From positions 2,542,001-2,606,000 of the forward strand of contig NZ_LT629740.1 of assembly GCF_900105165.1 (NCBI RefSeq): 64,000 bases of DNA, read 5' to 3'. How positions within the stretch are numbered: position 1 is the stretch's first letter; each line of letters starts with the position of its first letter. The translations under genes were made by a program, and so were the position numbers. Below, piece by piece: positions 1-64,000 of this stretch. Below the pieces are notes generated by a model. The model made no database searches, had not been told where the DNA came from, and saw only the letters and a list, made by a program, of their open reading frames with translations. This DNA comes from Mucilaginibacter mallensis (GTDB taxonomy: Bacteria; Bacteroidota; Bacteroidia; Sphingobacteriales; Sphingobacteriaceae).

Positions 1-420
1 ACGGGCGTGGCTTCGGCAGAAAAGCTAAACACCACGCTTTCGCATGCATCATTATCTAATGGCTTTAAGTTTGATAAAGGCTGGAGCATGAACGCTAACT
101 TCGATTATTACTCACCGAACCCAAGTTCGTTACAAGGCACAAATAATGGTTTTGCTTCAACATCATTAACTGTAAATAAGGAACTGGTAAAAAACAAATT
201 GTTCTTTTCGGCAGGTGTAAATAACCCTTTTACAAAGTATCGTACCAAGAGAGTGGAAACAACAGGACCTGATTTTATACAAACCGGCAATAACCTGGTA
301 TATTTCAGATCAGTAAATTTCAGCATCAATTACAACTTCGGCAGGTTAAACAGCGATATTAAAAAGAGCAGAAAAAGTATTAATAATGATGACGTATCCA
401 AAGGCGGCGGCGGAATGTAA
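1..420 (+). CDS. Outer-membrane beta-barrel protein, C-terminal part (5' end outside window)
   Basis: The reading frame is open from the first base and ends in TAA, so this is the last ~139 codons of a longer gene. The residues alternate polar and hydrophobic in the manner of amphipathic beta strands, with phrases such as GWSMNANFDYYSP, NKLFFSAGVNNPF and YFRSVNFSINYNFG. This is typical of the last strands of Bacteroidota outer-membrane beta-barrel or TonB-dependent receptor family proteins. The tail beyond the final strand is charged and ends in a Gly-rich stretch (KGGGGM). The substrate cannot be judged from this fragment. It is convergent with the AraC gene, with stops a few bases apart. 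Confidence 0.6.
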   Translation, partial: TGVASAEKLNTTLSHASLSNGFKFDKGWSMNANFDYYSPNPSSLQGTNNGFASTSLTVNKELVKNKLFFSAGVNNPFTKYRTKRVETTGPDFIQTGNNLVYFRSVNFSINYNFGRLNSDIKKSRKSINNDDVSKGGGGM

Positions 421-427
421 GTAGCGT

Positions 428-1234
428 TTACAGCATTGACGGTGCAACGCCAAATACCTTTTTAAAAGTATAGGAGAAGTGGGAAAGGTTCTCAAATCCA
501 ACATCAAGATAAACATCTGATGGTTTGCGGCCTTTCTCACTTATCTGGTAATATGCTTCTGAAAGTCGTTTCTGCTGCAGCCATTGACCGGGTGAAGCAT
601 TGAAGATCTTTTCAAAATCGCGCTTAAAACTTGCCAGGCTACGGCCGGTAAGTCTCGCAAATTGTGCGGCAGGCACATTATACATGTAATTTTGATTCAT
701 GTAAGCTTCCAGGTTAATTTTATACGGTTCGCTAAAATCAAAAAGAAAATCCTTTAAATTTTTATCATGTCGGAGCAAAAGCTCAATAGCTTCGTTAGTT
801 TTTAATTCGCCTAAAGATGATTTCAATTGTTCATGATGATCAAAATAAGGTATTAATGAATCGAAATAACCTTTCAGGAACGGATCGGGAGATAATATTC
901 GCATATATTCACCTGTATACTTGCCAACAGGATCGATCTTGTGTTCGGTACTATACCTGCGTAAAAAATTCTGGTTAAGAAATATATTAAGCGATTTAAA
1001 CTCACCACCTGGCGGTGGTACTTTTATTGATTTCAAAAGCTGGTTCCGGCGGACTAACCCTATGGAACCAGCTTTAAATATCTTCACTCCATCATTAGTT
1101 ATCAAATGGGTTTCGCCCGAAATTACATAGCCCAAAGCATGCTCATGCACAAACTGTTCGCTACCCCGCTGTTTCTGATCTACACAGGAGTACAGTATAT
1201 TATCAAGTACAATATGGCTTTTATCTTCCTTCAT
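428..1234 (-). CDS. AraC family transcriptional regulator
   Basis: This 268-residue protein has an N-terminal cupin-like sensor region (about 20-150) and a C-terminal double helix-turn-helix domain (about 165-268). The AraC signature is visible at the end as DVGFENLSHFSYTFKKVFG, preceded by a first helix pair around AAQFARLTGRSLASFKRDF. It lies 27 bp downstream of an SDR dehydrogenase on the same strand, so the two are probably co-transcribed. A 16-bp direct repeat upstream of the SDR gene is the likely operator. The natural inducer is unknown. AraC-SDR pairs of this sort are common in Bacteroidota. Confidence 0.88.
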   Translation of the reverse strand: MKEDKSHIVLDNILYSCVDQKQRGSEQFVHEHALGYVISGETHLITNDGVKIFKAGSIGLVRRNQLLKSIKVPPPGGEFKSLNIFLNQNFLRRYSTEHKIDPVGKYTGEYMRILSPDPFLKGYFDSLIPYFDHHEQLKSSLGELKTNEAIELLLRHDKNLKDFLFDFSEPYKINLEAYMNQNYMYNVPAAQFARLTGRSLASFKRDFEKIFNASPGQWLQQKRLSEAYYQISEKGRKPSDVYLDVGFENLSHFSYTFKKVFGVAPSML

Positions 1235-1261
1235 TAATCAATTGCTAATATATTCAATTAA

Positions 1262-2074
1262 TTATTTTATCTGACTCATTGCCACCTTATCAAACATACG
1301 GTCGGATAATATTTTGCGCATAAACAATACCATTGCCGCCATATAACCGCCACTATACCTGGTTTTTGGCTTTTTATTATATATAGCTTTTCTTACCAGT
1401 TCTACTATTACCATAGGGTCGGCGCCTTTAGCCTCTGTATTAGTAATAGCGTCAGCAAACTTTTTAGCTAGCGGGGCATATACACCATTACTTGATTTTT
1501 TAATCAGGTTATCCATAGCTATACCGCCCCATTCAGATTTTACGCCACCCGGTTCAATTACTATTACATCAATGCCAAATTGTTTAACCTCGTTGCGCAA
1601 GGCATCGCTCAAAGCCTCTAAAGCAAATTTGCTGGCATGGTACCACGCGCCTAAGGGCAAAGCTATTTTACCGCCAATTGATGAGATGTTAATGATCTTA
1701 CCATATTTATGTTTGCGCATATAAGGCAAAACCAATTGTATAAGTCGCGCTGCACCAAATACATTTACTTCTAACTGGTAACGCGCGTCATCAATTGAAA
1801 CATCCTCAACTGCTCCATATGAGCCAAACCCAGCATTATTTATCAATACATCTATCCGGCCTTCGGCTTTAACAATGGTTTCGATGCCCTTAGCCATTGA
1901 TGCTTCGTCGGTTACGTCCATTTCCAAAACCTTTACACCGAGTTGTTTAATGTCGTCCATTTTATCAACCCTGCGGGCAGCGCCATAAACAATGTTGCCA
2001 TCCTTTAACAGTTCCCTGGCAAACTCTTTACCCATCCCGGCTGATGCGCCGGTAACTAATATTACGTTTTTCAT
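1262..2074 (-). CDS. SDR family NAD(P)-dependent oxidoreductase
   Basis: This is a classical short-chain dehydrogenase of 270 residues with a Rossmann fold. The cofactor motif TGASAGMG is at residues 8-15, NNAG at 79-82, catalytic Ser at 131/132 and the YxxxK pair at Tyr145/Lys149. The C-terminal tail (KPKTRYSGGYMAAMVLFMRK) resembles that of SDRs often annotated as oxidoreductases acting on lipophilic or steroid-like substrates, but the substrate cannot be named. It is the first gene of a two-gene operon with the AraC regulator downstream, and its upstream region carries the tandem repeat described separately. Confidence 0.88.
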   Translation of the reverse strand: MKNVILVTGASAGMGKEFARELLKDGNIVYGAARRVDKMDDIKQLGVKVLEMDVTDEASMAKGIETIVKAEGRIDVLINNAGFGSYGAVEDVSIDDARYQLEVNVFGAARLIQLVLPYMRKHKYGKIINISSIGGKIALPLGAWYHASKFALEALSDALRNEVKQFGIDVIVIEPGGVKSEWGGIAMDNLIKKSSNGVYAPLAKKFADAITNTEAKGADPMVIVELVRKAIYNKKPKTRYSGGYMAAMVLFMRKILSDRMFDKVAMSQIK

Positions 2075-2124
2075 TTTTATCTTTTAATTATAAATCAAAG
2101 GTCGGGATAAAAGGAGGGGAGAGG

Positions 2125-2163
2125 TTTGGTGTAAAGCTCAATTTTACTTTGGTATAAAGCTCA
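2125..2163 (-). promoter_or_regulatory. Probable AraC-family operator: 16-bp direct repeat
   Basis: TTTGGTGTAAAGCTCA at 2125-2140 is repeated with one mismatch (TTTGGTATAAAGCTCA) at 2148-2163. The start-to-start spacing is 23 bp, about two helical turns. It lies 51-89 bp upstream of the SDR start codon, and the AraC regulator gene is in the same operon. Paired direct repeats about two turns apart are the normal binding layout for AraC-type dimers. Binding is inferred. Confidence 0.55.
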
Positions 2164-2182
2164 GGCATTCCCGGCAAAACAA

Positions 2183-2190
2183 TATATTTG
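2183..2190 (+). promoter_or_regulatory. Bacteroidota -7 box for the racemase gene
   Basis: TATATTTG fits TAnnTTTG exactly. It ends only 4 bp before the ATG at 2195, so the transcript is likely to start at or next to the start codon (leaderless or nearly so). No clear -33 element is seen at normal spacing. Confidence 0.45.
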
Positions 2191-2194
2191 TCAC

Positions 2195-2884
2195 ATGAAA
2201 ATTTTAGGGCTCATTGGGGGCATCAGTTGGGTATCAACACTTGATTATTACAAACTGATTAACGAAGGCATAAATGAAAAACTTGGCGATCTTAATTTTG
2301 CCGAGTGTATGATCTATTCTTTTAATTATGCTGATATTAAGCGTAATAACGATGCCAACGACTGGGATAAAACCCTTGAAATGATCACTAAAGCAAGTCT
2401 TAGTATGAAAAACGGTGGAGCAGAGGCGATAGTGCTTTGCGCCAATACCATGCATCTCATCGCTGATCGTCTAGAAGAAAATATTCAAATCCCAGTAATT
2501 CATATAGCCAGCGCTACTGCAAATGCCATTACTTCAAAAGGAATAAAAAAGGTAGGGCTATTAGGTACCAAGTTTACTATGGAGCGTGATTTCTTTACGA
2601 GCAAGCTAAATGAAAAAGGCATTGAAGCCATTATCCCGGATGATGACGAGCGCGATTTTTTACATTACACCATATTCGAGGAATTAGGCCGGGGGATTAT
2701 TAACCCTGATACTAAGCGATACTATATCAATGTGATCAACAAATTAATAGCCCGCGGCGCGGAGGGTATTATTTTAGGTTGTACAGAAATACCACTGTTA
2801 ATTAATAGTACTGATGTAGATATCCCCTTGTTTGATACAGCGAGCATACATGCTAAAGCAGCCGTAGAGTTTGCTTTAGGATAA
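2195..2884 (+). CDS. Aspartate/glutamate racemase family protein
   Basis: This 229-residue PLP-independent racemase has the two catalytic cysteines in their expected contexts: Cys82 in LCANTMH and Cys196 in GCTEIPL. The N-terminal LGLIGGISWVST loop is typical of the aspartate racemase (RacD/YgeA) branch rather than of MurI glutamate racemase. It would be cytoplasmic and interconvert L- and D-amino acids, but specificity cannot be read from sequence alone. It is transcribed alone, divergent from the SDR operon, from a promoter almost on top of the start codon. Confidence 0.85.
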   Translation: MKILGLIGGISWVSTLDYYKLINEGINEKLGDLNFAECMIYSFNYADIKRNNDANDWDKTLEMITKASLSMKNGGAEAIVLCANTMHLIADRLEENIQIPVIHIASATANAITSKGIKKVGLLGTKFTMERDFFTSKLNEKGIEAIIPDDDERDFLHYTIFEELGRGIINPDTKRYYINVINKLIARGAEGIILGCTEIPLLINSTDVDIPLFDTASIHAKAAVEFALG

Positions 2885-2885
2885 G

Positions 2886-3269
2886 CTAAGCTACTAATTG
2901 GTTAAATAACTTAACCGTAGTTTCAACAGCATCAATACATAAGCCGGGATGAACCTTTGATGTTTGCAGCACAGTACTGCGTGTAGCCGTAAGCCAGCGA
3001 AAGCGTGATGGCATATCCAGCTTGGCAATAGGGCCGCCTTGTTTATCGGCAGAACAAATGCGTTCAAAAGAGCAGAGGTGTTCCTTTAACTCATCCATAT
3101 CCAAGTAGCCGTTAAATGCCTGTAAGCGATGCGCATCAAGTGCATACAGCATTTTCAGATACTTCTGTTTTGCACAATACAGTATGATACCGATGTTCAG
3201 GAATTCTTCCCGGTCAACCCTCGGCACAACGCGTATAACAGCATATTCAAATAAAGTTCTCTCTTGCAT
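2886..3269 (-). CDS. DUF3037 family protein
   Basis: A 127-residue soluble protein matching DUF3037 in length and in phrases (EYAVIRVVPRVDREEFLNIG near the N-terminus, then GGPIAKLDMPSRFRWLTATR). The biochemical function of the family is not established. Its start overlaps the 3' end of the HipA-like kinase gene by 23 bp, so the two are translationally linked. DUF3037 genes are typically found beside HipA-like kinases, which suggests a functional pair; the role as partner, regulator or substrate is unknown. Confidence 0.8.
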   Translation of the reverse strand: MQERTLFEYAVIRVVPRVDREEFLNIGIILYCAKQKYLKMLYALDAHRLQAFNGYLDMDELKEHLCSFERICSADKQGGPIAKLDMPSRFRWLTATRSTVLQTSKVHPGLCIDAVETTVKLFNQLVA

Positions 3270-4041
3270 GTTGGGCTTCTTTTACAAAAATATTTGAGTT
3301 TGCTATGCGTGTTAACAGAAATTGGATATAAGCTTCCCTGTGTTCTTCCGATGTGTCGAACTCCCCGGTAAGCCATTCATCAGGCACAATGTCAACAATG
3401 GCACGAATGCGTTCTTCGGTAAGGATTGTCTTAAATGCGGCATCAACCTCATCCAGTTCCGTAGCCTGCGAAAGCAGAACATGGTCTTTTATCAATAAAA
3501 ACGGTTTTTTAGCCTGTTCTTCCCAGTTATGCCATGAATGGTGGAAATACAGTGCAGCGCCATGATCTATCAGCCACAATTCCTTATTCCATATCAGCAT
3601 ATTGGTGTTGCGGGCTGTGCGGTCAACATTCATCAACAGGCAGTCCAGCCAAACAATCTGTGAGGATAGTAAGGGGCCAGGTTTGGTAACCGTAGGATCA
3701 AAAGTAATAGCACCAGAAAGATAATGCAGCGCCAGATTAAGGCCAACACTTGCTTTTAACAGGTCCTGGATCTCTTCATCAGGTTCGGTACGACCAAAGG
3801 CTTCATCCAGATTAGCAAATACAATTTCCGGGACTTTAAAACCTAGTGACCGTGCAATCTCGCCTCCAATTATTTCAGCTATTAAAGCTTTCACACCCTG
3901 GCCTGCACCACGGAATTTCAATACATACAAAAATCCATCATCGGCCTCGGCAATTGCAGGCAAAGAGCCACCCTCGCGCAGGGGCGTTACATACCGGGTA
4001 ACATTTACCGTTCTGAGTTCAAGTTGGGTATCATCTATCAT
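3247..4041 (-). CDS. HipA-like kinase family protein
   Basis: The protein has 264 residues from the chosen start. Kinase features are a candidate ATP-binding lysine in YVLKFRG (Lys42), the catalytic loop NVDRTARNTN (Asp140, Asn145) and a metal-binding DHG (Asp159), matching the HipA/PI-kinase-like fold. It is shorter than classical HipA (~440 residues) and no HipB-like antitoxin is adjacent. An in-frame start 34 codons further upstream would add a hydrophobic, unrelated extension. I prefer the ATG at 4041, which has AGGAG about 9 bp upstream. It overlaps the downstream DUF3037 gene. Kinase activity and target are inferred. Confidence 0.8.
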   Translation of the reverse strand: MIDDTQLELRTVNVTRYVTPLREGGSLPAIAEADDGFLYVLKFRGAGQGVKALIAEIIGGEIARSLGFKVPEIVFANLDEAFGRTEPDEEIQDLLKASVGLNLALHYLSGAITFDPTVTKPGPLLSSQIVWLDCLLMNVDRTARNTNMLIWNKELWLIDHGAALYFHHSWHNWEEQAKKPFLLIKDHVLLSQATELDEVDAAFKTILTEERIRAIVDIVPDEWLTGEFDTSEEHREAYIQFLLTRIANSNIFVKEAQHARENFI

Positions 4042-4183
4042 AATTGCCGCTCCTAAATTGCGATTATTTTTAAGTACAATCACAATAAAGTATAAACTTA
4101 AAGAAAAGCCATTGTACAGCAGCCCGATTAAATTATCTGCCAATGCTTTGTAACTACCATAATTTATATATTTTTAACCCATA

Positions 4184-5548
4184 ATGGAAATCGTTAAAGA
4201 CAACAAGAAAACTATCTGGGCCTGGTGTATGTTCGATTGGGCCAACCAATCCTATAATATGGTGATCACAACAACCATATTCCCTTTTTATTACGTGTAC
4301 TATACTACATGGCATAACCCTAATGGTGATAAAGTAACTTTTTTTGGTTTTAAATTTGTAAATACTGTATTATCAAATTTTGTATTGGGGATTGCTTATT
4401 TAATTATTGTGTTAATGTTGCCGATACTTACATCAATTGCCGATTACAAAGGGAATAAAAAGAGCTATTTGCAATTTTTTACCTGGCTTGGTGCATTGTC
4501 GTGTGCAGGATTATTCTTTTTTAAACCCGTTGAACATGGGATACCGGCACTTGAAATGCCGCTAATATTTTTTGCACTTGCATGTATAGGTTATTGCGGC
4601 GGTTTTGTTTTTTATAATTCTTATTTGCCGCAAATTGCTTCAGAAGCTAAACAAGATAGTGTGAGTGCAAAGGGATTTATATACGGCTATGTGGGGAGTC
4701 TTGTTGTTCAAATGTGCTGTTTAGCTATTGTAGAGAAACCTGAATGGTTTGGGATCGACCCTAAAAATGATTCTTTACCCGCGCGTATCACTTTTATTAT
4801 CGTATTTGTTTGGTGGATGGGTTTTTCTATTATTCCATTCAGGTTATTACCTAAAGGTGAGCCAAATCCCGGTAAACATAATTATAACGTATTAACAGGC
4901 GGTTTTAAAGAATTAATAAAAGTATTTCAAAAGGTGAAAACTATGCCATTACTTCGCCGTTTTCTATCATCATTCTTTTTTTACTCTGTCGGTGTGCAAA
5001 CTATTATGCTGGTAGCCGCACAATTTGCATCAAAAGAGTTGAAAATGCCGGATGACACGCTAATCATCATTATTCTTATTATTTATGTGGTAGGCGTTGC
5101 AGGGGCTGCTGGTATTTCCAAACTATCGGAAAAATATGGTAATGTGCGCACGCTGGTTTGGGTAGTTGGCATTTGGACGATACTATGCCTTTCCGTTTAT
5201 TTTATTACCAGCATTCCTGAGTTTTTTGTTGCGGCGGTAATAGTAGGTGCAGTAATGGGCGGCGTGCAAGCTATATCCAGATCAACTTACTCAAAATACC
5301 TGCCACAAAATATTCCCGACACAGCATCATACTTTAGCTTTTATGATGTTACAGAAAAAAGCGCTATAGTGGTAGGTCTGCTTTGTTTTTCCTTAGTTGA
5401 AGCCATCAGCCATGAAATGCGTATAGCTGCACTTACACTTGATCTGTTTTTCCTGATAGGTTTTGGCTTATTAATTTCATTATTTTATGCTGAAAAAAAA
5501 AATAAGAATCTACCTACCGCACCGCTTGCGGAAGTTGTTGCTGTTTAG
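4184..5548 (+). CDS. UMF1-family MFS transporter
   Basis: A 454-residue membrane protein with about twelve hydrophobic segments. The N-terminus WCMFDWANQSYNMVITT is the hallmark of the UMF1 branch of the major facilitator superfamily, related to yeast Atg22 vacuolar amino-acid effluxers. GGVQAISRSTYSKYLP near residue 363 is the typical cytoplasmic loop motif. It probably exports or exchanges small metabolites at the inner membrane; the substrate is not predictable. It is transcribed alone. An imperfect hairpin (5561-5592) follows the stop but lacks a U-tract. Confidence 0.88.
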   Translation: MEIVKDNKKTIWAWCMFDWANQSYNMVITTTIFPFYYVYYTTWHNPNGDKVTFFGFKFVNTVLSNFVLGIAYLIIVLMLPILTSIADYKGNKKSYLQFFTWLGALSCAGLFFFKPVEHGIPALEMPLIFFALACIGYCGGFVFYNSYLPQIASEAKQDSVSAKGFIYGYVGSLVVQMCCLAIVEKPEWFGIDPKNDSLPARITFIIVFVWWMGFSIIPFRLLPKGEPNPGKHNYNVLTGGFKELIKVFQKVKTMPLLRRFLSSFFFYSVGVQTIMLVAAQFASKELKMPDDTLIIIILIIYVVGVAGAAGISKLSEKYGNVRTLVWVVGIWTILCLSVYFITSIPEFFVAAVIVGAVMGGVQAISRSTYSKYLPQNIPDTASYFSFYDVTEKSAIVVGLLCFSLVEAISHEMRIAALTLDLFFLIGFGLLISLFYAEKKNKNLPTAPLAEVVAV

Positions 5549-5670
5549 TGCCTGTTATTGCTCATGTTGATAGTTAAACTCTTCAATATGAGTAATTTGT
5601 TACGAATTTAATTTTTAGGTAATATTTGTTTTGTAACTTTATTTAAATCTTAACTTAAATAAATATTACA

Positions 5671-6906
5671 ATGGCAAATACCCCTATCCCTCCGGTGGGA
5701 ACAGGACCTACTCCTGCACCTGGTACAAGATTGTATGCTGAACCTAAGTTTATTCCACTGTTGCCAGGCCAGATAACAGATGGCGAGGCCAGCAAATATG
5801 ATGTTTATGCAAGTGTATTGCAACCTATCCCGGCACCAAGGGAGGGTGCATCCTTAATCATGCAGCTTTCGGATGTTCTGGGGCAATCAGCTGTAGATGA
5901 TATCAATACCGCGGGGATGCTGGTATTCCATTCCGTTGGTGATACAGGAGCAGATAAAAGAAACCGGGTAGCTGATGAAGCTGATGTGTCTGCGTATATG
6001 GTAAAAGACCTTGCAATCCAACCAGTGCCATCTTTTTTTTATCATCTCGGAGATGTTGTATATGAGTTTGGCCAGGCAGCGGATTATTATTCGGAGTTTT
6101 ACGAACCATTTTGCGCATACAATGCTCCAATCTTTGCCATTCCGGGTAATCATGATGGTATGATATGGGATCCTTCCATGACTTCACTTCAGGCGTTTCT
6201 CAATAATTTTTGTACACCGGCCCCAGGGCCGGCTGCAAATGCGGGAGGGTTGATCCGTTCAACCATGAACCAACCCGGAGTTTATTTTACACTTGCAGCA
6301 CCATTTGTAAATATTATTGGCCTTTACAGTAATGTAACCGATAAAGGGCCTGGCTCCATTTCATCAGAAGGGGGCAAGAATAACCTTACTGATTTCCAGA
6401 AAGATTTCCTGATTGCCGAACTGCAAAGATTAAAGCCATTGCGCGAAGCCAATCAAACCGCGGTAATTGTAGCTCTGCATCATCCTCCTTTTTATGGTGG
6501 CACAGCGGACAACCCACTGGGCGACGATCTTGATGATGCTTTCACAAAAGGTGGCTTATGGCCTGATGTTGTTCTTTCAGGCCATGCGCACTTGTACGAG
6601 CGGCTTGAACGCGATATAAACGGTATAAAAATGCCTTACATTATTGCCGGTTGCGGTGGTTATAATATTTCTTCTTACCAAACCAGCAGTCCTACAGTAA
6701 AGGTGCCACCGTCAATGGCAAGTAATACCGCATTAAGGGCTTATGTAGAAACATTTGGTTATCTTAAAATAAAGGTAACCAAGGATAAGCTGGCTATAAT
6801 CTTTAATAGTATAAATCCGGCTTATGGACCTGCCTTTGATTCCATACTCATTGATTTGTTGACCCATAATGTTACAGAGGGCGCGAAAGGTGTAGAGCCA
6901 TTATAA
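5671..6906 (+). CDS. Calcineurin-like metallophosphoesterase
   Basis: This 411-residue protein carries the dimetal phosphoesterase motifs in order: GDTG with Asp91, GDVVY with Asp128, GNHDG at 159-163, ALHHPPF near 270 and SGHAHLYERL near 305. The last fits purple-acid-phosphatase-like calcineurin enzymes. There is no N-terminal signal peptide: the first 30 residues are Pro/Thr rich and polar. It therefore appears cytoplasmic unless the true start lies elsewhere, which is unusual for this branch. It could hydrolyse phosphomonoesters or diesters. It stands alone. Confidence 0.82.
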   Translation: MANTPIPPVGTGPTPAPGTRLYAEPKFIPLLPGQITDGEASKYDVYASVLQPIPAPREGASLIMQLSDVLGQSAVDDINTAGMLVFHSVGDTGADKRNRVADEADVSAYMVKDLAIQPVPSFFYHLGDVVYEFGQAADYYSEFYEPFCAYNAPIFAIPGNHDGMIWDPSMTSLQAFLNNFCTPAPGPAANAGGLIRSTMNQPGVYFTLAAPFVNIIGLYSNVTDKGPGSISSEGGKNNLTDFQKDFLIAELQRLKPLREANQTAVIVALHHPPFYGGTADNPLGDDLDDAFTKGGLWPDVVLSGHAHLYERLERDINGIKMPYIIAGCGGYNISSYQTSSPTVKVPPSMASNTALRAYVETFGYLKIKVTKDKLAIIFNSINPAYGPAFDSILIDLLTHNVTEGAKGVEPL

Positions 6907-7056
6907 ATTTAGATTATAGTTTTATGGCTAATTAGCAATGCATCAGTGATTTATTACGTGCAAAGAATAATATAATTTCTATTTTCGATTATTGTAAGTT
7001 GAGAAAAGACGGACTTGTTACTTATTACTCCAAACTTTTTCTCAAATTAGCAGCCG

Positions 7057-7785
7057 ATGAAGATAGAATTGTTTATTCCCTGTTTTGTTGATCAGTTATA
7101 CCCGGATACTGCCTTTAGTACTGTAAAATTGTTAGAAAAAGCAGGTTGTACTGTAAACTATAACCCTTTACAGACCTGCTGCGGTCAGCCTGCATTTAAT
7201 GCAGGTTTTTGGGATGATGCAAAAACAATAGGCAGCAAATTCCTGAATGATTTTTCGGACGACAGCATTATAGTAACCCCATCAGCCTCATGTACAGGCA
7301 TGGTGAAAAACTATTATAACGATCTGTTTACCAACACCACGTTACATAATAAATGCCGTGCTATACAGGGTAATATTTATGAACTATCTGATTTCCTGGT
7401 AAACATTCTCCAATTCGATTACTTCGGCGCTGAGCTGGAAGGTCGTGCCGTTTACCATGACAGCTGCGCTGCTTTACGCGAGTGTAAGATCAAAAATGAG
7501 CCCCGCCAATTACTGTCAAAAGTTTTAGGCCTGGAGATGGTCGACCTGAAGGATAATGAAACCTGCTGTGGCTTTGGTGGTACTTTTGCTGTTAAGTTTG
7601 ATGCTATCTCAACGGCCATGGCCCAGCAAAAGGTTGATAATGCCTTAGCCGCTGAAGCAGATTACATCATAAGCACCGATGCTTCCTGCTTATTGCACCT
7701 GCAAGGCTATATTGATAAAAACAACTTGCCCATTAAAACCATGCACATTGCTGATGTACTGGCACAAGGGTGGGGGAATGTATAG
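7057..7785 (+). CDS. (Fe-S)-binding protein, LutA/YkgE family
   Basis: A 242-residue protein with two cysteine-rich CCG domains: IPCF and QTCCGQP (Cys9, Cys41, Cys42) in the N-terminal half, and HDSCAALREC and ETCCGFGG in the C-terminal half. Length and layout match LutA (YkgE), the subunit of the LutABC L-lactate oxidation complex, related to the GlpC/HdrB iron-sulfur proteins. No lutB or lutC is adjacent, so it either works with partners encoded elsewhere or in another redox role. It is convergent with the GH51 gene. Confidence 0.82.
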   Translation: MKIELFIPCFVDQLYPDTAFSTVKLLEKAGCTVNYNPLQTCCGQPAFNAGFWDDAKTIGSKFLNDFSDDSIIVTPSASCTGMVKNYYNDLFTNTTLHNKCRAIQGNIYELSDFLVNILQFDYFGAELEGRAVYHDSCAALRECKIKNEPRQLLSKVLGLEMVDLKDNETCCGFGGTFAVKFDAISTAMAQQKVDNALAAEADYIISTDASCLLHLQGYIDKNNLPIKTMHIADVLAQGWGNV

Positions 7786-7788
7786 TTC

Positions 7789-7813
7789 GCCCCCCTAACC
7801 CCCTAAAGGGGAA
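7789..7813. repeat. C/G-tract palindrome between convergent genes
   Basis: The 34-bp gap between two convergent stops holds two tandem CCCCCTAA-like units followed by GGGG. CCCCTAAAGGGG (7800-7811) is a perfect palindrome. G-tracts at the end of the upstream gene (7768-7777) could also pair with the C-tracts. It may act as a bidirectional terminator or be a dispersed intergenic repeat; the T-tracts are weak. Confidence 0.4.
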
Positions 7814-7819
7814 TGAAAA

Positions 7820-9793
7820 TCATTGCTCAAACCTCAAAATCGTAAACGAATACGGTGCGAATGTGTAGTTACATCCATTGTTACTATTCGAGATCTCGCT
7901 TTTTACCGGAACAATTTTATTAGGCTCATCAACTGTATTCCAATCTTCAAGACTGTTGGCTTTTAGTTCTGTAACAGTCACTTTGGTTGCCGTGCCATCA
8001 TAATAATTCAACTGCACGTCGGTATTAATAGCTGTTGATTTTGAGTTCACCACCTGTATGGTAACTGTTTTTCCATCGGCGCTTCGGCATGAGGTAATAT
8101 CAAGGGTATCACTTTTACTTGCAAAGTCTGATTCTACAACCTGTGGCAAATAGTTTTCCGCTATCATTTTAGATACATAATAGGAGGGCTGCCCCCAAAC
8201 ATATTTAGGGTTAAAGAACAACAATCCCTGATCCCAGTCATTATCATTCTGATGATCTACCTGCATACCATTGGCAGCGCAAACTATGGGTACATCATAT
8301 TTTATCCGCTGTAAGCGGTTTATGGCATTGGCGTGTGCTAAAGCCCGTTTCATTCGGGCATTAGCGGCATTTTCTTCAAATACACATAATCTGAAACTGC
8401 TATCGGGTGCTACTGATTTGAGTTGGGTTTCAGCAAATTCAAAATCTTTCAGATCAGGTTGCTTTTCGGTATCATTAAAAATGTGCACATCAAACCAAGC
8501 CTGGTGGCCAGTTTTTTGGCAATGGTCTATAGTTTGTTTTATATAAGCAAGGTCGCCGCTTACATCCTCTCGGGTATTATCGCTAAAGCAAAAAATAATT
8601 TGAATGGATGGATCCCTGCTCCATATAGCATCAGCCAGTAATTTAAATTTGTCGGTTAGCTTTTGATTATTGAATTGCTCGTTACCCAGCTCAATATATT
8701 TTAGATGATACGGCTGTTTATGGCCATCTGTGATCCGCTTTCTGCCCCAGTGGGTGTTGTTATTGCCATTTACATAATCAACAAAATTAGCCATATCCTG
8801 TGGCGTTTCTCCTGTACTGAAATCAGGTATGCCGGTAATGCCTGTTGCATCGCAAAGATCCAGGAAATCAATAATTCCCCAGCCATTGCTCGAAAACGGG
8901 TACCATATCCCTTTATAAGGCGGTCTTTTTTCCCGGGCACCTATCATATTCTTCCACCGGTAGTTATTGGCCAGCGTCATACTGCCGCCATAGCGTAATA
9001 CCGTTATATTTTCCTTAAGTAGCCCGTCAACAACATCTTTTCTTACGGGAAGATCTTTAAACCGTTCCCAGCTGCCCGGCTGCATAAATACGTAACTAAG
9101 GCTAACCTTGCCTTTTTGATGAAGTGTAATAGCCAATCGTGCATGTACAGCCGATCTAGTTGGTGTCAATGTGAAATTATACTTCGCCCAAGCCGCATCA
9201 GTAATAATAACAGCCGTTTCAGCATAAGTTACCGAACCATCTTCGCTTTGTAATGATATGTAAACTTGTACCGGATTATTAGTTTTCGCGCAAATAGTAC
9301 CCTCATATGGTTGCTTGCCGCTCAAACTCAATCCCTGGCGGTTAAGTCCGCGGTTTTCAATGCCGATTGTGCCAGCCCCGCCTATAAAGCGTATATTCTG
9401 ACTTTGCTTGCCAATGTAAGGCTGGATACTATCAATGCTAAAGCTCCCGGTTGCAGTCCCCGTTTTAACAGGTTGCCATGACCGTATTTCTGACTCATCC
9501 TTATGCTGATCCCTTGGCGCTTTACAACTCAACCAGCCCGATAAGCCTGCAAATTCAGGGTTAACAGCCGCATCAATATGCATCGGTATTTCCTGGAAGC
9601 TTTCGCCAAAGATCATCTGGCTATATATGCCGCCGTAGATCTCATGATTCACATCCTCAATACAGGCGCCAGTCATTAATGGCGATATGTTTTTTATCGC
9701 ATTATTAACTTGTATAGTGATTTTGTTGGTTTGAGAATAACCGTAGGAATAAGAGAAAAGGATAATGAAAAAAACGTACTTAATTACTTTCAT
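7820..9793 (-). CDS. Secreted alpha-L-arabinofuranosidase, GH51
   Basis: The protein has 657 residues from the chosen start, which gives a clean signal peptide (KVIKYVFFIILFSYSYGYSQ). A start 16 codons upstream would put hydrophilic residues before it. An N-terminal carbohydrate-binding-like beta domain (about 110-240) precedes the GH51 barrel. The acid/base Glu is in YIELGNEQF (Glu372) and the nucleophile is in VFEENAAN (Glu473/474). A C-terminal beta-sandwich closes the protein. It should release arabinose from plant arabinoxylan or arabinan in the periplasm or outside the cell. No SusC/D pair or other glycosidase is nearby. Confidence 0.88.
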   Translation of the reverse strand: MKVIKYVFFIILFSYSYGYSQTNKITIQVNNAIKNISPLMTGACIEDVNHEIYGGIYSQMIFGESFQEIPMHIDAAVNPEFAGLSGWLSCKAPRDQHKDESEIRSWQPVKTGTATGSFSIDSIQPYIGKQSQNIRFIGGAGTIGIENRGLNRQGLSLSGKQPYEGTICAKTNNPVQVYISLQSEDGSVTYAETAVIITDAAWAKYNFTLTPTRSAVHARLAITLHQKGKVSLSYVFMQPGSWERFKDLPVRKDVVDGLLKENITVLRYGGSMTLANNYRWKNMIGAREKRPPYKGIWYPFSSNGWGIIDFLDLCDATGITGIPDFSTGETPQDMANFVDYVNGNNNTHWGRKRITDGHKQPYHLKYIELGNEQFNNQKLTDKFKLLADAIWSRDPSIQIIFCFSDNTREDVSGDLAYIKQTIDHCQKTGHQAWFDVHIFNDTEKQPDLKDFEFAETQLKSVAPDSSFRLCVFEENAANARMKRALAHANAINRLQRIKYDVPIVCAANGMQVDHQNDNDWDQGLLFFNPKYVWGQPSYYVSKMIAENYLPQVVESDFASKSDTLDITSCRSADGKTVTIQVVNSKSTAINTDVQLNYYDGTATKVTVTELKANSLEDWNTVDEPNKIVPVKSEISNSNNGCNYTFAPYSFTILRFEQ

Positions 9794-9830
9794 TTCATAA
9801 AGATAGGATGAAATCATCCAAAAATAATCG

Positions 9831-9838
9831 TAAATTTG
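9831..9838 (+). promoter_or_regulatory. -7 box for thrS operon
   Basis: TAAATTTG matches TAnnTTTG, 73 bp upstream of thrS. It would give a leader of roughly 65 nt containing a small hairpin (ATCAC/GTGAT, about 9855-9871). Confidence 0.4.
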
Positions 9839-9911
9839 CACCTCAAATAAATGATCACTTAGTAGGTGATTGAATTAAAGTAATTTTATAAAACATAAAT
9901 CATAGTTGTAG

Positions 9912-11837
9912 ATGATTAATATTACACTTCCTGATGGTTCCGTTCGTGAATACGATAAAGGAATTTCTTCCATGCAGATAGCGCAGTCTATCTCCGAAGG
10001 TTTAGCACGCAATGTATTAGCAGCCGAAGTTGATGGCCAGGTCTGGGACGCAAGTCGCCCAATTGAGCAAGATGCCAAGGTAAAATTGTTAACCTGGAAC
10101 GATACCCAGGCAAAAGCTACTTTCTGGCATTCATCGGCTCACTTAATGGCCGAGGCTTTAGAAGCGCTTTATCCGGGTACTAAATTTGGTATAGGGCCGG
10201 CTATTGAAACTGGTTTTTATTACGACGTTGACTTTGGCGACCGCGAATTCTCTTCGGATGAATTCAAAAAGATCGAAGATAAAATGATCGAGCTGGCTAA
10301 AACCCGCGAGGAGTTTATCCGCAAGCCGGTTAGCAAAGCCGACGCAATAGAATATTTTACTGATAAAGGTGATGAGTATAAGCTTGATCTGATTAAAGAT
10401 CTGCCTGATGGCTCAATTACATTTTATTCACAGGGTGCTTTTACTGATCTGTGTCGTGGCCCGCATATCCCTAATACAGGCTTTATAAAAGCTGTTAAAC
10501 TGATGAGCGTTGCCGGTGCGTACTGGCGTGGTGATGAAAGCCGCAAACAGCTTACACGTATATATGGCGTAACCTTCCCTAAGGCAAGTGAGCTTACTGA
10601 TTATCTGCACCTGATTGAAGAAGCCAAAAAACGCGATCACCGTAAATTAGGCAAGGAACTGGAACTGTTCGCATTCTCTGAAAAAGTGGGTATGGGTTTA
10701 CCTTTATGGTTGCCTAAAGGCACTGCTTTGCGTGAGCGTTTGGTGAATTTTCTGCAAAAAGCACAGGTTAAGGCAGGTTATGAGCAGGTAATTACTCCGC
10801 ATATCGGGCATAAAAACTTGTATGTAACTTCAGGTCACTACGAAAAATATGGCGCTGATTCATTTCAGCCTATAAAAACTCCGCAGGAAGGAGAGGAGTT
10901 CTTCTTAAAACCGATGAACTGCCCGCACCATTGCGAGATCTATAAAACAAAACCACGTTCATATAAGGATCTTCCGGTTCGTTTGGCTGAGTTTGGTACT
11001 GTGTACCGTTACGAGCAAAGCGGCGAGCTACACGGCTTAACACGCGTTCGTGGCTTTACTCAGGATGACGCGCATTTATTTTGCCGCCCCGACCAGGTGA
11101 AGGAAGAGTTTATGAAGGTGATTGATCTTGTACTGTATGTATTTAAAGCTTTGGGCTTTGATGATTATACTGCACAAGTATCATTACGTGATCCGGAAAA
11201 TAAAGCTAAGTACATCGGTACTGATGAAAACTGGGCTTTGGCCGAATCAGCGATAATTGAAGCTGCTGACGAAAAAGGTCTTAAGACCGTAGTTGAATAT
11301 GGCGAAGCTGCCTTCTATGGCCCTAAGCTCGACTTTATGGTAAAGGATGCCTTAGGCAGAAAATGGCAATTAGGAACTATACAGGTTGATTATAACCTGC
11401 CTGAGCGTTTCGAACTGGAATACACTGGTAGTGATAATCAAAAACACCGCCCGGTAATGATTCATCGTGCACCGTTTGGTTCATTGGAGCGTTTTGTGGC
11501 TGTTTTGATAGAGCATTGTGCAGGTAATTTCCCGCTTTGGTTGTCGCCTGAGCAGTTTGTGATACTGCCGATATCTGAAAAATATGAAGATTATGCAAAA
11601 AAACTTTCAGAATCGTTAAAAGATTCTGATATTTGCGGGCTTATTGATTTCAGGGACGAGAAGATCGGAAGAAAGATACGTGATGCTGAAGTCAAAAAAA
11701 TCCCTTACATGCTGATTGTGGGTGAAAAAGAAACTGCCGAAGGGTTGGTTTCAGTTCGTAAACATGGGCAAGGTGATTTGGGAAGTATGAGCATAGAAGA
11801 TTTTAAAAAACAAATAATTAAAGAAATAACAGTATAA
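9912..11837 (+). CDS. thrS: Threonine--tRNA ligase
   Basis: This 641-residue class II aminoacyl-tRNA synthetase charges tRNA-Thr. An N-terminal TGS domain (about 1-62, beginning [14 protein letters not shown]) is followed by the editing domain with [11 protein letters not shown], the catalytic core with the zinc site in [11 protein letters not shown], and the C-terminal anticodon-binding domain ending in [11 protein letters not shown]. Length and order are normal for bacterial ThrS. It heads the classic cluster thrS-infC-rpmI-rplT, and infC begins one base after its stop. Confidence 0.98.
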
Positions 11838-11838
11838 C

Positions 11839-12405
11839 TTGGCATTAAACAAACCCTTCAATAGAGGACCAAGGCTTCCTTTTAAGAAAAAAGAAGCTGA
11901 ACACAACATTAATCAATTTATAAAAGCTCCTGAAGTTCGCCTTGTAGGTGATAACGTGGAGCAAGGTATATTTTCCTTACGGGATGCATTAGCGATTGCC
12001 CAGGAACAAGAACTGGACCTCGTTGAAATTTCACCTAATGCTGTACCGCCTGTTTGTAAGGTAACAGACTATAACAAGTTTGTATACGAACAGAAGAAAA
12101 AGCTTAAGGAAATTAAAAGTAATGCCAAGCAAACCGTTATTAAAGAAATAAGGTTTGGACCGAATACCGATGACCATGACTTTGAGTTTAAACTTAAGCA
12201 TGCCATTAAGTTTTTGGAAGCAGGCGAAAAAGTAAGAGCTTACGTACACTTTAAAGGCCGTGCCATTGTTTACAAGGAACAGGGCGAAATATTGCTACTG
12301 CGTTTTGCACAGGCATTAGAAGAAGTAGGTAAGGTTGAGCAATTACCAAAACTTGAAGGGAAACGGATGTTTTTAACCGTAGCCTCAAAAGGAGCGAAGA
12401 AATAG
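11839..12405 (+). CDS. infC: Translation initiation factor IF-3 (TTG start)
   Basis: A 188-residue IF-3 with an N-terminal domain (INQFIKAPEVRLVGDNVEQG), a Lys-rich linker (EQKKKLKEIKSNAKQ) and a C-terminal domain ending EGKRMFLTVASK. IF-3 binds the 30S subunit and proofreads start-codon choice. The only suitable start is TTG at 11839, one base after the thrS stop; no ATG lies upstream in frame and the next in-frame Met is deep in the protein. A non-AUG start agrees with the known use of a rare start for infC autoregulation in E. coli (AUU). Here this is inference. Confidence 0.95.
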   Translation: MALNKPFNRGPRLPFKKKEAEHNINQFIKAPEVRLVGDNVEQGIFSLRDALAIAQEQELDLVEISPNAVPPVCKVTDYNKFVYEQKKKLKEIKSNAKQTVIKEIRFGPNTDDHDFEFKLKHAIKFLEAGEKVRAYVHFKGRAIVYKEQGEILLLRFAQALEEVGKVEQLPKLEGKRMFLTVASKGAKK

Positions 12406-12407
12406 AT

Positions 12408-12477
12408 ACAAGAGGTAAGAGCCAAGAATCAAGAAGAACAAAATCCTGATTCCTGAATCTTGCCTCCTGACTCTTTG
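12408..12477. repeat. Heptad-word inverted repeat in infC-rpmI gap
   Basis: The left arm (12408-12436) reads as 7-nt words such as AGAGCCA and AGAATCA. The right arm (12444-12477) reads as TGATTCC, TGAATCT and so on. The arms pair imperfectly (about 20 of 26 positions) around a short AC-rich loop. It lies inside a conserved ribosomal operon, where it could be a processing or attenuation hairpin. Confidence 0.6.
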
Positions 12478-12520
12478 AAAGAGAATTAATTAAATAATAT
12501 ATATACACACAAACACGGTT

Positions 12521-12721
12521 ATGCCAAAAATGAAAACCAATTCCAGTGCAAAAAAGCGTTTTACGCTTACTGGAACAGGTAAAATTGCAAGAAAGAACGC
12601 ATACAAAAGCCACATCTTAACCAAGATGTCGACAAAACGTAAGCGTAACCTTACCCACACCAGTTTAGTTTCTGATGCGGATATGGGTAACGTAAAACGT
12701 ATGCTTTGTATCGGGAAGTAA
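12521..12721 (+). CDS. rpmI: 50S ribosomal protein L35
   Basis: A 66-residue basic protein starting [20 protein letters not shown] and ending [13 protein letters not shown], the full usual length of bL35. It sits between infC and rplT, the conserved order. L35 is a small component of the large ribosomal subunit. It is separated from infC by 115 bp holding a heptad-word hairpin. Confidence 0.97.
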
Positions 12722-12799
12722 TTAACAAATTTTAAAACCAGGTATTAGAGTCTTAAGTTCTCATTAAATTGAGGCACTCACTACCAAAACGACAAAAAA

Positions 12800-13144
12800 A
12801 TGCCACGTTCAGTTAACGCAGTCGCGTCGAGAAGACGCCGGAAAAAAGTAATGAACCTCGCCAAAGGTTATTGGGGTTCAAGAAGCAAGGTTTATACCGT
12901 TGCAAAAAACACAGTAGAAAAAGGTTTACAGTACGCTTATCGTGACCGTAAAACCAAGAAAAGAGAATTCAGGGCTTTATGGATACAACGTATCAACGCA
13001 GGTGCCCGTCAGCATGGAATTTCTTACTCACAATTAATGGGTAAGTTAACTGCCAAGGAAATCGGTTTAAACCGTAAGGTATTAGCTGATTTAGCGATGA
13101 ACCACCCGGATGCTTTCAAAGCAGTTGTTGACGCTGTAAAATAA
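12800..13144 (+). CDS. rplT: 50S ribosomal protein L20
   Basis: A 114-residue basic protein of normal bL20 length with the family phrases [19 protein letters not shown] near the N-terminus and [20 protein letters not shown]20 is needed early in 50S assembly and, in other bacteria, represses its own operon by binding leader mRNA. It is the last gene of the operon and is followed by a strong terminator. Confidence 0.98.
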
Positions 13145-13162
13145 GCTACAGACTCAATATTT

Positions 13163-13192
13163 AAAAAGGCCCGCATTAATGTGGGCCTTTTT
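13163..13192 (+). terminator. Rho-independent terminator after rplT
   Basis: AAAAAGGCCC and GGGCCTTTTT pair around GCATTAATGT, itself partly self-complementary, and a T-rich run follows. It ends the thrS-infC-rpmI-rplT operon. Confidence 0.9.
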
Positions 13193-13223
13193 GTTTTATA
13201 GCTATTTTGTATATTAGTGTAAT

Positions 13224-13505
13224 ATGAAGCAGCTATTGAATTTCGGTACTGATTTTAGCTTGGGGGCGGAGCCTGATAATAAAAAGATCCGGCTGGTTAT
13301 TTATAAAAAAGATCTGGAATTGGTTTGCCGCAAAACAACCTTGATGGAAATAAAGCGTTTTTTAGATAGTACCGAAGAAAAGCTATTCAAAGGTCGTTTG
13401 CAGTTATTAAAAGATCATGACCATATCCTCATAAAAGCAAAAAACGAAGTTGCCGGCATAACAACTCGCCAGGCATTGTATAATTACCTGGCGAGTGTAT
13501 CCTGA
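13224..13505 (+). CDS. Hypothetical protein, 93 residues
   Basis: I do not recognise this family. The small soluble protein is rich in Lys and Asp, with no signal peptide or membrane segment and an alternating beta/alpha look (IRLVIYKKDLELVCRKTTLM, then LLKDHDHILIKAKNE). It starts 31 bp after the rplT terminator, and its stop is one base from the convergent SRPBCC gene. Coding looks plausible from the steady codon pattern and the tight packing against its neighbour. Confidence 0.6.
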   Translation: MKQLLNFGTDFSLGAEPDNKKIRLVIYKKDLELVCRKTTLMEIKRFLDSTEEKLFKGRLQLLKDHDHILIKAKNEVAGITTRQALYNYLASVS

Positions 13506-13506
13506 T

Positions 13507-14226
13507 TTATAAATAATTTATGCTATCTGTTGCATAATCAATATCCATATAGTGCTTGAAATTTCGCACGTCCTTTTCAACCATTTTCTTAAATACAGGA
13601 TTAAATACACGTGCTATACTTGCACCAACGGTACCTACAGGTGGTTGGTATGAAATAACCACATCTACACGGGTACTTTCACCATCCTCTGTATCCTTGA
13701 AACGCACTTTGCCTGAGTTATCAAGTATTGAACCGGGTAATGAACGCCAGCCGATCATCTCATTAGGCTTGTCTTTAACAACTTCGGCCTCCCAGCTAAT
13801 GCTGGCAACACCAATAGGCAATCTCAGTACCCAGCGCGAATGATCATTATTCAAAAGTTCCACATTTTTAAGATGGGTCATGAATAGGGGGAGGTTATCA
13901 AATCTGCGCCAAAAATCATAAACATCCTTACGTGGCTTATGAATGATGAAGGATGAACGGATATTAATATTAACCGGGGTAGCCATGTATTTATCAATTT
14001 GCGAATACAGCTCACAATGTCCGGTAATTCCCCTGTTTAACAGATAACCCCCTGCGCCCAGTTTTACAATACTTGCAAAAGGGCTTGAAAATAAGCTCTT
14101 TAATCCCGATATACCCAGCTGTATACCCCCTGCAATAGACACGTAGCGCTCAGGCCATTTCAAATTAATGTAATTATTTTCGGTTTCCTGACCCTCAGGC
14201 ACAAGTACCAATACTTTATTTGTCAT
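13507..14226 (-). CDS. DUF2892-like membrane segment plus SRPBCC domain protein
   Basis: In this 239-residue protein, residues about 25-80 (YVSIAGGIQLGISGLKSLF, then GYLLNRGITGHCELYSQI) resemble the YgaP-like DUF2892 inner-membrane region. Residues about 90-235 form an SRPBCC (START-like, polyketide cyclase/dehydrase) domain beginning at NIRSSFIIHKPRKDVYDFWR. Proteins of this layout are common in Bacteroidota and may bind lipophilic ligands at the membrane; the ligand is unknown. It is divergent from the B12 operon, with a 9-bp-arm palindrome between them. Confidence 0.75.
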   Translation of the reverse strand: MTNKVLVLVPEGQETENNYINLKWPERYVSIAGGIQLGISGLKSLFSSPFASIVKLGAGGYLLNRGITGHCELYSQIDKYMATPVNINIRSSFIIHKPRKDVYDFWRRFDNLPLFMTHLKNVELLNNDHSRWVLRLPIGVASISWEAEVVKDKPNEMIGWRSLPGSILDNSGKVRFKDTEDGESTRVDVVISYQPPVGTVGASIARVFNPVFKKMVEKDVRNFKHYMDIDYATDSINYL

Positions 14227-14273
14227 GATATAAATTTATACAATCATACAACCCTTAAATGTGAACAAAGTTT

Positions 14274-14296
14274 GCAATTTATCAGTAATAAATTGC
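14274..14296. promoter_or_regulatory. Perfect palindrome between SRPBCC gene and B12 promoter
   Basis: GCAATTTAT and ATAAATTGC are perfect inverted arms around CAGTA. The site is 48-70 bp upstream of the SRPBCC start and about 26 bp upstream of the predicted -33 element of the cobalamin operon. It may be an operator for either gene; no regulator is identified. Confidence 0.35.
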
Positions 14297-14321
14297 CACT
14301 TAATATAAATATAAGAGCCAC

Positions 14322-14351
14322 TTGTCATTACAAATACTTCTCGTACTTTTG
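14322..14351 (+). promoter_or_regulatory. Promoter of cobalamin riboswitch operon
   Basis: A TTG element at 14322-14324 and TACTTTTG at 14344-14351 (fits TAnnTTTG), separated by 19 bp, match the Bacteroidota sigma factor consensus. Transcription should begin near 14357, immediately before the riboswitch. Confidence 0.6.
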
Positions 14352-14358
14352 CAATGCT

Positions 14359-14537
14359 TTAGGTTTTCCTGCGAACAATATCGCTGGAAATTAAAAGGGA
14401 ATATGGTGTAAATCCATAACTGTCCCGCAGCTGTAAGCTCCATAACCATAGTCTAATCAATTAAGTCACTGTCCGCCAACCAAGCGCGACGGGAAGACGG
14501 GACGAAGGGGAGCAAGTCAGAAGACCTGCCAAAGCCA
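14359..14537 (+). ncRNA. Cobalamin (B12) riboswitch
   Basis: The conserved pieces occur in order: a GGTTTTCCTGC-type 5' strand near 14362, GGGAA...GGTGTAAATCC (14398-14415), AACTGTCCCGCAGCTGTAA (14418-14436), and the B12 box AAGTCAGAAGACCTGCC ending at 14530. It sits between a good promoter and the btuB-like receptor gene. When bound by cobalamin it should reduce expression of the downstream uptake genes. Confidence 0.95.
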
Positions 14538-14650
14538 TACTATTATTCACAGCTTTCGGGGATTGAAGCTTGAATTGTGAATGCTCTTACACAGTGTGTT
14601 TTCATTTCAAAGTTTGCTTCTTCATTGTCTGTGAGTTTAACTCATAACAA

Positions 14651-16669
14651 ATGGCAATAATTCTACAGCATTTTTTTAAGCATGTTTGGCAAAAGTCGAA
14701 GTGTTTGCTGTTGATTTTATTATTACCAGTTCAGGTATTTGCACAAAAAGATACCACCAAAAAACTCCAGGAAGTTAAAGTATCCTCATCAATCCCTAAA
14801 TTGCAAGGTGTTACACCCTCACAATCCATATCCTCAAATGATTTTGACAGGTATAGTGCTTTGACCGTGGCCGATGCGATCCGCTATTTTGCCGGAGTGA
14901 ATGTTAAAGATTATGGCGGTATAGGTGGTATAAAAACAGTATCCGTGCGTGGATTTGGCGCCAATCATACTGCCATTTTATATGATGGTGTTGAAATAAA
15001 TGATGCCGAGAACGGTCAAATAGATCTTGGTAAACTTAACTTAAATGGCGTTCAGCAGATAACGCTTTACAATGCACAGCCCGATAATATACTTACACCT
15101 GCCAAGTCATTTGCATCGGCAAGTGTAATAGCCATTAAAACCATACAGCCTAATTTAGCAGCAGATAAACCTTACCAGGTTTTACTGGGCCTTAATGGTG
15201 GTTCATTCGGGTTACTTAATCCTTATCTGCAGTGGCAGCAACGTTTAAGTAATACATGGTCATTTGTTGTTAATAGTTATTTGGAAAATGCCAATGGTCA
15301 TTATAAATATAAAACCGCAGGTGATGGTACTGATACCACACAGACCCGTACCAATACCGATGTAAGCGAGCAGGAAGTTGACGGCGCATTATACTGGGCA
15401 AAAAACGATAGCAATAAGTTTAACCTGCATATTAATTATTATAACTCAGATAGGGGGCTGCCCGGCGCGGTGGTATATTATAACCCATATTCTGACGAAC
15501 GGCTTTGGAACAGGGACTTTTTTTTGCAATCAGGATATGAGCATACCTGGGATGATGGTCTTCATTTACTCTTAAATACGAAGCTGTCACAGGAATATAC
15601 ACATTATACCGATAAGAACTATCTTAACAACAGTGGTGGCATTAATGATCAGTATACACAACGGGAGGCTTATCAATCTGTAGCATTAGCTTATCATATT
15701 ACATCAAATTGGGAAACATCCTATGCTGCTGATATCTCTTTCAGTAAGCTGGATGCCAATTTGTATAATTATGCTTATCCCACAAGATTTACCTTATTAA
15801 ATGCTTTAGCGAGTAAGCTAACATTAAACAGATGGTTATTTCAGGGCAATTTGCTGAATACCTATGTTACAGAACAAGTTAAAACAGGCAAGCCTACACC
15901 ATCTGAAACAGTTTTTTCGCCTACATTAATGGTTTCTTTTCAGCCATTTAGTCCTAATTTACAGTTCAGGACATTTTATAAAGATAGTTTTCGTGAGCCG
16001 ACGTTTGATGAGCAGTATTATTTTGCAATAAACAACATAAGCCGCAATATTAAGCCGGAATATGCCAGACAATATGATCTGGGCATTACTTACAGAAAGG
16101 CATTTAATAATTGGCTGGATTATGTTTCCTTTTCCGTAGATGGTTATTACAATACGGTAACCAATAAAATAATAGCTATACCTAATCAAAATCCTGTAAT
16201 ATCATCCATAATTAATCTTGGAAAAGTTAGGATCGAGGGTACAGATGTATCGTTAAAAACACAAACCAAAATAAGTAATGGCTGGCGCGAAGTGCTATCC
16301 GTTAATTATACTTATCAGTATGCTATTGATGTTACCAACCCTAATGATAGTTATTATAAGCAGCAAATACCTTATACCCCTAAAAACACGCTTGCCTTAA
16401 ATGCCGGGGTTGATTATAACCAAATGGGATTGTATTATAACCAGGTATTATCTTCTTCACGATATTTTTTAAGCAATAGTAATTCGGCTAACTATATTGA
16501 TGGATATGGTACTGGCGATCTGTCATTCATCTACAAACTAACAATAGCAAATAAATCTACAGTATTCTCGGCACATGCCGATAACCTGTTCAACGAAAAT
16601 TATATGATCGTGCGCAGTTTTCCTATGCCCGGTCGCTCATTCTTGCTATCATTTCAAATAACAATTTAA
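14651..16669 (+). CDS. btuB: TonB-dependent cobalamin receptor (BtuB-like)
   Basis: In this 672-residue outer-membrane receptor, a signal peptide (SKCLLLILLLPVQVFAQ) is followed by a TonB-box-like region (KKLQEVKVSS), a plug domain (about 50-165, including VSVRGFGANHTAILYDGVEI) and a 22-strand barrel whose last strand ends RSFLLSFQITI. It is directly under a cobalamin riboswitch and is followed by a BtuG-like surface lipoprotein, so cobamides are the likely cargo. The family alone would not give specificity; the riboswitch does. Overlapping the mature N-terminus, no carboxypeptidase-like extension is present, unlike SusC proteins. Confidence 0.88.
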   Translation: MAIILQHFFKHVWQKSKCLLLILLLPVQVFAQKDTTKKLQEVKVSSSIPKLQGVTPSQSISSNDFDRYSALTVADAIRYFAGVNVKDYGGIGGIKTVSVRGFGANHTAILYDGVEINDAENGQIDLGKLNLNGVQQITLYNAQPDNILTPAKSFASASVIAIKTIQPNLAADKPYQVLLGLNGGSFGLLNPYLQWQQRLSNTWSFVVNSYLENANGHYKYKTAGDGTDTTQTRTNTDVSEQEVDGALYWAKNDSNKFNLHINYYNSDRGLPGAVVYYNPYSDERLWNRDFFLQSGYEHTWDDGLHLLLNTKLSQEYTHYTDKNYLNNSGGINDQYTQREAYQSVALAYHITSNWETSYAADISFSKLDANLYNYAYPTRFTLLNALASKLTLNRWLFQGNLLNTYVTEQVKTGKPTPSETVFSPTLMVSFQPFSPNLQFRTFYKDSFREPTFDEQYYFAINNISRNIKPEYARQYDLGITYRKAFNNWLDYVSFSVDGYYNTVTNKIIAIPNQNPVISSIINLGKVRIEGTDVSLKTQTKISNGWREVLSVNYTYQYAIDVTNPNDSYYKQQIPYTPKNTLALNAGVDYNQMGLYYNQVLSSSRYFLSNSNSANYIDGYGTGDLSFIYKLTIANKSTVFSAHADNLFNENYMIVRSFPMPGRSFLLSFQITI

Positions 16670-16679
16670 CTACATAACA

Positions 16680-17741
16680 ATGAAAAATTTAAGACTAAGC
16701 ACTTTACTAACAGCCACGGTATTATCCCTTACACTGGCTTCCTGCCATAAGGATAAACAGGTTAATCTGGTTACTACACCTGTAACCGACGGTTTTTATG
16801 TATTAAACCAGGGTGGCTTTAACGACAATAACAGCAGCCTTTCGGCCTATAGCTATGCAAGCAAACAAGTTGTAGCTGATATATTTCTATCAGCAAATGG
16901 CCGCGGTTTAGGCGATACCGGTAATGATATTGAGATTTATGGTTCAAAAATGTATATCGTGGTAAACGTTTCAAGTACAATTGAAGTAGTTGATCCTAAT
17001 ACAGCGAAATCAATCAAACAAATAAAAATGTTTAACGGCACAGTAGCCCGTGAACCACGTGATGTAGTATTTTATAAAGGAAATGCTTATGTAACTTCAT
17101 ATGATGGTACTGTGGCTGTAATTGATACTGCTTCGTTAGCTGTAACCAAATACATAACTGTTGGCCGCAATCCGGAGCAATTAACGGTAGCTAATGGTAA
17201 AATATATGTAGCCAACTCCGGCGGTTTGGATTATCCTAACTATGACAATACCGTATCAGTTATCGACCCTGTTTCAGCAACCGTTACTAAAACACTTACC
17301 GTTGTGGTAAATCCGCAAAATGTAACCGCCGATGCTAATGGTAATGTTTATGTGCTTTCGGCTGGAAATTATAGTACAATACAATCAAGTTTAGAAGTTA
17401 TTGATGATAATGCAGATGTTGTAAAATCACAAACTAATTTTGATGCGGCTGCATTTACAGTAATAGGTAGCAATGCTTATTATATTACATCATTAGGTAA
17501 AGTAGGTGTTTATAATACTAAAACTCAAAGTATAAGCAATGCTGCTTTTATATCAGATGGTACTGCAATTACAGCACCTTTTGCTATCACATCTGATGCT
17601 TCAACAGGTGAGGTGTTTGTAACGGATGCTAAAGATTACGTATCAAACGGACAGGTGTTTGTGTTTGATAAAACCGGCAAAAAAGAATATGCGATTACAG
17701 TAGGCATAAACCCCGGAAGGATTGCTTTATTAAAGAAATAA
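16680..17741 (+). CDS. btuG: BtuG-like surface lipoprotein, beta-propeller (DUF5074/YncE-like)
   Basis: This 353-residue lipoprotein has its lipobox LTLASC at Cys22. The rest is made of about seven repeats of the type VVDPNTAKSIKQIKMFNGT, AVIDTASLAVTKYITVG and SVIDPVSATVTKTLTV, a YncE-like propeller. BtuG proteins of Bacteroides are seven-bladed surface lipoproteins that capture B12 with very high affinity and hand it to BtuB. Size, fold and position (10 bp after the receptor, under the same riboswitch) match. Binding here is inferred. Confidence 0.82.
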   Translation: MKNLRLSTLLTATVLSLTLASCHKDKQVNLVTTPVTDGFYVLNQGGFNDNNSSLSAYSYASKQVVADIFLSANGRGLGDTGNDIEIYGSKMYIVVNVSSTIEVVDPNTAKSIKQIKMFNGTVAREPRDVVFYKGNAYVTSYDGTVAVIDTASLAVTKYITVGRNPEQLTVANGKIYVANSGGLDYPNYDNTVSVIDPVSATVTKTLTVVVNPQNVTADANGNVYVLSAGNYSTIQSSLEVIDDNADVVKSQTNFDAAAFTVIGSNAYYITSLGKVGVYNTKTQSISNAAFISDGTAITAPFAITSDASTGEVFVTDAKDYVSNGQVFVFDKTGKKEYAITVGINPGRIALLKK

Positions 17742-17806
17742 GGCAACCTTTAATAGCATTTTATTTAAATAATATAAATGACTAATTTTACTGAATAAAT
17801 TAAACT

Positions 17807-18379
17807 ATGTCATTACAAAAAATTAACACCCGCAATATTGTACTCATATTAATGATACTGGCTGCCATCGCCTTTCGTTTTGTAAGTTATGAGTACAAGT
17901 TTTTAAGCAACTTTACACCTGTTGGTGCAATAGCCTTATTTGGTGGTGCTTATTTTACCGATAAATGGAAAGCTTATACCGTGGTGTTAGTAGCCTTGTT
18001 TTTAAGTGATATTGGCATTAACTACCTATATACATCAAAACTGGTGTTTTGGTATAGCGGGTCTGCATTAGTGTATTTAACATTTGCTATAATGGTATTT
18101 ATTGGCTCTTTAATAAAAAAGGCCAATGTTTTAAATGTAGCCCTGGCGTCGTTGGTATCTGTAGTGATCCACTGGTTAATAATTGACATGCCCTGGTTAT
18201 ACGGAACATTATACCCGCATACATTTGCTGGTTATGGGCAATCATTAGTTGCAGCTATACCTTTTGAAAAAAATATGATTCTAGGCGATGCTCTGTTTTG
18301 CGCTTTGCTATTCGGAGGTTTTGAGTTTGCACAAAGCAAATACATTATATTACGCAGTAACCAGCAATTGGCAGTTTAA
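17807..18379 (+). CDS. DUF6580-type membrane protein in B12 operon
   Basis: A 190-residue protein with five to six membrane segments. The middle phrase NFTPVGAIALFGGAYF is characteristic of DUF6580 proteins, which resemble substrate-binding (S) components of ECF transporters. It lies 65 bp after btuG with no terminator between, and a strong terminator follows it, so it belongs to the riboswitch operon. It may carry cobamides or precursors across the inner membrane. No BtuCDF genes are in the window, nor an ECF energising module. Function is inference from context. Confidence 0.75.
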   Translation: MSLQKINTRNIVLILMILAAIAFRFVSYEYKFLSNFTPVGAIALFGGAYFTDKWKAYTVVLVALFLSDIGINYLYTSKLVFWYSGSALVYLTFAIMVFIGSLIKKANVLNVALASLVSVVIHWLIIDMPWLYGTLYPHTFAGYGQSLVAAIPFEKNMILGDALFCALLFGGFEFAQSKYIILRSNQQLAV

Positions 18380-18398
18380 ATCCAAATTATCGAAATAG

Positions 18399-18435
18399 AA
18401 AAAGCCGTTTCATTATAGTATGAAACGGCTTTTTT
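18399..18435 (+). terminator. Terminator of the cobalamin operon
   Basis: AAAAAGCCGTTTCA pairs perfectly with TGAAACGGCTTTTT around a TTATAGTA loop and ends in six T. It closes the btuB-btuG-DUF6580 unit. Confidence 0.92.
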
Positions 18436-18505
18436 ACGTTTAAACGATCATGTGTTTAAGTCGTTTTATAAGGAAAGTTATACCTTTATCTAAAATAAAA
18501 TATCT

Positions 18506-19354
18506 ATGAAAGCTTTTTTGGGAACGGGCCTTTTAGGTTCAAATTTTGTTAAGGCGATGATCAAACATGGCGACGAGGTGCAGGTTTGGAACCGCACTGC
18601 CGCTAAAGCAAAAGCATTGCAAGAATTCGGTGCTAAAGCATTTGATGATGTTGCAGAAGCTGTAAAAGGAGCAGATACCATCCACGTCACCTTAAAAGAT
18701 GATGATACCGTAAATGAGGTATTGGCAGCAGCATGCAAAGGGTTTAGTCCCGGTGTCACTATTATTGACCATACCACCACATCGGCAAAAGGTGCTATTG
18801 AAAGAACAGCCGAATGGAAGGCAAAGGGCTATACTTACCTGCATGCGCCGGTATTTATGGGCCCTATAAATGCGCTGGAAAGCAGCGGTAATATGCTGGT
18901 GTCCGGCGACCAGGGGGTGATCAGCAGGGTAGAGCCTGAGCTATCAAAAATGACAGGCAAGGTAATCAATTTCGGATCCGAAGAGGGTAAAGCAGCAGGC
19001 ATGAAGCTGATGGGTAACCTGTTTTTATTAACCCTTACAGCTGGTATTTCAGATACATTAGCTTTTGCAAAAGGTTTAAATATTCCTGCCAGTGATGTCT
19101 CAGCATTATTTGATTCATGGAATCCTGCAGCAATGATGCCCACCCGACTTAAAAAAATAACCGAAGGTAATTTTTCAAACCCATCGTGGGAATTAAGTAT
19201 GGCTCGTAAAGACGCAGGCCTGATGTTACAGGCAGCAAAAGAGAATAATACTAAACTGGCTGTAATACCTGCTATAGCAGCAGAAATGGATAGCTGGATT
19301 GAAAAAGGTTATGGCAACAGTGATTGGAGTGTGATTGCGAAAGATAATATTTAA
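18506..19354 (+). CDS. NAD(P)-dependent oxidoreductase, 3-hydroxyisobutyrate dehydrogenase family
   Basis: A 282-residue beta-hydroxyacid dehydrogenase. The Rossmann motif FLGTGLLGSNF is at residues 4-14. The conserved substrate-binding region PVFMGPINALESSGNMLVSG and the catalytic-lysine region (GKAAGMKLMGN) follow. The family covers 3-hydroxyisobutyrate, tartronate semialdehyde and glyoxylate/succinic semialdehyde reductases; specificity is not determined. It is a single gene between the B12 terminator and a cluster of palindromic repeats. Confidence 0.85.
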   Translation: MKAFLGTGLLGSNFVKAMIKHGDEVQVWNRTAAKAKALQEFGAKAFDDVAEAVKGADTIHVTLKDDDTVNEVLAAACKGFSPGVTIIDHTTTSAKGAIERTAEWKAKGYTYLHAPVFMGPINALESSGNMLVSGDQGVISRVEPELSKMTGKVINFGSEEGKAAGMKLMGNLFLLTLTAGISDTLAFAKGLNIPASDVSALFDSWNPAAMMPTRLKKITEGNFSNPSWELSMARKDAGLMLQAAKENNTKLAVIPAIAAEMDSWIEKGYGNSDWSVIAKDNI

Positions 19355-19365
19355 CAATCCACAAA

Positions 19366-19507
19366 TAAAGACGCAAAGTGTTGCGTCTCTATATTTAGGG
19401 AAAACCTGTAGAGACACAATACCTTGTGTCTCTTTTAAAAGGTAAAGACGCAACACTTTGCGTCTTTTTTATAATTTTCAATCAGAGCCGCAAAATATTG
19501 CGTCTCT
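19366..19507. repeat. Cluster of four AGACGCAA-type palindromes
   Basis: Four short hairpins with the same core lie within 142 bp: 19369-19388 (AGACGCAA/TTGCGTCT), 19411-19432 (GAGACACAA/TTGTGTCTC), 19445-19466 (AAGACGCAA/TTGCGTCTT) and 19485-19506 (GAGCCGCAA/TTGCGTCTC). Loops are 3-4 nt. Copies 2-4 have compensating or single changes relative to the core, as in a REP-like family. The cluster fills the gap between the dehydrogenase and the sirtuin gene, and the last copy ends 12 bp before the sirtuin ATG. Confidence 0.8.
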
Positions 19508-19518
19508 ACGGCAGATAC

Positions 19519-20217
19519 ATGAAAAAGATAGTTATACTAACTGGCGCGGGAATAAGTGCTGAGAGCGGCTTAAAAACATTCAGAGATAGTGATGGACTGT
19601 GGGAAGGTTATAACATTGAAGATGTAGCCACGCCCGGTGCCTTGCGGCGTAATCCTCAATTAGTGCAGCACTTTTATAATGAACGCCGTAAATCAGTGCT
19701 GGAAGCTAAACCCAATGCAGCACATTATGCATTAGCAGCTCTGGAAGAAAAATATGAAGTAACCATCATCACCCAAAATATTGATGACCTGCATGAAAGG
19801 GGAGGTTCAACCAATGTTATACATCTGCATGGTATTATTACCCGGTCGCAGTCGAGTATTAATCCCGGGCTTACCTATCCGATAAATGGCTGGGAATTAG
19901 GTATGGATGAGGTTTGTGAGTTAGGTTCTCCTTTACGTGCACATGTAGTTTGGTTTGGAGAAGATGTACCCATGATTGAAACAGCTGCCAAAATTTGTGC
20001 TAAGGCCGATATATTTATCTTAACCGGTACTTCGCTGGCTGTATATCCTGCCGCCGGACTAATTAACTATGTCCCTAATTACGTGCCAAAATATATCGTC
20101 GATCCTAATATCCCACATGTGCGACAAACTAACGTGATTAAAGTACAGGAAAAAGCATCAGTTGGTGTACCTGAATTAGTTAATCAACTTTTGAACCTGG
20201 ATGCAACAGGTCTATAA
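19519..20217 (+). CDS. cobB: SIR2 family NAD-dependent deacylase (class III-like)
   Basis: The protein has 232 residues. The ATG at 19519 gives the usual short N-terminus (MKKIVILTGAGISAESG); an upstream in-frame start would translate the repeat cluster. NAD motifs are GAGISAESG and TQNIDDLHERGG, and the catalytic His is His104 in HLHG. A Tyr53-x-x-Arg56 pair (FYNERR) matches the acyl-binding YxxR of desuccinylase/demalonylase sirtuins. The zinc-binding cysteines usual between the HLHG and VVWFGE motifs are missing; only one Cys remains. It probably removes acyl groups from lysines. Confidence 0.85.
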   Translation: MKKIVILTGAGISAESGLKTFRDSDGLWEGYNIEDVATPGALRRNPQLVQHFYNERRKSVLEAKPNAAHYALAALEEKYEVTIITQNIDDLHERGGSTNVIHLHGIITRSQSSINPGLTYPINGWELGMDEVCELGSPLRAHVVWFGEDVPMIETAAKICAKADIFILTGTSLAVYPAAGLINYVPNYVPKYIVDPNIPHVRQTNVIKVQEKASVGVPELVNQLLNLDATGL

Positions 20218-20261
20218 ATCATCATATCAAAAATCAGGTAAATCTTTTAATCCCATAAATC

Positions 20262-20978
20262 ATGGTTCAAGCTATTTTCAATTGGAGCGGCGGCAAAGAC
20301 AGTTCACTTGCGCTTTACCATTGCCTGCGCGATCCTCAAATAAGCATTAAATATCTGGTTACAACAGTTAATGATGCTGTCGACAGGATTTCCATGCACG
20401 GTGTACGCGTTGAACTGCTGATAAAGCAGGCAGAAAGCATTGGCATACCCTTATATCAGATCCGCTTGCCCGAGATGCCGGGAATGAAAGAGTACGACGA
20501 GATTATGGGTCAGCATTTAAGTAAGTTCAAGTCTGAAGGTATTACCCATTCTATTTTTGGTGATATTTTTCTGGAAGATCTTAAAAATTATCGCGATGCG
20601 CGGCTGGCAGAAGTTAGCATGACGGGCATATATCCATTATGGAAACGTGATACGCACGAACTGATAGATGAGTTTCTGGACTTGGGATTTGGTACCGTAA
20701 TAGCCTGCACCCAGGAGCGGCTGGAATGTATAGCAGGGAAGGAGATAAGCCATGAACTTATTGCCGGCTTACCAACCGATGTTGATGTTTGCGGAGAAAA
20801 CGGCGAGTTTCATACTTTTGCCTTTAAAGGTCCCATCTTTTCAAAAGAAATAAAATATAAAACAGGAGAAAAGGTATTTAAGGAATACAATGCACCCAAG
20901 GACGCGAACGATAGCTGTGTTGCAGTGAATGATCAGAAACGCTCGGGATTTTGGTATTGTGATTTATTACCGGAATAA
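20262..20978 (+). CDS. DUF71/COG2102 ATP pyrophosphatase (Dph6-like)
   Basis: This 238-residue protein has the PP-loop SGGKDS at 9-14, the DUF71 core (RISMHGVRVELL, then GDIFLEDLKNYRD) and the closing ENGEFHTFAFKGP. Archaeal and eukaryotic relatives (Dph6) amidate diphthine; bacteria lack diphthamide. Published comparative genomics of DUF71 proposed that a bacterial subgroup acts in B12 salvage. Its location 2 kb from a riboswitch-controlled B12 uptake operon fits that view but does not prove it. It is commonly annotated as diphthine--ammonia ligase, which is unlikely to be its true role here. Confidence 0.8.
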   Translation: MVQAIFNWSGGKDSSLALYHCLRDPQISIKYLVTTVNDAVDRISMHGVRVELLIKQAESIGIPLYQIRLPEMPGMKEYDEIMGQHLSKFKSEGITHSIFGDIFLEDLKNYRDARLAEVSMTGIYPLWKRDTHELIDEFLDLGFGTVIACTQERLECIAGKEISHELIAGLPTDVDVCGENGEFHTFAFKGPIFSKEIKYKTGEKVFKEYNAPKDANDSCVAVNDQKRSGFWYCDLLPE

Positions 20979-21005
20979 CAACCTGGGGTATGGTTGTATT
21001 TTTTT
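20977..21005 (+). terminator. Terminator after DUF71 gene
   Basis: AACAACC and GGTTGT pair around TGGGGTAT, followed by A and seven T. It overlaps the stop codon region of the gene. Confidence 0.75.
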
Positions 21006-21073
21006 AATTCTTTACAGGATAAATAGAGGATAGTAATTTAAAAATGAAAAGCTTATTTCTCAAATGAAATTAA

Positions 21074-21295
21074 CTACTGCTCATCAAATCCTGTATCCAT
21101 TTTCAGGATATTTTCAACCAGCTTATCATAAACATCACTAGCTATAAATTCAATAAAATTACCATCAGCCCTTTTAACATTCATAGTTACCTGGGGGTAG
21201 GTGTCAATCTCTTCAATGCAAGCTATATTGTTTATGTTTATCAACTTCATGCCCTGGTTTGTTTGCATGTTGTAAAATCGTTTGCTATTTGCCAT
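21074..21295 (-). CDS. Hypothetical protein, 73 residues
   Basis: I do not recognise this protein. It is small and soluble, beta-rich then helical (GMKLININNIACIEEID, then FIEFIASDVYDKLVENIL), vaguely like FlbD/LytTR-type small beta proteins, but I would not assign it. A TATATTTG box on the minus strand (21372-21379) about 77 bp upstream could be its promoter. It is convergent with the DUF71 gene. Confidence 0.5.
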   Translation of the reverse strand: MANSKRFYNMQTNQGMKLININNIACIEEIDTYPQVTMNVKRADGNFIEFIASDVYDKLVENILKMDTGFDEQ

Positions 21296-21560
21296 ACCTA
21301 AATTTAAGCCTTTAAATCATAATCATATAAAAAATGTTTGGTTACGAGTTAATCAGATGTTTTTTACAAGCCAAATATAATTTTGTTTATATGTATAATG
21401 TAGTTTATTTCAAATAGTTACATAATTTATATAAATGAATGAATTAAAACAAAATAGGAATATGTTTATGTATTGTTAAATAAGGGCCAAATAAAATTTG
21501 GATACGCTATTATCTTATTATTAAATAGTTAATATACAGCATATTATATTAATTACTTGA
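21296..21560. other. AT-rich intergenic region
   Basis: These 265 bp are very AT-rich and lack a convincing ORF. They hold the minus-strand TATATTTG box at 21372-21379 and a small palindrome CCAAAT-AAA-ATTTGG at 21487-21501. I see nothing else. Confidence 0.5.
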
Positions 21561-21809
21561 CTAATAATTGTACCTGAAATAGGTTTCCTTATAATCGTTG
21601 CGCATTTCTGCAAATCTGTTGGCTACGGTTTTCAAAAATGCCTCATCCAGTAATTCAAACACACTGTTTACACCATCTGTCAGGTCCATTTCGGGCACTT
21701 TGTAACTTTGCTCAAGACTGCCTTGCTCTATCTTAATAATGAATTTTTGATTCATGTTAAGGATTGATATTTTAAAATCGGGGTGAGGTAGTTCAGCTAT
21801 TATTCTCAT
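21561..21809 (-). CDS. Hypothetical protein, 82 residues
   Basis: I do not recognise this family. The protein looks like a strand-rich N-terminus (MRIIAELPHPDFKISILNMN) followed by an amphipathic helix (NSVFELLDEAFLKTVANRF) and an aromatic tail. There is no signal peptide or TM segment. It begins 12 bp after the stop of the CrtA-like gene on the same strand, so the two are probably co-transcribed. Confidence 0.55.
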   Translation of the reverse strand: MRIIAELPHPDFKISILNMNQKFIIKIEQGSLEQSYKVPEMDLTDGVNSVFELLDEAFLKTVANRFAEMRNDYKETYFRYNY

Positions 21810-21821
21810 AATTTATTTTAT

Positions 21822-22517
21822 TTAGATCGATCCCTCCAGCGGATCTTTGCCATTTATTGCACCAAAACTTGCAATGGGTTTAAACCTCGCAAAAAGCTCT
21901 TCGCTATACCATTTCTCAGTGCGCGTTTTTTTAATTACCTCAGCATGTTCTTTTGATGCGTAGGCAAATGCTTTCACATCCTCAATGCTTTGCCAAACAG
22001 AAAAGGTAGCCTGCCTGTAAACCGGCGCTTCGCCTATGCCGAATGAAGTAATAAAGCCAGGTGCATCTTTCATTAGCTTTGTCACATTGTCAACATTGGC
22101 CCAAAAGTTCTTCAACCTGCTTATCCTGATCGTTGCCCGTGTTAAAACTGCTACGAGGCCTATATGATCCTTTCTATCTGCATTGCCGAAAGGTTCTTTA
22201 TCATCCCATTTACCGTGGCTTTGTAATGGCTCACATAATATTGTCCATTGCTCACTTGTAAATAAGTTCCACCAGTATTTTATGAATGATCTTTCATTAA
22301 ACCTGTCAAAGTCTTCACGGCTATTCCAAACAGCTAACAATCCCCATTGCTGCCAATCGGGTTGCAGGTCGAACGTGCCATTACGGCCGCTGCCCAATAG
22401 CTTCCAGAAAGTACAGCCTTTTTGTAATAGCATAGGTAATCTATGTATGGCCATAGCGAAAAGCGCCACAGGTATATATGCTTTGCGATAGCGGACGATG
22501 GTAAGGCTTACTATCAT
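21822..22517 (-). CDS. Spheroidene monooxygenase (CrtA)-like protein
   Basis: The 231 residues match CrtA over the full length: an N-terminal VSLTIVRYRKAYIPVALFAM, FWKLLGSGRNGTF near 38-50, HGKWDDKEPF near 103, LTRATIRISRLKNFW and GIGEAPVYRQATFSVWQS. CrtA of purple bacteria inserts oxygen into spheroidene. No other carotenoid gene (crtB, crtI, crtY, crtZ) is in the window, so the substrate here may be a different carotenoid, or the domain may serve another haem-dependent oxygenation. Homology is strong; function is tentative. Confidence 0.78.
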   Translation of the reverse strand: MIVSLTIVRYRKAYIPVALFAMAIHRLPMLLQKGCTFWKLLGSGRNGTFDLQPDWQQWGLLAVWNSREDFDRFNERSFIKYWWNLFTSEQWTILCEPLQSHGKWDDKEPFGNADRKDHIGLVAVLTRATIRISRLKNFWANVDNVTKLMKDAPGFITSFGIGEAPVYRQATFSVWQSIEDVKAFAYASKEHAEVIKKTRTEKWYSEELFARFKPIASFGAINGKDPLEGSI

Positions 22518-22577
22518 TGATGCGAAATAAAAGATTAAATATGAGATTTGTCCTATTTAATTGTAATAGTTCCTCCT

Positions 22578-22585
22578 TATTTTTG
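22578..22585 (+). promoter_or_regulatory. -7 box abutting fRMsr start
   Basis: TATTTTTG matches TAnnTTTG and ends 4 bp before the ATG at 22590, again implying a nearly leaderless transcript. Confidence 0.4.
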
Positions 22586-22589
22586 TGCT

Positions 22590-23066
22590 ATGGCAGAAGA
22601 TTTAACCATCATACATACAGCTGATAAAACAGCTCAATATCAATCATTAATTCCGCAAATCGAGGCACTGATAACAGGAGAGGACGACCTTGTAGCTAAC
22701 CTGGCCAATATCAGCGCAGCTTTAAAAGAACAATTCAAGTGGTTTTGGGTTGGGTTTTATATGGTAAAGAACAATGAACTGGTTTTAGGTCCGTTCCAGG
22801 GGCCGGTAGCCTGTACGCGTATTGCTAAGGGTAAAGGTGTATGTGGTGCAGCCTGGCAGCAAGCTGAAACGCTTATAGTGCCTGATGTTGATGAATTTCC
22901 CGGGCATATCGCCTGTAGCTCATTATCACGTTCTGAGATAGTATTACCTCTGTTTCATAACGATGAAGTTATTGGTGTGCTTGATGTGGATAGCGAACAA
23001 GTAGCTCACTTTGATGAAACCGATGCTTTGTACCTGGCACAAATTGTAAACCTGCTTAAATTTTAA
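22590..23066 (+). CDS. msrC: GAF-domain free methionine-(R)-sulfoxide reductase
   Basis: A 158-residue GAF protein. The three cysteines Cys75, Cys85 and Cys109 (VACTRI, GVCGAAW, HIACSS) have the same spacing (10, 24) as the catalytic Cys84/94/118 of E. coli fRMsr, and SRSEIVLPL follows. It reduces free L-methionine-(R)-S-oxide in the cytoplasm. The ATG at 22590 was chosen because upstream in-frame codons read through the predicted promoter. Its stop overlaps the start of the next gene (TAATG), heading a run of five same-strand genes. Confidence 0.9.
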   Translation: MAEDLTIIHTADKTAQYQSLIPQIEALITGEDDLVANLANISAALKEQFKWFWVGFYMVKNNELVLGPFQGPVACTRIAKGKGVCGAAWQQAETLIVPDVDEFPGHIACSSLSRSEIVLPLFHNDEVIGVLDVDSEQVAHFDETDALYLAQIVNLLKF

Positions 23067-23716
23067 TGAGCACTGTATTTTTAATTGCGGGTTTAGGTGC
23101 CGATACAAGGCTGTATAATAACATTGATATCCCCTCAGGCTATGAAGTTATCCCTGTTGATTGGATCGATCCAAATAAAACTGATACTTTAAAAGATTAC
23201 GCTCAAAAACTTATTTATCAATATAATATAACAAGGGGATCTATTGTTATCGGCACATCATTGGGAGGGATGCTGACCATAGAAATAGCTAAGCTAGTGC
23301 CTCTTAATAAAGCTATATTAATATCCAGCATTAAAACTATTGATGAAGCACCCGGGTATTTTAAGGTATTTAAAAAGCTGCCTGTATTCAAAATTCTCCC
23401 CGGTAAAATGTTTAATTCAATGGGGTTTATAATCAAACCCTTATTTGGTAAGATGACCGATGGCGATGCCTGGCTACTAAACGATATGCTGAGCAATACA
23501 CCACCTGCGTTTATAAAATGGGCGATGGGCGCTGTTGTAAAATGGGACAATAAAACAATCCCGCCTAATGTATATCATATTCATGGCGATAAGGACCTGA
23601 TGTTCCCATATAAAAACATAAATAATGCCGAACTGGTTAAAGGTGGAACCCATATTATGGTTTACAATATGGCCAAACAGGTAAACAAACTATTAAAGAA
23701 TATACTCAAAAAGTGA
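23066..23716 (+). CDS. Alpha/beta hydrolase
   Basis: A 216-residue hydrolase fold protein: an N-terminal strand with AGLGADTRL (oxyanion region) and the nucleophile elbow GTSLGG with Ser65. Asp in YHIHGDKDLMFP (about 172-183) and His in GGTHIMV (about 195) complete a catalytic triad. The substrate is unknown. It overlaps the upstream fRMsr stop by one base and the downstream glycosylase start by four, so it is translationally coupled on both sides. Confidence 0.8.
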   Translation: MSTVFLIAGLGADTRLYNNIDIPSGYEVIPVDWIDPNKTDTLKDYAQKLIYQYNITRGSIVIGTSLGGMLTIEIAKLVPLNKAILISSIKTIDEAPGYFKVFKKLPVFKILPGKMFNSMGFIIKPLFGKMTDGDAWLLNDMLSNTPPAFIKWAMGAVVKWDNKTIPPNVYHIHGDKDLMFPYKNINNAELVKGGTHIMVYNMAKQVNKLLKNILKK

Positions 23717-24315
23717 AGCTTCCCGAATCTTTCTATCTTAATTCCGACGTAGTACATCTAAGCAGAAGCCTGATCGGCAAGTATTTGTTTACTTGTATTG
23801 ATGGTGTAACTACAGGTGGCTACATTGTTGAAACAGAAGCGTATAATGGCATTATTGATCGTGCCTCGCACTCATTTGGCAACAAGATAACCCCGCGTAC
23901 TAAAACAATGTTCATGCAGGGCGGCATAGCCTATGTATATCTGTGCTATGGTATACACGAAATGTTTAATGTAGTAACCTCTGTTGAAGGACAACCTCAT
24001 GCTATACTCATCCGCGCCATACAGCCTACAGATGGATTGGATGAAATGTTATACCGGCGCAATATGATCAAATTAAAACCAAACATTACATCGGGACCCG
24101 GTTCAGTAGCAAAAGCATTAGGTATTTCACGTAATATCAACGCTGTCAGCCTTCAAAGTGATGTTTTGTGGATCGAAGATAGGGGTTTAAGCTTTACAGA
24201 TGATGAGATAGCGGCCGTTCCACGTGTTGGTGTTGATTATGCAGGAGATGATGCATTGCTACCCTATCGCTTCTATGTAAAAGGAAATCCTTACGTGAGC
24301 AAGCCTAACAAATAG
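23713..24315 (+). CDS. DNA-3-methyladenine glycosylase (AAG/MPG family, GTG start)
   Basis: A 200-residue base-excision-repair enzyme of the eukaryotic-type AAG family. Diagnostic phrases are GGYIVETEAYNG (catalytic Glu in VETEAY), ASHSFGNKITPRTKTMF and GGIAYVYLCYGIHEMFNVV. It removes alkylated purines such as 3-methyladenine. It starts with GTG inside the stop of the hydrolase gene (GTGA overlap). The full family length is present. Confidence 0.92.
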   Translation: MKLPESFYLNSDVVHLSRSLIGKYLFTCIDGVTTGGYIVETEAYNGIIDRASHSFGNKITPRTKTMFMQGGIAYVYLCYGIHEMFNVVTSVEGQPHAILIRAIQPTDGLDEMLYRRNMIKLKPNITSGPGSVAKALGISRNINAVSLQSDVLWIEDRGLSFTDDEIAAVPRVGVDYAGDDALLPYRFYVKGNPYVSKPNK

Positions 24316-24349
24316 CAAATCTCATTGCTCTTTTTTGTAATATTGACCG

Positions 24350-25639
24350 ATGGATTATCAAAATACTTTGGCCTTTGCCACCCAGCTCGATGAACAGGAT
24401 TCACTAAAGGGTTTTCGTGATAAATTTTTAATTCCACAGCATAATGGTCACGATGCAATTTATTTATGTGGCAACTCACTAGGCCTGCAGCCCGCATCGG
24501 CACAACAATATATCACAGCACAGCTTAATGCCTGGCAGCAGTTGGGCGTTGAAGGCTGGTTTAATGGTGATGATCCATGGATAGCTTATCACAAGCAACT
24601 TTCCGGTACCCTTTCAGCTATTGTTGGTGCTAAGGAAGATGAAGTAACGGCAATGAACTCACTTACAGTAAACCTTCATTTGCTGATGGTAAGTTTCTAT
24701 AAATCAAAAGATAAAAGATATAAAATCATAATGGAAGGGGGTGCTTTCCCCTCAGATCAATATGCATTGGAGAGCCAGGTGAAGTTCCATGGTCATGATC
24801 CCAAAGATGCAATTATTGAGATCTTTCCACGCAATAGCGAAGATACTTTAAGAACTGAAGACATCCTGGAGATTATAAATAGCAATGCTGATGAACTGGC
24901 GCTGGTGCTCTTCAGCGGTATAAATTATTATACCGGTCAGTTTTTTGATATAGCGGCAATAACCAAAGCAGCGCATCAGGCAGGAGCAATTGCAGGGTTT
25001 GATTTGGCACATGCTGCAGGGAATGTTCCGGTAAAACTGCACAACTGGAATGTAGATTTTGCCTGCTGGTGTTCATACAAGTATATGAACTCAGGGCCCG
25101 GTGGGATAAGCGGCATTTTTGTACATGAAAAGCACTTTGATGATAAAACCCTTAACCGATTTGCAGGCTGGTGGGGGTACAGGCAGGATAAGCGCTTTTT
25201 AATGGCTCCCGGCTTCCAGGCCGCAAAAGGCGCTGATGGATGGCAGGTGAGCACACCGCCAATTATGCTGATGGCCCTGCATAAGGCCTCTCTTGACATT
25301 TTTGAACAAGCTGGTGGGATAGAAGTCCTGCGGGTAAAAAGCGAGCTCCTGACAGGCTATTTTGAGTTTGTGCTAAATGAAATAAATAACAATTTTGGCA
25401 AGGCGATATTCAGGATCATCACACCGAAGAATAAACAAGATCGCGGATGCCAGCTTTCAATAGTTTGCAGTGAAAAAGCCCGTGAAATATTCGATTATCT
25501 GACTGTAAACGGCGTAATTGGCGACTGGCGGGAACCAAACGTTATCAGATTGAGCCCTGTGCCGCTATATAATTCATTTAAAGACGTTTTTGTTGCGGGA
25601 AGTATTCTGACATCCGCCGTGAAGGAAATTGGCTTATAG
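24350..25639 (+). CDS. kynU: Kynureninase
   Basis: A 429-residue PLP enzyme, full length for KynU. Characteristic stretches are IYLCGNSLGLQP near the N-terminus, GWFNGDDPW, FDLAHAAGNVPVKLHNW, and the PLP lysine in SYKYMNSGPGG. It cleaves kynurenine to anthranilate or hydroxykynurenine to 3-hydroxyanthranilate plus alanine in tryptophan degradation. No other kynurenine pathway gene is adjacent; the upstream partners in this run are repair enzymes and the downstream one a deacetylase-like protein. Confidence 0.95.
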   Translation: MDYQNTLAFATQLDEQDSLKGFRDKFLIPQHNGHDAIYLCGNSLGLQPASAQQYITAQLNAWQQLGVEGWFNGDDPWIAYHKQLSGTLSAIVGAKEDEVTAMNSLTVNLHLLMVSFYKSKDKRYKIIMEGGAFPSDQYALESQVKFHGHDPKDAIIEIFPRNSEDTLRTEDILEIINSNADELALVLFSGINYYTGQFFDIAAITKAAHQAGAIAGFDLAHAAGNVPVKLHNWNVDFACWCSYKYMNSGPGGISGIFVHEKHFDDKTLNRFAGWWGYRQDKRFLMAPGFQAAKGADGWQVSTPPIMLMALHKASLDIFEQAGGIEVLRVKSELLTGYFEFVLNEINNNFGKAIFRIITPKNKQDRGCQLSIVCSEKAREIFDYLTVNGVIGDWREPNVIRLSPVPLYNSFKDVFVAGSILTSAVKEIGL

Positions 25640-25649
25640 CGCTCCAATC

Positions 25650-26552
25650 ATGCTAAAAATAGCTTATGATCCCATATATGCTCATCCCTTACCCGAGGGG
25701 CATCGTTTTCCGATGCTTAAATATGAGCTGATACCCGCGCAATTGCTACACGAAGGTTTGATAAAAGAAGAGAATCTATTTTCGCCCGGATTACTGGATG
25801 AAGAAGTGATCTTGTGGACGCATGATACCGCTTACTGGCAGCAATTGCGCGATCTTACCTTGCCGCCAAGGGAGCAAAGGCGCATTGGTTTTCCTTTGTC
25901 CGCACAACTAATTGAACGTGAAATAAGGATTGGCAAAGGCACAATTGATGGTTGTTATTATACTTTTGACCACGGTGTAGCTTTTAATGTTGCCGGTGGA
26001 ACACACCATGCAGGCACTAATTGGGGCGAAGGATTTTGTTTGCTGAACGACCAGGCTATGGCTGCTAATTATTTGTTAAATAACAAATTAGCCTCATCTA
26101 TATTAATAATTGATTTAGATGTGCATCAGGGCAATGGAACAGCCCAGATATTTGAAAATGAGCCGCGAGTATTTACCTTTTCAATGCATGGTGCTAATAA
26201 TTTCCCATTCCGAAAGGAGCGGTCTGATCTGGATATCTCTTTGACTGATGGTATTACAGATAACGAATATCTGGAATTATTATATGATGCCTTACCTAAA
26301 ATCATCAACCAGCAAAAGCCTGATTTTATATTTTATTTATCCGGGGTTGATGTGTTGCAATCAGACAAGTTGGGTAAACTGGCTTTAAGTCGTGAAGGAT
26401 GTAAACAGCGCGACCAATTTGTGTTTGAACAATGTATCAAGCATAAAATTCCTGTACAGGTGAGCATGGGAGGGGGCTATTCACCGCAAATCAGGGATAT
26501 AGTTGAAGCACATTGTAATACCTTTCGGGTTGCAAATCAGCTTTACTTTTAA
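25650..26552 (+). CDS. Histone deacetylase superfamily protein
   Basis: A 300-residue arginase/deacetylase-fold protein with the zinc-hydrolase motifs GGTHHAGTNWGEGFCLLND (about 116-134), LDVHQGNGTAQ and LSGVDVLQSDKLG. Bacterial members (AcuC/polyamine deacetylase-like) remove acetyl groups from small molecules or acetyl-lysine. An ATG at 25650, 11 bp after kynU, starts the protein in the normal place (LKIAYDPIYAHPLPEGHRF). Upstream in-frame codons overlap kynU and look unlikely. Confidence 0.88.
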   Translation: MLKIAYDPIYAHPLPEGHRFPMLKYELIPAQLLHEGLIKEENLFSPGLLDEEVILWTHDTAYWQQLRDLTLPPREQRRIGFPLSAQLIEREIRIGKGTIDGCYYTFDHGVAFNVAGGTHHAGTNWGEGFCLLNDQAMAANYLLNNKLASSILIIDLDVHQGNGTAQIFENEPRVFTFSMHGANNFPFRKERSDLDISLTDGITDNEYLELLYDALPKIINQQKPDFIFYLSGVDVLQSDKLGKLALSREGCKQRDQFVFEQCIKHKIPVQVSMGGGYSPQIRDIVEAHCNTFRVANQLYF

Positions 26553-26562
26553 GTCTGATACC

Positions 26563-27924
26563 TCATACTGTTTGATAACGATACCGCTTGCTCATAAACT
26601 GAAAACGGAAAAACAACAAAACTGCAGATACCAGCAATCCCAATACCAACCCACACCAAATGCCTTGTGCGCCCCAGTTTAAGTGCATGCCCAGGTAATA
26701 ACCAACGGGCAAGCCTACAACCCAATAAGCTAAAAATGTAATAAAGGTTGGAATATTAACATCGCCCATACCACGCAAAATACCAAGGCCAACAACCTGC
26801 GCGCCATCAAATAATTGAAATACTGCAGCAATTATAAGTAACTGTGCTGCAAAGGCTATTACATTTTTATCTGTAGTATAAATATATGGTAATAAGTTAT
26901 TCCCAAGGCTAAATAACAAAGCCGTACTACACATAATAACTATAACAATATGGTAACTGGATATGGCTGATGATCTTAATTTGTCATGATCCTTTACTCC
27001 ATAATAATTGCCTGCCCGTATAGTAGCCGCTGCGCCAACACCGCTTGATATCATATAAGTAATAGCCGCCAGGTTAATAGCCACCTGGTGTGCCGCTTGC
27101 TGTACAGGGCCAATTGTTCCTATTAAAAGTGCTGCTCCGCTAAAGGCGCTCAGTTCAAAAGTATATTGCAGGGCAACGGGTGTTCCTATCTGCATTATCT
27201 TTAAACCCCGGATATAATTTATACTGTTAATAGTAAATCCCTTTAAATACATTTTGAATTTCTGAGCACGGAATACATAAAAGCCCATTACAATAGCCAT
27301 CAAACAACGATCGATCAGCGTGCTATAACCAACACCCTTTATACCCATTGGTGCAATGCCGAACATACCTTTTACAAAAATAATACCCAGTATAACGTTA
27401 AGTATATTACCGCTTATTGATATTACCATGGCCTGTTTTGTAAACCCAAGTCCTTCAGTAAATTGTTTAAAAGTGTTATAGATGAGCATAGGGATAATTG
27501 ACAATCCCAACAAAAATAAATAGGGCTTAGCCTGTATAACAACCGCCGGTGTTTGGTCTAAATGATTCAACACATATACCGAACCAAAATACAATCCTGA
27601 AAAAAGGATTATACTGCTGATAATATTTATAAATAAACTATTAGCAAGTAATTTACCGCAGGCCACAAATTCTTTTCGCCCGTTACGTTGGGCAATAAGC
27701 GGGGTTAAGCCGTATGAAATACCCAGGCCAATTACCATTGGTAAAATAAAAATGCTGTTTACTAATGATACGGCTGCTAAGCTAATAGTACCAGAAAAAT
27801 GCCCGACTATTATACTATCAGATGTTTGAACCAATGTGTGCCCCAATTGCGATATCACTACCGGAATAGCCAGTTTAAGGTTATCACGGTAGTGAGGCTT
27901 ATATTTAAGATAGAGGTTTTTCAT
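26563..27924 (-). CDS. MATE family efflux transporter
   Basis: A 453-residue integral membrane protein with twelve predicted segments and the MATE phrases QTSDSIIVGHFSGT near the N-terminus, AISLAAVSL-type helices, and PVALQYTFELSAFSGAALL at the start of the second half. It exports cationic drugs or metabolites in exchange for Na+ or H+. It is transcribed alone on the minus strand, convergent with the deacetylase gene (10 bp between stops). A heptad-word inverted repeat lies upstream. Confidence 0.92.
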   Translation of the reverse strand: MKNLYLKYKPHYRDNLKLAIPVVISQLGHTLVQTSDSIIVGHFSGTISLAAVSLVNSIFILPMVIGLGISYGLTPLIAQRNGRKEFVACGKLLANSLFINIISSIILFSGLYFGSVYVLNHLDQTPAVVIQAKPYLFLLGLSIIPMLIYNTFKQFTEGLGFTKQAMVISISGNILNVILGIIFVKGMFGIAPMGIKGVGYSTLIDRCLMAIVMGFYVFRAQKFKMYLKGFTINSINYIRGLKIMQIGTPVALQYTFELSAFSGAALLIGTIGPVQQAAHQVAINLAAITYMISSGVGAAATIRAGNYYGVKDHDKLRSSAISSYHIVIVIMCSTALLFSLGNNLLPYIYTTDKNVIAFAAQLLIIAAVFQLFDGAQVVGLGILRGMGDVNIPTFITFLAYWVVGLPVGYYLGMHLNWGAQGIWCGLVLGLLVSAVLLFFRFQFMSKRYRYQTV

Positions 27925-27930
27925 AATTGG

Positions 27931-28012
27931 GTAGGGAGTGCTGAATGGGTGAGTAGTGAGTGATGAGATACACTATTTGGAAACCATTCACTACTTATCG
28001 TTCACAACTCAT
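27931..28012. repeat. Heptad-word inverted repeat between AlbA gene and MATE gene
   Basis: The left arm (27931-27969) contains words such as TGAATGG, GTGAGTA and GTGAGTG. The right arm (27981-28012) contains CATTCAC, TACTTAT and CGTTCAC. The arms share AGTAGTGA/TCACTACT and pair imperfectly around an AT-rich loop. It fills the whole gap between two co-directional genes. Confidence 0.5.
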
Positions 28013-28016
28013 AAAT

Positions 28017-28646
28017 TTAAATCGCTGTATAATATTCCTCTTTTTCAGTTGTATGGATCCGTATAATGCCTGATAATACGAGGTCGACTAAAATGCGCTG
28101 AGCCCGCTTACGGGTTAAATTAAGCAGCTGGCAAAATTCCTTAACAGTTATACGGTTGCTTTTTTCAAGATAAGCTAACAAGCTCCTTTCATTATCCGAA
28201 TACTCTATCAATACTCCTTTATCACTCGACGAATGCTTCAACACATCAACCACAATTTTGCTGGCCAGTACGCTTTTATCCTTTACCCGCACATATACCC
28301 ACCATTTGCCATCTTCGGCCAGTGCGTAGTGTGGCTTTAAGGTGCTTTCGGGTATATTAACAACCAGCACTAATTTATCATCAACATAAACCTCTTCAAA
28401 CTCAGGTTCCAATGCCGGGCGGCTAAAAAAATGGCAAGCGCGTGTAATCATATAACGCTCTTCATCTTCAGATTTTACACCTTTAATAGCGCCGTCATCG
28501 GCCACGCCTATAAGTAATCGGCCACCTTTATTATTGGCGAATGATACCATGGTACGGGCTATTTTTTCACAACTGGATATGGTTTTTTTAAAGTCGAGCG
28601 ATACACCTTCTCCTTCAAAAATCAGTTTTTTGATGTTCATGTTCAC
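28017..28646 (-). CDS. AlbA/Schlafen-type ATP-binding DNA-binding domain protein
   Basis: In this 209-residue protein, the N-terminal half is an AlbA_2 (Schlafen AAA_4-like) domain with SLDFKKTI, MVSFANNKGGRLLIGVADDG and the following beta strands. Residues about 150-209 form a winged-helix-like tail (TVKEFCQLLNLTRKRAQRIL). The architecture suggests a transcription regulator. The start overlaps the GNAT stop (ATGA). Two Met codons (1 and 3) are possible starts. Confidence 0.8.
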   Translation of the reverse strand: MNMNIKKLIFEGEGVSLDFKKTISSCEKIARTMVSFANNKGGRLLIGVADDGAIKGVKSEDEERYMITRACHFFSRPALEPEFEEVYVDDKLVLVVNIPESTLKPHYALAEDGKWWVYVRVKDKSVLASKIVVDVLKHSSSDKGVLIEYSDNERSLLAYLEKSNRITVKEFCQLLNLTRKRAQRILVDLVLSGIIRIHTTEKEEYYTAI

Positions 28647-29110
28647 TTATGCTCTCCGTCGGTTTTAAAAGGTGTATAAATCCCCAACCATCTTTCAGGA
28701 TTGTTTATGGTTGTAAAGCCAAATTGGTTATATAATCCATGTGCATCGGCAGTTGCGAGCAACCAGCGTCGTAACCCTTGTAGATCCGGATGTGATAAAA
28801 TGGTTTGCATTAGCCATTTTGATAATCCCAAACGCCTGAAATCCTCCAGTATAAAAACATCACAAAGGTATGCAAAGATGGCTTTATCGGTAATTACGCG
28901 CGCGAAGCCTATTTGCTTATCATCTTTATAAATTCCAAAACACATAGAGCTTTCAATTGATTCTTTAACCTTTTCAACAGGTATGCCTTTTGACCAATAT
29001 GATTCCTTGCTCAAATAATTATAGATCATATCAAAATCAAGCAGGCTTTTATCTGTTGAGATCTTAAATCCTTTTTTCAGGAAAGCTTCATCATTTATCA
29101 CTGTGTGCAT
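28643..29110 (-). CDS. GNAT family N-acetyltransferase
   Basis: A 155-residue acetyltransferase with the acetyl-CoA motif A region DVFILEDFRRLGLSKWLM and the motif B tail LYNQFGFTTI. It transfers acetyl from acetyl-CoA to an unknown amine. It overlaps DUF4442 upstream by 20 bp and the AlbA-like gene downstream by 4 bp, forming a tightly packed three-gene unit. Confidence 0.85.
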   Translation of the reverse strand: MHTVINDEAFLKKGFKISTDKSLLDFDMIYNYLSKESYWSKGIPVEKVKESIESSMCFGIYKDDKQIGFARVITDKAIFAYLCDVFILEDFRRLGLSKWLMQTILSHPDLQGLRRWLLATADAHGLYNQFGFTTINNPERWLGIYTPFKTDGEHK

Positions 29111-29576
29111 TTTCTGTAAAATTCAAATTACGCATGTATATTTCATTCAGCACAGAGGCTACAAGTACGCCATTTTTATCGTAAATATTGATAGGGTAAA
29201 CCTTGGTATATTTGCCTATAGCGTTTAATATTTCTTCTGCTTCAATAATTTCCGCTTCATCCAGTTGTATTTTAAAAGATAGATTGTTGTGGCCGGGCTT
29301 TAAAAATTTTATTTCGGATGATTTTGCCCAGGCCTTAATATTATAACCTTTATGACTAAGTATCTGGTGAAAAAGTACAGGATAAAACGGATCGGCAGCG
29401 GCAAAAATTGTTCCGCCAAAAATGGAATCATTATAATTCCGGTTCCACATGCTTTTAGTGATCTTTACCTCAACCCCCCGGAACCCATCATCAAATTGAA
29501 CCACCCAAATGCGCTGAAAAAATAAGGGGGGATAAAAACGCATCACCCATTTTAATGAATTCTCTGAGACCGGCAT
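29091..29576 (-). CDS. DUF4442 hotdog-fold protein
   Basis: A 161-residue protein that fits DUF4442, a branch of the hotdog thioesterase superfamily: FRGVEVKITKSMWNRNYND, FGGTIFAAADPFYPVLF and a C-terminal DKNGVLVASVLNEIYMR. A catalytic thioesterase function is possible but not shown. It is first in a three-gene unit with GNAT and AlbA-like genes. Confidence 0.8.
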   Translation of the reverse strand: MPVSENSLKWVMRFYPPLFFQRIWVVQFDDGFRGVEVKITKSMWNRNYNDSIFGGTIFAAADPFYPVLFHQILSHKGYNIKAWAKSSEIKFLKPGHNNLSFKIQLDEAEIIEAEEILNAIGKYTKVYPINIYDKNGVLVASVLNEIYMRNLNFTENAHSDK

Positions 29577-29656
29577 ATGGCTTAAATATCAGAAATTTGA
29601 ATTAAAATGATGCGTATAGGATTAGAATTTCCTTAAAATAGTTTTAAACAAAGTAG

Positions 29657-30361
29657 CTACCAGACTAATTTATACCCAATTCCGCGTATGTTAATGAGCT
29701 GTATATTGGGGTCGGCTTCAAGATGGCGGCGCAATTTGGTAATAAAAACATCAAGGCTGCGGGCATTAAAAACATTGTCATTACCCCATATTTTTTGAAG
29801 CAGCACTTTACGGGGAACGGATTCCATATTAGGCTGACATAGCTGATATAGCACAGCACTTTCACGGGCGGTTAAATGTACGATTCCACTATTATTATGC
29901 TGGATGGTGTTTTTTATAGGATTAAATAAAATATCGCCTATTTTAAGCGGTTCATTATCTATTTTAATTGCCTTTGTTATATTATCATGCGTTCGCTTGG
30001 TTCTTAGCAGAGCCTTTATCCTGACTATCAATTCTTCAACACTGAATGGCTTTTTCAAGTAATCATTGGCACCAATTTCAAAGCCGTTAACTACATCCTT
30101 AATCTGCGAACGCGCGGTTATAAATATTATTGGGGTGTTTACATCAATTTCACGTATCTGCCGGGCCACCTCAAAACCATCAATTTTGGGCATCATAATA
30201 TCAAGCGCTAATACATCTGGTTTAAGCTTCCTGTATTGCTCAATAGCCTGTTCGCCATTTGCACATAAAATCACCTTAAAATTGCGCTCTTCCAGGCTCT
30301 CACGTACAATGTGGGCCAATGCCATCTCATCTTCTGCTAATAAAACCGTTATATTATCCAT
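29657..30361 (-). CDS. OmpR-family response regulator
   Basis: A 234-residue regulator. The receiver domain (1-120) has the acidic pocket (AEDE at 9-12), phosphoacceptor Asp54 in LALDIMMP, Thr in FITA and Lys in LKKPF. The winged-helix DNA-binding domain (about 135-234) ends with LRRHLEADPNIQLINIRGIGYKLVW. Its start overlaps the kinase gene by 8 bp, so it is the cognate regulator. Predicted sites upstream of the kinase gene suggest autoregulation. Confidence 0.95.
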   Translation of the reverse strand: MDNITVLLAEDEMALAHIVRESLEERNFKVILCANGEQAIEQYRKLKPDVLALDIMMPKIDGFEVARQIREIDVNTPIIFITARSQIKDVVNGFEIGANDYLKKPFSVEELIVRIKALLRTKRTHDNITKAIKIDNEPLKIGDILFNPIKNTIQHNNSGIVHLTARESAVLYQLCQPNMESVPRKVLLQKIWGNDNVFNARSLDVFITKLRRHLEADPNIQLINIRGIGYKLVW

Positions 30362-31964
30362 TGCTTAAAGGTATGGAAACAATAAATTCACTGCCTGTAT
30401 TAATTTCGCTTTTTACACCAATCGTTCCTCCATGCGCTTCAATTATATATTTTGAATAGCTTAACCCTAAACCTGTACCTTTTACATTATGAACATTACC
30501 TGTAGGTACACGATGGAATTTATCAAATATCTGATTGATATGATCTGCAGGTATGCCTATACCGTTATCTTTTACAGAAAAAATCAGGTTCTTGTTTTGT
30601 TTAAAGCAGGCAATAAGTATCTCTACAGGCTCATTACTGTATTTAATCGCGTTATCAATTATATTATTCAACACGTTTCCAAGGTGCAACTTATCGGCAT
30701 AAATCGTAATTATTTTATCTATGTTGCTATACGTGAAATTTACTTTTTTATCAGCTTTCAGCTGTTCTGAGGCTATGATGCTGTTTACAAGCTCGTCCAC
30801 ATTTATTGGCTCTTTAACCAGATCAATATCCTTATTTTCAAAGGCTGCTATATTAAGAACTTTTGAAACCAGGTTATTTAATTTAGACAATTCGCCTTTT
30901 GAGATCTGCAAATAACGTTGCGTTTTCTCAGCATCATTTAAAGCATTAAACTTTTGGAGCCCTTCAATAGCAACAGTTATTGTAGCAATCGGGGTTTTTA
31001 ATTCATGCGTCATGTTATTAATGAAATCATCTTTCAGCTCAGCAAGTTTATTTTGATGAATAACCAGCTGGATGATATAATTAAAACAATAAACGGTAAA
31101 TAGAATTAACAACAAAGACAGCAGGAGAGGGGTAAGCATGCTTTTTAATACTACATATTGAACCTTACCGAATGCTGCACGTACAAAAAATTCATCACCC
31201 CGAATATGCAGAAATACAAAACCATGATACTTATAACTATATTCATTTGTTTCGCTATAATTGGTAGTGAGTTTTTGTGGGGATGTGGGATGCATCGCAA
31301 ATTGAAGGTCGAAATTTGAATGGATGTGCATTTTCTCCAGTTCCTGTTCAAAATAATTTCGCAATTTAATGCTATCGCTTTGCCTGTAATTTTCAGGTAA
31401 TGCATAAATACCGTATGGCGTTAAATTTTTGTGCGCCATAATACTATCACTTGGTATATCACTGTGTGCTTTTAAATAAGTAAGCATTTCATCCTGATGA
31501 TCTGTAATATCATCCATTCCGAGCAATAATGACCAGTCATTCATCAAGTCTGGCATATAGAATGAAGCTTCTGTAAGCACCTCAGGCAATGTTGCCTTAT
31601 GTTTGATCATATTCCGATAATAATCCAGTTGGGGAGATGTAATATGAAAAGGCTCGCCTAAACCTGAGTGCTTGCTTGTTATGTAAATTGATAATTGTTT
31701 ATGAACAATGTCTGCCTCATGTAAGGTATCTATCCTTATTTTTATAACCGGATCACTTAATCGCTTAACTAAAACTAAACGGATTGAATCGAAATAATCC
31801 TTTTTACAATCGTCCATAGCCTTTTGCATGGCCAGGTCGATATTATTGTCAAACTTCTCCTTGTTTACTTTATAGGCATTAAACGTCCAGTAGATCTGGA
31901 AAACAATTATGCCTAATAACGACAGGCTTATTAATACAAATAAAATATTCAGTTTCTTTTTCAT
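30354..31964 (-). CDS. Sensor histidine kinase
   Basis: In this 536-residue kinase, an N-terminal TM helix (6-28), a ~240-residue periplasmic sensor region and a second TM helix (275-300) precede the HisKA domain with His320 in NNMTHELKTP. The HATPase domain has N box NNIIDNAIKYS, G1 DNGIGIP and GTGLGLSY. The periplasmic sensor has no motif I recognise. It is transcribed with the overlapping regulator gene from a promoter carrying a phased TTAAC array. Confidence 0.95.
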   Translation of the reverse strand: MKKKLNILFVLISLSLLGIIVFQIYWTFNAYKVNKEKFDNNIDLAMQKAMDDCKKDYFDSIRLVLVKRLSDPVIKIRIDTLHEADIVHKQLSIYITSKHSGLGEPFHITSPQLDYYRNMIKHKATLPEVLTEASFYMPDLMNDWSLLLGMDDITDHQDEMLTYLKAHSDIPSDSIMAHKNLTPYGIYALPENYRQSDSIKLRNYFEQELEKMHIHSNFDLQFAMHPTSPQKLTTNYSETNEYSYKYHGFVFLHIRGDEFFVRAAFGKVQYVVLKSMLTPLLLSLLLILFTVYCFNYIIQLVIHQNKLAELKDDFINNMTHELKTPIATITVAIEGLQKFNALNDAEKTQRYLQISKGELSKLNNLVSKVLNIAAFENKDIDLVKEPINVDELVNSIIASEQLKADKKVNFTYSNIDKIITIYADKLHLGNVLNNIIDNAIKYSNEPVEILIACFKQNKNLIFSVKDNGIGIPADHINQIFDKFHRVPTGNVHNVKGTGLGLSYSKYIIEAHGGTIGVKSEINTGSEFIVSIPLSNG

Positions 31965-31986
31965 GGCGATATCGATCGATGATTAT

Positions 31987-31994
31987 CAAATGTA
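31987..31994 (-). promoter_or_regulatory. -7 box for the two-component operon
   Basis: On the minus strand this is TACATTTG, a full fit to TAnnTTTG, 23 bp before the kinase ATG. The start site would be near 31982. No TTTG lies at the -33 position, as expected for an activator-dependent promoter. Confidence 0.45.
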
Positions 31995-32022
31995 GCACAG
32001 CATCATCTTATTAGTGATTATA

Positions 32023-32057
32023 TTAACATACGTTAACGTACAATAACGATGTTTAAC
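32023..32057 (-). promoter_or_regulatory. Phased TTAAC array, probable OmpR-type binding sites
   Basis: TTAAC occurs at 32023, 32033 and 32053, with ATAAC at 32043, giving four copies exactly 10 bp apart on one helical face. TACGTTAACGTA (32029-32040) is also a 12-bp palindrome. The array covers about -40 to -74 of the predicted kinase promoter. Direct repeats with 10-11 bp period are how OmpR/PhoB-type regulators bind. Control by the adjacent regulator is inferred. Confidence 0.55.
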
Positions 32058-32164
32058 CATTTCATACAATTGTTACAATTTGAACAAGGCTATTTACAAA
32101 CAATATCAAATTATCACGGTTGTAACGTTAATTCAACTAATAAAACATATTAAAACGATTATCT

Positions 32165-32368
32165 ATGAAAAAGCACATTTTAGGTTTCGCTCTTGTAGCG
32201 ACAATGATAGGTTCAATTGCAACCGGCTGTAGCTCTGAAAAAAAAGCAAGTGGCTCTGACAGCACAGCCAAAGATTCTGCAATGAGCGCACCGGCCACAG
32301 ATACCACTAAGAAAATGGATACTACAAAAGTTGACACAACTAAAAAAGATACTACAAAGAAAATGTAG
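32165..32368 (+). CDS. Small Asp/Thr/Lys-rich lipoprotein
   Basis: A 67-residue protein with signal peptide and lipobox SIATGC; the mature part starts at Cys22 (CSSEKKASGSDST). The tail is built of repeats of the form DTTKKM/DTTKVDTTKKDTTKK, low complexity and disordered. Its role is unknown. It is divergent from the two-component operon and has its own terminator, so it is a real transcription unit that may share the phased operator. Confidence 0.7.
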   Translation: MKKHILGFALVATMIGSIATGCSSEKKASGSDSTAKDSAMSAPATDTTKKMDTTKVDTTKKDTTKKM

Positions 32369-32384
32369 ATTCTTAGTTTACTCC

Positions 32385-32430
32385 ATATAAAAAGCCCTGA
32401 TATGTATGCGATATATCAGGGCTTTTTATA
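32385..32430 (+). terminator. Terminator after small lipoprotein
   Basis: AAAAAGCCCTGATAT pairs with ATATCAGGGCTTTTT around a short loop, flanked by extra complementary ATATA/TATAT bases. Confidence 0.9.
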
Positions 32431-32526
32431 TGTAATGGTTTCTGTTTTATCATCGACTTAAGCTTCCTATTTACCTATTGAATATTATTCACATAATTAA
32501 CATTATGTTAAGTAATATTAAAATAA

Positions 32527-32555
32527 AGAGAGGGCTGTTTTAAAAAGCCCTCTCT
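32527..32555 (-). terminator. Terminator of gyrA-TPR-TPR unit
   Basis: AGAGAGGGCT and AGCCCTCTCT pair around a T/A-rich loop; on the minus strand a T-rich run follows. It sits 6 bp past the TPR gene stop. Confidence 0.85.
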
Positions 32556-32561
32556 AATAAA

Positions 32562-33833
32562 TTACTTACCTCCTAATGCTTCTATCTTCTTTTGAATAAG
32601 ATTAGCATTAGTCATATCCCTTTTCACCAGGTAATATGATTTTAAGTTTTGTAAAGCCTCCGGCGATTTAGGATTCAAATCAACAGCTTTTTGTAAATAT
32701 GGTTTTGCAGCTTCAATTAATACCTGAACCTGGGCCATATCTGCATCATATTTCTTTTGTTGGTTTGTTGGCAACTGGTTAGCGGCATTGTACAGATCAA
32801 GCGCTGGCTCAACTGCAACATATCCTAAGCTTAAGCTGGCATCAGCATAACTTGGATCAACACCCAATGCTTTTTTATAGGCCTCGGCGGCTTTGTTATA
32901 GTTATCAACTTTTGATTGCTCTAATGCGGCTTTAGCTGCAGCATCTTTTGTTTTTGATTGCTTATCGCCAATAGATTCAGCTATCTGCGCATAAGTTATC
33001 CCTAAGTAATAATATAAGGTTTTATTTTTAGGATCGCTGGTTATAGCGCTTTGGATCTTACCTATTAATTGATCTTGCTTACCTGATTGCAAGCCTATTT
33101 CAATTTCTCTCCTACGAAGGTTATTATCTGCAGGATATTTTGCAACACCATCTCCTGATATTTTAAAAGCACTTGCAGTATCCTTATTTGATAAATAAAT
33201 AGAGGATAGATCGTAATAAATTGTGGCGTTCTGCGAATAATTTGTAGTTAGCAATTTATTATAATCAGTTATAGCAATAGCATAATATTTAGGGTTTGTT
33301 GCACCTACATTTGCTGCTGCCAGCCCTGTTGCATATAAAGCTGTAGTATCATTTGGCAAAACCTGGCGGAAATAGTCGAATGAATGGTAAGCCATCTCAA
33401 ATTTCTTATCCTGAAATTCAGCCCTACCCTTATTAAATTGATATTGCGCTAGATTAAGATAAGCATTATCAATTATTTTTTTGTTCTCCTGTTTTGCTGA
33501 ATCTAATGTTTTGGCTTTCCCTAATGCATCATCAGCAATTTTAAAGTTCGGTAATGATGTAGCAGGAACAGTATCCTGAACAGTTAAAGCTGCATAAATG
33601 GCTCCTTTTAATGCAAACGTTAAAGGAAGAGCTGATGTTTTATCATTTAATGATGCTTTATCTATTGATGTTTTAGCATCGGTGAGACTTGTAAGAGCCA
33701 GTTTTAAAGATCCGCCTCTTAATGCATCATATTTCTCGTATTGCTCCTTTGCGTTATTTAATTCGCCTTTTTGTGCAAATGCTGCAACTGAAAGTAAGCC
33801 TAAGAGACCAGTTATCAAAAATTTGATTTTCAT
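32562..33833 (-). CDS. Secreted tetratricopeptide-repeat protein
   Basis: A 423-residue protein. A signal peptide (KIKFLITGLLGLLSVAAFAQ) precedes helical repeats of TPR type, such as NLAQYQFNKGRAEFQDKKF, YYYLGITYAQIAES and AAEAYKKALGVDPSYADAS. It is presumably a periplasmic scaffold or assembly factor; partner unknown. It is the last gene of a three-gene unit with another TPR gene and gyrA. Confidence 0.85.
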   Translation of the reverse strand: MKIKFLITGLLGLLSVAAFAQKGELNNAKEQYEKYDALRGGSLKLALTSLTDAKTSIDKASLNDKTSALPLTFALKGAIYAALTVQDTVPATSLPNFKIADDALGKAKTLDSAKQENKKIIDNAYLNLAQYQFNKGRAEFQDKKFEMAYHSFDYFRQVLPNDTTALYATGLAAANVGATNPKYYAIAITDYNKLLTTNYSQNATIYYDLSSIYLSNKDTASAFKISGDGVAKYPADNNLRRREIEIGLQSGKQDQLIGKIQSAITSDPKNKTLYYYLGITYAQIAESIGDKQSKTKDAAAKAALEQSKVDNYNKAAEAYKKALGVDPSYADASLSLGYVAVEPALDLYNAANQLPTNQQKKYDADMAQVQVLIEAAKPYLQKAVDLNPKSPEALQNLKSYYLVKRDMTNANLIQKKIEALGGK

Positions 33834-33840
33834 AATATAA

Positions 33841-34959
33841 TTATTGGTTATTTAATTCTTTTAATTTGTTAGTTACATTCAACAACTGGTTTTTGTTTTG
33901 AGTTTTTTCATAAACCAGTTGTAATACCTCTAAACTTCTTGCATCATTTGGTGATATTTCATTAGCTGTTTCTAATAATTGAGTAGCCTGTGAAATATAT
34001 TTTTGCTGATCATTTCCTTTTTTTATAAGGCTTTCCTTAAAATAAAGTACGCCCAAATTCAGTACCGGATCATATGCAGCACTATTCAGATCTATGGCAC
34101 GTAAATAAAGGGGTTCTGCTTTATCATACAGGCCTAAATGGTCATAACAATTAGCAGCAACAAATGCAATATCAGCGTTATTAGGATAATTAGCAAGCAA
34201 TGTGCCTAATAGCGGCGCCAGTGCATCATAATTTTTTTGGTTATTATAGATGTTAGCCTGATCAAGCAGCAACAATTTATCATCTGGTAAACGCCTTCTG
34301 CCCTTTTGAAGTGCTTCAAGTGCTTTAGCAGTATCACCTATTGATTTATAGATATTTGATACTGTTTCTATGTACTCCGCTTTAGTACTATCCGTACTTA
34401 TCAGGTTATCATAGTATTTGGCCGCATCTTTTAAATTACCCAGTTTATTATTTGAATATGCAATGTAAAAATTCAATTGTTTAAATGAAGGCGCATATTC
34501 CTGAGCTTTTATAAATGCTTTTTCGGCATTAGAGAAATCGGAGGTATACATATAGGCAAAGCCCTTGCGGATATAAACGTTGGCGATGCAATCGTTTGAA
34601 AAATCCATTTCATCGCGGAATCTGTTTATCTTTTTGCTCAAAGATATTTTATCCATCCATTTTACTGTCTGATCAAGAAGAATATCAGGCTGTTTAAGGG
34701 TATTTAATGAATCGATATACAATATACTTGAGTTTACTACTATCCTATAAACAATTTTTTTCAGGTCTGATGAATCAGCCTTGGTGGTAAACAAACTATC
34801 AATTGATTTTTTGGCAGCTCCTAAGTATTTAAGATCTTTCTTTTTCTTATAAAGCGCTAAGTTGTTTATTACAGGCTTAAACACTTCCGACTGGCAGAAG
34901 GCATAAGGTGTAATAAACAACAAAAATAAAACCGGTATTATTATTTTACGGCTCTGCAT
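33841..34959 (-). CDS. Secreted tetratricopeptide-repeat protein
   Basis: In this 372-residue protein, the signal peptide (KIIIPVLFLLFITPYAFCQ) is followed by TPR units: AFIKAQEYAPSFKQLNFYIA, YIETVSNIYKSIGDTAKALE, LDQANIYNNQKNYDALAPL and YDKAEPLYLRAIDLNSAAYD. It is probably periplasmic. It sits 8 bp downstream of gyrA and 7 bp upstream of the second TPR gene, so all three are likely one transcript. Confidence 0.85.
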   Translation of the reverse strand: MQSRKIIIPVLFLLFITPYAFCQSEVFKPVINNLALYKKKKDLKYLGAAKKSIDSLFTTKADSSDLKKIVYRIVVNSSILYIDSLNTLKQPDILLDQTVKWMDKISLSKKINRFRDEMDFSNDCIANVYIRKGFAYMYTSDFSNAEKAFIKAQEYAPSFKQLNFYIAYSNNKLGNLKDAAKYYDNLISTDSTKAEYIETVSNIYKSIGDTAKALEALQKGRRRLPDDKLLLLDQANIYNNQKNYDALAPLLGTLLANYPNNADIAFVAANCYDHLGLYDKAEPLYLRAIDLNSAAYDPVLNLGVLYFKESLIKKGNDQQKYISQATQLLETANEISPNDARSLEVLQLVYEKTQNKNQLLNVTNKLKELNNQ

Positions 34960-34967
34960 ATATGAAT

Positions 34968-37517
34968 TTATTCGGTTACATCATCTGTTGATGACTCGGT
35001 ATTAGTTTCATCACCTTCGGCATTAGCATCAAGTTCAGTTTCTTCATCCTCATCATGCTCAATTTTTGCAACTGACGCAATTTCATCATTTCCTTTTAAG
35101 GTAATTAATCTAACACCTTGAGTAGCCCTGCCCATTGTCCTCAACTCACTTACTGCAATACGTATTATCACACCTGATCTGTTAATGATCATTAGATCTT
35201 CCTTATCAGTAACACCTTTTATGGCCACAAGGTTTCCGGTTTTTTCAGTTATATTAAGTGTTTTAACACCTTTACCACCACGGTTGGTTACCCTGTAGTC
35301 ATCAATATCAGTACGTTTGCCGTAACCTTTTTCTGATACCACAAGCACTGTAGTTTCAGGGTTATCGATACTGATCATACCAACAACCTCATCATTATCA
35401 TTATCAAGTGATATACCACGCACACCGGTAGCAGTACGTCCCATTGGCCTAACAGTTGCCTCATTAAAGCGTATAGCACGACCTGATTTAAGCGCCATAA
35501 CAATTTCGCTGCTGCCACTGGTTAAATTAGCCTCAAGCAATGAATCACCTTCATTAATATTGATAGCGTTTATACCATTTGCACGCGGACGTGAGTAAGC
35601 CTCAAGCGAGGTTTTCTTGATGGTACCTTTACGGGTACACATAATGATATAGTTGTTTTCAAGATACTCTTTATCCTTAAGGTTGATGATCTTGATATAA
35701 GCTTTGATATTCTCTTCTTTCGGAATATTAATGATATTCTGGATTGCACGGCCTTTTGAGGTACGTGTTCCTTCCGGAATTTCAAATACCCTGAGCCAGA
35801 AACATTGTCCGGATTCGGTAAAGAACAACATGTAGTTGTGGTTTGACGCCACCAGTAAATGCTCAATAAAATCGGCATCACGGCTGTTGCTACCTATTGA
35901 ACCTTTGCCTCCTCTGCCCTGCCTGCGGTACTCTGTTAAAGGTGTACGTTTAATATAACCTTCATGAGAAATAGTGATAACAACATCTTCATCCTCAATA
36001 AAGTCTTCAGTATTCATCTCTGCTGATGAGTGAACCATTTCGGTTTTGCGCTCATCGCCATATTTTTCCTTGATCTCTAAAAGTTCGTCTTTAATAATCT
36101 GCATACGCAAACCTTCATCAGCCAAAATAGAGTTTAAGTAGTCGATAGTTTTCATTAAGGCATCATACTCATCCTTTATTTTATCGCGTTCCAGTCCGGT
36201 TAACCTTCTTAGGGTCATGTCCAGTATGGCGCGCGCTTGTATGTCACTTAAATTAAACTGGGTTATTAAACCCTCTCTCGCATCGTCAGGTGTATTTGAA
36301 CTACGTATCAGCCTGATAACTTCATCAAGGTGATCAAGTGCTATTAATAAACCTTCTAATATATGTGCACGTTTTTGCGCTTCAGCTAATTCAAATTTGG
36401 TACGACGTATTACTACTTCATGCCTGTGCTCAACAAAATGATGGATCAGATCTTTCAGATTAAGCATCATTGGGCGGCCGTGTACCAGTGCAATGTTATT
36501 TACACTGAACGATGTTTGCAGTGATGTATATTTAAACAGGTTGTTCAATACAATGGCTGCATTGGCGTCGCGTTTTATTTCATAAACTATACGGATACCT
36601 TCCCTGTTTGATTCATCCCTGATGGCATTGATACCTTCAATTTTTTTCTCATTAACAAGCTCAGCAGTACGCTCAATCATTAAGCCCTTGTTTACCTGGT
36701 AAGGTATTTCGGTAACTATGATACGTTCGCGGTCGTTGTTATAAGTTTCAATTTCGGCCCTTGCACGCAATACTACCCTGCCCCTGCCTGTTTCCAATGC
36801 CTCACGCGGGCCTTCAAAGCCATAGATGATACCACCTGTCGGGAAATCGGGGCCTTTAACATATTTCATCAGCTCACTAACCTCTATCTGGCGGTTATCT
36901 ATCAATGCTATAGTAGCATCAACCACCTCCGATAAATTATGTGGGGCCATGTTAGTAGCCATACCCACCGCAATACCCGATGCACCATTAACTAAAAGAT
37001 TAGGGAATTTTGCAGGTAAAACAGTTGGCTCTTGTAACGAATCGTCAAAGTTTAACTGGTAATCAATGGTATCTTTATTGATATCGGCCAACATTTCTTC
37101 AGCAATCTTTTCCAATCTTGCCTCCGTATAACGCATTGCCGCAGGGTTATCACCATCAATTGAGCCGTAGTTACCCTGGCCTTCAACCAGTGGATAGCGC
37201 AAGCTCCAATCCTGGGCCATACGTACCATGGTATCATAAACAGATGAGTCACCATGCGGGTGATACTTACCCATTACTTCCCCTACTATACGTGCTGATT
37301 TTTTATAAGGCTTGTTATTATTTAAACCCAGATCGAGCATACCGAAAAGTACACGTCTGTGTACCGGCTTTAGGCCATCGCGGACATCAGGCAATGCCCT
37401 GGAAACAATCACCGACATTGAATAATCAATGTAAGCTGATCGCATTTGCTCGTCAATATTTATCGAAATTATTCTGTCTTCTTTTTGTGGATTATCGTTT
37501 TCTGTTCCTTCAGCCAT
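34968..37517 (-). CDS. gyrA: DNA gyrase subunit A
   Basis: This 849-residue type II topoisomerase breakage-reunion subunit has its active Tyr130 in [10 protein letters not shown]. The quinolone region retains Ser91 and Asp95 in GDSSVYD, so no classical resistance change is visible. The GyrA box RQGRGGKG (about 515) identifies gyrase rather than topoisomerase IV, and six beta-propeller blades follow. The acidic tail ([15 protein letters not shown]...) is typical. It is followed by two secreted TPR genes. The upstream region contains the hairpin GGTCGT/ACGACC. Confidence 0.97.
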
Positions 37518-37550
37518 TTTAATTTATTTGTGGAAATCTTCTCTATAATC

Positions 37551-37579
37551 GGTCGTAAAAAAATGATTTTTAAACGACC
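37551..37579. promoter_or_regulatory. Long hairpin upstream of gyrA
   Basis: GGTCGT (37551-37556) and ACGACC (37574-37579) enclose complementary A-rich and T-rich runs, so nearly the entire 29 bp can pair. It is 34-62 bp upstream of the gyrA start. It could be a leader hairpin or operator; no known motif. Confidence 0.4.
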
Positions 37580-37703
37580 TGCGAAGTTAAGAAATTATAT
37601 CATTTTACATTATATTTTTACTAACATTATAGCTGCTATAAGCGCAAAAATGCTTTTAAAAAGTATAATTAACTATTAATTGGGGCGGGTTGTTGTTAAG
37701 ATT

Positions 37704-38114
37704 TTATTTTACCTTTTTCCAGTACTCTTCCACCCTTTCGCCATTTGGTAAGATCCCTTTTAAAATGAGCGTATCATTACTTATTTTATAATGGTAGTGA
37801 ACAGGGATATTCAGCAGTTTTGAATCCTGTGTACTGAAAGTTTGAATTTCAATACAGCTATCAGCATTTAGTGTGTAATCTCCTGTTTCATACATTTCAG
37901 GCACATATCCTTTTTCTATTACATAAGCTTCAAAATGAGCCTCAGTGTATTTTCTTTGTAATATGTAAGCAGTTGGGGCGGGTTCTTTTTTATCATTAAA
38001 AATATCACCGGCATATTCCCAGGTACCTTTTAGTGTATCTGCGGTTTGAAATGATGTAAGTATCAGTAATAATGAACTTAGAATAATAGCCTTACTTGCA
38101 GAATTTATTTTCAT
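37704..38114 (-). CDS. Secreted hypothetical protein (lipocalin-like/DUF4488-like)
   Basis: In this 136-residue protein the signal peptide ends near SFQTAD. Then LKGTWEYAGDIFNDKK begins a beta-rich domain with SNDTLILKGILPNGERVEEYWKK at the end, the layout of small lipocalin-like Bacteroidota proteins. The precise family is uncertain. It overlaps the small membrane protein upstream by 4 bp, and both follow hemF. Confidence 0.65.
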   Translation of the reverse strand: MKINSASKAIILSSLLLILTSFQTADTLKGTWEYAGDIFNDKKEPAPTAYILQRKYTEAHFEAYVIEKGYVPEMYETGDYTLNADSCIEIQTFSTQDSKLLNIPVHYHYKISNDTLILKGILPNGERVEEYWKKVK

Positions 38115-38386
38115 ACCCCCCAGTATATATTAAAAAAATGTACTAAAAATATCAATGCCCATATTACTCCTGATGACGCCATGTAAGCGTTACGTTTTGT
38201 TCTGTTAAATTGAAAATGATTTACTGCTGCAAGAATAAGGGTCGCCATAAAATGAAAACCTGCGATCAACTCGTATACAAATAAGATTATTGATCTACTA
38301 CTCCTATTAAACAAAAAAGAAAAACCAACAATTATAACTGTGTATGATAAAAGGACAATAAGGTTCTTCTTAAATATCAGATTCAT
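38111..38386 (-). CDS. Small membrane protein, unknown function
   Basis: A 91-residue protein with three hydrophobic segments (about 8-25, 32-56, 68-88) and a positively charged loop FNRTKRNAYM. I do not recognise the family. It starts one base after the hemF stop and overlaps the next gene by four bases, so it is part of the hemF transcript. Confidence 0.65.
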   Translation of the reverse strand: MNLIFKKNLIVLLSYTVIIVGFSFLFNRSSRSIILFVYELIAGFHFMATLILAAVNHFQFNRTKRNAYMASSGVIWALIFLVHFFNIYWGV

Positions 38387-38387
38387 A

Positions 38388-39302
38388 CTAAGCCCAGTTA
38401 ATCCCTTTTTTTAATAACGATAAGGTTTTTTCTTCTTCGCTGCCCGGTTGTGGCTGGTAATTGTATATCCATTTGGCGGTTGGCGGCAAGCTCATTAAAA
38501 TAGACTCGATCCGCCCGTTTGTTTCCAGCCCGAATTTAGTACCTGCATCATAAACCAGGTTAAACTCGGTATAGCGGCTGCGGCGCTGGTATTGCCATTG
38601 CTGCTGATCGTCAGTAAATTCTTTAGTACGGTTGCGGTTAACCAGTTCGGTATAGATTGGAATAAAGGATCTGCCTAAAGCTTTTGAAAACTCAAATATA
38701 TTATCCCATGATAATTCATCATTAGCAGTTAAGCGGTCATAGAATATGCCCCCTATCCCACGGGTTTCATTGCGGTGTTTTATGTAGAAATAATCATCGG
38801 CCCAAAGTTTAAAGCGATGATAAAAATCATGATAATAAGCATCGCATACCGATTTTAAGTATTGATGAAAAAAACGCGCATCGTCATCAATCACATAATG
38901 CGGTGTAAGATCAATCCCCCCACCAAACCACCTTACCGGCTGTCGCCCCTCCACAAATGATGAAGGCATCTCAAAATAGCGGATATTCATGTGGATAATA
39001 GGAACCAACGGATGATTTGGGTGGATAACGATAGATATCCCAGTAGCAAAAAAATCATCCTGCTCAATTTGCAATGATTTTTTTATTGATGCAGGCAAAT
39101 TACCATGCACAGCTGAAAAGTTTACGCCACCCTTTTCTAATATATTACCGTTTTGTATAATGCGTGTACGGCCACCACCGCCACCTTCCCGCTCCCACTT
39201 TTCTTCTTCAAACTTTGCCTGGCCATCAACCTGTTCAAGCGCGGCACATATTTCATCCTGTATCTGTTGGTAATCGGCGCTTATTTGTTCTTTGTTGATC
39301 AT
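38388..39302 (-). CDS. hemF: Oxygen-dependent coproporphyrinogen III oxidase
   Basis: A 304-residue enzyme of haem biosynthesis converting coproporphyrinogen III to protoporphyrinogen IX with O2. Family phrases are GGGGRTRIIQNG, NPLVPIIHMNIRYFE-like HxN region, WWFGGG-type RWFGGGIDLTPHY, HKRNETRG-type KHRNETRGIGGIF, and RSRYTEFNLVYDAGTKFGL. Full length. It is followed by two small genes on the same strand and preceded by a heptad-word repeat. Confidence 0.95.
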   Translation of the reverse strand: MINKEQISADYQQIQDEICAALEQVDGQAKFEEEKWEREGGGGGRTRIIQNGNILEKGGVNFSAVHGNLPASIKKSLQIEQDDFFATGISIVIHPNHPLVPIIHMNIRYFEMPSSFVEGRQPVRWFGGGIDLTPHYVIDDDARFFHQYLKSVCDAYYHDFYHRFKLWADDYFYIKHRNETRGIGGIFYDRLTANDELSWDNIFEFSKALGRSFIPIYTELVNRNRTKEFTDDQQQWQYQRRSRYTEFNLVYDAGTKFGLETNGRIESILMSLPPTAKWIYNYQPQPGSEEEKTLSLLKKGINWA

Positions 39303-39427
39303 GGAGTGACGGACTGAATTAGCGATTGAGTGATTAATTATTATAGCGCAAAACTAAACAAACTATTGATTTATTAACTAAACCAACAATTCACTAATTA
39401 ACACAATCACCCATTCACTAACTAATT
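39303..39427. repeat. Heptad-word inverted repeat between MFS gene and hemF
   Basis: The left arm (39303-39340) contains GATTGAG and GTGATTA. The right arm (39387-39427) contains AATTCAC, TAATTAA, CACAATC, with its end over the MFS stop codon. Pairing is imperfect, with long T/A-rich spacing between the arms. Both arms carry 7-nt word periodicity. Confidence 0.45.
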
Positions 39428-40683
39428 TCCAGATAATCCAGGTCCTTGCCAAAGGTTTCCTTTAACTGGCTTAATGAGAATAGCGCTATAACCGTGAGTA
39501 TAGCCATCATGATGTAACCGCTGTTAATCATGCCGTAATGTGCTTTAAACGCATCAAATGCAAATGTTATTGGTATTAATGATCCCCGCACAAAGTTGGG
39601 AGCGGTTGTTGCCACAGTTGCCCTGATATTTGTACCAAATTGTTCGGCGGCAATTGTAACAAATGTTGCCCAGTAACCTACAGAGCATCCCATAAAGAAA
39701 CAGAGCCATATAAATTGCTTACTATCAAGTCCCTTTGCGTTTAAATAACATGCAACACTTATAAGCGATAACAAAAGAAAAATGACCATTGTTATCTTTC
39801 TTGATTTAATGACCTGCGATAACACACCGGCAAATATGTCACCTATTGCTATTCCAAGATAGGTATAATATATGCCTTCACCTGCGCTTAAAGTAGTCTT
39901 AGAGCCTAAAGCAACCCCAAATTCAGGTGAATTAGTAACCAATATACCCACTACATACCATAAAGGGGCACCTATTAAAATACAATATAAATACTTTTTA
40001 AATCTGCCAAAATCAGTAAAAAGCATAAAAAAGTTACCCTTTGATACATTAGTCTTTTCTACGTTTTTATACATGCCTGATTCAAATGTGCCCAAGCGTA
40101 ACAAAAGCAAAAGAACACCCAAAATACCACCGATAATATATGCTTTCTGCCAGCCATACTGTGAAACAAAATATGCAGCTGCGGCTCCAAAAAGCCCTAT
40201 AAAAGCTACTATCATGGTACCATAGCCCCTTTTTTCCTTACTTAAAGTTTCAGTAACCAGTGTAATGCCTGCGCCTAATTCACCTGCAAGGCCAATACCG
40301 GCTATAAACCTTATTATGCCATAAGTATGAACTATATCAATATTTAAAAAAGATAAATTTATACTACCAATAAAACCATTAGCAAAATTGGCAATTGAGT
40401 ATAGCAGTATAGACCCAAACAGCACTTTAATCCGTCCGATCTTGTCACCCATTACCCCCCAAAGTATGCCACCTAATAACAGCCCAAACATTTGCATGTT
40501 CATTATAAAATGGCCATCATTAGTAATTGCGTCTTTGTCGGTAATGCCAAGTGCTTTAAGGCTGGGTATCCTTACAATTGCAAAAACCAGGAGATCATAT
40601 ATATCAACAAAATAGCCCAGGGCGGCAACTATTACCAGGAAGATTATATTGCGTGAGGTTTTTGCATTGGTTGCAGTAGTCAT
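39418..40683 (-). CDS. MFS transporter
   Basis: This 421-residue, twelve-TM major facilitator has the loop 2-3 motif GVMGDKIGRIKVLFG. The second half includes DIFAGVLSQVIKSRKITM and ATVATTAPNFVRGSLIP. It belongs to the sugar/organic-acid:H+ symporter group of MFS proteins; substrate unknown. It is transcribed on the minus strand upstream of hemF, separated by a repeat. Confidence 0.88.
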   Translation of the reverse strand: MTTATNAKTSRNIIFLVIVAALGYFVDIYDLLVFAIVRIPSLKALGITDKDAITNDGHFIMNMQMFGLLLGGILWGVMGDKIGRIKVLFGSILLYSIANFANGFIGSINLSFLNIDIVHTYGIIRFIAGIGLAGELGAGITLVTETLSKEKRGYGTMIVAFIGLFGAAAAYFVSQYGWQKAYIIGGILGVLLLLLRLGTFESGMYKNVEKTNVSKGNFFMLFTDFGRFKKYLYCILIGAPLWYVVGILVTNSPEFGVALGSKTTLSAGEGIYYTYLGIAIGDIFAGVLSQVIKSRKITMVIFLLLSLISVACYLNAKGLDSKQFIWLCFFMGCSVGYWATFVTIAAEQFGTNIRATVATTAPNFVRGSLIPITFAFDAFKAHYGMINSGYIMMAILTVIALFSLSQLKETFGKDLDYLEIS

Positions 40684-40732
40684 AAATCAATTATTGGTGA
40701 GGCTAAAGTAAATAAATCTGATTGAAAATTTC

Positions 40733-40764
40733 ACAAAAAAAAACCCCTGTTGGTTGCAGGGGTT
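40733..40764 (-). terminator. Terminator after cold-shock gene
   Basis: AACCCCTG and CAGGGGTT pair around TTGGTTG; on the minus strand a run of eight to nine T follows. Confidence 0.9.
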
Positions 40765-40788
40765 CCTCTCATAATTCAGAATTGTAGA

Positions 40789-40986
40789 TTATACTTTTTT
40801 CACATTTACTGCTTGTAATCCTTTTCTGCCTTCTTCCACATCATAGGTCACGCTATCATTATCTTTAATAGCGTTTACGCCACCCTGTACATCTTTAAAG
40901 TGTACAAAAAGATCTTTACCGTCATCTGTAACAATAAAGCCGTAACCTTTTTGTGTGTTAAACCATTTTACTTTTCCAGTTTTCAT
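40789..40986 (-). CDS. Cold-shock domain protein
   Basis: A 65-residue CspA-type OB-fold protein with RNP1 KGYGFI (13-18) and RNP2 DLFVHF (25-30), the nucleic-acid-binding aromatic motifs. It acts as an RNA chaperone. A minus-strand TATATTTG at 41093-41100 would give a leader of about 100 nt, which fits the long untranslated leaders known for cspA mRNAs. Confidence 0.95.
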   Translation of the reverse strand: MKTGKVKWFNTQKGYGFIVTDDGKDLFVHFKDVQGGVNAIKDNDSVTYDVEEGRKGLQAVNVKKV

Positions 40987-41359
40987 AATAATATAATAGT
41001 ATTAAGTTGTGTTAAAAGAAGATTAATAAAAAAGCCAAACTGAATATAAAATGGTATTAATAATCAGAAGCAAAATTGAAACCTCTCTTTTTCAAATATA
41101 TAAAATAATTAATAACCAAATAAAATTATTTATTTAGTATGAGTATTAATTGTAAATAAGGTTTTAACCCTATGTAACCTTTGAAATATTTTGTTAAAAT
41201 GCTAGAAACACCAACAAAACCATCAAATTATGATACTAATTTACGCCTGATGTTCCTAATAATCAATAGGTAAATCACAATTCCTCTAATTTTTTGCCCA
41301 ACATTATGCAGTAAACGTTGTTAAATAATGCTTAAAGCACTCTTTTTCTTCGTTTAAAA
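40987..41359. other. Long divergent intergenic region (cold-shock gene / GH15)
   Basis: 373 bp without a gene. It contains the proposed cold-shock promoter (TATATTTG, minus, 41093-41100), an AT-rich stretch (41080-41160) and no hairpin or repeat I can support near the GH15 start. The part next to the cold-shock gene is probably its structured leader. Confidence 0.5.
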
Positions 41360-43144
41360 ATGAAAAAACACACTTATAGTACCGGTATAATTGGTAATTG
41401 CGCATTCCTGGCCCATGTAAATACAAACACGAATATTGAGTGGCTTTGCTGGCCGAGGTTTGATAGCACCTTTATTTTTGGCGGCCTGCTCGACAATGAA
41501 AAAGGTGGAGAGTTTTCCATTTTGCCCGAAGGTAAATTTACATCGCACCAGTATTATATGGAAAACACCAATGTACTAGTTACCGAAATTACTTTAGAAA
41601 ACGGCAACAGCTACCGTGTAAGCGATTTTGCCCCGCGATTTCATCAAAGTCAGCGCTATTATAAGCCCTTAATGCTAATACGGAAAGTTGAAGCTATTGA
41701 AGGCTCGCCGCGTATCAGGGTTAAATGTGAGCCGGTATCTGAATACGGGAAAGTTAGACTGCATGTAAACCGCGGCAGCAACCACATACAGTACCTGGGT
41801 GGTGATGAAAATATCCGTTTAACTACCAACATAGCCATTAGTTATGTGTTTGATGAGCAGCTATTTGTTTTAAATGAACCTAAATACCTGGTACTCACTT
41901 ATGGTGAACCACTGGAGGCTCCGTTAGAGAGTACAGCTGAACGTTTTTTACGTGAAACTATACAATACTGGCGCACATGGATAAAACATTCCTCAATCGC
42001 CACATTTTACCAGCCATTCGTAATACGATCGGCACTGGCCTTAAAAATACACCAATATGAGGATACGGGCGCCATTATAGCCGCCAGTACCACCAGTTTG
42101 CCGGAGTCGCCGGGCAGCGGGCGTAACTGGGACTACCGCTATTGCTGGCTGCGCGATACTTACTATGTGATCACAGCCCTGAACCACATTGGCCATTTTG
42201 AAGAAATGGAAAAGTACTTTAGTTATGTAACCGATATTTCATTTGCAGAGGACAAACGCTACCAGCCGCTTTATGGCATCACCGCTAAAAAAACACTTAC
42301 AGAAGAAATTTTAACCGACCTTAAAGGCTATGAGGGCAATCAGCCTGTTCGTATTGGTAACCAGGCTTATGAGCATATCCAAAATGATATCTATGGGCAG
42401 GTGTTGATCTCCCTGCTCCCATTATATACCGACCACCGTTTTGTTTTCTCGGAAAGAAAGGACTCCGTACGCTGGATTGAGTTTTTGCTGGGAAAGATAG
42501 AAGCTACAATAGATGAAAAGGACGCCGGTATATGGGAATTCAGAAATATGGCCGACATACATTGCTACAGCAACCTGTTTCAATGGGCAGGTGCTTCGGC
42601 TGCTGAAAAAATGGCGCGGACTATTGATAATAAAGAATTAGTACATCGGGCAATATCCTTAAAGAAACGAGCTGCCAAACATATTGAAAGCTGTTATGAC
42701 CCGGTTAGAAAAGTTTATACCAATGCAGCTAAAGGTACTAACCTTGATGCCAGTACATTGCAACTGATTATGATGAACTACCTTGACCCGGCATCTGACC
42801 GTGCTAAGGATCACCTAATTGCATTAGAGAAAGAGTTAAAGGCGTCTAATGGGTTATTTTACAGGTATTTATATAAAGATGATTTTGGTAAACCCAAAAC
42901 CACTTTCCTGATATGCGCATTCTGGTATGTAGAAGCCCTGGCTACTGTCGGCCGTATTGATGATGCCATAAAAGAGTTTGAGAACTTGCTTCAGTTTTCA
43001 AATCACCTGCTGCTTTTCAGTGAGGATGTTGATGAAAAAGATGGCAGCCAATGGGGCAACTTCCCACAGGCATACAGTCATGTGGGCTTAATGAACGCGG
43101 CTTACCGTATAGCCATGAAATTAGACCGGCCAATATTTTTGTAG
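41360..43144 (+). CDS. Glycoside hydrolase family 15 protein
   Basis: A 594-residue protein. An N-terminal beta-sandwich (about 1-200, TGIIGNCAFLAHVNTNTNIE) precedes the alpha/alpha barrel with SGRNWDYRYCWLRDTYYV and the acid Glu393 in AGIWEFRN. The catalytic-base position that is Glu in glucoamylases (within the motif ending LLGNFPQ) is Ser563 here (GSQWGNFPQAYSH), so another residue must serve, or the chemistry differs. It is next to the OtsA-OtsB gene, so trehalose or a related glucoside is a plausible substrate. It has no signal peptide and is therefore cytoplasmic. Confidence 0.88.
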   Translation: MKKHTYSTGIIGNCAFLAHVNTNTNIEWLCWPRFDSTFIFGGLLDNEKGGEFSILPEGKFTSHQYYMENTNVLVTEITLENGNSYRVSDFAPRFHQSQRYYKPLMLIRKVEAIEGSPRIRVKCEPVSEYGKVRLHVNRGSNHIQYLGGDENIRLTTNIAISYVFDEQLFVLNEPKYLVLTYGEPLEAPLESTAERFLRETIQYWRTWIKHSSIATFYQPFVIRSALALKIHQYEDTGAIIAASTTSLPESPGSGRNWDYRYCWLRDTYYVITALNHIGHFEEMEKYFSYVTDISFAEDKRYQPLYGITAKKTLTEEILTDLKGYEGNQPVRIGNQAYEHIQNDIYGQVLISLLPLYTDHRFVFSERKDSVRWIEFLLGKIEATIDEKDAGIWEFRNMADIHCYSNLFQWAGASAAEKMARTIDNKELVHRAISLKKRAAKHIESCYDPVRKVYTNAAKGTNLDASTLQLIMMNYLDPASDRAKDHLIALEKELKASNGLFYRYLYKDDFGKPKTTFLICAFWYVEALATVGRIDDAIKEFENLLQFSNHLLLFSEDVDEKDGSQWGNFPQAYSHVGLMNAAYRIAMKLDRPIFL

Positions 43145-43208
43145 TTCATGGGATATGGTTCATAGTTCATAGTGTTTTGCTATGAACTATGAACCATTTG
43201 CTATAAAC
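43144..43208. repeat. Heptad-word hairpin with 18-bp perfect stem
   Basis: ATGGTTCATAGTTCATAG (43155-43172) pairs perfectly with 43180-43197 across the loop TGTTTTG. The arms consist of GTTCATA/TATGAAC words in tandem, with degenerate copies outside. It occupies the whole gap between the convergent GH15 and trehalose genes and could act as a bidirectional terminator. Confidence 0.8.
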
Positions 43209-43212
43209 TAGC

Positions 43213-45411
43213 TTATTTCTGAGCTGCTAATGTGCTTTCAGTAAACTTAGTAAGCAGGTTACGTACTTCAAGTGGATTTCTTAAATAAAACTTTGCCGCC
43301 GACATGTTGTTGCCAACCTTCACGGTAAGCGCACTCTCTGGTAATGCTTTAAATATATCCTCATCTGTGTAATCATCACCAAAGGCGATAATGAAATCAT
43401 AATTCTTATTTTCCACTAATGATAGAGCAGCTTTACCTTTGTTTATCTCTACGTTCTTTATTTCCAGCACTTTATCACCCGGCAAAAACTGTAAACCCTT
43501 ATCTGTGGTCATATATTTAAGGTTATTCATCAATTCATTGGCCCTTAGCTCGCCCAGGCCTTTTTGCGCCTTGCGGTAATGCCAAACCAGTGAATATGTT
43601 TTTTCTTCAATAAATGAGCCCGGAGTGCGGTCTACATAGGTTTCCAATATAGGATAGATGTCCTGTTTCCAACTATCAGATAATCCTGATATTTTATGCC
43701 AGCGTGTGTTTTGCTCTTTAAACCATGCACCGTGTTCAGCAATCAGGTAAATATTTTCATCATTAAACCATTCACTTAAATTTTCGTGTTTACGGCCGCT
43801 GATGAGTACTACCTGGTTTGCCGGATCTTCGGTTAATTGATGAAGAAGATCATACAATTCCTTATCGGGACTGGCATCAGCAATATTTGATCTGAAATTA
43901 ACCAGTGTACCGTCGTAATCCAGGAAAATGATCCGGTTCCTGGTTTTTGCATAACGATTGACGATAGACTGCTCTGTAGTATTGCTCACATGCCTGGTTT
44001 GCATTGAACGCTGCTGCTGTTTAACCTCCCTTAGGCGATCTGTAAATATCTTAACCCAATGCGAAATATTGAATTTTGATATCAGTTGCCGCATTTGCTG
44101 CATACGGGCTTTTTGTTCATCAAGCGGCATTTCCAACGCTTGTATAATAGCCCGGCATACTTCTCCAATATTGTTTGGATTTACGATTATAGCATCAATT
44201 AATTCTTTAGATGCACCAGCCATTTCACTTAATATCAGCACACCATCATCATGTATACGGCTTGCCACATACTCCTTACTAACCAGGTTCATGCCATCAC
44301 GCATTGGGGTAACCAAACACACATCGGCTGATGAATACAAAGCTGAAAGTGTTTCAATCGGGAATGAACGGTAGTAATAATGTATCGGGCTCCAATCCAT
44401 TGTGCGGTACAACGAATTTAAACTCCCGGCTTTTTTATCTATCAGATCGCGCAGGTATTTATACTGGGGCACCGTATCCCTTGATGGCACTACGATCATG
44501 TAAAGTGCTATTTTGCCGATATATTCTGGATGGAGCTGGAGTAATAATTCAAAAGCTTCTAAACGCTGCAGTATGCCTTTGCTATAATCAAGCCTGTCGA
44601 TAGAAAGGATCAGCTTATTGCCTTTAAATGTTTCTTTTATTTGTTTAGCTTGTTCAATAACCTCTTTACTTTTTGGTAATGACGAGTATTTATTTTCATC
44701 TATCCCCATAGGAAAGGCTTCTGCCACAACAAGCCTGTCATTAACAGTTATAACATTTGACGATGAATTTACAGGTAAAATTCGTGTTGTAGTACTTATA
44801 AAGTGTCTTACATCATCAAATGTATGAAAGCCGATCAGATCGGCACCCAGCATACCTTCCAGCAATTCGTATCGCCACGGTATCAGCCTGAACATTTCAT
44901 GCGATGGGAACGGGATATGCAGGAAGAAACCAATAGATACATCCGGCATTTCGTTTCTCACCAAAGCCGGCAACAGTAACAACTGGTAATCATGTATCCA
45001 GATGGTATCGCCCGGCTCGGCAACTTTTAGAATAGCATCTTTAAATTTTTCGTTTACTATTTTATAATAATCCCAGTTGGATTGCGCGTAAGTGGCATAG
45101 GTTGAAGCATAATAGTGAAATACGGGCCAAAGCACCGTATTCGAAAACCCTTCATAATATTGACTTATCTCTTCCTGTGATAAAAACACCGGCAATAAGC
45201 TCAGATCCTGTAATTTACTAGTGATAGTATCTCTATCGGTCTCTTCAATAACTTCCTGGCCGGGCCACCCTATCCATACGTTGTTATCTTGTTTATATAT
45301 AGAGCCTAAGCCCGTAGCTAAACCGCCTTCACTTGGTGATAACTGGTATTCATTATCTGTGTTGGATATTTTCACAGGCAACCTGTTCGATACAATGATT
45401 GTCTTTGGCAT
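43213..45411 (-). CDS. Bifunctional trehalose-6-phosphate synthase/phosphatase
   Basis: A 732-residue fusion. Residues 1 to about 470 are GT20 trehalose-6-phosphate synthase (WIHDYQLLLLPALVR, then IDRLDYSKGI). From about 495 a HAD-family trehalose phosphatase begins with FLDYDGTLV, containing ISGRKHENL and GDDYTDEDIFKALP. It would make trehalose from UDP-glucose and glucose-6-phosphate in two steps. Trehalose protects against osmotic, cold and desiccation stress, which suits the nearby cold-shock gene. Confidence 0.95.
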   Translation of the reverse strand: MPKTIIVSNRLPVKISNTDNEYQLSPSEGGLATGLGSIYKQDNNVWIGWPGQEVIEETDRDTITSKLQDLSLLPVFLSQEEISQYYEGFSNTVLWPVFHYYASTYATYAQSNWDYYKIVNEKFKDAILKVAEPGDTIWIHDYQLLLLPALVRNEMPDVSIGFFLHIPFPSHEMFRLIPWRYELLEGMLGADLIGFHTFDDVRHFISTTTRILPVNSSSNVITVNDRLVVAEAFPMGIDENKYSSLPKSKEVIEQAKQIKETFKGNKLILSIDRLDYSKGILQRLEAFELLLQLHPEYIGKIALYMIVVPSRDTVPQYKYLRDLIDKKAGSLNSLYRTMDWSPIHYYYRSFPIETLSALYSSADVCLVTPMRDGMNLVSKEYVASRIHDDGVLILSEMAGASKELIDAIIVNPNNIGEVCRAIIQALEMPLDEQKARMQQMRQLISKFNISHWVKIFTDRLREVKQQQRSMQTRHVSNTTEQSIVNRYAKTRNRIIFLDYDGTLVNFRSNIADASPDKELYDLLHQLTEDPANQVVLISGRKHENLSEWFNDENIYLIAEHGAWFKEQNTRWHKISGLSDSWKQDIYPILETYVDRTPGSFIEEKTYSLVWHYRKAQKGLGELRANELMNNLKYMTTDKGLQFLPGDKVLEIKNVEINKGKAALSLVENKNYDFIIAFGDDYTDEDIFKALPESALTVKVGNNMSAAKFYLRNPLEVRNLLTKFTESTLAAQK

Positions 45412-45496
45412 TATTTATATAGTTTATTAATAAAGGCCTGTAAGCTCAATTTGTTTTAAAAAAGGGCAATTGGATTAAATTAAGGCACTTATCGAC

Positions 45497-45516
45497 TAGC
45501 CGGGTGGCTATTTTTT
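45497..45516 (+). terminator. Orphan terminator-like hairpin
   Basis: TAGCC and GGCTA pair around GGGT and six T follow, on the plus strand. No plus-strand gene lies immediately upstream, so it may end antisense transcription of the trehalose gene, or be chance. Confidence 0.35.
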
Positions 45517-45540
45517 CCTTTAAAAACATGCTACAAAAAC

Positions 45541-45573
45541 AAAAAAGCCATCCGCATATGCAGATGGCTTTTT
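45541..45573 (-). terminator. Terminator of PepSY-like gene
   Basis: AAAAAGCCATC and GATGGCTTTTT pair around CGCATATGCA. The structure is symmetric and could work on both strands; the PepSY-like gene on the minus strand is the nearest user. Confidence 0.85.
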
Positions 45574-45596
45574 GAACATTTGTATTGTTAGGTAGT

Positions 45597-46070
45597 TTAT
45601 TTTACTTGTTTGAAGAAGTAAACGTCAGCGTTTGGAGTTACCCTTACCAAAATTTCGCTGGTTGTGTTTTTAAGATCAACAAAATATACAGTTTGATCTG
45701 CAGTTACATTATCACTGGTTTCGTATTTAATTACGTCAGCTACAGTGTAATCCTTGTATTTATCAGTAATTTGTTTTTTAGCTTTTGATGCTATTGTGCT
45801 ATAAGCAACATCTTGTGTAGTACCTAAGTACTCGCCTTGCAAATTGTAAAATGCAGTCATTTTTACATTATTTAATGTAAAAGTTGCTTTTTGGCAGTTT
45901 GAAGTCACAGTCCAGTTAACATCGGTAGCATCGCTAAAATCTGCATCAAATTGGTTTTGAACAGTATAAGAAACTGTAACCGCTTTTTCTACCTTTTTTC
46001 CGCCGTCCTTAGCAAATACACTTGTACCTAAAAGGGCGATCATTGCTGTTGTTATGAATATCTTTTTCAT
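45597..46070 (-). CDS. Secreted PepSY-like protein
   Basis: In this 157-residue protein the signal peptide (KKIFITTAMIALLGTSVFA) is followed by two repeats of the small beta-alpha-beta PepSY-like kind (FDADFSDATDVNWTVTSNCQ, then a similar C-terminal half ending VRVTPNADVYFFKQ). Such proteins are common in Bacteroidota periplasm. Function unknown. A promoter on the minus strand is visible at 46096-46127. Confidence 0.65.
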   Translation of the reverse strand: MKKIFITTAMIALLGTSVFAKDGGKKVEKAVTVSYTVQNQFDADFSDATDVNWTVTSNCQKATFTLNNVKMTAFYNLQGEYLGTTQDVAYSTIASKAKKQITDKYKDYTVADVIKYETSDNVTADQTVYFVDLKNTTSEILVRVTPNADVYFFKQVK

Positions 46071-46095
46071 GTTGTGTTAAATTTTAAATCCATAA

Positions 46096-46127
46096 CAAAA
46101 GTAAGGTATAATTATCAAAATCATCAA
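46096..46127 (-). promoter_or_regulatory. Promoter of PepSY-like gene
   Basis: On the minus strand TTG (46125-46127) and TACTTTTG (46096-46103), which fits TAnnTTTG, are separated by 21 bp. Confidence 0.5.
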
Positions 46128-46276
46128 TAAATTTGAATTTTTATAAATATTTAATAATGTATATACTTTTGGGATGTAAAATTTAAAGATTTATAATTTA
46201 CTTAGTGTATTTTTTACAATAAGTGAAAATAAAAAAGACTTGCTAAATCGATCTAAGCAGGTGTTTTAACCAATAA

Positions 46277-47086
46277 TTAACCATTATCGGCAAAACCAGG
46301 GTATAAAGTCATACCACCATCCATAAAAATGGTAGTACCTGTGATATAATCGGCTTCATCCGATGCCAGCCAGGCTGCTAGTTTGCCAATATCATCTGGT
46401 TCGCCTATCCTGTTATAAGGTATTAATGTCAAAAGACTATTCAATGCCTCGGGGGTTGACCATGCCGCCTGGTTAATATGTGTTTGTATAGCGCCAGGGC
46501 CAATTGATACTACTCTTATTTTATGTGGGGCTAATTCCTGTGCCATGCTTTTCATCAACATCATAACACCGCCCTTGCTGCTGGCGTAGTTTACATGGCC
46601 TCCCCATGGGATAACTTCATGTACACTACTCATACATATAATTTTACCGGCAGCCTTGCTGCGGCCTTCAACTACTCCCCTGCGCATAAACTCGCGTGCA
46701 GCCTCGCGCGAGCATAAAAACTGGCCGGTAAGGTTTATGCCGATAACCGTATTCCACTGCTCGATGGTCATATCCACAAATTTAGAATCTCGTTGCAGCC
46801 CTGCATTGTTTACTAATATATCAACAGTACCATATTGCTTATACATTTCGGCAAACATAGCCTGTACATCAGCCTCGTTACTTACATCGGCATGTATTGC
46901 ATAAGCCTCGCCGCCAGCAGCAGTAATTTCGTCAACTGTTTGCTGGGCAATCTCATGCGCATCAATATGGTTTATAATTACTTTAGCTCCAGCCATTGCC
47001 AACGCCAAAGCTACACCTTTACCTATACCGCTATCAGCACCCGTGACTAATGCGGCCTGTCCCTTTAATGTTTGTACCTGATTCAT
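46277..47086 (-). CDS. SDR oxidoreductase, glucose 1-dehydrogenase-like
   Basis: A 269-residue classical SDR with TGADSGIGKG near the N-terminus, NNAG, catalytic Ser in MSSVHEV and YASSK as YxxxK. Length and the C-terminal ending (ITGTTIFMDGGMTLYPGF) match the glucose 1-dehydrogenase family, which oxidises glucose to gluconolactone with NAD(P). A link to the neighbouring trehalose genes through glucose is possible but inferred. Confidence 0.85.
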   Translation of the reverse strand: MNQVQTLKGQAALVTGADSGIGKGVALALAMAGAKVIINHIDAHEIAQQTVDEITAAGGEAYAIHADVSNEADVQAMFAEMYKQYGTVDILVNNAGLQRDSKFVDMTIEQWNTVIGINLTGQFLCSREAAREFMRRGVVEGRSKAAGKIICMSSVHEVIPWGGHVNYASSKGGVMMLMKSMAQELAPHKIRVVSIGPGAIQTHINQAAWSTPEALNSLLTLIPYNRIGEPDDIGKLAAWLASDEADYITGTTIFMDGGMTLYPGFADNG

Positions 47087-47168
47087 AGATTGCTTGTTTT
47101 ACGTGTTAAGATAAGCAATGTATTTGGGAGGATATAGTTTTAGAAAAAGAAAAAGATATCAGCAATTG

Positions 47169-47945
47169 TTACTTTGTTTTAACCGTCCATTTGGGCACAT
47201 AGCCGATATCTCCATTATAACTAACCTTATAATAACTACCCTCTTTTTCAATTACAGAGACGATTGAATTTGTGGGAATTGCCCTGATAATTTTTGAACT
47301 TAAGTTATCAGATTCATGCATATTTACTACCCCTGTTAAGTTTGATCTTAAATAAGTAGTGTATAAAATATCTGTAGATGCCTCAGCTGGCTGATTTATT
47401 ATTGATGTAGATTGAACAGAAGAAGCTTGATTTATAGTATCCGGTTTTATTGGCGATGGTATGACAGTAGCTGTGATTTTGGTAATTGAATTATGCTTCT
47501 TTTTATGGTGTTTAGCTTTATCTAAAGGCACTACAATTACCGGGGCTGTTTTATTAGCCACAGTTGTTTTTGACCCATTAAGTATTTTTATAATGTAAGT
47601 ACCAAAAATAAGTATGAGTAAAAATAATACAAATGTAAATACGATATCCAATCCCCTGGTTTTGGACTTGCCGGTGAGTGGCGAAGCTTTATAATTTTGA
47701 TACAGAGGCTTATATTCCTGATAACTGGCTTTGAATTGGTTTAAAGCCTTATCGTAACGGTTGCGTTTGATTGGATCGCTTAATACTTCGTAAGCCTCCT
47801 GGATTTCCATGAAACGGCTTTCGAAATATTCATCATCAGGGTTAAGGTCTGGATGGAATTTTTTTGATAGTTTTCTGTAAGCTTCTTTTATCTCAGCTTT
47901 TGTAGCAGTAGTATCTGCACCCAGTGTATAATAGAAATCTCTCAT
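47169..47945 (-). CDS. J-domain protein with TM segment and SH3-like domain
   Basis: A 258-residue protein. The N-terminal J domain (1-66) has HPD at 31-33 (KKFHPDLNP), the site that stimulates Hsp70 ATPase. A TM helix (about 104-125, [20 protein letters not shown]) follows, then a Lys/Pro/Thr-rich linker and a C-terminal bacterial SH3-like domain (about 195-258, ending YVPKWTVK). The J domain should face the cytoplasm and the SH3 domain the periplasm, an unusual combination of chaperone recruitment with cell-wall binding. Confidence 0.82.
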
Positions 47946-48015
47946 GCCAATTGCAACAAATAGAATGCGTTAACATTTATTTGATTGAATCAGCGGTATT
48001 TAGTTTAATCCCGGA

Positions 48016-48756
48016 TTACAAATCCTTTATATACTTCAAAAACAAATGCAAAGCTTCTTTCTTTTTCTCTGTCAGATCAAAATCAAGCTTGTGCATCAGG
48101 TAGTCTTCCAGGTCGAAATCGGTTCTTGGGGTTAGTTCCTTTAATACTTCTGACCTATGGTCGAGCCCTGATTTAAGGGCCACGTTAAACTCATCGATAA
48201 ACTCCTGTGGGATAGGTTTATTAGCGATCCATGCGGCAAAACAAAAAGGTAAGCCGGTAAATTTTTGCCATTCTTCGGCAAGATCATATACAAACGGATA
48301 TTTATCTTTTTTGCCGAATGTACGGTCGCCTATAAGTACACAGGCCGTTTTAGGGTCGGTGGATGTAGTATAGTCCTCAGCATCAACTATCAGTTCCGGT
48401 TGAATTTTCCAGAAGTTTTTCAGTAGTACTTTCGCCAGGTTATTTGATGAGCGTGATTCCGGATCGAGCTGAATCCGCTTTACATCCTTAATATCGCAAT
48501 TGCTAAAAATAAAAACCGAGTTCACCGGGCCTACTGCGCCAATACAATAATCTGATACAATTTCCCAATAAGGCATATTTAATGTTGCCGCTACGGGGAT
48601 TAAGCCAATATCAACTTTATCATCAATCAGCTTTTGAGCGCAATCTGTTGGTGTATCTAAACTAAGTTCAATTTTATTTAACAGATCAGCATGTTGTATA
48701 CCGTATATAAAGGGCTTGGTGTTAGTATAGCTAACTGCGGATATTTTCAGTTTCAT
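48016..48756 (-). CDS. mqnA: Chorismate dehydratase of futalosine pathway
   Basis: This 246-residue, periplasmic-binding-protein-like fold enzyme has the MqnA phrases SYTNTKPFIYG, DIGLIPVAA and FCFAAWIAN. It removes water from chorismate to make 3-[(1-carboxyvinyl)oxy]benzoate, the first committed step of menaquinone by the futalosine route. mqnE (49585-50778) lies nearby, supporting the assignment. A heptad-word repeat lies upstream. Confidence 0.93.
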   Translation of the reverse strand: MKLKISAVSYTNTKPFIYGIQHADLLNKIELSLDTPTDCAQKLIDDKVDIGLIPVAATLNMPYWEIVSDYCIGAVGPVNSVFIFSNCDIKDVKRIQLDPESRSSNNLAKVLLKNFWKIQPELIVDAEDYTTSTDPKTACVLIGDRTFGKKDKYPFVYDLAEEWQKFTGLPFCFAAWIANKPIPQEFIDEFNVALKSGLDHRSEVLKELTPRTDFDLEDYLMHKLDFDLTEKKKEALHLFLKYIKDL

Positions 48757-48762
48757 TTTGTT

Positions 48763-48848
48763 AGTATCAAGTAGCTAGTATCAGGTAGCAAGTACTAAGC
48801 ACCTGGACATCCTCCTGTCTAAATACTTGATACTTGCTACTTGATACT
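48763..48848. repeat. Heptad-word inverted repeat between mqnA and histidine phosphatase genes
   Basis: The left arm (48763-48799) reads as 7-nt words AGTATCA, AGTAGCT, AGTATCA and so on. The right arm (48824-48848) reads as TGATACT, TGCTACT, TGATACT. The complement of the right arm matches the left arm closely. The right arm overlaps the phosphatase stop. Confidence 0.7.
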
Positions 48849-49467
48849 ACTTTAGGTGTTCGGCGTTATTGAAATCTATGATCTCAAATTTATCACCATC
48901 ATAAGTTAATTTGTAAAGTATCAGGTTTTGATGTGGGAATGTTTCCATTTCGGTAAGTGGCTGGCCCGTTATCCAGCAAAGCAGCAATCGCATTGCACGC
49001 CCGTGCATACAGATCAGCACTGTTTCCTCTTCGGGATGGCTCAGGATGGTTGCTATGGCTTTTTCCTGTCTTGCTTTTACCTGGTTTGGACTTTCGCCAC
49101 CATCCAGACTAACATCAAGGTTACCAGCAACCCATTCGCGAATTACCTGTAAGAAAGATGCCCTGTTTTCAGGTGTGCTTTCTGTGCCTTCCAAAACACC
49201 CCAGGCCATTTCATCAAGTCCTTCCAGCTTTTCATAAGGAATCCCCAGGTCGATAAATTTTTGGATACTTTGCTGCGTGCGCTTTAGTTCGGATATATAG
49301 ATCTTATCGAAAGCAACATCTTTATAGGAATCAAAAAACTGAGCGGCTTGTTTGCGGCCTTCGTCGTTAAGGTCGGTATTCATTCCCCGGCCTTGTACAA
49401 TCCCCAGTTTGTTAAGCTCTGTTTGCCCGTGCCGAACGATGTATAGTGTCTTTTTTATGGTGTTCAT
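48847..49467 (-). CDS. Histidine phosphatase family protein
   Basis: A 206-residue phosphatase of the phosphoglycerate mutase superfamily: RHGQTELNKLGIVQGR at the start (catalytic His in YIVRHGQTE), then CMHGRAMRLLLCW with the second His. The substrate is unknown. It lies between mqnA and mqnE on the same strand and has word repeats on both sides. Confidence 0.88.
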   Translation of the reverse strand: MNTIKKTLYIVRHGQTELNKLGIVQGRGMNTDLNDEGRKQAAQFFDSYKDVAFDKIYISELKRTQQSIQKFIDLGIPYEKLEGLDEMAWGVLEGTESTPENRASFLQVIREWVAGNLDVSLDGGESPNQVKARQEKAIATILSHPEEETVLICMHGRAMRLLLCWITGQPLTEMETFPHQNLILYKLTYDGDKFEIIDFNNAEHLK

Positions 49468-49593
49468 TTGTTCATTGGTTCACTCGTTCATTAGTAAAAA
49501 GCGATGAACCTTCAATCGTATATATAACTATTCTATTACCTCTTCAAGTGTGTTAGTCCGCCACTGCACCAATGAACTATTGAACTAATTAAT
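49462..49593. repeat. Octad-word inverted repeat between mqnE and histidine phosphatase genes
   Basis: The left arm (49462-49494) is made of 8-nt words such as GTTCATTT, GTTCATTG and GTTCACTC and includes the ATG of the phosphatase gene. The right arm (49567-49593) has ATGAACTA and TTGAACTA and covers the mqnE stop. Confidence 0.5.
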
Positions 49594-50778
49594 AACCGGC
49601 AGTTTATAAAAAGAAGGTTTCGCTTCTTCCGGGAACTGGTAATCGTTATAATCAGTCACTACATTATACAAGGTATCACGCTCAATTGGGTACCTGCCTA
49701 CATGTTTTATTAGTTCAACCAATTGTTTGGTGCTCATACCCGGGTGCTGCTCCTCTGAGCCTGCCATTGAGTAAATTTTAGTGGTATCATCCAGCGTACC
49801 GTCAATATCATCAACCCCAAAGTTTAATGATAACTGCGCTGTTGTGCGACTGATCATTGCCCAATAGGCCTTTATGTGATCGAAATTATCCAAGTAGATA
49901 CGTGCGATAGCGTAATTCCTCAAATCCTCAACCACAGTTGATTCAGGCACATTCGACATTTGGTTATCCTTATTACGGAATTTCAATGGGATGAAAGTCT
50001 GGAACCCACCTGTTTTATCCTGCAAGGTACGTAGGCGATCCATATGATCAATCCTGTGCCAGAATTTCTCAATATGGCCGTATAACATAGTAGCATTTGA
50101 CCTGCCACCTATTTTATGCCATTCTTCATGTATAGCCAGCCACTGGTCGCCGGTACATTTATCTTTTGATATCAGGTCCCTAACTTCGGGGTGAAATATC
50201 TCTGCACCACCACCAGGTATTGATTCCAAACCGGCATCCATCATCATGCGCATGCCTGTAGCATAATCGATCTTGGCTTTCTTGAAAATGTAATGGTATT
50301 CAACCGGGGTTAATGCCTTAACATGCAGCTCAGGGCGGTGTTGTTTTATTTTGGTGAATAGTTCGGAGTAAAAGGCGACATCATATTGCGGCAATACACC
50401 ACCAACTATATGCACCTCGGTAACCGGCTCATCATCGTATTTTTTTACAATGTCGAGCATTTCTTCCATGGTATATTCCCACCCTTGCGAGCGTTCTTTT
50501 ATCAACCTTGAGTATGAGCAAAATTTGCAATCATAAACACAAAGATTAGTTGGCTCGATATGAAAATTACGGTTGAAATAAGTTTTGTTGCCGTGGCGTT
50601 TTTCGCGGATGTAGTTGGCAAGGATGCCCAGATATCCTAATTCGCCTTTTTCAAACAGTAAAACACCCTCATCAAAGGTGATGCGTTCGCCGTGAAGCAC
50701 TTTTTCCGCAATGTGTTTTAAATCAGTCGGTAAACCCGTATCCTGTAATAATAAAGTTAAATTACGTTCAGCTTCCAT
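49585..50778 (-). CDS. mqnE: Aminofutalosine synthase (radical SAM)
   Basis: A 397-residue radical SAM enzyme with the Fe-S cysteines Cys80, Cys84 and Cys87 in TNLCVYDCKFCSYS. GGAEIFHPEVRDLI and HIVGGVLP complete the MqnE pattern. It joins the MqnA product with SAM to give aminofutalosine. I chose ATG at 50778 (MEAERNLTLLLQ); an upstream ATG would add nine hydrophobic residues. It acts in the same pathway as mqnA. Confidence 0.93.
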   Translation of the reverse strand: MEAERNLTLLLQDTGLPTDLKHIAEKVLHGERITFDEGVLLFEKGELGYLGILANYIREKRHGNKTYFNRNFHIEPTNLCVYDCKFCSYSRLIKERSQGWEYTMEEMLDIVKKYDDEPVTEVHIVGGVLPQYDVAFYSELFTKIKQHRPELHVKALTPVEYHYIFKKAKIDYATGMRMMMDAGLESIPGGGAEIFHPEVRDLISKDKCTGDQWLAIHEEWHKIGGRSNATMLYGHIEKFWHRIDHMDRLRTLQDKTGGFQTFIPLKFRNKDNQMSNVPESTVVEDLRNYAIARIYLDNFDHIKAYWAMISRTTAQLSLNFGVDDIDGTLDDTTKIYSMAGSEEQHPGMSTKQLVELIKHVGRYPIERDTLYNVVTDYNDYQFPEEAKPSFYKLPVIN

Positions 50779-50938
50779 TAAAAAAACTTTGTGCAAAAGT
50801 AACAATTGTTACCATAAATGAGGGCATAATATCAATGCTGAAGTATCCTGAAAAGCTTTTTACCTAAAAATTACCGTTAATTGACTTAACAGCAAATTAG
50901 TGATTCAGGCGCATTTTATAAAGCACCAAAACGGGAAA

Positions 50939-51160
50939 TTACTCCTGGTGAGCTTTTGCTTCTCTCCTGTTGTTAGTCCAGGCTGTATAGTAAATATTTA
51001 CATAGTATAAGCCCAGCACAAATAACGATCCTACAAAAGCACCATTAATAAAAGCGGAATTTACCATGGCCTGCGCCGGATAAAAAAACTTAAGCAATAG
51101 GCTTGTCAGCATAATAACCACTAAAATAATTGAAGCAACTGGTAATTTTCCTACTTTCAT
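50939..51160 (-). CDS. Small membrane protein, unknown function
   Basis: From the chosen start the protein has 73 residues with two hydrophobic helices (about 8-27, 36-58) and a basic tail (NNRREAKAHQE). An earlier in-frame start would give 93 residues but adds a poor N-terminus. I do not recognise the family. It is divergent from the cystathionine synthase-like gene. Confidence 0.55.
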   Translation of the reverse strand: MKVGKLPVASIILVVIMLTSLLLKFFYPAQAMVNSAFINGAFVGSLFVLGLYYVNIYYTAWTNNRREAKAHQE

Positions 51161-51263
51161 AATATCTATATTATAAACAAATATAATTAATAGTTCATTA
51201 AAGTCAATATTATCATACACAGGTAAACTGCAAAAATTTTTATGTTTGCCAAAACTTTATTTC

Positions 51264-52385
51264 ATGAAAATCGAGACCATCGCCATACATGCAGGCAATC
51301 AAAAAGATGAAACTTCGGGCGCTGTAATTCAGCCTATTGTTATGTCAACTACATTTGAACGTGCTGCGGATGGTTCGTATACCAGCGGCTATATATATAG
51401 CAGGTCGGCAAACCCGAACCGTACCCTGCTTGAAAATGTGTTGGCAAAACTGGAACATGGTGTTGATGCCGCCGCTTTTTCATCAGGCAATGCCGCTGGG
51501 ATGGCTGTTTTTCAATCATTAAAACCGGGCACTCATATCATATTGCCTGATGATATGTACCACGGTTTGCGCAACCAGTTGAAAGCGCTTTTCGTTGGTA
51601 TTTTGGAGTTTGATTTTATCGATATAAATAATACTGAAGTTTTAAAACAACATATTAAGCCAAACACAGGTTTAATATGGATCGAAACACCATCGAACCC
51701 TCTGTTAAAACTTACTGATATAAAGAAGGTGATCAGAATTGCGCATAAAAATGGCATTAAAGTAGCTTGTGACAATACTTTTGCTACGCCTGTATTCCAG
51801 CAGCCGCTTGTATTGGGTGCTGACCTTGTGATGCACAGCAGTACCAAATATTTCGGTGGCCATAGTGATTTGATGGGTGGCGTTTTAATAACCCCAGTAA
51901 AAGACGATTGGTGGGTAAAAATAAAACAGGTACAGGAAATGGGCGGCGCCATACCCTCTCCCATGGATTGCTACTACCTTGCACGCAGTATAAAAACCTT
52001 GCCTTACCGTATGGCAGGTCATGCAAAAAACGCGCAGTTATTAGCTGAATACCTGCAAAAACACCCAAAAGTTGAAGCGGTAATGTATCCGGGATTGCCT
52101 GAACATCCGCAACATGATATTGCTAAAGAGCAAATGCTGGGCTTTGGTGGGATGTTATCTGTTTGTATAAAAGGCGGCGAAGTTGAAGCCAGGCGAGTAA
52201 TAAATAGCCTGGAATTATTTACTCAAGCCACCAGCCTTGGTGGTGTTGAAAGTTTGATAGAACACCGTGCATCTGTTGAAGGGCCGGATACCAAAACACC
52301 GTTTAATTTATTACGGGTATCAGTTGGATTGGAGCATATAGATGATCTGATCACAGATATGGAGCAGGCGTTGAGTAATTATTAA
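51264..52385 (+). CDS. Cystathionine gamma-synthase/lyase-like PLP enzyme
   Basis: A 373-residue Cys/Met-metabolism PLP enzyme. The PLP lysine Lys195 is in SSTKYFGGH and other family phrases are YSRSANPNRTLLE, ETPSNPLLKL and SLGGVESLIEHRA. It could make cystathionine from activated homoserine (MetB) or cleave it (MetC/CGL). The operon 1.3 kb downstream carries a separate direct sulfhydrylase. ATG at 51264 was chosen over an upstream TTG. Confidence 0.9.
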   Translation: MKIETIAIHAGNQKDETSGAVIQPIVMSTTFERAADGSYTSGYIYSRSANPNRTLLENVLAKLEHGVDAAAFSSGNAAGMAVFQSLKPGTHIILPDDMYHGLRNQLKALFVGILEFDFIDINNTEVLKQHIKPNTGLIWIETPSNPLLKLTDIKKVIRIAHKNGIKVACDNTFATPVFQQPLVLGADLVMHSSTKYFGGHSDLMGGVLITPVKDDWWVKIKQVQEMGGAIPSPMDCYYLARSIKTLPYRMAGHAKNAQLLAEYLQKHPKVEAVMYPGLPEHPQHDIAKEQMLGFGGMLSVCIKGGEVEARRVINSLELFTQATSLGGVESLIEHRASVEGPDTKTPFNLLRVSVGLEHIDDLITDMEQALSNY

Positions 52386-52396
52386 ACAACTCACAA

Positions 52397-53161
52397 ATGA
52401 CAGTTTGTAAACTATGCTTGCAAAATAAACCCCTTTTAAAAAAATCTCATATAATTCCCGATTTTATGTACCAGGAATTATATGATGAAAATCATAAATT
52501 AATTTCATTCAATCCCCAAAATTACGTAAACGGAGAAAAAAGAATAAAGAACCCATCATCTGGTGAATACGAAGGTGGAATACTTTGCAAGAATTGTGAT
52601 AATAATATTATAGGTTCTTATGAAACCTATGCTGCTAAAGCATTATTTGGAGAAAAACTAAATACAGAAGAATCTCCTATATTAAAAAACAATGCGGATA
52701 AAGGAGATAACACTCAATTTTCTATATTCAACAACGTAGACTATAGAAAATTCAAGTTATTCTTATTGTCAATTCTATGGCGTGCAAGCATATCTAAAAG
52801 AGCAACATTTGGATATATTAATTTAGGTCCACATGAAGATATATTAAGAAAAATGATTTTAGATGGTGATCCGGGAACTGAACATGAATACCCAATTTTC
52901 ACTATGACCTATCTTAATGACAAAAAAATGCCAAGAGATATTATTCTTACACCGACGCGGAAAAGAACGAAAGCGGGCCATATATTTTATATATTTCCCA
53001 TTGGTGGTTTAATTTATTCATATTATGTAAATTCCAAATATCATCCACTTCCAGATTATGTTAAAATTGGAACTATTTCAAAAGATAATAAATTTATTAT
53101 AGTCAATATTCCTAAAGGCGAGGCATGGGATTTTCTATTTAATTACATGGGATTAAAATAA
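52397..53161 (+). CDS. CxxC-HIIP-CxxC protein, HNH-like zinc fold
   Basis: A 254-residue protein, unassigned. Cys4/Cys7 (CKLC) and Cys64/Cys67 (CKNCDN), with His18 in SHIIP between them, form the layout of HNH-like zinc-binding nuclease folds. I see no second catalytic His/Asn set to secure nuclease function. It is Lys/Asn rich and AT rich compared with its neighbours, suggesting acquisition by transfer. It begins 11 bp after the PLP enzyme stop, so it may be cotranscribed. Role in defence is possible but unshown. Confidence 0.6.
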   Translation: MTVCKLCLQNKPLLKKSHIIPDFMYQELYDENHKLISFNPQNYVNGEKRIKNPSSGEYEGGILCKNCDNNIIGSYETYAAKALFGEKLNTEESPILKNNADKGDNTQFSIFNNVDYRKFKLFLLSILWRASISKRATFGYINLGPHEDILRKMILDGDPGTEHEYPIFTMTYLNDKKMPRDIILTPTRKRTKAGHIFYIFPIGGLIYSYYVNSKYHPLPDYVKIGTISKDNKFIIVNIPKGEAWDFLFNYMGLK

Positions 53162-53163
53162 TC

Positions 53164-53190
53164 TTATCATTTGATTTATACCAATGATAA
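53164..53190 (+). terminator. Hairpin after the CxxC-HIIP gene
   Basis: TTATCATT and AATGATAA pair perfectly around an 11-nt loop directly after the stop. No T-tract follows, so it may be a weak terminator or a stability hairpin. Confidence 0.45.
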
Positions 53191-53217
53191 CTATAAAATA
53201 CTCAATTTGAAATTAAA

Positions 53218-53250
53218 TTTGGTTTAATAAATACTATCGCACTATATTTG
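53218..53250 (+). promoter_or_regulatory. Promoter of the SAM-riboswitch methionine operon
   Basis: TTTG at 53218-53221 and TATATTTG at 53243-53250 with a 21-bp spacer match the Bacteroidota promoter consensus. Transcription should begin near 53256, about 50 nt upstream of the riboswitch. Confidence 0.65.
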
Positions 53251-53304
53251 CAACAATATTTGGTAGCGATATCAAATGAGATCAACTCCCCTTAAAAGGT
53301 TTTG

Positions 53305-53413
53305 ATTTATAAAGAAGCGGCGAGAGATCAGGCTCAATTACCCGCTGGCAACCCTCTAAGTTTAGAGAAGGTGCCAATTCCTGTCCCGGCAAATAACACC
53401 GGGGGATATAAAT
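53305..53413 (+). ncRNA. SAM riboswitch (S-box family)
   Basis: The core pieces are present in order: GAGAGATCAGGCTC (53322-53335), CCCGCTGGCAACC (about 53341-53353), an internal CTCTAAGTTTAGAG hairpin, and AAGGTGCCAATTCCTG (53369-53384). P1 is closed by ATTTATA (53305-53311) and TATAAAT (53407-53413). It lies upstream of metY-metX-hom. The 3' P1 strand ends 8 bp before the leader ORF's ATG, so folding could directly hide that start. Confidence 0.9.
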
Positions 53414-53421
53414 TAACGACC

Positions 53422-53526
53422 ATGAAAAGTTCAAAAAACACATTTTCACCCCAACCGAAAGCCTTAAAAGGTTCTTTGTTTGCTACATATAGCTATTCTA
53501 CCGGCTGTATTTGTTGCTGTTGTTGA
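53422..53526 (+). CDS. Cysteine-rich leader peptide, 34 residues
   Basis: A short ORF MKSSKNTF...STGCICCCC ending in TGA. Five of its last six sense codons encode Cys (TGT, ATT, TGT, TGC, TGT, TGT). It starts 8 bp after the SAM riboswitch P1 strand and is followed 128 bp later by metY. The layout suggests a ribosome-stalling leader that senses cysteinyl-tRNA. Downstream of the stop, competing stems may form (53531-53537 with 53568-53575, 53574-53577 with 53583-53586). Translation from this ATG and control of metY are inferred. Confidence 0.65.
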   Translation: MKSSKNTFSPQPKALKGSLFATYSYSTGCICCCC

Positions 53527-53642
53527 AGCAGTACACGTCTTTATTTTTCTTTTCCTGAAAAAAAACGCGTGTTACCTCACACAGGTATATGTTTTACCCT
53601 ATCGTGAACTAGCCATAAATACAAATTTTTAATCACCTGTAA

Positions 53643-54980
<1,338 letters not shown>

Positions 54981-55029
54981 TATTGAGTTTTTTTTTAGTT
55001 TTTTAGTGATAATAGTGTTGTTACGGGAT

Positions 55030-55051
55030 GCAGCTGCCAACAAGCAGCTGC
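55030..55051 (+). promoter_or_regulatory. Stable hairpin in metY-metX gap
   Basis: GCAGCTGC at 55030-55037 and again at 55044-55051 (each self-complementary) pair around CAACAA. The stem ends 22 bp before the metX ATG, so it might affect metX translation or protect an end after processing. No T-tract follows. Confidence 0.5.
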
Positions 55052-55073
55052 ACCGCAATAACAAAACGGTAAC

Positions 55074-56129
55074 ATGAATACACAAATATTTAAAAGTACA
55101 CAACCACTTGAGCTTGAATCGGGACAGCGGATACAGCAACTGGAAATAGGTTATCATACCTATGGTAAATTAAATACAAACCGGAACAACGTTGTGTGGG
55201 TATGCCACGCGCTCACAGCAAATTCAGATGTGATGGACTGGTGGAAAGGTTTGTTCGGCGAGAATGAATTTTTCAACCCTGAAGAGCATTTTATTGTTTG
55301 CGCTAATATTTTAGGGTCGCCTTATGGTACAAGTAATCCACTGAGTGAAAACCCTGTAACCGGGCAGTCTTATTACCTGGCATTTCCGCAGTTTACAGTA
55401 AGGGATATTATTAAGGCACATCAACAATTGGCTGAGCATCTTAAGATAGATCAGATCGAGATATTGATAGGTGGTTCATTAGGTGGCCAGCAGGCTGCTG
55501 AGTGGGCAATTATTGAGCCATTACGTATAAAGAACCTGATATTGATAGCGACTAATGCCCGTCATTCACCATGGGGTATCGCGTTCAATGAATCACAGCG
55601 CCTGGCACTATCAGCCGACCGTACTTTTTATTCAAATACCCCTGATGGTGGCAGAAAAGGTTTAAAAGCAGCACGTAGTATTGCGCTCCTATCCTACCGT
55701 GGTTATAAAACTTACACGGTGAGCCAGCAGGATGAAAATGATAACATTAGCGATGACCACCGCGCATCATCATACCAAAATTACCAGGGCGAAAAGCTGG
55801 TGAACCGGTTTAATGCTTATAGCTACTGGTATTTAAGCAAGGCTATGGACTCGCACAATGTAGGCCGTAACCGTAATGGTGTTGAGAAAGCATTAAGTCT
55901 GATAAAAGCCCGTACATTGGTTATCGGCATAAAATCAGATGTATTATTCCCGGTTGAGGAACAGCAATACCTGTTCAGGCATATACCAAAATCAGCATTT
56001 GCTGAGTTTGATTCCTTTTACGGTCACGATGGATTTTTAATTGAAACAGAAGCATTAACAAATATTATAACGTCTTTCTTTAAAACAGATGTAAAAGGAA
56101 AGATAATAGAACTACAAAGAATAGCATAA
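55074..56129 (+). CDS. metX: Homoserine O-acetyltransferase
   Basis: A 351-residue alpha/beta-hydrolase-fold enzyme. The nucleophile elbow is IGGSLGGQQAAEWA (Ser near 141), with HALTANSDV early and the late Asp/His pair in IGIKSDVLFP and SFYGHDGFL. It transfers acetyl from acetyl-CoA to homoserine, making the substrate for MetY. It sits between metY and hom, all under the same riboswitch. Confidence 0.93.
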   Translation: MNTQIFKSTQPLELESGQRIQQLEIGYHTYGKLNTNRNNVVWVCHALTANSDVMDWWKGLFGENEFFNPEEHFIVCANILGSPYGTSNPLSENPVTGQSYYLAFPQFTVRDIIKAHQQLAEHLKIDQIEILIGGSLGGQQAAEWAIIEPLRIKNLILIATNARHSPWGIAFNESQRLALSADRTFYSNTPDGGRKGLKAARSIALLSYRGYKTYTVSQQDENDNISDDHRASSYQNYQGEKLVNRFNAYSYWYLSKAMDSHNVGRNRNGVEKALSLIKARTLVIGIKSDVLFPVEEQQYLFRHIPKSAFAEFDSFYGHDGFLIETEALTNIITSFFKTDVKGKIIELQRIA

Positions 56130-56135
56130 CACATA

Positions 56136-57374
56136 ATGAGTAAGAAATTAAATATAGGGTTGTTTGGTTTTGGCGTTGTTGGCCAGGGATTATATGATAT
56201 TATCAAAACCAAGAACCTGAATCTTGAAATAGTTAAAATAGCAATCAAAAATCCGGAGAAGAAACGTTCATTACCAGCAGAAATATTTACTACTGATAAG
56301 GAAGAAATACTAAACAACCCGGAGCTCAACACCATTGTTGAGCTAATCAACGATACCGAAGCTGCATTTGAGATTGTATCCCGTGCACTAAGTACAGGCA
56401 AAAATGTAGTATCGGCCAGCAAGAAAATGATCGCTACTTATTTAAATGAGTTGATTGAATTACAGCATATTCATGGCACTTCTTTATTATACGAAGGCGC
56501 GGTTTGCGGTAGTATACCAATTATCCGTAACCTGGAAGAGTATTATGACAATGAATTACTGCACTCTATCAGCGGTATTTTTAACGGATCATCAAACTAT
56601 GTATTATCAAAAGGTTATTTAGAAAATCTTGATTACGATACAGCATTAAAACAGGCTCAGGACTTAGGTTTTGCTGAAACAGATCCAACCAGTGATGTAG
56701 GTGGATTTGATGCTAAATATAAACTGATAATAGCCGCATCTCATGCCTATGGCGTAATTGTTAAGCCTGAAGAGGTATTGAATATCGGTATTCAGAACTT
56801 AACAGCCAGCGACCTGCAGTATGCCCGTGAGAAGAAATTAAAGATAAAACTTGTGCCGGTTGCCAAAGAACTTGACGACAGGCATGTTACCATGTTTGTA
56901 CTGCCAAAGTTTGTAAACGAAACTGAGTTTTTATACAATGTTGAGTATGAATATAACGGTGTAACTGTACAGGCCGCGTTTGCCGATCAGCAATTCTTTT
57001 TCGGCAAAGGTGCCGGTGGTCATCCTACTGGTTCTGCTGTTTTATCTGATATTGCAGCATTACGTTACAATTATCAATACGAATACAAAAAAGCAAAAGG
57101 CAAAAAAGACTTGAACTTTACCAATAACGTTGAATTGAACGTGTATTTACGCTATGAGGATGAAGCACTTGTAGAGGTCCTTAACTTTAAACACATTCAT
57201 GAGCGTTACCACTCAGACAGCTATAAATTTGTGATTGGAAAGATCAACCTGCAAAATCTGATCGATAATCAATTGCTTATAGCGGATAACAAGGCATTTA
57301 TAGCCTTTGCTGATCAGTTAACAGGAGTTAGTTTAGCTCCGGCAGTAAAATTAACAGCTGAAGTTGTTGAGTAG
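56136..57374 (+). CDS. hom: Homoserine dehydrogenase
   Basis: A 412-residue enzyme. The Rossmann motif GLFGFGVVGQGL is at residues 8-19, the catalytic region includes EGAVCGSIPIIRNL and GIFNGSSNYVLSKG, and FAETDPTSDVGGFDAKYKL is highly typical. It reduces aspartate semialdehyde to homoserine for threonine and methionine. The end has a short variable domain rather than an ACT-type regulator. It begins 6 bp after metX and is followed by a strong terminator. Confidence 0.95.
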   Translation: MSKKLNIGLFGFGVVGQGLYDIIKTKNLNLEIVKIAIKNPEKKRSLPAEIFTTDKEEILNNPELNTIVELINDTEAAFEIVSRALSTGKNVVSASKKMIATYLNELIELQHIHGTSLLYEGAVCGSIPIIRNLEEYYDNELLHSISGIFNGSSNYVLSKGYLENLDYDTALKQAQDLGFAETDPTSDVGGFDAKYKLIIAASHAYGVIVKPEEVLNIGIQNLTASDLQYAREKKLKIKLVPVAKELDDRHVTMFVLPKFVNETEFLYNVEYEYNGVTVQAAFADQQFFFGKGAGGHPTGSAVLSDIAALRYNYQYEYKKAKGKKDLNFTNNVELNVYLRYEDEALVEVLNFKHIHERYHSDSYKFVIGKINLQNLIDNQLLIADNKAFIAFADQLTGVSLAPAVKLTAEVVE

Positions 57375-57387
57375 ATTGCTCCAGCTT

Positions 57388-57430
57388 ATAAAATGAAAAA
57401 GGCTCCTTTAGGGAGCCTTTTTCATTTTAT
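57388..57430 (+). terminator. Long terminator after hom
   Basis: ATAAAATGAAAAAGGCTCC and its complement pair almost perfectly around a short TTTAG loop, giving a stem near 19 bp and T-tract. It ends the metY-metX-hom operon and, being symmetric, may also act on the E2 gene side. Confidence 0.92.
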
Positions 57431-57436
57431 CTTGTA

Positions 57437-57529
57437 GTCATGCTGAACTTGTTTCAGCACCCCATCAACTAAGTGTAGAATTTGCTTAGCCGTTTGTCCT
57501 GTGAGATCCCGAAACAAGTTCGGGATGAC
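57437..57529. repeat. REP-like inverted pair (GAACTTGTTTC core)
   Basis: The left unit GTCATGCTGAACTTGTTTC (from 57437) and the right unit GAAACAAGTTCGGGATGAC (to 57529) are in inverted orientation 48 bp apart. Each unit is also a small hairpin: GCTGAA/TTTCAGC and CCCGAA/GTTCGGG. The shared core and differing stem pairs with compensatory changes are typical of dispersed REP elements. Confidence 0.7.
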
Positions 57530-57538
57530 ATTGTGGAA

Positions 57539-58942
57539 TTATATATCCCTGTTCAAATCCCAGTTTTCCAGGTAATCAGCCACTTTACGTACAAATGATC
57601 CGCCTAAAGCACCATCAACTACTCTATGATCGTAGGATAATGATAGGAACATCATATGGCGTATAGCGATCATATCACCCTCTTTAGTTTCAATTACAGC
57701 CGGTTTCTTTTTAATGGCCCCAACTGCTAATATTGCCACCTGTGGCTGATTGATGATCGGCGTACCCATCACATTACCAAATGAGCCTACGTTAGTAATG
57801 GTAAATGTTCCATCTTTTACATCATCAGGTAATAATTTACCGTTGCGAGCGCGATTTGCCAGGTCATTAACAGCTTTGGTTAGCCCAATAAGGTTTAGCT
57901 CATCAGCCTGTTTAATTACAGGTACTATCAGGTTACCGTTTGGCAATGCGGTAGCCATACTGATATTTATGTTCTTCTTTTTGATGATCTGTGTTCCGTT
58001 AACCGAAACATTTATCATTGGCATTTCTTTAATAGCCCGTGCAACAGCTTCAATAAAGATTGGCGTGAATGTTATTTTCTGACCTTCACGCTTTTCAAAG
58101 CTATTTTTAATCTTTTCGCGCCATAAAACAAGGTTAGTAACATCGGCCTCAACAAATGAGGTAACATGCGGCGATGTTTGCTTGCTCATCACCATGTGAT
58201 CGGCTATCAGCCTGCGCATCCTGTCCATCTCAATGATCTCATCACCGCCTGAAACTGATACTGCAGCTTTTACAGGCTCTGGTTTAGGCTCATATGCAGG
58301 ATTCGGATTGGCGGGTGCAGCCGTTTGCTGCGACGGCTGTGTGTATTGTGCGTGACCGTTATTAGTAGACCGGTTTTTAATATACTGCAACAGATCGTCT
58401 TTAGTCAGCCTGCCTTCAGCTCCCGTACCTGAAACCTGGTCGAGTTCGGCAGCGCCAATACCTTCCTGTACAGCAATACTGCGTACTAATGGCGAATAAA
58501 ACCTGATGGAATCATTTAACGCTACTGTATTTTGAACAGGTTCAGCCTTAGGAAGCTGTTCAATGCCTGGTATAGCAATCACAGGCTCAGGCGTCGCTAC
58601 TGCAGCATCCGGCGCTTTATATGTTTCTGTAGAAACAGGTTGTTGTATTTCGGAGGGTGCAGGTGCAATAGGTGCTTCAGGTTTAGCTGGTTCCTCGGCA
58701 GCTTCTGTTTCAATTATAGCTATAACAGAGCCTACCTGTACCACATCATCTTCAGTACAAAGTTGTTCCGCAAGTTTTCCGGCTACAGGTGATGGAACTT
58801 CTGAGTCAACTTTATCAGTTGCAATTTCCATTACTGCTTCGTCTGCCTCAACATAATCTCCCGGTTTTTTTAACCATTTGATGATAGTTGCTTCAGCAAC
58901 GCTCTCTCCCATTTTAGGCAGTAACAGCTGATATTTTGCCAT
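57539..58942 (-). CDS. 2-oxoacid dehydrogenase E2 (dihydrolipoyl acyltransferase)
   Basis: A 467-residue protein. An N-terminal lipoyl domain (1-77, lipoyl Lys in EIATDKVDSEVP), a Pro/Ala-rich linker, a peripheral subunit-binding domain (about 145-185, SPLVRSIAVQEGIGAAELD) and a C-terminal catalytic domain with SYDHRVVDGALGG (HxxxDG). This is the E2 of pyruvate, branched-chain or 2-oxoglutarate complexes; the single lipoyl domain and linker match the branched-chain/pyruvate types of Bacteroidota. The complex cannot be named from E2 alone. No E1 or E3 gene is adjacent. Confidence 0.9.
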   Translation of the reverse strand: MAKYQLLLPKMGESVAEATIIKWLKKPGDYVEADEAVMEIATDKVDSEVPSPVAGKLAEQLCTEDDVVQVGSVIAIIETEAAEEPAKPEAPIAPAPSEIQQPVSTETYKAPDAAVATPEPVIAIPGIEQLPKAEPVQNTVALNDSIRFYSPLVRSIAVQEGIGAAELDQVSGTGAEGRLTKDDLLQYIKNRSTNNGHAQYTQPSQQTAAPANPNPAYEPKPEPVKAAVSVSGGDEIIEMDRMRRLIADHMVMSKQTSPHVTSFVEADVTNLVLWREKIKNSFEKREGQKITFTPIFIEAVARAIKEMPMINVSVNGTQIIKKKNINISMATALPNGNLIVPVIKQADELNLIGLTKAVNDLANRARNGKLLPDDVKDGTFTITNVGSFGNVMGTPIINQPQVAILAVGAIKKKPAVIETKEGDMIAIRHMMFLSLSYDHRVVDGALGGSFVRKVADYLENWDLNRDI

Positions 58943-58991
58943 AGAAAATTTAGAATTAGTATCGTCAAAAATAACTAATTCATTCTTACTT

Positions 58992-60233
58992 TTAGTATTC
59001 TTTTAGTAAAGTATTCAACATAGATAATGCGGACATGGCACTTCTTTCAATGTTTTGAATACGTTTACTGCTGAATGTGAATTTTTTAACCAATGTTTGC
59101 CGGGCAGATGCCACTCCTATCCAAACTGTACCCACAGGTTTATCAGGCGTACCACCATCAGGGCCGGCAATGCCAGTAACCGCAATAGCAAAATCTGATT
59201 TGAAATTTTTCAAAGCGCCTGCTACCATTTCAGTAACAGTTTCTTCACTTACGGCACCATATTTTTCAATTGTTTCATCTTTTACACCCAGCAAACTCTC
59301 CTTTAACTGATTCGAATAACTAACCGCTCCACCCAAAAAAACTTTTGATGAACCTGCATGCTGGGTGAATAAATGCGAAATATAACCGCCTGTGCAACTT
59401 TCAGCAACCGATAGGGTTAAACCCTTTTCAATCATCATATTTAACAGGGCTTTTTCAAGCGGGATATCCTCCTGTGTTACCACGTTGATACCTACACGTT
59501 CAACAATTCGCGCAGCAAATTCATCTATCTTTTGTTTTAAGAGATCAGCATCATCGCCGTAAGCGCTTAATCTTAAACGTACCTGACCTAATTTTGGCAG
59601 ATAAGCCAGCTTAATGTATGGTGGCAGGGCATCTTCAATATCTGCTATTTTTTCCGCTAAAAATGATTCTCCTTCGCCTGCTGTTAATATAGTTTTGTGA
59701 ATAATTACCGGTAGTGTAAATGTGGTTTTAAGTTTAGGTATAACCTCCTCCTCAATCATATACATCATCTCGAAAGGTACGCCCGGCATCGATACATATA
59801 TCTTCCCCTCCTGATTAAACCACATACCCGGGGCAGTGCCGTTTTTATTCAGGATAACTTCGCAGTTTTCGGGTACTTCAGCCTGCAAACGGTTCACCTC
59901 AAGCAGGGGCCTGTTATATTTAGCAAAAATCCGGTTTACGTTTTCAAGCGCCTCTTTACTTTCAACCATGCCTACCCCAAAGTATTCAGCTAAGGTTTTT
60001 TTGGTTATATCGTCTTTTGTAGGGCCTAGTCCACCGGTTATTAATATGATATCTGCCCTGTTACTTGCTTCCGCAAGCGCGGTTAAAATATGCTGGCGGT
60101 CGTCAGATATTGATGAGATCTGTTTTACACGTATACCAGCATCATTAAGCTGCTGTGCCATCCATGCAGAGTTTGTATCAACTATTTGCCCTATAAGTAT
60201 CTCATCGCCAATGGTTATTATTTCTGCTAACAC
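58992..60233 (-). CDS. cinA: CinA family protein (nicotinamide-nucleotide amidohydrolase)
   Basis: A 413-residue, two-domain protein: an N-terminal MoCF/COG1058 domain (ITIGDEILIGQIVDTNSAW, then TGGLGPTKDDITKKTLAEYF) and a C-terminal CinA domain with SVAESCTGGYISHLF and TGIAGPDGGTPDKPVGTVWI. It deamidates NMN to nicotinic-acid mononucleotide and acts in damage/competence contexts. It lies 4 bp downstream of the lptD gene stop. Confidence 0.93.
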   Translation of the reverse strand: MLAEIITIGDEILIGQIVDTNSAWMAQQLNDAGIRVKQISSISDDRQHILTALAEASNRADIILITGGLGPTKDDITKKTLAEYFGVGMVESKEALENVNRIFAKYNRPLLEVNRLQAEVPENCEVILNKNGTAPGMWFNQEGKIYVSMPGVPFEMMYMIEEEVIPKLKTTFTLPVIIHKTILTAGEGESFLAEKIADIEDALPPYIKLAYLPKLGQVRLRLSAYGDDADLLKQKIDEFAARIVERVGINVVTQEDIPLEKALLNMMIEKGLTLSVAESCTGGYISHLFTQHAGSSKVFLGGAVSYSNQLKESLLGVKDETIEKYGAVSEETVTEMVAGALKNFKSDFAIAVTGIAGPDGGTPDKPVGTVWIGVASARQTLVKKFTFSSKRIQNIERSAMSALSMLNTLLKEY

Positions 60234-60237
60234 TTAC

Positions 60238-62988
60238 TTATTGATTAAAATATGAACTGCTGGTATAATCACTCTTCTTACTTAGTTTCAGATCCTGTAA
60301 TATAGTTGATTTTACCCTTAAAGTAACGTTATATGATTTATAATATCCAAACGGCAACCATTGTATTGAAAGGTCCCAGCAATGCAGATCGCGGTAGATT
60401 GAAAACGATGTGGCACTGCTTAACGCGCGCGCCTTTAAGTCGTAGTTAGTTGAATATTGTATCTTCCACTTGGGGGTTAAATTAAAATCCCCGCTTATCA
60501 TCATCGTATTAGTAGTGTTCGTGTTGGTTACATTATTATTATAGGTAAAGCTGTAGTTAAAAGAAATATTCCAGGGGATATTAAAATCAACATAGGCCGA
60601 TGGATCGCTATTTAATAATGCCAGTCTATCTTGTTGCTGGGGCGTCATATTTTGCATATTACTGCCAACAGGCGCTTGTGTTGTATTATGCGGATGAAAT
60701 GAGGTTGAATTTAAACTGCCGCTTGCTGATATGCTAAATGATTGCAAAGATGGTAATTTACCATCCTGCCAGGTAAAACGGTCTATCTCGTGTGAATATT
60801 TTTGAATTACGCCATTTGATATTGAATCCATAAGTTTTGATTCATACGGGTTAAATACACCACTAAAACTAATATTTACTTTTTGGTGCAATATAGCCGT
60901 GTGTCCTGAGAATGAGATGGGTGAAAGCCTGAACGAATCAGCCGCGAAATTATAGAATGTAGAGAAAGTTAACCCATCCAGTATTTTCACATGTTTATCG
61001 GTGTTGGATGTATCAGTGGCTTTTGCTTTTACCTTAGCTTCAATAGTATTATCCAAACTAAAGTTTAAGCCTGCCTGTCTGCCTGCTGATGGATAGCCAT
61101 AAACGCCGTTCTGAAATATAGAATATGTTGTATAGGTAGCAGGGTATGGTATGGTTGCATTACTTACAATCGTTTTATAATAGCCATAGCTTGGGTCCGA
61201 GAAATCCGGTTTGTACTGAAACGAGATGGATGGCGTCATAACTGTACGGATGGCTTTTAACTTACTTTTCTTGAAGTTCATTGTACCATATACTTTTGTT
61301 GAAAAGCCCGCACTCAGGTTATACTCGCCCGATCTTTTAAAGCCCCCTACCGTATCAATAGTAGGAAGAGTAGGATCGATGAGGTTATCACGGTTATATT
61401 GTTCTTTTATGCTTTGAAAATACCAGCGCTCTGTATAGTTTGCTGTTGCACTAAATTGAAAATATTTAAGCAGGGTTTGATTGAAGCCAATAGGTATTTG
61501 GTGCTCAAGCCCGTTTTGCATCTTTTTAAAGAGGGTATTACCCTGGAATAATTCCGATTCGGGTATAGCATTAATATTGTTTGTTCCCTGTAAGCTATAA
61601 CCTACTGTTATTTTTTGATACCACTTTTGAGGGCCTACCCTGTCTTTTGAATCAAAAGGGCTCAGTGTTGACATGTTGAAGTTAAACGTAGGCAAGTTCA
61701 GCGTAACCGTTTTCGCTGTTAGGTCCTGACTGTGTGATAAGCTTACGGTAAGGTTAAAAGGAGTACCGGCCCATACCCTGCCATATGCTATACTTGAACT
61801 TAAATTGTTTTGTGTAAGCGCCTGCAGGTTATAGTTACTATATGCAGGGTTATTCTGGTAAAAAGTTGATGTACCCGCGTTTACCGATGCACTAAACGTA
61901 CTCCCCGGACTTGCATTTGAGTTTTGGGAATGTGACCAGGTAATATTGAAGTCCTTAGTCGGGGGATCGCCCTGTAATCCGTAATTATGTGAGCCATAGC
62001 TTAATGACAGATTTCCTGAATATTCATACCTGCTTAAATAATGTACCGTTTCATTTAAATCATATGACCCTTTTGCATAAAAGGTGCCTTGTGTGGTCAT
62101 ATCAACATAATCATTCAAGGCAATGTAATAGCCTAGATCTTTAATGTAAAAACCCAGTTTCTGATCCTCTCCAAAAGTTGGCAATATAACACCTGACGTT
62201 CTGGTATCTGGCTTTGGAAAAAAGGCGAAAGGAACAGCCAGCGGTATGGGCACACCTTCAATCTCAAGATATGCCGGACCCGAGATAATACGTTTCTTCT
62301 CCCCTATGCCCTTTGTTATCACTATACCGAAATCCGTTTCAGGAAAAGGCTTATCGCAGGTACTGAAAAGCACATTCCGATAGGCGGCTTCATCTTCATT
62401 CAATTTTTTTACCTGACCACCCGAAATATAGTTGCCCCCCTGTTCTGATGCAGGGTTATATACTTTACCCTTTTTGGTTTCGTAATTAAAGAGTAATGAA
62501 TCTGATTCAACAGGTTTATCTTTACCCTGTTTTGTAATGGGGCGGCCTATGTACCGGTGCGTTCTGGGATCGATGCTACCGCTGGCAAATATCAGATGAT
62601 TTTTTTGATCGACCCTTATATAGTCGGCATCCATTTCAACATCTTCATATTTTACACGGGCCCTGCCATAGAAATATAAAATATTGTGCACCTTATCAAC
62701 AATGGTTGAGTCATCAGCATTACCTTTTATTTCGGCTGCCAATTCATTCTTACCCTTTTTGGATGAAGTGTCACTTTTACCAATAATACCTTTAGTATTA
62801 TTACTTTTCGTACCTTTAGTACTTACTGTATCTTTTATTCTAAGAAGTTTTTTGTCTTTTATAGAGTCGAGTTTGATAATAGTATCAGTAAGTGGTCTAT
62901 GGTAGTTATATTTACCTTTTTTAGGTGAAGCCATAACATTTACCATTAAAACAATTTCAAGCAGAAAAAACAGGCTGATGAATTTCAA
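60238..62988 (-). CDS. lptD: LPS-assembly protein LptD-like outer-membrane protein
   Basis: This 916-residue protein has a signal peptide (FISLFFLLEIVLMVNVMA) followed by a low-complexity Ser/Thr/Lys segment. An OstA/LptA-like beta-jellyroll region (about 100-170, NILYFYGRARVKYEDVEMDA) precedes a large barrel. With LptE (not seen nearby) it would insert lipopolysaccharide into the outer leaflet. Disulfide cysteine pairs of Proteobacterial LptD are not conserved here. It is divergent from the amidase gene. Confidence 0.85.
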   Translation of the reverse strand: MKFISLFFLLEIVLMVNVMASPKKGKYNYHRPLTDTIIKLDSIKDKKLLRIKDTVSTKGTKSNNTKGIIGKSDTSSKKGKNELAAEIKGNADDSTIVDKVHNILYFYGRARVKYEDVEMDADYIRVDQKNHLIFASGSIDPRTHRYIGRPITKQGKDKPVESDSLLFNYETKKGKVYNPASEQGGNYISGGQVKKLNEDEAAYRNVLFSTCDKPFPETDFGIVITKGIGEKKRIISGPAYLEIEGVPIPLAVPFAFFPKPDTRTSGVILPTFGEDQKLGFYIKDLGYYIALNDYVDMTTQGTFYAKGSYDLNETVHYLSRYEYSGNLSLSYGSHNYGLQGDPPTKDFNITWSHSQNSNASPGSTFSASVNAGTSTFYQNNPAYSNYNLQALTQNNLSSSIAYGRVWAGTPFNLTVSLSHSQDLTAKTVTLNLPTFNFNMSTLSPFDSKDRVGPQKWYQKITVGYSLQGTNNINAIPESELFQGNTLFKKMQNGLEHQIPIGFNQTLLKYFQFSATANYTERWYFQSIKEQYNRDNLIDPTLPTIDTVGGFKRSGEYNLSAGFSTKVYGTMNFKKSKLKAIRTVMTPSISFQYKPDFSDPSYGYYKTIVSNATIPYPATYTTYSIFQNGVYGYPSAGRQAGLNFSLDNTIEAKVKAKATDTSNTDKHVKILDGLTFSTFYNFAADSFRLSPISFSGHTAILHQKVNISFSGVFNPYESKLMDSISNGVIQKYSHEIDRFTWQDGKLPSLQSFSISASGSLNSTSFHPHNTTQAPVGSNMQNMTPQQQDRLALLNSDPSAYVDFNIPWNISFNYSFTYNNNVTNTNTTNTMMISGDFNLTPKWKIQYSTNYDLKARALSSATSFSIYRDLHCWDLSIQWLPFGYYKSYNVTLRVKSTILQDLKLSKKSDYTSSSYFNQ

Positions 62989-63004
62989 AATCGATTATGA
63001 ATAG

Positions 63005-63012
63005 TATTTTTG
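63005..63012 (+). promoter_or_regulatory. -7 box of amidase gene
   Basis: TATTTTTG fits TAnnTTTG, 28 bp before the amidase ATG. It overlaps the divergent lptD control region. Confidence 0.45.
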
Positions 63013-63032
63013 CAGAAACAATTAACAGTGTT

Positions 63033-63040
63033 CAAACATA
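63033..63040 (-). promoter_or_regulatory. -7 box of lptD gene
   Basis: On the minus strand this reads TATGTTTG, a full fit to TAnnTTTG, 44 bp before the lptD start codon. It abuts the amidase ATG at 63041. Confidence 0.45.
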
Positions 63041-63925
63041 ATGAAAAATAAAATATTGAAAAGATTGATTTGCAGTTTATCGTTACTACTGGTGTCCTTT
63101 TCGTTATTTTCCTCTCCAATTGACTCATTAAAAAAAGATACGGTACCTTCCAACGGCTATAAAATCAGAACCATTGTTGTTGATGCGGGCCATGGCGGCA
63201 CTCCATCGGGTACAACAGGGCATTTTTCTCACGGCGCTTCGGGGTCATATTCTTATGAAAGAAATGTAACGCTAGCTATTGCACTTAAATTGCAAAAGGC
63301 GGTAGAAAAAGATATGGGCGGTGTAAAGGTGGTTTTAACCCGTAGTACCGAAGATGATGTTTCATGGGAAAAACGTTCGCAAATAGCTAATGATGCCAAA
63401 GGTGATCTTTTTATATCTCTACATTGTAATGCATTGCCCGATAAGGTGATACATGAGCATGGTAGAAAAATACATGTTCCGGATCATTCCGGAAGAGGTG
63501 TATTGTTACTGGTATATGGTTTTCATCGTACTAAAGAAGAAGAAGCCGCAATAAGTAAAAATTTATTGGGTGATGAGGATTTCAAAGAAAATGACAACTC
63601 CGGTTTTGATCCAAACGACCCTACTTCGGTTATTTTAATGAATTCCATTAAAGCGAAATACCGTAAACAAAGCATACATTTGGCTGATTTAATAAATTCG
63701 GAATTTGTTGAACACGATGGCCGGCACAGTGATGGTGTGATTGAACAGGGAGTTTTAGTGCTTTGCCATACCGCGATGCCTTCTGTTTTAGTTGAAACGG
63801 GTTTTATTGATAATCCTGACGACGAGGCATATTTAAACTCTGAAAGCGGACAGGATGAAATAGTAGCATCAATAGTGAGGGCCTTGCAAAATTATAAAAA
63901 GGAAGTAGAAGACGCGGCAGAGTAA
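63041..63925 (+). CDS. N-acetylmuramoyl-L-alanine amidase
   Basis: In this 294-residue, Amidase_3-type zinc hydrolase, the signal peptide (LICSLSLLLVSFSLFSSP) precedes the catalytic domain with VVDAGHGGTPSG (zinc His), SYERNVTLAIALKL (zinc Glu), FISLHCNALP (zinc His) and VLVETGFIDNPDDEAYLN (catalytic Glu). It cuts the bond between MurNAc and the stem peptide in the periplasm, for daughter-cell separation or wall turnover. It is divergent from lptD. Confidence 0.93.
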   Translation: MKNKILKRLICSLSLLLVSFSLFSSPIDSLKKDTVPSNGYKIRTIVVDAGHGGTPSGTTGHFSHGASGSYSYERNVTLAIALKLQKAVEKDMGGVKVVLTRSTEDDVSWEKRSQIANDAKGDLFISLHCNALPDKVIHEHGRKIHVPDHSGRGVLLLVYGFHRTKEEEAAISKNLLGDEDFKENDNSGFDPNDPTSVILMNSIKAKYRKQSIHLADLINSEFVEHDGRHSDGVIEQGVLVLCHTAMPSVLVETGFIDNPDDEAYLNSESGQDEIVASIVRALQNYKKEVEDAAE

Positions 63926-64000
63926 GTACTTAAACATAATGTAGCGGCCCTGGTTAGTTGTAGATTTTGAGACCTAAACTGCTTATATCCAGCTGATACC

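Follow-up and report, generated by a model that had tools for sequence, protein, structure and literature searches.

Many B12-dependent bacteria have been reported to carry an outer-membrane B12 receptor while a known inner-membrane transporter is absent (PMC6072759), and the Bacteroidota almost never make their own B12 (0.6%; PMC8123684). In B. thetaiotaomicron, BtuB and BtuG transport complete B12 (PMC10404256), and the inner-membrane partner of BtuB1-BtuG1 (8blw) is BtuCD. BtuCDF is a type II ABC importer. Two other kinds of transporter are close to the subject of this report: BtuM, a solitary B12 transporter from Proteobacteria that resembles an S-component (Rempel et al. 2018, PMC6072759; structures 8c7p and 8ovv), and CbrT and other ECF S-components (PMC5997447), which take vitamin-type substrates and need the EcfT/EcfA module. 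From the literature on BtuM, B12 transporters and Bacteroidetes B12 transport, we found no paper naming DUF6580 and no proposal of this family; subscription papers and preprints lay outside that scope, and an earlier proposal is possible.

We analysed a window of 64,000 nucleotides, the whole stretch of Mucilaginibacter mallensis DNA under study, and found the following unit:

14344-14547, + strand: cobalamin (AdoCbl) riboswitch aptamer, RF00174 (cmscan 108.1 bits against a gathering score of 31.5, E 4e-26, full model length).
14651-16669, + strand: BtuB1-type TonB-dependent B12 receptor, 672 aa (Pfam plug and barrel; closest solved relative B. thetaiotaomicron BtuB1, 8blw_A, E 3.8e-135).
16680-17741, + strand: BtuG1-type surface beta-propeller lipoprotein, 353 aa (closest solved relatives BtuG1-type chains including 8blw_B, E 1.5e-66; PF16819, DUF5074; lipobox LASC).
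17807-18379, + strand: DUF6580 membrane protein, 190 aa, with a predicted S-component fold (PF20221 as the sole Pfam match, E 2e-53; AlphaFold2 model, structure matches and phylogenetic profile).
About 18398-18435, + strand: intrinsic terminator, a 16-pair stem ending in a U run (fold -21.7 kcal/mol, z -6.3; sequence).

These results confirmed each part of the unit described in the earlier note, a riboswitch, BtuB, BtuG and DUF6580 closed by a strong terminator. The riboswitch itself stood as claimed, but its start had been placed at 14359, 15 bases late. The receptor and the adjoining lipoprotein form the gene pair of a BtuB-BtuG surface complex and are clear relatives of BtuB1 and BtuG1 of B. 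thetaiotaomicron; where the latter has BtuCD as its partner, the M. mallensis unit has DUF6580, of which the genome holds one copy. The gap between BtuG and DUF6580 folded no better than chance (z 0.05), so that BtuB, BtuG and DUF6580 plausibly share one transcript.

To describe the third protein, we used an AlphaFold2 model of M. mallensis DUF6580 (48 sequences, pLDDT 91, pTM 0.86). The first 17 listed structure matches were all ECF S-components, with Z from 12.8 to 8.4, and unrelated proteins appeared from 5.9 down; BtuM was tied first (169 residues, 3.9 A). We also modelled a distant member, from a contig labelled Phycisphaerales (pLDDT 90); its first 22 matches were S-components, led by two BtuM structures (Z 14.3, 166 residues, 3.4 A), and the last S-component stood at Z 8.5, with the next match at 6.6. 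High Z values are common among helical proteins, and the argument is the uniform match list together with the gap beneath it. Foldseek matched the DUF6580 model to S-components at E 0.3-0.5. Among all PDB chains, which include BtuM, neither a single-sequence (phmmer) nor a profile search gave an S-component match up to E 10, and a Pfam scan at weak threshold gave no sequence link between DUF6580 and known S-components. These models predict that DUF6580 has the six-helix fold of an ECF S-component, and the resemblance that had been guessed from sequence was borne out in both. Over 216 sequences, Arg24, Tyr90, Gly142, Asp68, Tyr136, Asn35 and Pro152 (M. mallensis numbering) were conserved at 97-100%.

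BtuM and DUF6580 are alike in having about 190 aa, six helices and the S-component fold (Z 12.8 and 14.3, for DUF6580 from models), in occurring with BtuB where BtuCDF is absent, and in having no ECF module. However, their sequence similarity is not detectable, BtuM is described mostly from Proteobacteria whereas DUF6580 is found across Bacteroidota, and DUF6580, unlike BtuM, is often paired with a BtuF-like protein. BtuM also has an invariant, essential Cys80 in loop 3, the axial ligand of cobalt, whereas no Cys column in loop 3 of DUF6580 (residues 77-85) exceeded 2% over the 216 sequences, and BtuM-like cysteine chemistry was therefore rejected for DUF6580. Cys was most frequent at residue 146, where 43% of the sequences have it and most of the rest have Ser; with few exceptions, members have one of these two at residue 146 and either His or Phe at residue 122. 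Since the Cys80 test failed and sequence kinship was not found, DUF6580 should not be named BtuM, although it most likely works like BtuM.

To describe the B12 economy of M. mallensis, we used its closed genome of 6.01 Mb. The absences reported here rest on single-family searches of that genome, and the CbiC, CobS, FecCD and EcfT searches each recovered their own family in well-known control genomes. The B12-dependent methionine synthase MetH is present (E 1e-133), and two further cobalamin riboswitches (locus L004, 6933-7144 on the + strand and 14725-14930 on the - strand) lie upstream of nrdB-nrdA, the class I ribonucleotide reductase, and of metE, each of which encodes a B12-independent isoenzyme. 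MetH and the riboswitches on metE and nrdBA indicate that B12 reaches the cytoplasm. CbiC was not found in the genome, which means no de novo corrin ring, and CobS was not found there either, so that B12 is imported whole. There was no PF01032 match (FecCD/BtuC permease) in the whole closed genome and no PF02361 match (EcfT), which leaves neither BtuCDF nor an ECF transporter able to import B12. Therefore, the B12 that M. mallensis uses is imported in complete form, with no BtuCD pump. The absence of BtuCDF, noticed earlier in the window, thus held across the closed genome for its BtuC part, the part that the search covered. The importer families in the genome-wide search were BtuC/FecCD and EcfT. 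CbrT-type S-components share the predicted fold, but EcfT, which they need, is absent from M. mallensis and from 64 of 70 DUF6580 genomes, and an ECF-module partner for DUF6580 was rejected in the M. mallensis genome because it has no EcfT.

These absences bear on the alternative that DUF6580 imports a precursor or part of B12 (cobinamide, a lower-ligand base or cobalt) and not complete cobamides. Cobalt and lower-ligand transporters are likewise known under B12 control, and many DUF6580 operons contain CobU, CobT and CobS, which use cobinamide and bases. However, CobS was not found in M. mallensis and eight other DUF6580 genomes, and the 70 genomes with DUF6580 and without FecCD contained MetH in 68, EcfT in 6 and CbiC in none, yet DUF6580 is kept in all of them. 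Without CobS and CbiC, cobalt, bases and cobinamide are not convertible to B12 there by these routes. The transport of cobalt or of a de novo precursor is disfavoured by the CbiC result. In addition, DUF6580 adjoins BtuB and BtuG, the carriers of complete B12 in B. thetaiotaomicron (PMC10404256). The precursor carrier, which the earlier note had left as a second option, is thus disfavoured, and we consider it unlikely; cobinamide is possible as an additional substrate of DUF6580.

A phylogenetic profile, which the earlier note had proposed, was run on 392 Bacteroidota genomes with at least 90% completeness. Only full-length FecCD matches were counted, and weak ones (below about 50 bits) were excluded as probably other ABC permeases; the FecCD family includes siderophore permeases, so that FecCD counts are not equal to BtuC counts. 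DUF6580 was found in 161 of the 392 genomes. The results showed near mutual exclusion: both families in 25 genomes, DUF6580 only in 136, FecCD only in 228 and neither in 3 (Fisher p 1e-74, for genomes that kinship makes non-independent). Since FecCD also serves siderophores, the 25 genomes with both are expected. Within the 375 genomes bearing a riboswitch, the numbers were 131 with DUF6580 only, 217 with FecCD only, 25 with both and 2 with neither. We also tallied by hand, from the genome-level results, the majority state of 57 families, and found DUF6580 without FecCD in 24, FecCD without DUF6580 in 30, both or a tie in 3 and neither in 0 (p 4e-13). Such a distribution is what two unrelated parts serving one and the same function would give. 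The cobalamin riboswitch is present in 375 of the 392 genomes, and because it is near-universal in the phylum, its association with DUF6580 is uninformative phylum-wide and the argument at that level is carried by the FecCD complementarity. In the M. mallensis family (201 genomes) the association is informative: DUF6580 and the riboswitch occurred both in 139, one only in 5 and 9, and neither in 48 (139/5/9/48; p 3e-31). A BtuCDF elsewhere in the genome, which could have accounted for uptake, was therefore found neither as a FecCD permease in M. mallensis nor as the usual companion of DUF6580 in the phylum, where the two replace one another.

To compare gene neighbourhoods, we took two sets of 80 loci, one drawn from the phylum sample, for the most part with a single locus per genus, and one of named loci, mostly from Mucilaginibacter and relatives. 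A B12 box lay upstream on the same strand in 29 of the 80 phylum-sample loci, further upstream in 25, where BtuB was usually recognised in the locus, and with DUF6580 as the first gene in 4; among the named loci it lay upstream in 62 of 80. The riboswitches at eight sampled loci were confirmed by Rfam. DUF6580 directly preceded by a riboswitch occurs in several genera, and two loci (L053 and L054) have their own riboswitch immediately 5' of it. Outside the M. mallensis family, roughly one sampled locus in two had no B12 gene nearby. The richest operons (L127, L134 and L129) read riboswitch, BtuB, DUF6580, BtuF-like gene, CobU, DUF71, CobT, CobS and CobC, with no BtuCD; each is a complete import and salvage operon with DUF6580 in the expected place of BtuCD. 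At a locus from a genome without DUF6580 (L035), the riboswitch was followed by an epimerase-like gene, a cobalamin adenosyltransferase, BtuC and BtuD. Compared with BtuCDF, DUF6580 has the same proposed job and the same operon place, and the BtuF-like protein is kept in some DUF6580 operons, but the permease of the BtuC family is absent from M. mallensis and DUF6580 is unrelated to BtuC. At the locus of an Olivibacter relative (L046), two tandem alpha-L-fucosidase genes adjoin DUF6580 at the place expected for BtuB.

The operon place also bears on the possibility that DUF6580 is an S-component-like accessory, which would sense B12 in the membrane or else decyanate or handle it, and that B12 is carried by another importer that has gone unrecognised. 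Membrane receptors share the S-component fold (PMC11109136), BtuM modifies B12 too (PMC6072759), and a BacA/SbmA-type importer would not belong to the BtuC/FecCD and EcfT families that the genome search covered. On the other hand, exclusivity with BtuCD would be unexpected for a mere accessory, DUF6580 occupies BtuCD's place in complete operons, and the reactive loop-3 Cys of BtuM is missing in DUF6580. We regard an accessory role as a little less probable still than precursor import.

We then placed 112 DUF6580 sequences on a tree, 65 of them linked to B12 by B12 genes or a B12 box. The results showed that linked and unlinked members interleave, with 25 changes, at least 10 of which are forced by well-supported branches, suggesting that the B12 linkage was gained or lost many times and does not belong to one side branch. 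The earlier note had set against its own reading a family found mainly in genomes or operons without B12 genes. At the level of genomes this was not what we found (156 of 161 have cobalamin riboswitches and 68 of 70 have MetH), whereas the loci were mixed (29 of 80 behind a B12 box and 65 of 112 tree rows linked to B12). In one Bacteroidota family (f24; L138 and loci of the same order), DUF6580 stands among YceI, methylpurine-DNA glycosylase (MPG), BrkB and MutS genes, a fixed housekeeping neighbourhood at a distance from B12 genes, and some genomes of the YceI/MPG/MutS type hold a second, riboswitch-linked copy (G276). Some DUF6580 paralogues may do a different job. A reading of DUF6580 as a small, general membrane protein with an unrelated function, a lineage-driven distribution and accidental B12 loci is very improbable and the least likely of the alternatives: one large family does keep DUF6580 in a conserved non-B12 neighbourhood and some genomes have two copies, but the B12 linkage with its forced changes occurs all over the family tree, DUF6580 stands directly behind riboswitches in several genera, and the FecCD exclusivity survives the collapse to families.

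A BtuF-like gene (PF01497) was found at 12 distinct loci (L127, L129, L133, L134, L139, L196, L132 and five more). It adjoined DUF6580 on the same strand in all 12, overlapping it in several, and no BtuCD permease was recognised near these loci. The BtuF-like protein is apparently a periplasmic binding protein without its ABC pump. It has no close PDB relative, and a BtuF match, itself weak, was obtained for one member only, so that the name rests on PF01497 and context. The pair of DUF6580 and BtuF-like genes at L132 lies on a 7.6 kb contig labelled Phycisphaerales; either the pair has spread outside Bacteroidota or the contig was misbinned.

These results suggest that where BtuCD is missing, as in a large part of the Bacteroidota, DUF6580 very probably takes vitamin B12 (cobamides) across the inner membrane. 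The earlier suggestion to this effect is supported, though not proven, by the absences in the genome, the FecCD complementarity and the predicted fold. The carrier reading is based on the gene order, the riboswitch, the absence of BtuC, EcfT, CbiC and CobS, and the complementary distribution, together with the modelled fold. The mechanism that we infer, from its substrate (B12 itself), direction and energy source to the hand-over by BtuF, begins with the riboswitch, which would permit expression of the unit when B12 is scarce. BtuG and BtuB would capture B12, and TonB energy would bring it across the outer membrane. DUF6580 would then bind B12 on the periplasmic side, in a cysteine-free mode, and release it into the cell with no need of an ECF ATPase module, as is thought for solitary BtuM, and B12 would be retained in the cell through enzyme binding and adenosylation. 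In many relatives, the adjoining BtuF-like protein probably hands B12 to DUF6580. More tentatively, and with some doubt, DUF6580 may form a class of its own among S-component importers, one that needs no module and is fed in many species by a BtuF-like protein without an ATPase, and may be the main inner-membrane route of B12 in roughly half of the sampled Bacteroidota families; an ABC-type BtuF family protein would then feed a non-ABC carrier. As a B12 carrier, the family, with its 161 of 392 genomes, would almost perfectly fill the BtuCD gap in Bacteroidota, and genome-based predictions of B12 uptake could be corrected. It would also provide a second, cysteine-free case for study of the still unsolved ATP-free transport of a vitamin by a lone S-component.

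The B12 neighbourhood of M. mallensis reaches beyond the terminator. On its 3' side lie a 6-phosphogluconate-dehydrogenase-like gene, a SIR2 gene and a DUF71 gene, the last two of which belong to a B12 island that is conserved in relatives:

19426-20217, + strand: SIR2-family protein (CobB-like), PF02146, clustering with the SIR2 gene at the end of the B12 island in relatives; the likely start codon is an ATG near 19519.
20262-20978, + strand: DUF71/COG2102 PP-loop protein, PF01902, assigned by context to the B12-salvage subgroup and linked with CobU, CobT and CobS in relatives.

A role in B12 salvage has been predicted for a bacterial DUF71 subgroup (PMC3541065). Downstream of the dehydrogenase-like gene, two hairpins (19369-19388 and 19444-19467) share the common core GACGCAAAGTG/CACTTTGCGTC, and one of them is terminator-like. 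Elsewhere in the window, a SAM riboswitch (RF00162, 75 bits, 53304-53414) lies 5' of methionine genes at 53655-57374, which resemble O-acetylhomoserine sulfhydrylase, MetX and homoserine dehydrogenase, an ordinary control of methionine synthesis.
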